DNA of 21,617 nucleotides, from assembly GCA_023416335.1 (NCBI GenBank), contig JAEZHY010000240.1, forward strand, positions 1 through 21,617. Reading direction: 5' to 3'. Both the position numbers and the translations under genes were made by a program. Each line of letters starts with the position of its first letter. The stretch's first letter is position 1. Under the pieces are notes generated by a model. The model saw only the letters and a list, made by a program, of their open reading frames with translations, was not told the origin of the DNA and made no database searches. This document shows positions 1 to 21,617 of the stretch, in pieces. This DNA is from Pseudomonadota bacterium. GTDB lineage: Bacteria; Desulfobacterota; Syntrophobacteria; Syntrophobacterales; Syntrophobacteraceae.

Positions 1-147
1 GTGGCGCTTCGCTGACCCTGGGCTATTCCTACTTAGCGCTTTCAGCGCAAAAAGCGAGTCGGTTCGCTTAAGTTGACGCATATGAGGCGGACCTTGGGAA
101 CCAGCGGCGTATTTCCTTAAAGCAACAACATTGAACTCAGCGGCTGC

Positions 148-1209
148 TCAGGCCTTTGCAACCGCCGCCTGCAGAAATTCGGCGCGTCTGGCTTTCCACA
201 TGCTGCTCAGGATGATAATCGCTCCGATCAACAATGCCGCGCACATCGTCACAAAACTGATTTTGTTGAGAACGTCTATTGTAAGGGGCGAGAAGGAAAC
301 CAGGCCGAGCTTGTCGAGGTACTGCGGAATCGCAAGGGCCCGGCTTACCGCCACGATCAACATGATTGTGGCCATGACGATCTTGATCATATGTTCTTTG
401 ACGTAGGTCGTTCCGATTGCTCCCAGTTGAACTCCCAGGAGAGATCCGGCCAGGATGATGAGCACGAGCCTGATATCCACCATCCCGTGCATTGCCCAGT
501 TGATCGATCCGCCGAGCCCCATCAGGAAGGCAATTACGAGTTCGGTCGCAGACGATATGAGACCGGATGCGCCGATGAAATATATCATCCCCGGCACTCC
601 AATAAACCCTCCCACGGCGATCGTTGCGGCCAGCAGACCGGTTGCGAACCCAACGGGAATTGTGAACCAGACGGAAATGCGCACATTGGCTGTTTTGAAA
701 TGGACCATCGGCGGGATATTCAGACCCTGGAGTTTCCGTGCAAGCGAGCAAACGCTTTCAGCCCTCCCTGATTTCGATATGTTCACGGCATCACGATATA
801 CATAAGTCCCAACCACCAGCAGAACGGCAACAAATGAAAGGCTGACATACAGGTCGGACCCGGCCTGGCCCCATTTATCCAGAATTATCTGTTGTATTTT
901 GATTCCGACCTGTACGCCGACTCCGGCGGAAGCCGCCAGGATGAGGCCCAGTTTTACGTCCACCTGGCCGTACTTAAAACGTTTGTAGGCTCCGACCATG
1001 GCCTTCGGAAATTTGTGGCACATATTGCTGGCAACCGCTACAGTCCCAGGGACGCCGAGGCTCATCATTCCAGGCGTAAGAACAAAAGCCCCTCCCGATC
1101 CGATGAACCCGCTCACCAGACCTCCGATAAAACCCACAAGGAAGAGAAAAATTATAGAGATCGCATTCAGATCGATAAAATTAGAGGCTCCATTGATTAA
1201 ATCGTGCAT
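148..1209 (-). CDS. TSUP family (TauE/SafE, DUF81) membrane transporter
   Basis: 353-residue polytopic membrane protein. It is a member of the TSUP family, whose characterised members export sulfite, sulfoacetate or other small organic and sulfur anions across the inner membrane. The N-terminal half carries the typical first repeat: a hydrophobic helix followed by a glycine-rich stretch (GFIGGLVSGFIGSGGAFVLTP, read here as two short pieces around residues 27-47). The second repeat begins near residue 187 with a similar glycine-rich turn (AVGGFIGVPGM). A long loop of about 40 polar residues separates the halves. ATG at 1209 has an AAGGAT Shine-Dalgarno about 7 bases upstream. It lies 63 bases behind the USP-like gene and is probably cotranscribed with it. 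In sulfur-metabolising anaerobes a sulfite or related anion is a sensible substrate, but the sequence does not decide this. Confidence 0.85.
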   Translation of the reverse strand: MHDLINGASNFIDLNAISIIFLFLVGFIGGLVSGFIGSGGAFVLTPGMMSLGVPGTVAVASNMCHKFPKAMVGAYKRFKYGQVDVKLGLILAASAGVGVQVGIKIQQIILDKWGQAGSDLYVSLSFVAVLLVVGTYVYRDAVNISKSGRAESVCSLARKLQGLNIPPMVHFKTANVRISVWFTIPVGFATGLLAATIAVGGFIGVPGMIYFIGASGLISSATELVIAFLMGLGGSINWAMHGMVDIRLVLIILAGSLLGVQLGAIGTTYVKEHMIKIVMATIMLIVAVSRALAIPQYLDKLGLVSFSPLTIDVLNKISFVTMCAALLIGAIIILSSMWKARRAEFLQAAVAKA

Positions 1210-1272
1210 TTTTCATCCTTCTCCAGGCATCGTGGTTCGTAATAAACTGAGAAGAAACAGCTTCAATCCTGT

Positions 1273-2046
1273 TTATCTGTCTATACGGTGAAACGGATTG
1301 ACGTAAGCATAAAGGCGGGGTCTTTTGCTCAGTTGCTTTCTCTTTTCGATTACCTTCCGCTCCGTCTGGCGCACCCTGTTTCTCTGGTGCGCCTCGATTC
1401 CGAGCATTGACCACAAGTTGTGTGCAAAAGCCCCGTGTACGAAGGAAAAGACCAAAACCGTCGTAATCGGAAGCGCAGCGTACCATCCTCCCTGCGTGAA
1501 ATAGCGCATCGCGGCATCGGCATGTGTGAAGACTGCAGCATAACAGGCTGCGCTCAATAACCCGTACCCGACTGTTCGCCCTATCGTGCCTGCCTTCGAG
1601 GACCCGTGTTCACCTGACATTGCCCTGACTCCTTTGCTGTTTGAATCCGACATAACGCTTACTACCGGAACCGAAATGTCCCGGACCATTTCCACTGCCG
1701 CTTCGGAATCTATGACGACGAGTTCCACTCTTTTGATTTCGCGGATGAAATCTCCGATAACCAGATCGAGGTCACCGGACCTGACCATATGATCGCAATG
1801 GATGCCTTTGAGCAGGGCCTCACTCCGGAGGACTGCCGAAGACTCACAAGCCCGCTTCTCAAAAGCCAGTCCCTCGCATGACAAATCCACGCTCAGGGCC
1901 ACCAGGTCGTACCGCACGCGCTCGGCAAGGTGGACGCTGTGATTGACGGCATTCGACGAAAAAACTCCGTTGATGCCTATGACAAGGATCTTCCGGTTGT
2001 TCCTGGGGTGATTTTGAAGGTCTTTTCCATTACACTCTTTTGGCAT
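1273..2046 (-). CDS. USP-like domain protein with C-terminal membrane segments
   Basis: 257 residues. Residues 19-132 look like a universal stress protein fold: an opening beta-strand (KILVIGINGVFSSNAV), an alternating alpha/beta pattern, and a closing strand SVPVVSVMS. I do not see the G-x2-G-x9-G ATP-binding motif, so it may not bind ATP. Residues 157-174 and 188-207 are hydrophobic and probably membrane-spanning, followed by a basic tail rich in Arg and Lys. The arrangement suggests a cytoplasmic sensor-like domain held at the inner membrane. It is the first gene of a two-gene unit with the TSUP transporter, so a regulatory or accessory role for that transporter is the natural inference. 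The start at 2046 is the first ATG of the frame, and I see no strong ribosome binding site before it. Confidence 0.65.
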   Translation of the reverse strand: MPKECNGKDLQNHPRNNRKILVIGINGVFSSNAVNHSVHLAERVRYDLVALSVDLSCEGLAFEKRACESSAVLRSEALLKGIHCDHMVRSGDLDLVIGDFIREIKRVELVVIDSEAAVEMVRDISVPVVSVMSDSNSKGVRAMSGEHGSSKAGTIGRTVGYGLLSAACYAAVFTHADAAMRYFTQGGWYAALPITTVLVFSFVHGAFAHNLWSMLGIEAHQRNRVRQTERKVIEKRKQLSKRPRLYAYVNPFHRIDR

Positions 2047-2096
2047 ATTCCGATCCGTTCGCCTATTTTGAGCATGAATCTTTCAATGCGTTCATA

Positions 2097-2113
2097 GTCA
2101 AGAGGCGTGCCAT
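2097..2113 (-). promoter_or_regulatory. Possible sigma-54 (-24/-12) promoter for the USP-TSUP unit
   Basis: Read on the minus strand the site is ATGGCACGCCTCTTGAC. It matches the sigma-54 consensus YTGGCACGRNNNTTGCW closely, with the GG element and spacing correct. The main mismatch is GA where GC is expected at -12, which is a serious one. It lies about 50 bases upstream of the start at 2046, a sensible distance. A palindrome about 150 bases further upstream could be an activator site. Confidence 0.4.
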
Positions 2114-2256
2114 CAACCGTATTTCCGGATAACCGGCCGAAATCATTTAATTGATCAAGCAATGAGGATTGAGATGCGGATTGCCGGTTGTGTTGCAAAG
2201 TGCAATAGTAAAGATGACATCGGGCTGAATCGCACGGATAGCAACCTGTTCTTTTG

Positions 2257-2283
2257 CGCAACAGCCATAAAGCGGCTGTTGCG
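2257..2283. promoter_or_regulatory. 10-bp inverted repeat, candidate activator or operator site
   Basis: CGCAACAGCC, a 7-base spacer, then GGCTGTTGCG: a perfect 10+10 dyad. A further direct copy of GCAACAGC lies at 2288-2295. The group occupies the last 55 bases before the Lon-like gene and sits about 150 bases upstream of the possible sigma-54 promoter on the other strand. It could bind an enhancer-binding protein for the leftward unit, a repressor for the rightward gene, or both. There is no T-run, so it does not look like a terminator. Confidence 0.45.
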
Positions 2284-2311
2284 ATTTGCAACAGCATACG
2301 AAGGATAGGAG

Positions 2312-4351
2312 ATGAGCTTTTTCAAAAAGACTGAAAAAATAGAGCAAAGGACTCTCGAAGAGCCCGACGCCGAATTGACCGATCTGAGGCAGGCGGTTGA
2401 GGCCGGTAAAGTTCCGCCTTCGGTGGCGGTAATTGCATCAAAGGAACTGGACCGCCTCGAAAAAATGGACCCCGGCATGCCGGAGTACTCCATAGGAATA
2501 AACTACCTCGAATTCCTCTTCGCTCTGCCCTGGCAAAGCTTTACAGACGACAACCTCGATATCGGGCGGGCGGAAACCATCCTTCATGCACAGCATTTCG
2601 GTTTGAAACAGGTAAAGGAACGGATCCTCGAATACCTGGCCGTCAAGACCCTCTGTAATTTGACTGAATTCAACATCCTTGTCGTTGACGATGAAGAGAT
2701 AGCCAGGACCAACCTGGAGTACGTTCTCCGCAAGGAAGGGTATCTCGTCGGCACGGCGGAAAACGGGCAGCAGGCGCTGGAGAAGCTGAGGCAGTTCGAC
2801 TACGAACTGATCCTGACCGACTTGAAGATGGAAAAAATGGACGGTATTCAGTTGCTTCAGTCTGCAAAGCAGGTTTCGCCGAATACCGAAATCGTGATGA
2901 TCACCGGGTATGCCACCGTCAGCTCCGCTGTCGATGCACTCAAGAAAGGTGCGGCCCATTACCTGCCCAAGCCCATCGACCTTGACGAACTCCGGGCGAC
3001 TGTCCGGCAGATCCGGGAAAAAAAACGCCACGCCCAGATGACCAGGAGCCCTATTCTCTGTTTCTCCGGCCCTCCCGGAACCGGCAAGACATCGATCGGC
3101 AAATCCATTGCCGAAGCGCTCGGAAGAAAATTTGTCAGAATCTCGCTCGCAGGGCTCCGCGATGAGTCCGAGCTGAGAGGGCATCGCAGAACATACGTTG
3201 GATCGATGCCGGGCCGAATCATTACCGAGATGAGACATCTCGCCGTGAAAAACCCCGTATTCATGCTCGACGAGATAGACAAGATAGGCCAGGATTTCCG
3301 CGGCGATCCGGCATCCGTTCTCCTGGAGATCCTCGACCCGGAGCAGAATACCCGGTTCATGGACCACTATCTGGATGTGCCCTTCGACCTCTCCAATGTG
3401 ATGTTCATAGCTACGGCGAACATTGTTGAAAAATTGCCATCCCCGCTTCTTGACCGGCTCGAGGTCATCCGGTTTCCCGGATATACGGAAAACGAAAAGA
3501 AGACTATCGCACGCGAATACCTCATCCCGCGCCAGTTGCGCGAACACGGCCTCAAGAACAGAAACGTTCGGTTCACCGGGGACTCGATCCCCAAGATCAT
3601 ACGAGATTACACGCTGGAAGCCGGCCTGCGTAATTTCGAACGGGAAATAGCCACCGTCTGCCGGAAACTGGCAAGGCTATGTCTGCAATCCGAAAAGGAA
3701 CGCTCCACTTCCATCGAAATCGACGGAAACATGGTCGAATCCCTTCTCGGCCCCAGGAGGTACACACATGAAATCGCCGAGGCGGGGCAGCGCGTTGGGG
3801 TCACAACCGGCCTTGTCTGGACCGAGTTTGGCGGGGAGATAATCTCGATTGAAGCAACCCTCATGAAGGGCACCCGGCAGCTGATTCTTACCGGCTCGCT
3901 CGGAGAAGTGATCCGCGAATCGGCGCAAACGGCCCTCAGCTACCTGCGCAGCCATGCTGCCGAATTTTCACTGGACCCGGATTTTTTCAACGGAATCGAT
4001 ATACATATTCACATCCCGGCCGGTGCAGTCCCCAAGGACGGGCCGTCGGCAGGCATTACCATAGCCCTGGCGCTTCTGTCGCTGCTTACCGGCAGACCGG
4101 CCCGACGCGACGTCGCCCTCTCCGGTGAACTCACGTTGAGCGGCAGGGTGCTCCCGGTCAGCGGCATACGCGAAAAAGTTCTGGCAGCCCAAAGAGCGGG
4201 GGTAAAAACCGTAATTTTTCCCGAACCGAATAGAATAGATTTAGAAAATCTCGAGGAGGACGTCACTGAAGGCATAAACGTGATCGCCGCAGAGGATATT
4301 TTCTCGATCGTGGATATGGTTCTCAGTGGGGAAAGCGCAAAGCCCAAATAG
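2312..4351 (+). CDS. Lon-type ATP-dependent protease with inserted receiver domain
   Basis: 679-residue cytoplasmic AAA+ serine protease. Residues 1-114 match the helical region that precedes the AAA+ module in Lon (PGMPEYSIGINYLEFLFALPW, then ERILEYLAVKTL). The large N-terminal substrate-binding domain of ordinary Lon (about 780-800 residues in all) is absent. Residues 119-240 are a CheY-type receiver: acidic pocket D126/D127, phosphoacceptor D170 (LILTD), T198 and K220 (LPKPI). The AAA+ module follows at once: Walker A GPPGTGKT at 253-260 and Walker B FMLDEID at 317-323. The protease domain has catalytic Ser579 (KDGPSAG) and Lys622, 43 residues apart as in E. coli Lon. All catalytic residues and the receiver's phosphorylation residues are present, so both parts are likely active. 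The inference is a protease gated by a histidine kinase. No kinase gene is in the window. The gene stands alone, with convergent neighbours downstream. Confidence 0.93.
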   Translation: MSFFKKTEKIEQRTLEEPDAELTDLRQAVEAGKVPPSVAVIASKELDRLEKMDPGMPEYSIGINYLEFLFALPWQSFTDDNLDIGRAETILHAQHFGLKQVKERILEYLAVKTLCNLTEFNILVVDDEEIARTNLEYVLRKEGYLVGTAENGQQALEKLRQFDYELILTDLKMEKMDGIQLLQSAKQVSPNTEIVMITGYATVSSAVDALKKGAAHYLPKPIDLDELRATVRQIREKKRHAQMTRSPILCFSGPPGTGKTSIGKSIAEALGRKFVRISLAGLRDESELRGHRRTYVGSMPGRIITEMRHLAVKNPVFMLDEIDKIGQDFRGDPASVLLEILDPEQNTRFMDHYLDVPFDLSNVMFIATANIVEKLPSPLLDRLEVIRFPGYTENEKKTIAREYLIPRQLREHGLKNRNVRFTGDSIPKIIRDYTLEAGLRNFEREIATVCRKLARLCLQSEKERSTSIEIDGNMVESLLGPRRYTHEIAEAGQRVGVTTGLVWTEFGGEIISIEATLMKGTRQLILTGSLGEVIRESAQTALSYLRSHAAEFSLDPDFFNGIDIHIHIPAGAVPKDGPSAGITIALALLSLLTGRPARRDVALSGELTLSGRVLPVSGIREKVLAAQRAGVKTVIFPEPNRIDLENLEEDVTEGINVIAAEDIFSIVDMVLSGESAKPK

Positions 4352-4381
4352 GTCCCGATTCCCCGGCCCTCATCTGTATCT

Positions 4382-5152
4382 TCAGGAGGCCGGTCCGAGA
4401 CGAATCTTCTTCGACGCGGAAATCAGCCGCCCGGCCGGAATCCCGAAAAATGCCCTCAGCACTCTGCAAAGATTCTCCGCGGCCCGGCTCGATCGACGCC
4501 ATGAGGAGTAAAAGGCAATTGCCGTAGAGGGCTTCCTAACGAGCGTAATCAAGACCTTACCGATCCTCACTTTACCATCGGCACCCGATATATCGCTCAG
4601 ATCGAACCCGAGTTCGTCGTTTATGGCGTCGCTGACCGACCTGAAGCATATGAAGGGAATCCCGGCTTCGGCGCATGACTGGGCAACAATTTCGGTTTCC
4701 ATATCCAGCACGGCCTGACCGCCGCCGGCAACCGCCGAAAGAGCCCGCTTGCTCTCCGGCCGCAGAGCAGTGAAAGCCGAGACCGTCTTCACAGTGTTTT
4801 CCGAGAAGAAAACGCTCAGTTCCGGTGGAAAGCTGAAGAACAGGGATGTCCCCGATGCCGGAGATCCGGCATTTCCTGCAACGCAGACATCCCCTACGGA
4901 AAGAGCGGGATGGAGACCTCCCGCAAACCCGGCGAATACAATGAGATCGGGCCGCAAGACAGACAGGGAACTTTTCACCGCTGCCGTAACCGCCCCAGTA
5001 CCCATGCCCGTTTCGACCAGTATTATTTCCTTGTCGTGCAAACGGATCGCAATTTTCTTATTCGGGCTTTTTTCGAGAAGACGCCACTCGGGCACCATCT
5101 TCCTCAGCGGGGCATACTCTTGCGGCAATGCGGCCAATAACATTATTTTCAT
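4382..5152 (-). CDS. Nucleoside phosphorylase/nucleosidase family protein (MTAN/futalosine hydrolase-like)
   Basis: 256 residues from the preferred start. It belongs to the PNP/UDP phosphorylase fold family: N-terminal MKIMLLAALPQE, the conserved glycine-rich FAGFAGGLHPALSVGDV at about residues 73-89, the DMETE segment (150-154) that normally holds the ribose-binding Met-Glu pair, and SVSDA with the general-acid Asp175. Relatives include MTA/SAH nucleosidase, futalosine hydrolase (menaquinone route) and the hopanoid-associated phosphorylase. I cannot separate these from the sequence. The reading frame extends to an ATG at 5209 that overlaps the stop of the upstream gene by four bases (ATGA), which would suit translational coupling. 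I favour 5152 because family members begin at the MKIMLLAALP strand and the extra 19 residues are atypical. It is the downstream gene of a pair with the phosphodiesterase. Confidence 0.8.
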   Translation of the reverse strand: MKIMLLAALPQEYAPLRKMVPEWRLLEKSPNKKIAIRLHDKEIILVETGMGTGAVTAAVKSSLSVLRPDLIVFAGFAGGLHPALSVGDVCVAGNAGSPASGTSLFFSFPPELSVFFSENTVKTVSAFTALRPESKRALSAVAGGGQAVLDMETEIVAQSCAEAGIPFICFRSVSDAINDELGFDLSDISGADGKVRIGKVLITLVRKPSTAIAFYSSWRRSSRAAENLCRVLRAFFGIPAGRLISASKKIRLGPAS

Positions 5153-5205
5153 TTTCGCTCGATGCCATCGGCACACGGACAAAAGAGAGCGCCGAACGCA
5201 GGTAT

Positions 5206-6027
5206 TCATCCAGCAAACATTTGCGGAAAATCCGTGAAGATTCCGCTCGCCCCCAATTTATTCAAAGCCAGGGCGAGCTTTTCATTATTTACCACCCAGA
5301 CCAGGATTCCAAATCCTTTTTCCTTCATACGCCGGAACTGCCTGACCCTCACCGCGCGCAATGCGGGATGGTAAGTCGAAGTGCCCAACTCGTGCATCAG
5401 TCTCACGGGATCGGGATGCGCATTGGCGACAAGCGCCCCGGTCTTTATGCGTTTATCCAGTCTTTTGATTCGCGCGAGATAATCATGATTGAAGGAAGAA
5501 ATGAGCACTTTCGGTATCGCCTCCAGAGAATTGACCAGGCCCACCACCTTATCTGCTATACAGTCATGTCCCGGCAACCCGGACAAGTCTTTCAGCTCGA
5601 TATTGATGAGTCTGTCGTGTTCCAGCGTGAATCGGATCGCCCTCTCCAGAGTCGCAACCTGCTCTCCACGGTATGCCGCCTGTTCGGCTTCGGAGACATT
5701 CCCGGCCTCGATCTGCCCAAACGGGTCCCGCTCGTTGAACCAGCCGCCGAAGTCGAGTTCCTTCAACTCGGCGAGTGTGAAATCATGCACCGGCCACGGA
5801 CTACGCCCCGGGTGAACGGCTGCCGCGTCGGTGGTTTCCTGCAATGTAGCATCGTGTATCAGCACGAGTTCGCCGTCCCTGGTAACGCGAACATCGATCT
5901 CCCACATCTGCGCGCCGTTTTCAAATGCCTTCCGCGCCGCGGCAAGAGTGTTTTCAGGAGCAAGAGAGCGAGCACCTCTATGAGCGATAACGAGTGAGGA
6001 ACCAAGAATTGCTTCTTCAATATTCAT
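5206..6027 (-). CDS. Glycerophosphodiester phosphodiesterase
   Basis: 273 residues; cytoplasmic, with no signal peptide seen. It hydrolyses glycerophosphodiesters to glycerol-3-phosphate and an alcohol. The family signature is complete: HRGAR with His16/Arg17, PENT with Glu25, WEIDV with metal-ligand Glu43 and Asp45, and LIHDATL with His58. Further on are the strand NIELK and the late barrel strands typical of the GDPD TIM barrel. Length fits the bacterial cytosolic (UgpQ-like) class. The frame is open to 6093, with a possible start also at 6045. I chose 6027 because a GGTGG element lies upstream of it and homologues begin close to the first barrel strand. It lies upstream of, and probably in one operon with, the nucleoside phosphorylase-like gene. 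Confidence 0.88.
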   Translation of the reverse strand: MNIEEAILGSSLVIAHRGARSLAPENTLAAARKAFENGAQMWEIDVRVTRDGELVLIHDATLQETTDAAAVHPGRSPWPVHDFTLAELKELDFGGWFNERDPFGQIEAGNVSEAEQAAYRGEQVATLERAIRFTLEHDRLINIELKDLSGLPGHDCIADKVVGLVNSLEAIPKVLISSFNHDYLARIKRLDKRIKTGALVANAHPDPVRLMHELGTSTYHPALRAVRVRQFRRMKEKGFGILVWVVNNEKLALALNKLGASGIFTDFPQMFAG

Positions 6028-6148
6028 ATCGATATATACCACCATAACACGGGTTGGACCGGCAGTTGTGCGACCACCGCAAATATATGACATTATGTGG
6101 CAAATACAGTATTCCTACCGTCATGATTACTGTCTTTTCCGCATTGTA

Positions 6149-6177
6149 TTGTTCCTTGAAAGAGCCAATATTAATGT
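6149..6177 (+). promoter_or_regulatory. Possible sigma-70 promoter ahead of tandem hairpins
   Basis: TTGTTC, a 17-base spacer, then TAATGT. The match is moderate. It would start a transcript near 6184 that runs straight into the hairpin at 6213-6245, giving an RNA of about 70 bases or an attenuated leader. No coding region explains a plus-strand promoter here. Confidence 0.3.
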
Positions 6178-6212
6178 CGCCAAAGAGTTGGTTTCTATAA
6201 ACCCTATTGCCC

Positions 6213-6254
6213 GAAAGCCAGGTCCCCTCCCTCCTCCTGGCTTTCACCTTTTTT
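6213..6254 (+). terminator. Hairpin followed by T6, possible terminator or attenuator
   Basis: GAAAGCCAGG (6213-6222) pairs perfectly with CCTGGCTTTC (6236-6245) around a 13-base pyrimidine-rich loop. A run of six T follows at 6249-6254. It points along the plus strand, but the nearest upstream plus-strand gene ends at 4351, so it would act on a short transcript started inside this intergenic region. A second hairpin, TTGGGGG (6253-6259) with CCCCCAA (6268-6274), shares the last T bases and could compete with it. Confidence 0.5.
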
Positions 6255-6365
6255 GGGGGTACGCACTCCCCCAAGGAACCCAATCTTCATTCCCGCCATT
6301 TCTCGGACCATACGGCGAAAGTCCATTAATGAAACGCATTACTGCAGTCCGTCAACCATGCGGGC

Positions 6366-6394
6366 TTGACCTGTTTACCCTTCTAATGTATAGA
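6366..6394 (+). promoter_or_regulatory. Sigma-70 promoter of the amino acid ABC importer operon
   Basis: TTGACC (6366-6371), exactly 17 bases, then TATAGA (6389-6394). Transcription would begin near 6401 and leave an untranslated leader of about 130 bases before the ATPase gene. It is correctly placed and oriented for the four-gene operon. Confidence 0.65.
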
Positions 6395-6529
6395 CTTTAG
6401 CGTTACTTCCCATTGCTCATTCGCTATTTCCATTTTGCGCCCCAAGCCGACAGCCTTCTCTCAGCTGTTCACTTTTTGGTTATGCATTCTGCCCGGCTCG
6501 ACCGGTCGGTTTTGCAGACAGGTTTTGCT

Positions 6530-7264
6530 ATGATTCGTTTCGAAAATGTCCACAAATGGTTTCGTAAGCTGCACGTTTTGAACGAAATCAACTTGCATGT
6601 CAAGCAGGGTGAGGTGGTTGTGGTCTGCGGACCGTCCGGATCCGGGAAATCGACCCTAATTCGGACGATAAACCAGTTGGAACCGATAGACAGCGGCCGA
6701 CTTGTCGTCGACGGTATGGACCTTTCCGACCGCAAAACCGACATCAACAAGTTGCGGGCTGAAGTCGGCTTCGTGTTTCAGCAGTTCAATCTGTATCCGC
6801 ACCTCAGCGTCTTGAAAAACATTACTCTTGCGCCGATCAAGATCAGAAAACAGTCCAGGAAGGAAGCCGAGGAGCAGGCAATGTCGCTTCTCGAAAGGGT
6901 GGGTTTGGCCGAGAAACGCGATTCCTATCCGGCGCAGCTGTCCGGCGGCCAGCAGCAACGCGTTGCCATTGCAAGGTCCCTTGCGATGAATCCCCGCATC
7001 ATGCTCTTTGACGAACCCACTTCGGCCCTCGATCCCGAAATGATCGGTGAAGTTCTCCAGGTTATGCAGGATTTGGCCCATAGCGGGATGACGATGGTTG
7101 TTGTAACTCACGAAATGGGTTTTGCAAGCCAGGTTTCGGATCGCGTCGTCTTCATTGACAACGGGACCATTCTTGAGGAAGCGGAGCCTGAGGAGTTTTT
7201 CAAGTCCCCCAGGCACGAGCGGGCTCAGCAGTTCCTCAAACAAGTCCTTTCACCCATGCACTGA
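6530..7264 (+). CDS. Polar amino acid ABC transporter, ATP-binding subunit
   Basis: 244 residues, the usual length for GlnQ/HisP-type ATPases. It powers uptake across the inner membrane together with the next three genes. Walker [10 protein letters not shown] at 34-42, Q-loop FQQFNLYPH at 83-91, signature [14 protein letters not shown] at 137-150, Walker [13 protein letters not shown] at 157-168 and the switch histidine in VVTHEMGFA (His194) are all intact. The frame is open back to 6413, but family proteins begin at [11 protein letters not shown], so 6530 is taken as the start, with a weak CAGG element before it. The downstream binding-protein gene starts 20 bases after the stop. Confidence 0.94.
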
Positions 7265-7284
7265 ACCGGACAGGAGAGAAAACA

Positions 7285-8100
7285 ATGAGAAAGTTTACGA
7301 TTTTCCTGATAGTGGCTGCCTTTGTCGGATGCGCTTTTGGAACCGCGGTTGCGGGAGACACTTTGGCGGAAGTCAAAAAGAAGGGCGTCCTGGTGGGGGG
7401 AGTAAAGGACTCCACGCCGCCTTTCGGCTTCATCAATGAGCAGACTCGCCAGATCGAAGGCTATGACGTCGATTTCCTGAAGGCGATTGCGGACAAACTC
7501 GGAGTGAAGCTTGAAGTGAAGGCGGTCACATCCGCCAGCCGCATGCCGCAACTGACCGAAGGAAATATCGACATAGTCGCCGCAACCATGACCATCACCC
7601 CGGAACGTGCACAGCAGATCGACTTCAGCCATACCTACTTCCTGACCGGACAGAAGTTCCTCACAAAGAAGGGTACCATCAAGGCCCTCAAGGATTTGGA
7701 AGGGAAGAAGATCGGGACTGCCAAGGGTTCCACTTCCGAACAGAATGCAACAAAAGCTCTTCCGACCGCAACGGTGCTTTCCTTTGACGACTACCCGCAG
7801 GCATTCCTCGCTTTGCAGCAGGGCAAAGTCGTGGCCGTGACAACCGACGAATCGATCCTTGCCGGTCTTCGCGGAGCAGCGCCCAATAAAGACGCGTTTG
7901 AAATTCCCGATTTCCAGATTTCCGATGAACCCTATGGACTTGGCATGCGCAAAGGCGACAAGGCGTTTGTGGACGCCGTAAATGCCGCACTTCTGGATAT
8001 GGAGAAATCCGGCCAGGCAGCCGCCATTTTTCAAAAATGGCTCGGCCCCGACAGCAAGACTCCCATGAAGAGGAATTTTCAGATCACCGCCGGTAAATAA
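7285..8100 (+). CDS. Polar amino acid ABC transporter, substrate-binding protein
   Basis: 271 residues; family 3 solute-binding protein that captures the amino acid in the periplasm. The N-terminus is a signal peptide: MRK, a hydrophobic core, and an AVA-GDT cleavage site after residue 23. A cysteine at 16 (FVGC) could instead be lipidated, but the preceding residue is not ideal for a lipobox. The mature protein shows the family pattern: VLVGGVKDSTPPFGF, then EGYDVDFLKAIADKLG with the substrate-contacting Asp, and GNIDIVAATMTITPERAQQIDFS. The sequence is closest in style to glutamate/aspartate/glutamine binders (GlnH/PEB1 type), which is family recognition and not proof of ligand. A GGAGAG ribosome site precedes the ATG. 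Confidence 0.92.
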   Translation: MRKFTIFLIVAAFVGCAFGTAVAGDTLAEVKKKGVLVGGVKDSTPPFGFINEQTRQIEGYDVDFLKAIADKLGVKLEVKAVTSASRMPQLTEGNIDIVAATMTITPERAQQIDFSHTYFLTGQKFLTKKGTIKALKDLEGKKIGTAKGSTSEQNATKALPTATVLSFDDYPQAFLALQQGKVVAVTTDESILAGLRGAAPNKDAFEIPDFQISDEPYGLGMRKGDKAFVDAVNAALLDMEKSGQAAAIFQKWLGPDSKTPMKRNFQITAGK

Positions 8101-8141
8101 TCAACACGGCTGAAGAGAGTTTTCTCAAGGCAGTTTGAATC

Positions 8142-8849
8142 GTGTCCAATTATCAGTTCGACTGGGCGATCGTTACCTCCGGGAAGTACTTCCACTGGAT
8201 ACTCTCCGGAATCGTTACCACCATCGAGATCTCGTCGGTATCGATCGTCCTTGCATTTCTACTCGGGTTGATCATTGCCGTAATGCGCATGAGCACATTC
8301 CGGCCGACGCGGTGGTTTGCCCTGGTGTTCCTGGAGTTCACCCGAAACACGCCCCTGCTCGTCCAGATATTCTTCTGGTATTTCGGGTCTTACAAGATCC
8401 TGCCAACTTTTATAAACGACTGGCTGGGAACCATTAACTTCGAATTTGCAGCCGGGGTGATCGCTCTGTCTATCTACACGAGCGCATTTATCGCGGAAGA
8501 CATCCGATCCGGGGTTCGTTCCATCCCCAAAGAACAGATGGAAGCGGCTCGAAGCGCAGGATTTTCCTTCCTGCGGTCCATGCAGTACATCATTTTACCG
8601 CAGGCGATCAGGATCATTATTCCGCCTCTTATAAACCAGTTTCTCAATTTGACGAAAAACTCCTCACTCGCCATGACCATCGGGGTAGCCGAACTGACGT
8701 ACCAGGCACGGCAGGTTGAGAGCTATACGTTCAAGGGATACGAGGCATTTACCGCAGCCACGGTGGTGTATCTCGGGATGTCCCTTTTCATCGCACTGGC
8801 CGTGAATATGTACAACAAACACGTCCTTACACCCGTTAAAGGCCGCTGA
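8142..8849 (+). CDS. Polar amino acid ABC transporter, permease subunit 1
   Basis: 235 residues starting at a GTG with AAGG upstream. Inner-membrane permease of the HisM/GlnP type. Hydrophobic helices near residues 20-45, 60-80 and 95-115 are followed by the EAA coupling motif (EQMEAARSAGFSFLRSMQYI, about 134-153), which contacts the ATPase, then ILPQAIRIIIPPLINQF and the last helices. The early segment RPTRWFALVFLEFTRNTPLLVQ is typical of the family. Its partner gene begins one base after its stop, so the two permeases are translated together and presumably form a heterodimer. Confidence 0.92.
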   Translation: MSNYQFDWAIVTSGKYFHWILSGIVTTIEISSVSIVLAFLLGLIIAVMRMSTFRPTRWFALVFLEFTRNTPLLVQIFFWYFGSYKILPTFINDWLGTINFEFAAGVIALSIYTSAFIAEDIRSGVRSIPKEQMEAARSAGFSFLRSMQYIILPQAIRIIIPPLINQFLNLTKNSSLAMTIGVAELTYQARQVESYTFKGYEAFTAATVVYLGMSLFIALAVNMYNKHVLTPVKGR

Positions 8850-8850
8850 T

Positions 8851-9543
8851 ATGGGGCTTGATTTTACCGTTATCTGGCGCAACATCGTCTACTTCTTTAT
8901 CGGCGCTTATCCCCATGGCCACTTGGGCGGCATTGCGCTAACGCTCTATCTTGCAGTCGTTTCCTGCATTCTTTCTTTTGTCGGCGGACTCGCCCTCGGC
9001 CTGCTCAGCGTTTCCCCGTACAGAATGGTGAGGTATGTCACCGTCGCAGTAATAAATGCGATTCGAGGCATTCCTCTCCTTATGGTAATTTTCTGGATGT
9101 ACTTCCTTCTGCCTGCGCTCATGAAGCGCCCGATGCCCGAAGCTCAGACCGTCATTGCGGCCCTCACCATTTTCACATCTGCATACATGGCTGAAATTGT
9201 GCGGGCCGGAATTGAAGGGATACCGAAAGGACAGACGGAGGCGGCCATATCTACCGGGCTTCATCCCTGGCAGGCGATGTTTTACATTGTGCTCCCACAG
9301 GGGCTCAGAAATATGGTCCCGTCTTTTGTCAACCAGTTCGTGTCGCTGATAAAAGATACTTCACTCGCGTTTATCGTTGGAGTATCCGAACTCACGCACG
9401 TCGCTACTCAGATCAATAACAGGACTATGGTCTTTCCTGCTGAGATATTCCTATTCATCGCCGTTATCTACTTCATCATCTGCTATGCCTTCACGAGTCT
9501 TTCGAGGTGGCTCGAAAGGCGTCTCGCCTGGCACCACAGGTAA
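8851..9543 (+). CDS. Polar amino acid ABC transporter, permease subunit 2
   Basis: 230 residues; second HisM/GlnP-type inner-membrane permease, paralogous to the gene before it. The family segment INAIRGIPLLMVIFWMYF lies at about 68-85 and the EAA loop (GQTEAAISTGLHPWQAMFY) at about 128-146, followed by LPQGLRNMVPSFVNQF. It ends the importer operon. Its last 93 bases overlap, in the opposite direction, the 3' end of the HAD phosphatase gene, and no terminator is visible between the two converging units. Confidence 0.92.
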   Translation: MGLDFTVIWRNIVYFFIGAYPHGHLGGIALTLYLAVVSCILSFVGGLALGLLSVSPYRMVRYVTVAVINAIRGIPLLMVIFWMYFLLPALMKRPMPEAQTVIAALTIFTSAYMAEIVRAGIEGIPKGQTEAAISTGLHPWQAMFYIVLPQGLRNMVPSFVNQFVSLIKDTSLAFIVGVSELTHVATQINNRTMVFPAEIFLFIAVIYFIICYAFTSLSRWLERRLAWHHR

Positions 9544-9948
9544 CTGCGCGCCGTTCGAAATTCGGGGACCCGGGGCATCCTTCAGGGAGACAGCCGCGGG
9601 GTCTTCCCAGAATGTTCTGAAATTCAGGATCTTCTTATAAGCCTCATTGAAATCCCCCTCGAAACAAACTGCGCGGTCGTCCAGGTATACATGCGCAGCT
9701 ATTTTCCTGTTCGTTACGATCTCCACGTACTGAGAGAGCCCGTTTTCCTCGAGCCAGGTTCGGGCCCACTCGTGCCACCTTACGGTGAATACGGCCACCT
9801 TAAAGCCTGCCGTATTCAACCGTTCCAAAAAATCGGCTGCCCCGGGCCGGGGCGGGTGGAAGTATTCCGATCCCTTCCATTCGTCAAAGAGGTTCAGGAC
9901 CCCGTCCAGATCTATACAAATGAGCCGTCTCGTGTCATTGTCTTCCAT
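9451..9948 (-). CDS. Small HAD-family phosphatase
   Basis: 165 residues, soluble, no large cap domain. The four HAD motifs are visible: motif I DLDGVL with nucleophile Asp13 and Asp15, motif II Thr55 in VAVFTVRW, motif III Lys82 in TNRKIAAHVY, and motif IV Asp90/Asp91 in YLDDRAV. It should be an Mg-dependent phosphatase on a small phosphorylated molecule, substrate unknown. Residues after about 115 form a Pro/Glu/Asp-rich tail with no recognisable domain; this tail is encoded in the stretch overlapping the permease gene. The start lies 14 bases after the stop of the PRTase/kinase gene, so the two are an operon. Confidence 0.8.
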   Translation of the reverse strand: MEDNDTRRLICIDLDGVLNLFDEWKGSEYFHPPRPGAADFLERLNTAGFKVAVFTVRWHEWARTWLEENGLSQYVEIVTNRKIAAHVYLDDRAVCFEGDFNEAYKKILNFRTFWEDPAAVSLKDAPGPRISNGAQLPVVPGETPFEPPRKTREGIADDEVDNGDE

Positions 9949-9962
9949 ATGTCTCCACCGCG

Positions 9963-11708
9963 TTATACGGGCCGGGGAAGTCGAATCAGCTCCGATTTGA
10001 GCAGGGAAGCGTAATTTTCACGGAGTTTCAAAAACCTCAATCCATCTTCACTGTCTCCCAGCGAAGCGGCCGAAAGCGAACAATAACCCAGCCGAAAAGC
10101 AAGATAGGCGATCCCATAAAAAACTTCTTTGCCCCAAATGCGTGTACCGGACTCTTCCTCGAACCTTTCGACAAAATAACCCCAGGTATCCGGCCCAAGA
10201 CCAAATTCGATCCGGAAAGCGGAAAGGTCCCATGCAATATCCTGAGGTCCCGGAAAGAAATGGTCGTCAAAATGGTCAGCCGAATCCGTCTTGAAGATTC
10301 TTCCGGTACAGAGTACCCATTCATGGGGCGCTGCCCTGTTGTCGAGGTAAACCGGCCGGATTTCTCTCATCCTCTTTGAACTCGCGACTACCTTCTCGGA
10401 ATATCTTTCCCACTCCGGTCCCAGGCCCTCGATGATATTAGTCCGGATCATTTCAAGAAGCTCGTCCCGTGCCGGCGGTCCCTCGGAGGGGAAAGAAGTT
10501 TCGATAAAGGAAAAATACCTTGCCGCATGATCGAGAAAGGTCTTTTCAGTCTCACCTTTTCGCAGGCGGGTACCAGTCAACACCTCCATGGTCAGGAACC
10601 CATCCCCCGTTTCGATCAGTTGAGGATGGAACCCCGCTTCGGCCAATACTTGCGCTCTCCGGCAAACATGGTTGCCATGGCTGCCAAGCCCGGCAAATTT
10701 CATCAGAACCGCCTTCTTTTTCCCGTCGATCTCCCGCTTCGCTACGAACTTGAGACGCTCATGATGAGGCTGGACAGCGGGAAGATCCGGACCATTTTCA
10801 ACCAGCACGCCTCGCCATTTTCCGGCTGAGACATCCGTAAACTCCGGCCCGCCGGCGCACCCTGAAAATGCAGAGAGTTCATAGCGGATCTGACTGAAAC
10901 TCGTGCTGAACTTCGTATACCGGGGCCACAAACTGCGCGATGTTTCGGAAACGAATTCCGATCCATCAGGCTCCCAACTCGGAAACAGAAAGATCTTCCC
11001 CTCTTCGAAGCCCAGTTCCGCAGCCTTGCGCGCTACAGAGCAAAACGATGATCCGCTGAGCCCCGGACCCTCATCCACCACCAATAAAGGCAGATTTGCG
11101 TGGTCCCGCAGTCTTCTTTCGAGTTCGTGAGAAAGGAAGACTCTCCTGTCGAACGGATGCCCGCGCGGCCTTACAGTGATCGAGAAGGTGCTGCATCCGA
11201 GGTTCTCCAGGGCGCCGCATACCGCTGAAGACAAACTTGTCCCTATGCTCCTGATCCCAATGCATACGACTTTTTCCGGATGTATCGCTTCGTGAAACTT
11301 CTTTGCCGATTCGAGATACATTTCCGGATAGAGTCCATAGAAGGAATATCCCTCCGGAACCGATACTTTTATCTTTTCGGGCAAAGAGTAAGCGGACAGG
11401 CCCAACATTTCCCTTTTGAATTGCCCCAGCACCCTTCGTGCCTCCGCATGTTGCGCTCTTCTGATGCGGTAGAGGGCCTTTCCGGCGAGAAGTCCAATAT
11501 GCCGGAGGGCATCCAGTAATGGAAAAGAGGCATCCATGTCCGGGCATAACGCATCGGCGACCCCGGCCTCCATCTCGCCCGATCGAATCAGAAGATCGCG
11601 GATTCTCTCCCGAGTCGGCGCACCAGCGGCGTCCAGCAGCAGGCAGCGAAGCTCCGACAGCATCGCCTTCGTATTCACTTCCTTTACAAGACTGCGGTAA
11701 ATGAGCAT
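9963..11708 (-). CDS. Phosphoribosyltransferase-like and kinase-like fusion protein
   Basis: 581 residues, no signal or membrane segment. Residues 1-110 are helical with no recognised domain. Residues 120-245 resemble a type I phosphoribosyltransferase: the strand-loop VVCIGIRSIGTSLSSAV (147-163) and a PRPP-loop-like LLVVDEGPGLSGSSF (208-222), comparable to hhhDDxxxTGxT. Residues about 315-545 look like a degenerate aminoglycoside-phosphotransferase/kinase fold: VLMKFAGLGSHGNH with a candidate ATP-binding Lys337, then FLTMEVLTG, and DDHFFPGPQDIAWDLSAF, whose DIAWD matches the metal-binding region of such kinases. The kinase assignment is weaker than the PRTase one. The ATG at 11708 lacks a clear ribosome site; 11663 is a possible alternative. 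It is followed after 14 bases by the HAD phosphatase and is divergent from the radical SAM gene. The set PRTase, kinase and phosphatase suggests nucleotide- or phosphoribosyl-type chemistry on an unknown metabolite. Confidence 0.6.
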   Translation of the reverse strand: MLIYRSLVKEVNTKAMLSELRCLLLDAAGAPTRERIRDLLIRSGEMEAGVADALCPDMDASFPLLDALRHIGLLAGKALYRIRRAQHAEARRVLGQFKREMLGLSAYSLPEKIKVSVPEGYSFYGLYPEMYLESAKKFHEAIHPEKVVCIGIRSIGTSLSSAVCGALENLGCSTFSITVRPRGHPFDRRVFLSHELERRLRDHANLPLLVVDEGPGLSGSSFCSVARKAAELGFEEGKIFLFPSWEPDGSEFVSETSRSLWPRYTKFSTSFSQIRYELSAFSGCAGGPEFTDVSAGKWRGVLVENGPDLPAVQPHHERLKFVAKREIDGKKKAVLMKFAGLGSHGNHVCRRAQVLAEAGFHPQLIETGDGFLTMEVLTGTRLRKGETEKTFLDHAARYFSFIETSFPSEGPPARDELLEMIRTNIIEGLGPEWERYSEKVVASSKRMREIRPVYLDNRAAPHEWVLCTGRIFKTDSADHFDDHFFPGPQDIAWDLSAFRIEFGLGPDTWGYFVERFEEESGTRIWGKEVFYGIAYLAFRLGYCSLSAASLGDSEDGLRFLKLRENYASLLKSELIRLPRPV

Positions 11709-11787
11709 GTTTCAATGCGATTTCGTGGGCTGCAGGATGAAAGACCTTCAGCTCAAGTGAGTGTGGTTGAGAATTTCGAATGGATGG

Positions 11788-11816
11788 AAATTAGGAATTG
11801 CTCCGGACAATGTAAA
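11788..11816 (-). promoter_or_regulatory. Sigma-70 promoter of the PRTase/kinase-HAD unit
   Basis: On the minus strand: TTTACA (11816-11811), 17 bases, TAATTT (11793-11788). Transcription would begin near 11781, about 73 bases before the ATG at 11708. It faces away from the radical SAM promoter, with only 22 bases between the two -35 boxes. Confidence 0.55.
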
Positions 11817-11822
11817 TCGACA

Positions 11823-11850
11823 TGACAAAATTCACGTTTGACCTGACAAA
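11823..11850. promoter_or_regulatory. Direct repeat between the divergent promoters, candidate operator
   Basis: TGACAAA occurs at 11823-11829 and again at 11844-11850, exactly 21 bases (two helical turns) apart. The second copy abuts the -35 box of the rightward promoter, and the first lies seven bases beyond the -35 box of the leftward one. This spacing suits a dimeric regulator controlling both units. No regulator gene is nearby. Confidence 0.35.
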
Positions 11851-11866
11851 TAGGGGCCGCTAAACT
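11838..11866 (+). promoter_or_regulatory. Sigma-70 promoter of the radical SAM/small peptide unit
   Basis: TTGACC (11838-11843), 17 bases, TAAACT (11861-11866). Transcription would begin near 11873. This places the upstream ATG at 11882 too close to the start of the RNA to have a ribosome site and supports 11921 as the translation start. Confidence 0.6.
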
Positions 11867-11920
11867 CGACCTCACGCATGCATGTTTTCCATTCACAAAT
11901 CCTCTGAAACGGCAGGCAGG

Positions 11921-13972
11921 ATGAATATAGCTCTGGTGTTCCCTCCCTTCTATTTTGAGTCCATGTACAACATGCCCCCGCTTGGGCTGATAAACCTTGC
12001 AACCATGCTCAAAGACTCTCCGCACGCCGTCAGGATCTTTGATTTTCCCCTGGCAATTCGACGAAAAACTCTCGAAATGGGAGAGTCGATTTACCGGGAA
12101 TGCGCGCGGCAGATTCTCTCATTCGAACCCGGGGCTGTGGGCTTCTCCGTCCAGTGCACCACGCTTCCGCCCTCGCTTCGCATCGCCGAAGAACTCAAGA
12201 AGCTCTCTCCACGCACCAAAGTCATCTTCGGCGGACACAATGTCGCTTTTACGGACGAACCGATTCTCTCGCGGTTTCCATTTGTTGATCTCATTGTCCG
12301 CGGAGAAGCCGAGCTGACCTTTCCCGAACTGGTCGAAGCTCTCGAAATCGGAGATAAGCTTAACGAAATAGAAGGCATCACCTTCAGATCCGGAGACCGC
12401 ATTTTACGGACCCCCGACAGAAAGCTGATCGAAAACCTCGACGTACTTCCTGTAAGCGATTACTCCTTCGTCGCTCCTCTCCAGGAGTACCGCGATCTTT
12501 GCGGAATCCGGAGATCCATCGCGATTCTCGAGGTCGGCAGAGGATGCCCTCATCACTGTATCTACTGTTCCCAGTCAATTCTGTGGAGAAGACACGCGAG
12601 GACTTTTTCAATTGAACGCCTCATCAGTGAAATGAAAAACCTGGCGGACAACTTTGGAGCGCAGTGCTTTCTTCTCGCTTACGACCAGTTTACGGCGAGG
12701 CGCGATTTCGCTCAGGCTTTCTGCAATGCGGTTATCGAGGCCGGTCTGAACAGGCTTCCATGGTATTGTATTTCCAGGCTCGATACAGTCGATGCTCCGC
12801 TTCTCAAGCTCATGCGCCAAGCGGGCTGCGAAACCATGTGTTACGGAATAGATTCGGGGTCCGAGAAAACGCTCGCTTTCATCCGGAAGAACATCGATCG
12901 GAATATCCTGTTCGAGAGAGTCAGAGAGACAACCGATCAGGGGATACTGCCTACTTTGAGCTTTGTGATCGGATTTCCCGAAGAGACCGCGGAAGATCTG
13001 GATCAGACGCTGAAACTTGCGCTCATGTCGGCCATAACGGGCAATGCGAACATACTGGTCCAGATGGCGACCATTCTGCCCGGGACCGATCTTTACAAGA
13101 GATATTCCGACCGGTTGGTCCGGGAGGTGGATACGTATTTTTCGCTGGGGATCGAGTTCGATTCAGGCAAACGGTTTCCTGCAGACGACACTCTAATCGA
13201 TTCCGCTCCCCCGATTTTCAGCAGCTTTCACAATCTCCCCTGCCCCGCGGGGGCGCTCAAGAAACTTAATGACCTGGCAAGCTATTATTCCATTATTGCA
13301 TCCCTGTATCCACGATCCCTCCTGCTGCTCAGCATGGAATGCGGTCTTTCTATCGCGGATATCTTCTATGATTTCCTGGATAATGTGAGCAAGCTGAAAG
13401 GGAAAAAAGAGCGCGGTCTGAGTCCCTGGGATTGCTACACGCACTTCGAACCGTTTGCTCGGAAGATGCTTTCACGCTTGAATTCTCTAAAACGGGATTA
13501 CATACCGGAGCTTCTCGACTATGAAACCTGCCTGATTCGCGCCGGCAGCATGGGATCTCACAGGTCCGACCTTGCCGTCGATATCCCTCGCGTCCGGGGT
13601 GCAAAGCCGTTTCGCAATGAAAAGGTTCCAGTCCGGCAGTTCACATTCGACATTCCGCGTCTTATTATGGATTTGAAATCCGGCCGTGTTCCGGAAACCT
13701 GTCCGCGGAGGGGGACTTGGCTCATCTTCACAAAAAATCACGGCGAGATCGACATTCAGGAGATTAATGACTTCGGAGCGGACTTCCTCCAACTGTGTGA
13801 CGGACAGCGAAGTTTGGACTCTATAGCGGGAGAGCTTTACCCGACTTACGGAGCAGGAAAAACCCGCGATGAATTCGCGGTTCTCTGTGCGGAAGCTGCC
13901 GGCGCATTGAGCAAGCTCCAACTGCTTATGCTGCCCTGCTGTTCGGACGAATCCAGAGTGGAAGGGAGGTGA
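11921..13972 (+). CDS. B12-binding radical SAM enzyme with C-terminal PqqD-like domain
   Basis: 683 residues from the preferred start. Residues 1-140 are a cobalamin-binding Rossmann domain (MNIALVFPPFYFESMYNMPPLG, shown in part; FGGHNVAF; DLIVRGEAELTF). The DxHxxG motif is absent, as in many B12 radical SAM enzymes. Residues 200-400 are the radical SAM barrel: CPHHCIYC with Cys209, Cys213 and Cys216 for the 4Fe-4S cluster, and YGIDSGSEKTL and FVIGFPEET later. Residues 430-590 are unassigned. Residues 596-672 resemble PqqD, the RiPP recognition element (INDFGADFLQLCDGQRS, then IAGELYPTYG). Such enzymes typically methylate or rearrange unactivated carbons; the RRE argues for a peptide substrate. 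The gene is open back to ATG 11882, but the family begins at MNIALVFPP and GGCAGG precedes 11921. A 28-codon ORF follows after five bases. Confidence 0.85.
   Translation: MNIALVFPPFYFESMYNMPPLGLINLATMLKDSPHAVRIFDFPLAIRRKTLEMGESIYRECARQILSFEPGAVGFSVQCTTLPPSLRIAEELKKLSPRTKVIFGGHNVAFTDEPILSRFPFVDLIVRGEAELTFPELVEALEIGDKLNEIEGITFRSGDRILRTPDRKLIENLDVLPVSDYSFVAPLQEYRDLCGIRRSIAILEVGRGCPHHCIYCSQSILWRRHARTFSIERLISEMKNLADNFGAQCFLLAYDQFTARRDFAQAFCNAVIEAGLNRLPWYCISRLDTVDAPLLKLMRQAGCETMCYGIDSGSEKTLAFIRKNIDRNILFERVRETTDQGILPTLSFVIGFPEETAEDLDQTLKLALMSAITGNANILVQMATILPGTDLYKRYSDRLVREVDTYFSLGIEFDSGKRFPADDTLIDSAPPIFSSFHNLPCPAGALKKLNDLASYYSIIASLYPRSLLLLSMECGLSIADIFYDFLDNVSKLKGKKERGLSPWDCYTHFEPFARKMLSRLNSLKRDYIPELLDYETCLIRAGSMGSHRSDLAVDIPRVRGAKPFRNEKVPVRQFTFDIPRLIMDLKSGRVPETCPRRGTWLIFTKNHGEIDIQEINDFGADFLQLCDGQRSLDSIAGELYPTYGAGKTRDEFAVLCAEAAGALSKLQLLMLPCCSDESRVEGR
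13964..13972 (+). promoter_or_regulatory. Strong ribosome binding site of the 28-codon ORF
   Basis: GGGAGGTGA overlaps the radical SAM stop codon (TGA at 13970-13972) and almost equals the ideal anti-16S complement. The core GGGAGG ends 8 bases before the ATG at 13978, which is optimal spacing. It is much stronger than the sites of the larger genes around it and is the main reason to believe that the short ORF is translated. Confidence 0.75.
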
Positions 13973-13977
13973 AACGG

Positions 13978-14064
13978 ATGCTGCAAGTGAAGGAAGTCGA
14001 GAAGAAGATCTTGACCACTGATGTTCACGAAAGCACATCGACGACTTATGTCGTGCCTACGTGA
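13978..14064 (+). CDS. 28-residue peptide, candidate RiPP precursor
   Basis: This short ORF, ATG to TGA, encodes 28 residues. It begins MLQVKEVEKKILTTDV, a charged amphipathic stretch that would suit a leader bound by an RRE, and ends STSTTYVVPT, a Ser/Thr-rich and Val/Pro-containing tail that would suit a modified core. There is no Cys. It starts 5 bases after the radical SAM/PqqD gene with an excellent Shine-Dalgarno, and a clear terminator closes the unit 55 bases later. The inference is that it is the substrate of the upstream enzyme, with Val25, Val26, Tyr24, Pro27 or the Thr residues as possible targets. I know no family it belongs to. It could instead be a leader-like or non-functional ORF, but the ribosome site and position make that less likely. 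Confidence 0.6.
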   Translation: MLQVKEVEKKILTTDVHESTSTTYVVPT

Positions 14065-14071
14065 CATGCGC

Positions 14072-14100
14072 CGACGGAATCTCCGGTCCGGAGATAGTCG
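14072..14100 (+). repeat. Inverted repeat after the peptide ORF
   Basis: ATCTCCGG-T-CCGGAGAT is a perfect 8+8 dyad about a single base (14079-14095), flanked by CGAC (14072-14075) and GTCG (14097-14100), which extend the stem past a small bulge. It lies between the peptide stop and the terminator and could stabilise the mRNA 3' end or be a processing site. Confidence 0.5.
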
Positions 14101-14118
14101 CCTGAAACCCGCTCTGAT

Positions 14119-14154
14119 GCCGGGAAACATGTGCACTTGTTTCCCGGCAGTTTT
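14119..14154 (+). terminator. Intrinsic terminator of the radical SAM/peptide unit
   Basis: GCCGGGAAACA (14119-14129) pairs perfectly with TGTTTCCCGGC (14138-14148) around an 8-base loop, followed by AG and TTTT (14151-14154). The 11-bp GC-rich stem is strong and the T-run short, so some read-through into the dipeptidase is possible. I see no separate promoter for the dipeptidase. Confidence 0.8.
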
Positions 14155-14183
14155 GCATCATGTACAGGAGACCGACCACATCC

Positions 14184-15158
14184 ATGCCGATTCCAGAAAC
14201 TGAGGCCCCCGAACCCGACTCCTACATAATCGACGGCCATGTCGATTTATTGTACGCAATGCTCCAATCCCATCCGGATACTTCTTTCGAAAATATATCG
14301 GATTTACCTGTCACGCTCGAAAAAATGCGCGATGCCAATGCCATGGTCATCGTGTCCGCCTTCTACTGCCCCGACACGCATAACGGTGAAGGCTCATCGG
14401 CCCGATTCCTGAAAAACCTTTTCGAGTATGAAGACAAGTACCTGACGAGTCTCGTTCGGATAACTTCATCTGATGCACTGAAACAGTGCATCGACAAGAA
14501 GACACCTGGAATGATCCGGCTCATCGAAAATTCCGACTGCCTTCTTGAAACCAGTCTTGAAACTCTCAGGCGCATTGGAATAAAGGTCGCGGGTCTCACA
14601 CACGTGGGAAGAAACAGGATCGGCGACGGAAACAACATTCCCTTTCCCGACGGGCTGACCGGCGCAGGAAAAGAACTTGTACAAAATCTCGCCCGTGAAG
14701 GCTTCGCTTTCGATGCCGCCCACCTGGCCGAACCCGGTTTTCGCGATCTCACGAGGATTTACGAGGGACCACTTCTGTCCTCTCACACCGGCGTGCGCGC
14801 GCTCTGTGATACTCCACGCAATCTGACAAAAGAGCAAATAAGGGTCATCCTCGACAGAAAGGGCGTAATCGGGATTGCCGCAGACCCCAAAATGCTCTCT
14901 CCCAGCGCAGAGGCTTCCATAGAAGATGTCTTCCGTCACATAGACTGGATCGCCCAGGCTTTCGAGACGGACGGCATTGCGGTTGGAAGCGACTTCTGCG
15001 GCTTTCACACTGTGAATTCCGGCCTCGAAGATATAACCCGCCTGCACGACCTTCGGGCAATGCTTCTGAAAAAGGGATATCCGGAGCAGAGCGTCCGCGG
15101 CATTATGGGAGAGAACTGGTATAAGTTTTACAGTGCACTGCTGACGGCCATGCCGTAA
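14184..15158 (+). CDS. Membrane-dipeptidase family (M19) metallopeptidase
   Basis: 324 residues. Zinc peptidase of the renal-dipeptidase family, which hydrolyses dipeptides including those with D-residues at the C-terminal side. The metal ligands of the family can be placed: GHVDLL (His and Asp of HxD), the bridging Glu in IRLIEN, the His in FDAAHLAE and the His in LLSSHTGVRALCDTPRNLT, plus the late Asp in VGSDFCGF. LTHVGRN is the equivalent of the usual LTH segment. No signal peptide, so it is probably cytoplasmic. The frame opens at 14160, but that ATG follows the terminator T-run without a ribosome site; at 14184 a GGAG lies 13 bases upstream, which is long but better. It lies downstream of the candidate peptide locus and may trim or recycle the product; it may equally be unrelated. 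Confidence 0.85.
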   Translation: MPIPETEAPEPDSYIIDGHVDLLYAMLQSHPDTSFENISDLPVTLEKMRDANAMVIVSAFYCPDTHNGEGSSARFLKNLFEYEDKYLTSLVRITSSDALKQCIDKKTPGMIRLIENSDCLLETSLETLRRIGIKVAGLTHVGRNRIGDGNNIPFPDGLTGAGKELVQNLAREGFAFDAAHLAEPGFRDLTRIYEGPLLSSHTGVRALCDTPRNLTKEQIRVILDRKGVIGIAADPKMLSPSAEASIEDVFRHIDWIAQAFETDGIAVGSDFCGFHTVNSGLEDITRLHDLRAMLLKKGYPEQSVRGIMGENWYKFYSALLTAMP

Positions 15159-15167
15159 GACGGCATG
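15149..15167. terminator. Small hairpin between converging dipeptidase and exporter genes
   Basis: CATGCCGT, loop AAG, ACGGCATG: a perfect 8-bp stem that covers the dipeptidase stop codon. There is no T-run on either side, so it is at best a weak shared terminator or an end-protecting structure. Confidence 0.3.
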
Positions 15168-15168
15168 T

Positions 15169-15840
15169 TCAGAGGACCGGCTCAGGTTTTGCGGAAGTCT
15201 TTTTCCGGAAGAAAATGAATGAAGCCAGCCCAATTGTCGCAGCACCACACGCCCAGGTTACAGGAGGAAGGTGCATCCCGCCCTGAAAGGCCCCCCAAGA
15301 CCCGAACACAAAAAAAATCAGTGCTGCGCCGGCTTTCACGGCCCGTTCAGGGAGGCGCGTCCCCAGTACTTTCCCTACACAAATGGCCAGTCCGTCTGAG
15401 AGCACCATGCCGAGTGTTGAACCAAGCCATACGGGAATGAATGCTCCACCGGCTGCGAGCGTAACGGTGCTCAGCATGGTTTTGTCTCCCAGTTCCGCCA
15501 GGAAAAAGACCACTGCGACAATCATGAAAGGGGACGCCAGCCTCTTCCTGTCATACGCACATTCCTCGTCATCCAGGCAATCGCCGCGCAGGGTCCAAAG
15601 TCCAAAAATGATAAAGGAAATACCGGCCAGAAAATGAATCCAGTGTGTTGGAAGAAGGTTCCCAGCAAGATTCCCGATGGCTGCTGAAAAAATATGCACG
15701 ATCAGCGTGGCGAAAAACACCCCGGCCAAAACAACCCTGGTGCTGTATCGAGTTGCAAGGGTGAGTGCCACCAATTGCGTCTTGTCGCCTAATTCCGCAA
15801 GGAAGATCATTAAAGCCGAGAAATAGAAATCGTGGAGCAT
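15169..15840 (-). CDS. GDT1/TMEM165 (UPF0016) family cation exporter, probably manganese
   Basis: 223 residues, inner-membrane protein of two homologous three-helix halves. Each half carries the family signature ExGDK(T/R): AELGDKTQLVAL at about 15-26 and AELGDKTMLSTV at about 115-126; the acidic residues of the two motifs form the divalent-cation site. A soluble Cys/Asp-rich loop (DCLDDEECAYDRKR) separates the halves. Bacterial members of this family export Mn2+, and here a manganese riboswitch precedes the gene, so Mn2+ is the likely substrate. The frame is open to 15891, which falls in the riboswitch terminator; the start at 15840 has AAGGGAG seven bases upstream and matches the family N-terminus. 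Confidence 0.9.
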   Translation of the reverse strand: MLHDFYFSALMIFLAELGDKTQLVALTLATRYSTRVVLAGVFFATLIVHIFSAAIGNLAGNLLPTHWIHFLAGISFIIFGLWTLRGDCLDDEECAYDRKRLASPFMIVAVVFFLAELGDKTMLSTVTLAAGGAFIPVWLGSTLGMVLSDGLAICVGKVLGTRLPERAVKAGAALIFFVFGSWGAFQGGMHLPPVTWACGAATIGLASFIFFRKKTSAKPEPVL

Positions 15841-15889
15841 GAGAGTACTCCCTTCTTGCAGCCGAGTGCTGCTTGTGCAAATTGCCCCC

Positions 15890-15931
15890 AAAAAAAAGAC
15901 CTTTACATCCCCAGATGAGGATGTAAAGGTC
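15890..15931 (-). terminator. Expression-platform terminator of the Mn riboswitch
   Basis: On the minus strand GACCTTTACATCC (15931-15919) pairs perfectly with GGATGTAAAGGTC (15910-15898) around an 8-base loop, followed by eight T (15897-15890). The stem's left arm contains CCTTTAC, which also pairs with GTAAAGG at 16014-16008 to close the aptamer. The two pairings exclude each other, so ligand binding should prevent termination (an ON switch). Confidence 0.9.
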
Positions 15932-16016
15932 TCGCTAAGCCATATAGCAGGCTCGCAGAGCCAGGCCGTACGACCAGTATGTTGACTCTGCGCTATCTAG
16001 CTACTCCCCTTTACCG
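15922..16016 (-). ncRNA. yybP-ykoY manganese riboswitch aptamer
   Basis: The minus strand shows the hallmark segments of this class: GGTAAAGGGGAGTAGC at the 5' side, an internal GCGCAGAGTCAAC...GGCTCTGC stem, and AGCGAGACCTTT at the 3' side. P1 is GTAAAGG (16014-16008) with CCTTTAC (15929-15923). The class senses Mn2+ and usually controls Mn2+ exporters, which agrees with the GDT1-family gene downstream. The aptamer is followed directly by its terminator. Confidence 0.9.
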
Positions 16017-16023
16017 CACGCCC

Positions 16024-16052
16024 ATATTACAACAGCTCTGGTGTTGGTGCAA
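16024..16052 (-). promoter_or_regulatory. Sigma-70 promoter of the Mn riboswitch/exporter unit
   Basis: On the minus strand TTGCAC (16052-16047), 17 bases, TAATAT (16029-16024). The predicted start near 16017 coincides with the first base needed for the aptamer P1. The -35 box touches the stop region of the upstream PLP-enzyme gene, which ends at 16056, so the exporter is independently transcribed although it lies close behind on the same strand. Confidence 0.65.
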
Positions 16053-16055
16053 GAA

Positions 16056-17192
16056 TTACCTGTGTATTCCGTACTCATCCACTACTTCGAAGAATCTCTC
16101 AATATCCGCTTCGTTATTGTAAAAGTGCGGCGACAGCCTCAGCGCATTTCCTCTTTGGGAAACGAGCACGTTTGCATTCAGGCAGTAGCGAAAAAGCCCT
16201 TCCGCATCATCAGGCAAAAAACTCAAAATGCCGGACCTCTGCTTCCGTTCCTCGGGACTGACAATCTCGAAACTTCGCTCCCTTAGCCCGGCGGCAATCA
16301 TATCGTTCAAGTACAGGAGCTTCTCGAATATCCGGTCTATTCCGATTTCCAGGAGTAATTCCAGAGAAGCTCCAAGAGCGGTTATCCCTGCGACGTTTAG
16401 GGTTCCGGTCTCAAAGCGACGGGCATCTTCTTGCAGCCGAAGATCGAGATTATAGAAGTTCTCTTCGTCCTGGACACTTCTCCATCCCACGCGCGCAGGG
16501 TGTACCAGGTTGTTCACTTCCGTCGAAACATAGAGAGCGCCGATTCCCATGGTGCTCAGCAGCCATTTGTGCCCGCCGCACGCGAGAAAGCTGATGCCGT
16601 ATTCTTTTACGTCGAACGGAACGGCCCCAAGCGTCTGGATTGCGTCAACGCAAAACAGGATCCCTTGCCGTTCGCAAAAGGCGCCAATTTCCGCCAGATC
16701 GCACGTGAACCCCGTACTGAAATCGGTTGAACTGAGAGCGACGAGCTTCGTTCCCGGACGCAGGACAGCGGAGATATCGTTTACATCGAACCTCCCGTTT
16801 TTCCTCTGCAGGAAATAAACCTCCACCCCTTTGCGTTCCAGATTCAGCCAGGGATAGACGTTTGACGGAAAATCCGGGACCGGGACCAGAATCTTATCCC
16901 CGGGTTTCCAATCGATTCCGGCGGCAATGGCGCTTAAGCCATCGGACGTATTTCCCGTAAAGGCTATCTCGGCAGGAGAGGCGTTTATCAGCTGCGCAAA
17001 GAGGGACCGGGTACGGTCAACGGTTGCCATCCATTGAGGGTAGCGTGTCAGACCCTCGTGGCCGAACTGGTGGAACAAGTTTTCAACGGCCGAGATTACT
17101 CTCCTGGGAGGAGCCGATACTGCCGCATTGTTGAAGAAGGCGTAATTCTCGGTTATGGGGAATTCCTTACGGTACTCTTCGAGCTGCTCCAA
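16056..17192 (-). CDS. Class V aminotransferase-fold PLP enzyme
   Basis: 378 residues from the preferred start; cytoplasmic. Fold-type I PLP enzyme of the cysteine desulfurase/isopenicillin-N-epimerase group. Seen: NAAVSAPPRRV near 22-32, FTGNTSDGL (phosphate and ring contacts), FCVDAIQTLGAVPFDV with Asp183 and Gln186, the Schiff-base Lys209 in ACGGHKWLL, and RRFETGTLN at 258-266. The C-terminal loop that holds the catalytic Cys in true desulfurases instead reads NVLVSQRGNALRLSPH, with no Cys. So desulfurase activity is unlikely; a lyase, epimerase or aminotransferase role fits better. The frame is open to a TTG at 17246, but a near-perfect promoter covers that stretch. I therefore choose the TTG at 17192, with GGAGAG six bases upstream. 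Confidence 0.85.
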   Translation of the reverse strand: MEQLEEYRKEFPITENYAFFNNAAVSAPPRRVISAVENLFHQFGHEGLTRYPQWMATVDRTRSLFAQLINASPAEIAFTGNTSDGLSAIAAGIDWKPGDKILVPVPDFPSNVYPWLNLERKGVEVYFLQRKNGRFDVNDISAVLRPGTKLVALSSTDFSTGFTCDLAEIGAFCERQGILFCVDAIQTLGAVPFDVKEYGISFLACGGHKWLLSTMGIGALYVSTEVNNLVHPARVGWRSVQDEENFYNLDLRLQEDARRFETGTLNVAGITALGASLELLLEIGIDRIFEKLLYLNDMIAAGLRERSFEIVSPEERKQRSGILSFLPDDAEGLFRYCLNANVLVSQRGNALRLSPHFYNNEADIERFFEVVDEYGIHR

Positions 17193-17214
17193 GATTGACT
17201 CTCCGATTTGCTGT

Positions 17215-17243
17215 ATTATAAAATGCCCCTTTGGACGTCCCAA
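17215..17243 (-). promoter_or_regulatory. Sigma-70 promoter of the class V PLP enzyme
   Basis: On the minus strand TTGGGA (17243-17238), 17 bases, TATAAT (17220-17215). The start of transcription would be near 17208, leaving about 15 bases before the TTG at 17192 with its GGAGAG site. It overlaps the longest possible reading frame and so decides the translation start. Confidence 0.7.
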
Positions 17244-17282
17244 CAAGGCCGAAAGGGGATAGTTTCCACAACTGTGTTGAAT

Positions 17283-17288
17283 TATAAT
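17283..17288 (+). promoter_or_regulatory. Probable -10 box of the Bax-inhibitor-1 family gene
   Basis: A perfect TATAAT lies 64 bases before the ATG at 17352. The hexamer 17 bases upstream (TAGTTT) is a poor -35, so the promoter may need an activator or may be weak. Confidence 0.35.
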
Positions 17289-17351
17289 GACTATTCGAGA
17301 TTTCGATATAACTTTGAATAGTGCTGCTCAAAACATTCGAAAGGATCGACG

Positions 17352-18050
17352 ATGGAAAGAGGAGCTTATTACAGCAGAGATCATGCTCTGGCAACGACCA
17401 GTTTCGTGCGGCGTGTTTACAACTGGATGGCCCTGGGTCTGGCACTTACGGCCATAACTTCTCTCTATACGGTTTCCAGCCCCGTAATGCTCCAGTTGAT
17501 ATTCGGCAATCCGATTTCACTGATAGTACTCATCGTGGCCCAACTCGGGATCGTTGTGGCGCTCAGCGCCGCGATAAACAGGATAAAGTCCTCGACGGCC
17601 GTCTTCATGTTCTTCTTCTACGCATTTCTGAACGGGCTGACGCTCTCGGCCATCTTTCTCGTCTACACAAAGTCGTCGATTGCAAATGTCTTCTTTACGA
17701 CTGCGGGTATGTTCGCAGTCATGAGCATCTACGGCTACACGACAAAACGCGACCTGACTTCACTGGGCAGTTTCATGATGATGGGACTTATAGGCATCAT
17801 CATCGCGTCGCTCGTTAATTTCTTCTTCGCAAGCCCGCTGATTTACTGGCTTATCACCTACGCCGGGATTCTTATTTTTGTCGGCCTGACCGCATATGAT
17901 GCCCAGAAAATCAAGGAAATGGCTTACGCCGGTTTCGCCGGTGAGGAAATGGAGAGGAAAGGCGCCGTTATTGGCGCGCTCCGCATCTACCTGGATTTCA
18001 TAAACCTCTTTCTCTTGCTGCTGAGAGTATTCGGAAGGAGAAACAACTAG
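17352..18050 (+). CDS. Bax inhibitor-1/YccA family membrane protein
   Basis: 232 residues with seven hydrophobic segments, the usual BI-1 (UPF0005) layout. The opening FVRRVYNWMALGLALTAITS is typical of the family. The two late acidic sites of pH-gated calcium-leak members are present in AYDAQKIK and in YLDFINLFLLLLRVFG at the C-terminus. Bacterial relatives include YccA, which binds and restrains FtsH, and the calcium-leak protein YetJ; which role applies here is not visible. The ATG has AAAGGA 8 bases upstream. The gene stands alone between a divergent and a convergent neighbour. Confidence 0.9.
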   Translation: MERGAYYSRDHALATTSFVRRVYNWMALGLALTAITSLYTVSSPVMLQLIFGNPISLIVLIVAQLGIVVALSAAINRIKSSTAVFMFFFYAFLNGLTLSAIFLVYTKSSIANVFFTTAGMFAVMSIYGYTTKRDLTSLGSFMMMGLIGIIIASLVNFFFASPLIYWLITYAGILIFVGLTAYDAQKIKEMAYAGFAGEEMERKGAVIGALRIYLDFINLFLLLLRVFGRRNN

Positions 18051-18219
18051 TCCGATCGGCAAAAGTCGAATGATAATCGGGAGTCAGCAGGCAGATCATC
18101 GCCGGTAGTGGAAAGAGAGCCCTGGGAACCGCCCATTGATCGAGAGGTGCGCGTTCCCAGTCGGCCGTAAACACATCCAGAATATCCGGATATTCAGCCA
18201 GGGTCCTGGCGCACATCAT
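17998..18219 (-). CDS. Doubtful 73-residue ORF downstream of the UxaA-family gene
   Basis: The frame starts with two ATG codons behind GCGGAG and encodes 73 residues (beginning MMCARTLAEYPDILDVF). I recognise no domain. It follows the UxaA-family gene by 66 bases on the same strand, and its 3' part overlaps the end of the Bax-inhibitor-1 gene by 53 bases. The DNA beneath it contains three palindromes in a row, so the reading frame may be accidental. Confidence 0.2.
   Translation of the reverse strand: MMCARTLAEYPDILDVFTADWERAPLDQWAVPRALFPLPAMICLLTPDYHSTFADRTSCFSFRILSAARERGL
18122..18210. repeat. Cluster of three palindromes
   Basis: CTGGGAAC (18122-18129) pairs with GTTCCCAG (18153-18160). 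GAATATCCGGATATTC (18180-18195) is a perfect 16-base palindrome. GCCAGG-GT-CCTGGC lies at 18197-18210. Together they fill the gap between the converging Bax-inhibitor-1 and UxaA-family genes. None has a T-run, so a normal terminator is not evident. Confidence 0.5.
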
Positions 18220-18285
18220 CTCCGCTCATCTGTGACATCAGTGGATGGAAAAACAGAACTATGTACCGCGAAAATGCCTGCCCGT

Positions 18286-19446
18286 TTACAGGGTTCGCCC
18301 GATTCGACTTACGGCAACTTCCGTCTCTCCCAGCAACTCCGCTTGGGTCTGCTTGCCCGTGCAGATATCGACCAGTTCTTTTTCCAATGTGTCTGCGGCC
18401 GCATGAAAACTCATCTCTCCGGTTATTACCGCCGAGAGGTCAACATCGATGCTACCCGCGAGGTGTTTGACCGTATGGGGATTCCCGGTGACTTTTACAG
18501 TCGGGCTTATGGGATTGCCGATCGGATGGCCCCGTCCCGTCGAAAAAATAATCGCCTGCGCACCTCCGGCACAAATGGCGGTCATGTTTTCCACAGCCAT
18601 GGACGAAGCGTCCATGAACACCAGGCCTTTCTTCGAAGGTCTTGCACCATAGTCGACCACCTCCACCAGAGGCCGTGAGCCTCCTTTCTTTATTGCTCCA
18701 AGGGCTTTTTCTTCGATCGTCGACAACCCTCCCTTAATATTCTCGGGAATCGGGTTGATGCCGAGAAGGTTCACATTGCAGCTCTGAGCGTATTCCACAC
18801 AGCGGTCGACCGCGCTCAACAGCCTCTTTCGAGTGGTTTCATCCCGAGTCCGCGCGGCAAGGATGTGTTCCGCACCCAGGATTTCAACCGTTTCACTCAT
18901 GATGACCGTACCCCCGCAGTCGATAACCCTATCGGCAACGAGTCCGGTCACGGGGTTGGAGACAAGGCCGGAGGACCCGTCGGACAGGCCGCACTCGACC
19001 CCGAGCACGAGTTCCGTCCAGGGCATGGGTTCTCGCCTGCTTTGGCTCGCTTCCCCCGTCAGCCGGCAGGCATGACGAACGGCAGCCTGTGTCGCATTGA
19101 CGGGGCCGCCCGCCTCCAAAACATCTACGAAATAAGCGCAACGTCCCGCTGCAGACATGGCATCCGCAATCTTCCGAGCGATCCCCTCCTTGCCCAGGCC
19201 GATGATGACGGCCCCGAAGACATTGGGATTGACTGCCATGTTGCACAAAGTCCTGGAATATTGTTCCGCGTCTTCTCCCATCAGTCCCGTGCCGAACCCC
19301 GGACAAACGGGCAGGACACCCGGCACAGCGGAAGCGGTCCGCCTGACGGTCGGGTTCACGCTGTTGATCGTGGCGAGAATGAGCACCTGGTTTCGAATTC
19401 CGAACGTCCCGTCAGAACGTCTATATCCCGAGAGATCTGATCTCAA
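18286..19446 (-). CDS. UxaA-family dehydratase/lyase large subunit
   Basis: 386 residues, starting at TTG with GAGGA seven bases upstream. It matches the large C-terminal domain of altronate/galactarate dehydratases and of the beta subunit of (2R)-sulfolactate sulfo-lyase: GYRRSDGTFGIRNQVLIL at the start, VLPVCPGFGTG, VECGLSDGSSGLVSNPVTG, GGLSTIEEKALGAI, and FMDASSMAVENMTAICAGGAQ with STGRGHPIGNPISPTVKVTGN later. Family members remove water (or sulfite) from hydroxy-acids using iron. The small SAF domain that is often fused or encoded next door is not in the window; it may lie upstream, outside the segment. It follows the TctA gene by 64 bases on the same strand, so the transporter probably brings in its substrate. 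Confidence 0.87.
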   Translation of the reverse strand: MRSDLSGYRRSDGTFGIRNQVLILATINSVNPTVRRTASAVPGVLPVCPGFGTGLMGEDAEQYSRTLCNMAVNPNVFGAVIIGLGKEGIARKIADAMSAAGRCAYFVDVLEAGGPVNATQAAVRHACRLTGEASQSRREPMPWTELVLGVECGLSDGSSGLVSNPVTGLVADRVIDCGGTVIMSETVEILGAEHILAARTRDETTRKRLLSAVDRCVEYAQSCNVNLLGINPIPENIKGGLSTIEEKALGAIKKGGSRPLVEVVDYGARPSKKGLVFMDASSMAVENMTAICAGGAQAIIFSTGRGHPIGNPISPTVKVTGNPHTVKHLAGSIDVDLSAVITGEMSFHAAADTLEKELVDICTGKQTQAELLGETEVAVSRIGRTL

Positions 19447-19510
19447 TAGTCTATCCTCAGCCTGTGCGTGTCATGAATATGAACACGATCGCCGCTCCTG
19501 TATCGGCTCT

Positions 19511-20989
19511 CTAGTCCTCTTCCCGAATCCCGGGCCGCCGCAGGAAAAAAGGCGAAATCAGCAGCAGGATCGCCATGCTGAGCAGCACGGCCGAAATCGG
19601 TCGGGTGAAGAAGATGCCGAAGCTTCCATCCGATAGAATCAGGGACTGCCGGAATGCGTTTTCGAACATCTTCCCCAGAACCATGGCCATGACCAGAGGT
19701 GCCGCTTCATAATCGAACTTGCGCAATAGATACCCCACGACGCCGAAAATCAGCATAATCAGCACATCGACAATACTGTTGTTGAGGCTGTATGAACCGA
19801 TCACGCAAAAGATCAGGATCAGTGGGAATAGAATGTAGTACGGCAACCTCAAGAACTTAACCCAAAGAGGGATCAAAGGAAGATTCAGGACCAGGAGCAT
19901 GGCATTGCCGATGTACATGCTGGTGATGACACCCCAGAAGATATCGGGTGCATCCCTCATCAGCATGGGACCGGGCTGTACCCCGTGAATCATCAAGGCA
20001 CCCAGCAGGATGGCGGTGGCGGGATTTCCCGGAATTCCCAGCGTCAGAAGGGATACAAAGGCTCCCGTCGCCCCCGAATTGTTCGCCGTTTCCGGTCCGG
20101 CGACACCTTCAATGACTCCGGTGCCGAATTGCTTCTTGGATAACCTCTTTTCCAGTGTATAGGACGCAAAGGACGCGATAACGGCGCTGGGTCCGGGAAG
20201 AATGCCAATGAAGAAACCGAGGATGGACCCGCGGGAAATCGGACCGACCGAATCTTTCCATTCCCGGAGGTTCGGGAAGTAGCTTTTGATATCGGTCTTG
20301 TAGATTTCCGCCTTTATGCTGGATTCAATGTTGATCAGGACCTCCGAGACTCCGAAGAGCCCCATGACCATGGAAACGATATCGATGCCGTCCATAATGC
20401 TCATGACATGGAAGGTAAACCTCGGCTTTCCGGAAATCGCATCCATGCCGATGGTGCTGATGAACAAACCGGTTACCGCCATCATCAATGCTTTTAACAG
20501 TGATTTGCTGCTCAAATACGTCAGCAGGGAAAGGCCTAAAACCATCAGGGAAAAGAATTCCGGAGGCCCGAACGTCAGCGCCCATCGAGCGAGCACAGGA
20601 CCAATGATCATCAATCCGACCACGCCGACGGTTCCTCCGATAAAGGACCCGAATGCCGACATGCCCAGAGCTGCCCCGGCCCTCCCCTTTCGAGCCATGA
20701 CGTATCCGTCCAGGCAGGTGATTACTGAAGCCGCTTCACCCGGCATGTTCAGCAGAATGGACGTCGTGGACCCGCCGTACATGGCACCGTAATAAATTCC
20801 GGCCAGCAGAATGAGCGTCGATGAGGGCGGTGCCTGAAAAGTCAGGGGTAACAGCAGCGCAATCCCGACCGGCGGTCCGACGCCAGGCAGCACTCCCACT
20901 AGAGTCCCGACCAGAACGCCGAAGAAACAATACATGAGATTCGCTGGATCAAGTGCGACGCTAAACCCGTAGAGCAGACTTTCTATCAT
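19511..20989 (-). CDS. tctA: Tripartite tricarboxylate transporter, large membrane subunit TctA
   Basis: 492 residues, the usual length, with about 11-12 membrane helices. The TctA signatures are clear: GVLPGVGPPVGIALLLPLTF near 35-54, IYYGAMYGGSTTSILLNMPGE near 66-86 (quoted as landmarks) and, in the second half, LGFFIGILPGPSAVIASF and LTLGIPGNPATAILLGALMIHG. It forms the channel of a secondary, ion-driven importer that works with TctB and a periplasmic binding protein TctC. Substrates of the family include citrate, other carboxylates and aromatic acids. The ATG has GGGAG upstream. It lies between TctB and the UxaA-family gene, all on the minus strand. Confidence 0.94.
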   Translation of the reverse strand: MIESLLYGFSVALDPANLMYCFFGVLVGTLVGVLPGVGPPVGIALLLPLTFQAPPSSTLILLAGIYYGAMYGGSTTSILLNMPGEAASVITCLDGYVMARKGRAGAALGMSAFGSFIGGTVGVVGLMIIGPVLARWALTFGPPEFFSLMVLGLSLLTYLSSKSLLKALMMAVTGLFISTIGMDAISGKPRFTFHVMSIMDGIDIVSMVMGLFGVSEVLINIESSIKAEIYKTDIKSYFPNLREWKDSVGPISRGSILGFFIGILPGPSAVIASFASYTLEKRLSKKQFGTGVIEGVAGPETANNSGATGAFVSLLTLGIPGNPATAILLGALMIHGVQPGPMLMRDAPDIFWGVITSMYIGNAMLLVLNLPLIPLWVKFLRLPYYILFPLILIFCVIGSYSLNNSIVDVLIMLIFGVVGYLLRKFDYEAAPLVMAMVLGKMFENAFRQSLILSDGSFGIFFTRPISAVLLSMAILLLISPFFLRRPGIREED

Positions 20990-21094
20990 GAAGGGGAACT
21001 CCCGTATGGTTCCGACACTAGTCGTAGGTGATTGCGCTTTGAATGCGAGCGGGCACGCCTTAAATGAAAGAGCGCATGGAGATTCGGGTGCCTG

Positions 21095-21568
21095 CTAGTC
21101 TCCCCAGAGCATCCCCATGGGAAGCTGGACTCGCAACCAAACTTGAAAAACCAGGTAGCAGAGCGTGGTAGTCCCCAGGGCCACCAGTGCACCGACCCAC
21201 CATGCTTTTGTCTCGATTATTCTGATTAGAAGGAAAACCAGAAGTATGGTGCTCAAGATGAAACCCAGGACGTCCAGGGCAAAAACGTATGCGAAAAGTA
21301 TGAAAAGAACGGGAATAATCCTCTTTGCGGGCATATCGGGTTTGAGGAATCTTAATGCCCCATTGGCATGCAGATCGACCAACAGCTTGATCCCGGAAAA
21401 AATCAGCAGCAAGGCGCCGAGGATAAAAGGGAAAAAACCCGATTCCGGGTGGCTCAGGGTTCCTATGCTCATCGTGTAAGATTGTATGCATATGAGTATT
21501 GCCAGGATGGCAAACACGATCAGGCTGATGTCCAATGTTTTAGAATGCTGATTCTTGGTCGGATCCAT
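21095..21568 (-). CDS. tctB: Tripartite tricarboxylate transporter, small membrane subunit TctB
   Basis: 157 residues with four hydrophobic helices, the size and pattern of TctB. Family features include the first helix followed by a long loop with ESGFFPFILGALLLIFS and a last pair of helices (TKAWWVGALVALGTTTLCYLVF). The protein lies in the inner membrane with TctA. A GAGG site lies 10 bases upstream of the ATG. The 105 bases between it and TctA contain no gene. The binding protein gene, normally upstream, would lie beyond the window edge. Confidence 0.9.
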   Translation of the reverse strand: MDPTKNQHSKTLDISLIVFAILAILICIQSYTMSIGTLSHPESGFFPFILGALLLIFSGIKLLVDLHANGALRFLKPDMPAKRIIPVLFILFAYVFALDVLGFILSTILLVFLLIRIIETKAWWVGALVALGTTTLCYLVFQVWLRVQLPMGMLWGD

Positions 21569-21617
21569 TTATTGATTGCCTCTTCAATGAGAGAACTCCC
21601 GTGCCCCGGTTGGAAAC

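Follow-up and report, generated by a model that had tools for sequence, protein, structure and literature searches.

A 39-residue candidate RiPP precursor with a proposed selenocysteine beside a B12-binding radical SAM enzyme

To our knowledge, selenium natural products are rare. Selenobacteriocin and a radical SAM maturase were reportedly described by Lewis et al. in 2021, and the partner is said to be SbtM of Geobacter lovleyi. In a table of 119 selenoprotein families, the one RiPP entry with selenocysteine (Sec) is selenobacteriocin (PMC13188914). A second source describes ApyD as the RRE-containing B12-radical SAM enzyme of aminopyruvatide biosynthesis (PMC10635010). A Sec-containing RiPP is already known as a kind from selenobacteriocin; at the locus described here the precursor, its enzyme and its probable evolutionary route differ.

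The window is the whole stretch of DNA that was analysed, 21,617 nucleotides in length. The original prediction had reported a 28-residue ORF immediately after a radical SAM gene as a candidate RiPP precursor, and its reading of the ATG at 13978, of the Shine-Dalgarno site overlapping the radical SAM stop codon and of the frame as far as the first in-frame TGA (14062-14064), which yields MLQVKEVEKKILTTDVHESTSTTYVVPT, was exact. A GGAGG-type site precedes most of the homologous ORFs as well. The 28 residues are, however, a truncation: by comparison of 15 loci, coding runs past the TGA, through HAPTESPVRR in the same frame, to a TAG at 14095-14097. The best joint explanation of the data, and a likely one, is that the locus encodes a 39-residue selenocysteine RiPP precursor. 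The features referred to below are as follows.

11921..13972, + strand: B12-binding radical SAM enzyme, start set by homology (PF02310, PF04055; CxxxCxxC)
about 11966-12334, + strand: B12-binding domain of this enzyme (PF02310)
about 12530-13021, + strand: radical SAM domain with CxxxCxxC (PF04055)
13253..13939, + strand: ApyI/TglHI-like (RRE-type) domain predicted at the C-terminus of this enzyme, likely the leader-binding part
13964..13972, + strand: Shine-Dalgarno site GGGAGGTGA, read from the sequence, overlapping the radical SAM stop codon (13970-13972)
13978..14097, + strand: proposed gene of the precursor; with the UGA decoded as selenocysteine it gives 39 residues, MLQVKEVEKKILTTDVHESTSTTYVVPT-U-HAPTESPVRR (in-frame conservation across the TGA, 15 loci)
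13978..14007, + strand: leader segment MLQVKEVEKK, near the leaders of Cys-type (CHAP-repeat) precursors (comparison with Cys-type relatives)
14062..14064, + strand: in-frame TGA, proposed selenocysteine codon at a Cys position of the CHAPx repeat (TGA in 15 of 15 loci; alignment with Cys relatives)
14079..14095, + strand: SECIS-like hairpin ATCTCCG-GTC-CGGAGAT; its apical loop starts with GU and lies 21 nt from the UGA (published bacterial criteria, own script)
14095..14097, + strand: proposed true stop codon, TAG (among 15 loci, TAA in 10, TAG in 4 and TGA in 1)
14118..14149, + strand: hairpin of 12 bp located between the precursor and dipeptidase genes, a weak terminator or attenuator (terminator scan)
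14160..15158, + strand: M19 membrane-dipeptidase homolog, conserved downstream gene (PF01244, 198.5 bits)

The enzyme gene carries both domains and the CxxxCxxC motif of a B12-binding radical SAM protein. An in-frame ATG also lies upstream, at 11882, and residue numbers are counted from there; C222, C226 and C229 were invariant in 23 aligned sequences. The AlphaFold model of the enzyme (pLDDT 86.6) has a predicted fold resembling CysS, AprD4, OxsB, TsrM and TokK. The RRE-like C-terminus proposed in the original prediction was recovered by fold comparison as a predicted ApyI/TglHI-like domain; this part of the protein had no sequence match in the PDB, and its assignment to a particular TglHI subunit is interpretive. 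The M19 gene was downstream in 14 of the 15 Sec-type loci and was found in 10 of 20 Cys-type loci, some of which lie on short contigs. On the minus strand, at 9963-11708, a gene divergent from that of the radical SAM enzyme encodes a 581-residue protein that matched nothing in Pfam or NCBIfam at E up to 0.01.

Searching with the radical SAM protein, in a run that scored 7993 candidates sharing most words, returned at least 531 proteins with E no higher than 0.001. Among the matches listed were the window's own protein, one at 89% identity and others at 53-71%; those from named organisms belonged mostly to Syntrophobacteraceae and other Deltaproteobacteria, and a single scan of viral contigs gave no relative. 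An alignment of 23 radical SAM proteins led to 35 genome loci. The original prediction had proposed looking for the same short ORF downstream of homologous genes, and we found it, with the same kind of leader (near ML[QK][VI]K.VEKK), in 32 of the 35 loci, about 320 bases from the radical SAM gene in L014 and mostly nearer elsewhere. The three other loci differ from one another. L003 keeps the radical SAM and M19 genes but its precursor is deleted, and what remains of it is the SECIS-like hairpin, now joined to the end of the radical SAM frame (4499-4532); the contig of L009, a sister row, contained no precursor by leader and motif scans; and the contig of L015 ends 78 bases past the radical SAM stop. 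The coupling of enzyme and precursor is therefore not absolute (L003, L009). Of 395 genomes of the phylum sampled separately, 13 carried the radical SAM gene, and the precursor was present in all 11 loci scanned, four of which (L058-L061) are L016, L018, L021 and L022 again; the two left out, L052 and L054, equal L032 and L012.

Behind the leader, the tails fell into two types. The Cys type, at 20 of the 35 loci, has C-H-A-P-x repeats, mostly with Cys at every fifth residue and with up to nine cysteine-histidine units (L053, L063); the tail in L007 is irregular and that in L034 partly masked. The Sec type, to which the window belongs, was present at 12 of the 35 loci and as a second ORF in L007, where a Cys-type (CHAPG-rich, 8046-8237) and a Sec-type precursor (8516-8620) stand in tandem after one radical SAM gene. 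Eleven of 15 Sec-type loci are Cys-free, mostly reading ...TYVVPT, and intermediates are extant: ...TG-CHVPN in L010, ...SA-CHVPT in L012, ...TSHVPT in L032 and ...CHAPSDVRHVPT in L049/L065. The segment STSTTYVVPT, which had been taken for the core, is the variable stretch in which Cys-type and intermediate forms carry CHxP units. In L010 (CHVPN-UHAPT) and L012 (CHVPT-UHAPT) the Sec stands in register with the Cys-every-five repeat; repeat families allow more than one alignment register, but in these two loci the phase is fixed. In nine Cys-type loci (L011, L016, L017, L018, L021, L024, L029, L033 and L034) a further gene lies downstream of the precursor; in both loci where it was scanned it encodes a Trm112-domain methyltransferase, and it is absent from the Sec-type loci of the same clustering.

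A conserved short ORF beside an enzyme with a predicted precursor-binding domain is what marks a RiPP precursor, and we consider it likely that the peptide is one. That much of the original prediction held up, through the conserved leader, the diversified tail, the adjacency to a B12 radical SAM gene with an RRE-like C-terminus and the third-position bias described below; its 28-residue extent did not, and it had not considered selenocysteine. The product could instead be a selenoprotein without being a RiPP, namely a small unmodified peptide active with metals or in redox chemistry while the radical SAM enzyme acts elsewhere. Formate dehydrogenase, too, has UHxP as its Sec motif (Table 1 of PMC13188914), and modification of the peptide is only proposed, but the radical SAM gene is adjacent in 32 of 35 loci, its model has the RRE-like domain and the peptide splits into a conserved leader and a tail, which makes this alternative improbable.

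For the RiPP precursor that we favour, we propose with good confidence that the leader MLQVKEVEKK would be bound by the ApyI/TglI-like C-terminal domain of the adjacent radical SAM enzyme and, with similar confidence, that this enzyme would modify the core around [V-P-x]-U-H-A-P. C-methylation near UHAP is a guess that we rate at somewhat under even chances; it is suggested by ApyD, the best-scoring family, which makes beta-methyltyrosine. Among the 15 loci, the position five residues ahead of Sec is taken by Y, F, H, C, S, R or P; the change from Y to F makes phenol chemistry there unlikely, while a reaction at the beta-carbon would still be allowed. Proteolytic finishing would probably follow the radical modification. 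With low confidence, as for C-methylation, the M19 dipeptidase might finish or recycle the product, and the product might act through its Sec-His pair, by metal binding or redox chemistry.

The case for Sec begins with the frame itself. The first stop of window-type ORFs is always TGA, which is invariant in 15 of 15 loci (the window included), and the frame then reads HAP[TS][EQ]SPVRR before a stop. H, A, P, S, P, V, R and R were each present in all 15 loci, and the variable residues were T in 10 and S in 5, and E in 13 and Q in 2. Parsimony changes at codon positions 1/2/3 on the radical SAM tree of these loci numbered 4/0/23 in the five codons separating the TGA from the hairpin, so that 23 of 27 changes fell at third positions and none at second (binomial p 4e-8). 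The corresponding counts were 0/0/7 in the five hairpin codons and 45/40/43 in the eight triplets beyond the second stop, where the frame signal ends; upstream, they were 12/3/37 in the first 11 codons (leader region) and 8/11/17 in the five variable codons that precede the TGA. Two of the 15 sequences (the L007 second ORF and L049/L065) had been recognised via a DNA pattern, and without them (n = 13) the counts were 4/0/19 in the spacer (p 1.7e-6), 0/0/6 in the hairpin and 34/30/38 after the second stop. The original prediction had named equal synonymous and non-synonymous change as evidence that would count against it; the changes are instead third-position-biased. Judged by these patterns, the region through the TGA is under coding constraint in this frame, and comparison shows the reading frame from 13978 to 14095-14097 to be protein-coding through the UGA. 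The codons for H-A-P vary synonymously among the 15 loci (CAC/CAT, four GCN, three CCN), and H-A-P kept with changing third bases argues that the protein, not the RNA alone, preserves it. Conservation of ESPVRR may be RNA-driven, since the invariant hairpin fixes most of its codons. The Ser/Thr/Val/Pro tail had been described as the end of the peptide, but the most conserved part, U-H-A-P, starts at the UGA.

A SECIS-like element lies just beyond. PMC13188914 gives the bacterial criteria as a loop 3-9 nt long, 4-16 bp in the upper stem, G within the first two bases of the loop, a UGA-to-loop distance of 16-37 nt and an energy of -7.5 kcal/mol or lower. With our own script, restricted to unbroken stems, 14 of the 15 loci satisfied these (7 bp, 3-nt loop, 21 nt, -7.8 to -8.1 kcal/mol), including the window, whose -7.8 kcal/mol is near the limit; the hairpin of L008 failed the strict test. 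The 15 hairpins are near-identical, so the 14 passes are not independent, and the nearly invariant stem yields zero covariation support for the pairing. Background pass rates among ORFs of at least 150 aa in the same loci were 6/225 at TGA, 3/103 at TAA and 6/109 at TAG stops, and 131 of 3000 shuffled downstream sequences passed. The window had no match in Rfam at the gathering score. The ORF had been said to be closed by a strong terminator. The hairpin adjacent to the TGA (14079-14095) is the SECIS-like one and lies inside the ORF; the separate 12-bp hairpin at 14118-14149 has a weak T tract and lies past the true stop, and the scan that listed it found 9 terminator-like sites against 6.4 (sd 2.4) in shuffles. 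A strong hairpin directly after the precursor also folds in several Cys-type loci. In two host genomes, formate dehydrogenase genes (L076 of G012, L078 of G056) also contain a TGA with HGP encoded right after it and, close by, a hairpin whose loop has three bases; five formate dehydrogenase loci with internal TGA were given to the script, and its motif matched these two. The U-H-A-P of the window (14062-14073) resembles the UHxP of formate dehydrogenase, perhaps through convergence.

Were the TGA a true stop, the product would be a 28-residue Cys-free RiPP precursor followed by a conserved RNA hairpin serving as terminator or regulator. Database records can be read this way: a profile search that allowed E values up to 1 gave 35 short proteins, and 17 of the 29 fetched end exactly at the expected UGA (judged from protein records alone), while P0140 continues past that position in another frame, probably as a sequencing or frameshift artefact such as a one-base insertion would give. 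The hairpin is, moreover, strongly conserved as RNA. Against a stop, the codon-position bias persists beyond the TGA and disappears after the following stop, H-A-P is kept despite changing third bases, the first stop is TGA in every locus while the second varies, the register matches the CHAP of the relatives and the alignment has no T tract after the hairpin. We consider termination at the TGA very improbable, and a role of the hairpin as terminator only was rejected, as the coding signature passes through it.

Selenocysteine machinery was surveyed in related genomes, the window's own genome not being among them. SelB (TIGR00475) was above cut-off in 18 of 20 genomes and also in G056, which covers 13 of 14 Sec-type genomes, against 2 of 14 controls; G005 (L006), a multi-contig assembly, had SelB fragments only. 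The precursor copy of G056 lies at about G056:C1:1123438-1123557. For tRNA-Sec (RF01852) we used 70 bits, as the gathering score of 47 is unselective (weaker extra matches in most genomes, 5 of 14 controls passing); 19 of 21 genomes searched had a match of at least 70 bits and 13 of 14 Sec-type genomes one of at least 73 bits, and in G007 (L010), also in several contigs, the score was only 50 bits. The stretch from TGA to hairpin, used as a motif with at most 3 mismatches, had a single occurrence in each of 14 genomes out of 55 from the class of G001, with 0-1 mismatches, and the reversed motif occurred in 0 of 55; among the 395 phylum genomes the forward motif occurred in 3, all previously found here. 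Syntrophobacter fumaroxidans is noted for 39 selenoprotein genes (PMC12013277). With a UGA flanked by coding sequence on both sides, Cys homologs, a SECIS-like hairpin, and SelB and tRNA-Sec in related genomes, we conclude with great confidence that the UGA encodes selenocysteine. SelB and tRNA-Sec would insert it, directed by the hairpin just downstream, a step that we propose with high confidence.

In known selenoprotein genes, readthrough of the UGA competes with termination. Readthrough here could be inefficient, or due to a near-cognate tRNA (Trp or Cys), giving 28- and 39-residue forms of which the short one, with its leader and tail, is functional. The SECIS-like hairpin, SelB and tRNA-Sec speak against this, as do the invariant residues just past the UGA when those before it vary, and we hold it to be quite unlikely. 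An ORF arising by chance was rejected, as it is conserved in homologous loci.

Turning to the origin of the Sec codon, the 15 Sec-type loci and L003 lie on one side of a branch of the radical SAM tree with SH-aLRT 97, in a quick search with midpoint root and no bootstrap. One change on this tree separates Sec from Cys. The midpoint root falls among Cys types; for this reason, and because of the intermediates, we read the change as Cys to Sec. As far as these sequences tell, the Sec lineage probably arose once from (C-H-A-P-x)n ancestors, one repeat becoming U-H-A-P and the other Cys then being lost. A fuller scenario, doubtful as a whole, is that after a single Cys-to-Sec switch one Sec-His unit replaces up to nine Cys-His units and the radical SAM enzyme modifies UHAP, by C-methylation or a carbon-selenium bond, to give a small seleno-organic metal-binding or redox molecule. 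If UHAP itself were modified, the product would be unlike any known selenium natural product. The loci offer a natural experiment, in which the same enzyme family stands beside Cys-repeat and single-Sec precursors with intermediates extant, and the advantage of Sec over Cys becomes testable on a peptide some 40 residues long.

The family is easily overlooked, as the fetched database proteins of the Sec type end at the expected UGA. Source names of these records, where readable, were 'hypothetical protein', and Syntrophobacter sp. SbD1 is represented by one Cys-type and one Sec-type record. No Pfam, NCBIfam or PHROGs model matched the peptide, with Pfam and NCBIfam tried on truncated and read-through forms, and a literature text search of partial coverage, with few subscription papers, gave no report of this peptide family.

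Among known systems, selenobacteriocin (TIGR04081) shares a RiPP precursor with an encoded selenocysteine and a radical SAM partner. Its listed motif is SGUG with two Sec (PMC13188914), whereas the window peptide would have one Sec in VPxUHAP beside an enzyme with a B12-binding domain. Four read-through Sec-type peptides had no NCBIfam match, which rejects membership, and TIGR04081 was over its cut-off in one of 14 Sec-type genomes (G010:C1:18968-19045), away from the precursor locus. CefA (NF038108), a RiPP peptide, has Cys at every fifth residue, as in the Cys-type relatives, but three Cys-type peptides reached 15.7-19.4 bits against a cut-off of 30 and the Sec forms had no match; over 297 phylum genomes the model gave none above cut-off and two below, and membership in this family was rejected as well. 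The radical SAM enzyme had ApyD (NF050148) as its best NCBIfam match and ApyI in its C-terminal part, at 253.7 bits against a cut-off of 750 and 29.8 against 200, and is placed in neither family; in contrast to that system, the seven window proteins scanned against Pfam and NCBIfam included no MNIO and no P450, and the peptide matched neither collection. The B12 radical SAM methyltransferases TsrM, TokK and CysS share the predicted overall fold over roughly the first 500-630 residues; they differ in their substrates and are 12-19% identical, and the window enzyme adds its predicted ApyI/TglHI-like C-terminal domain.
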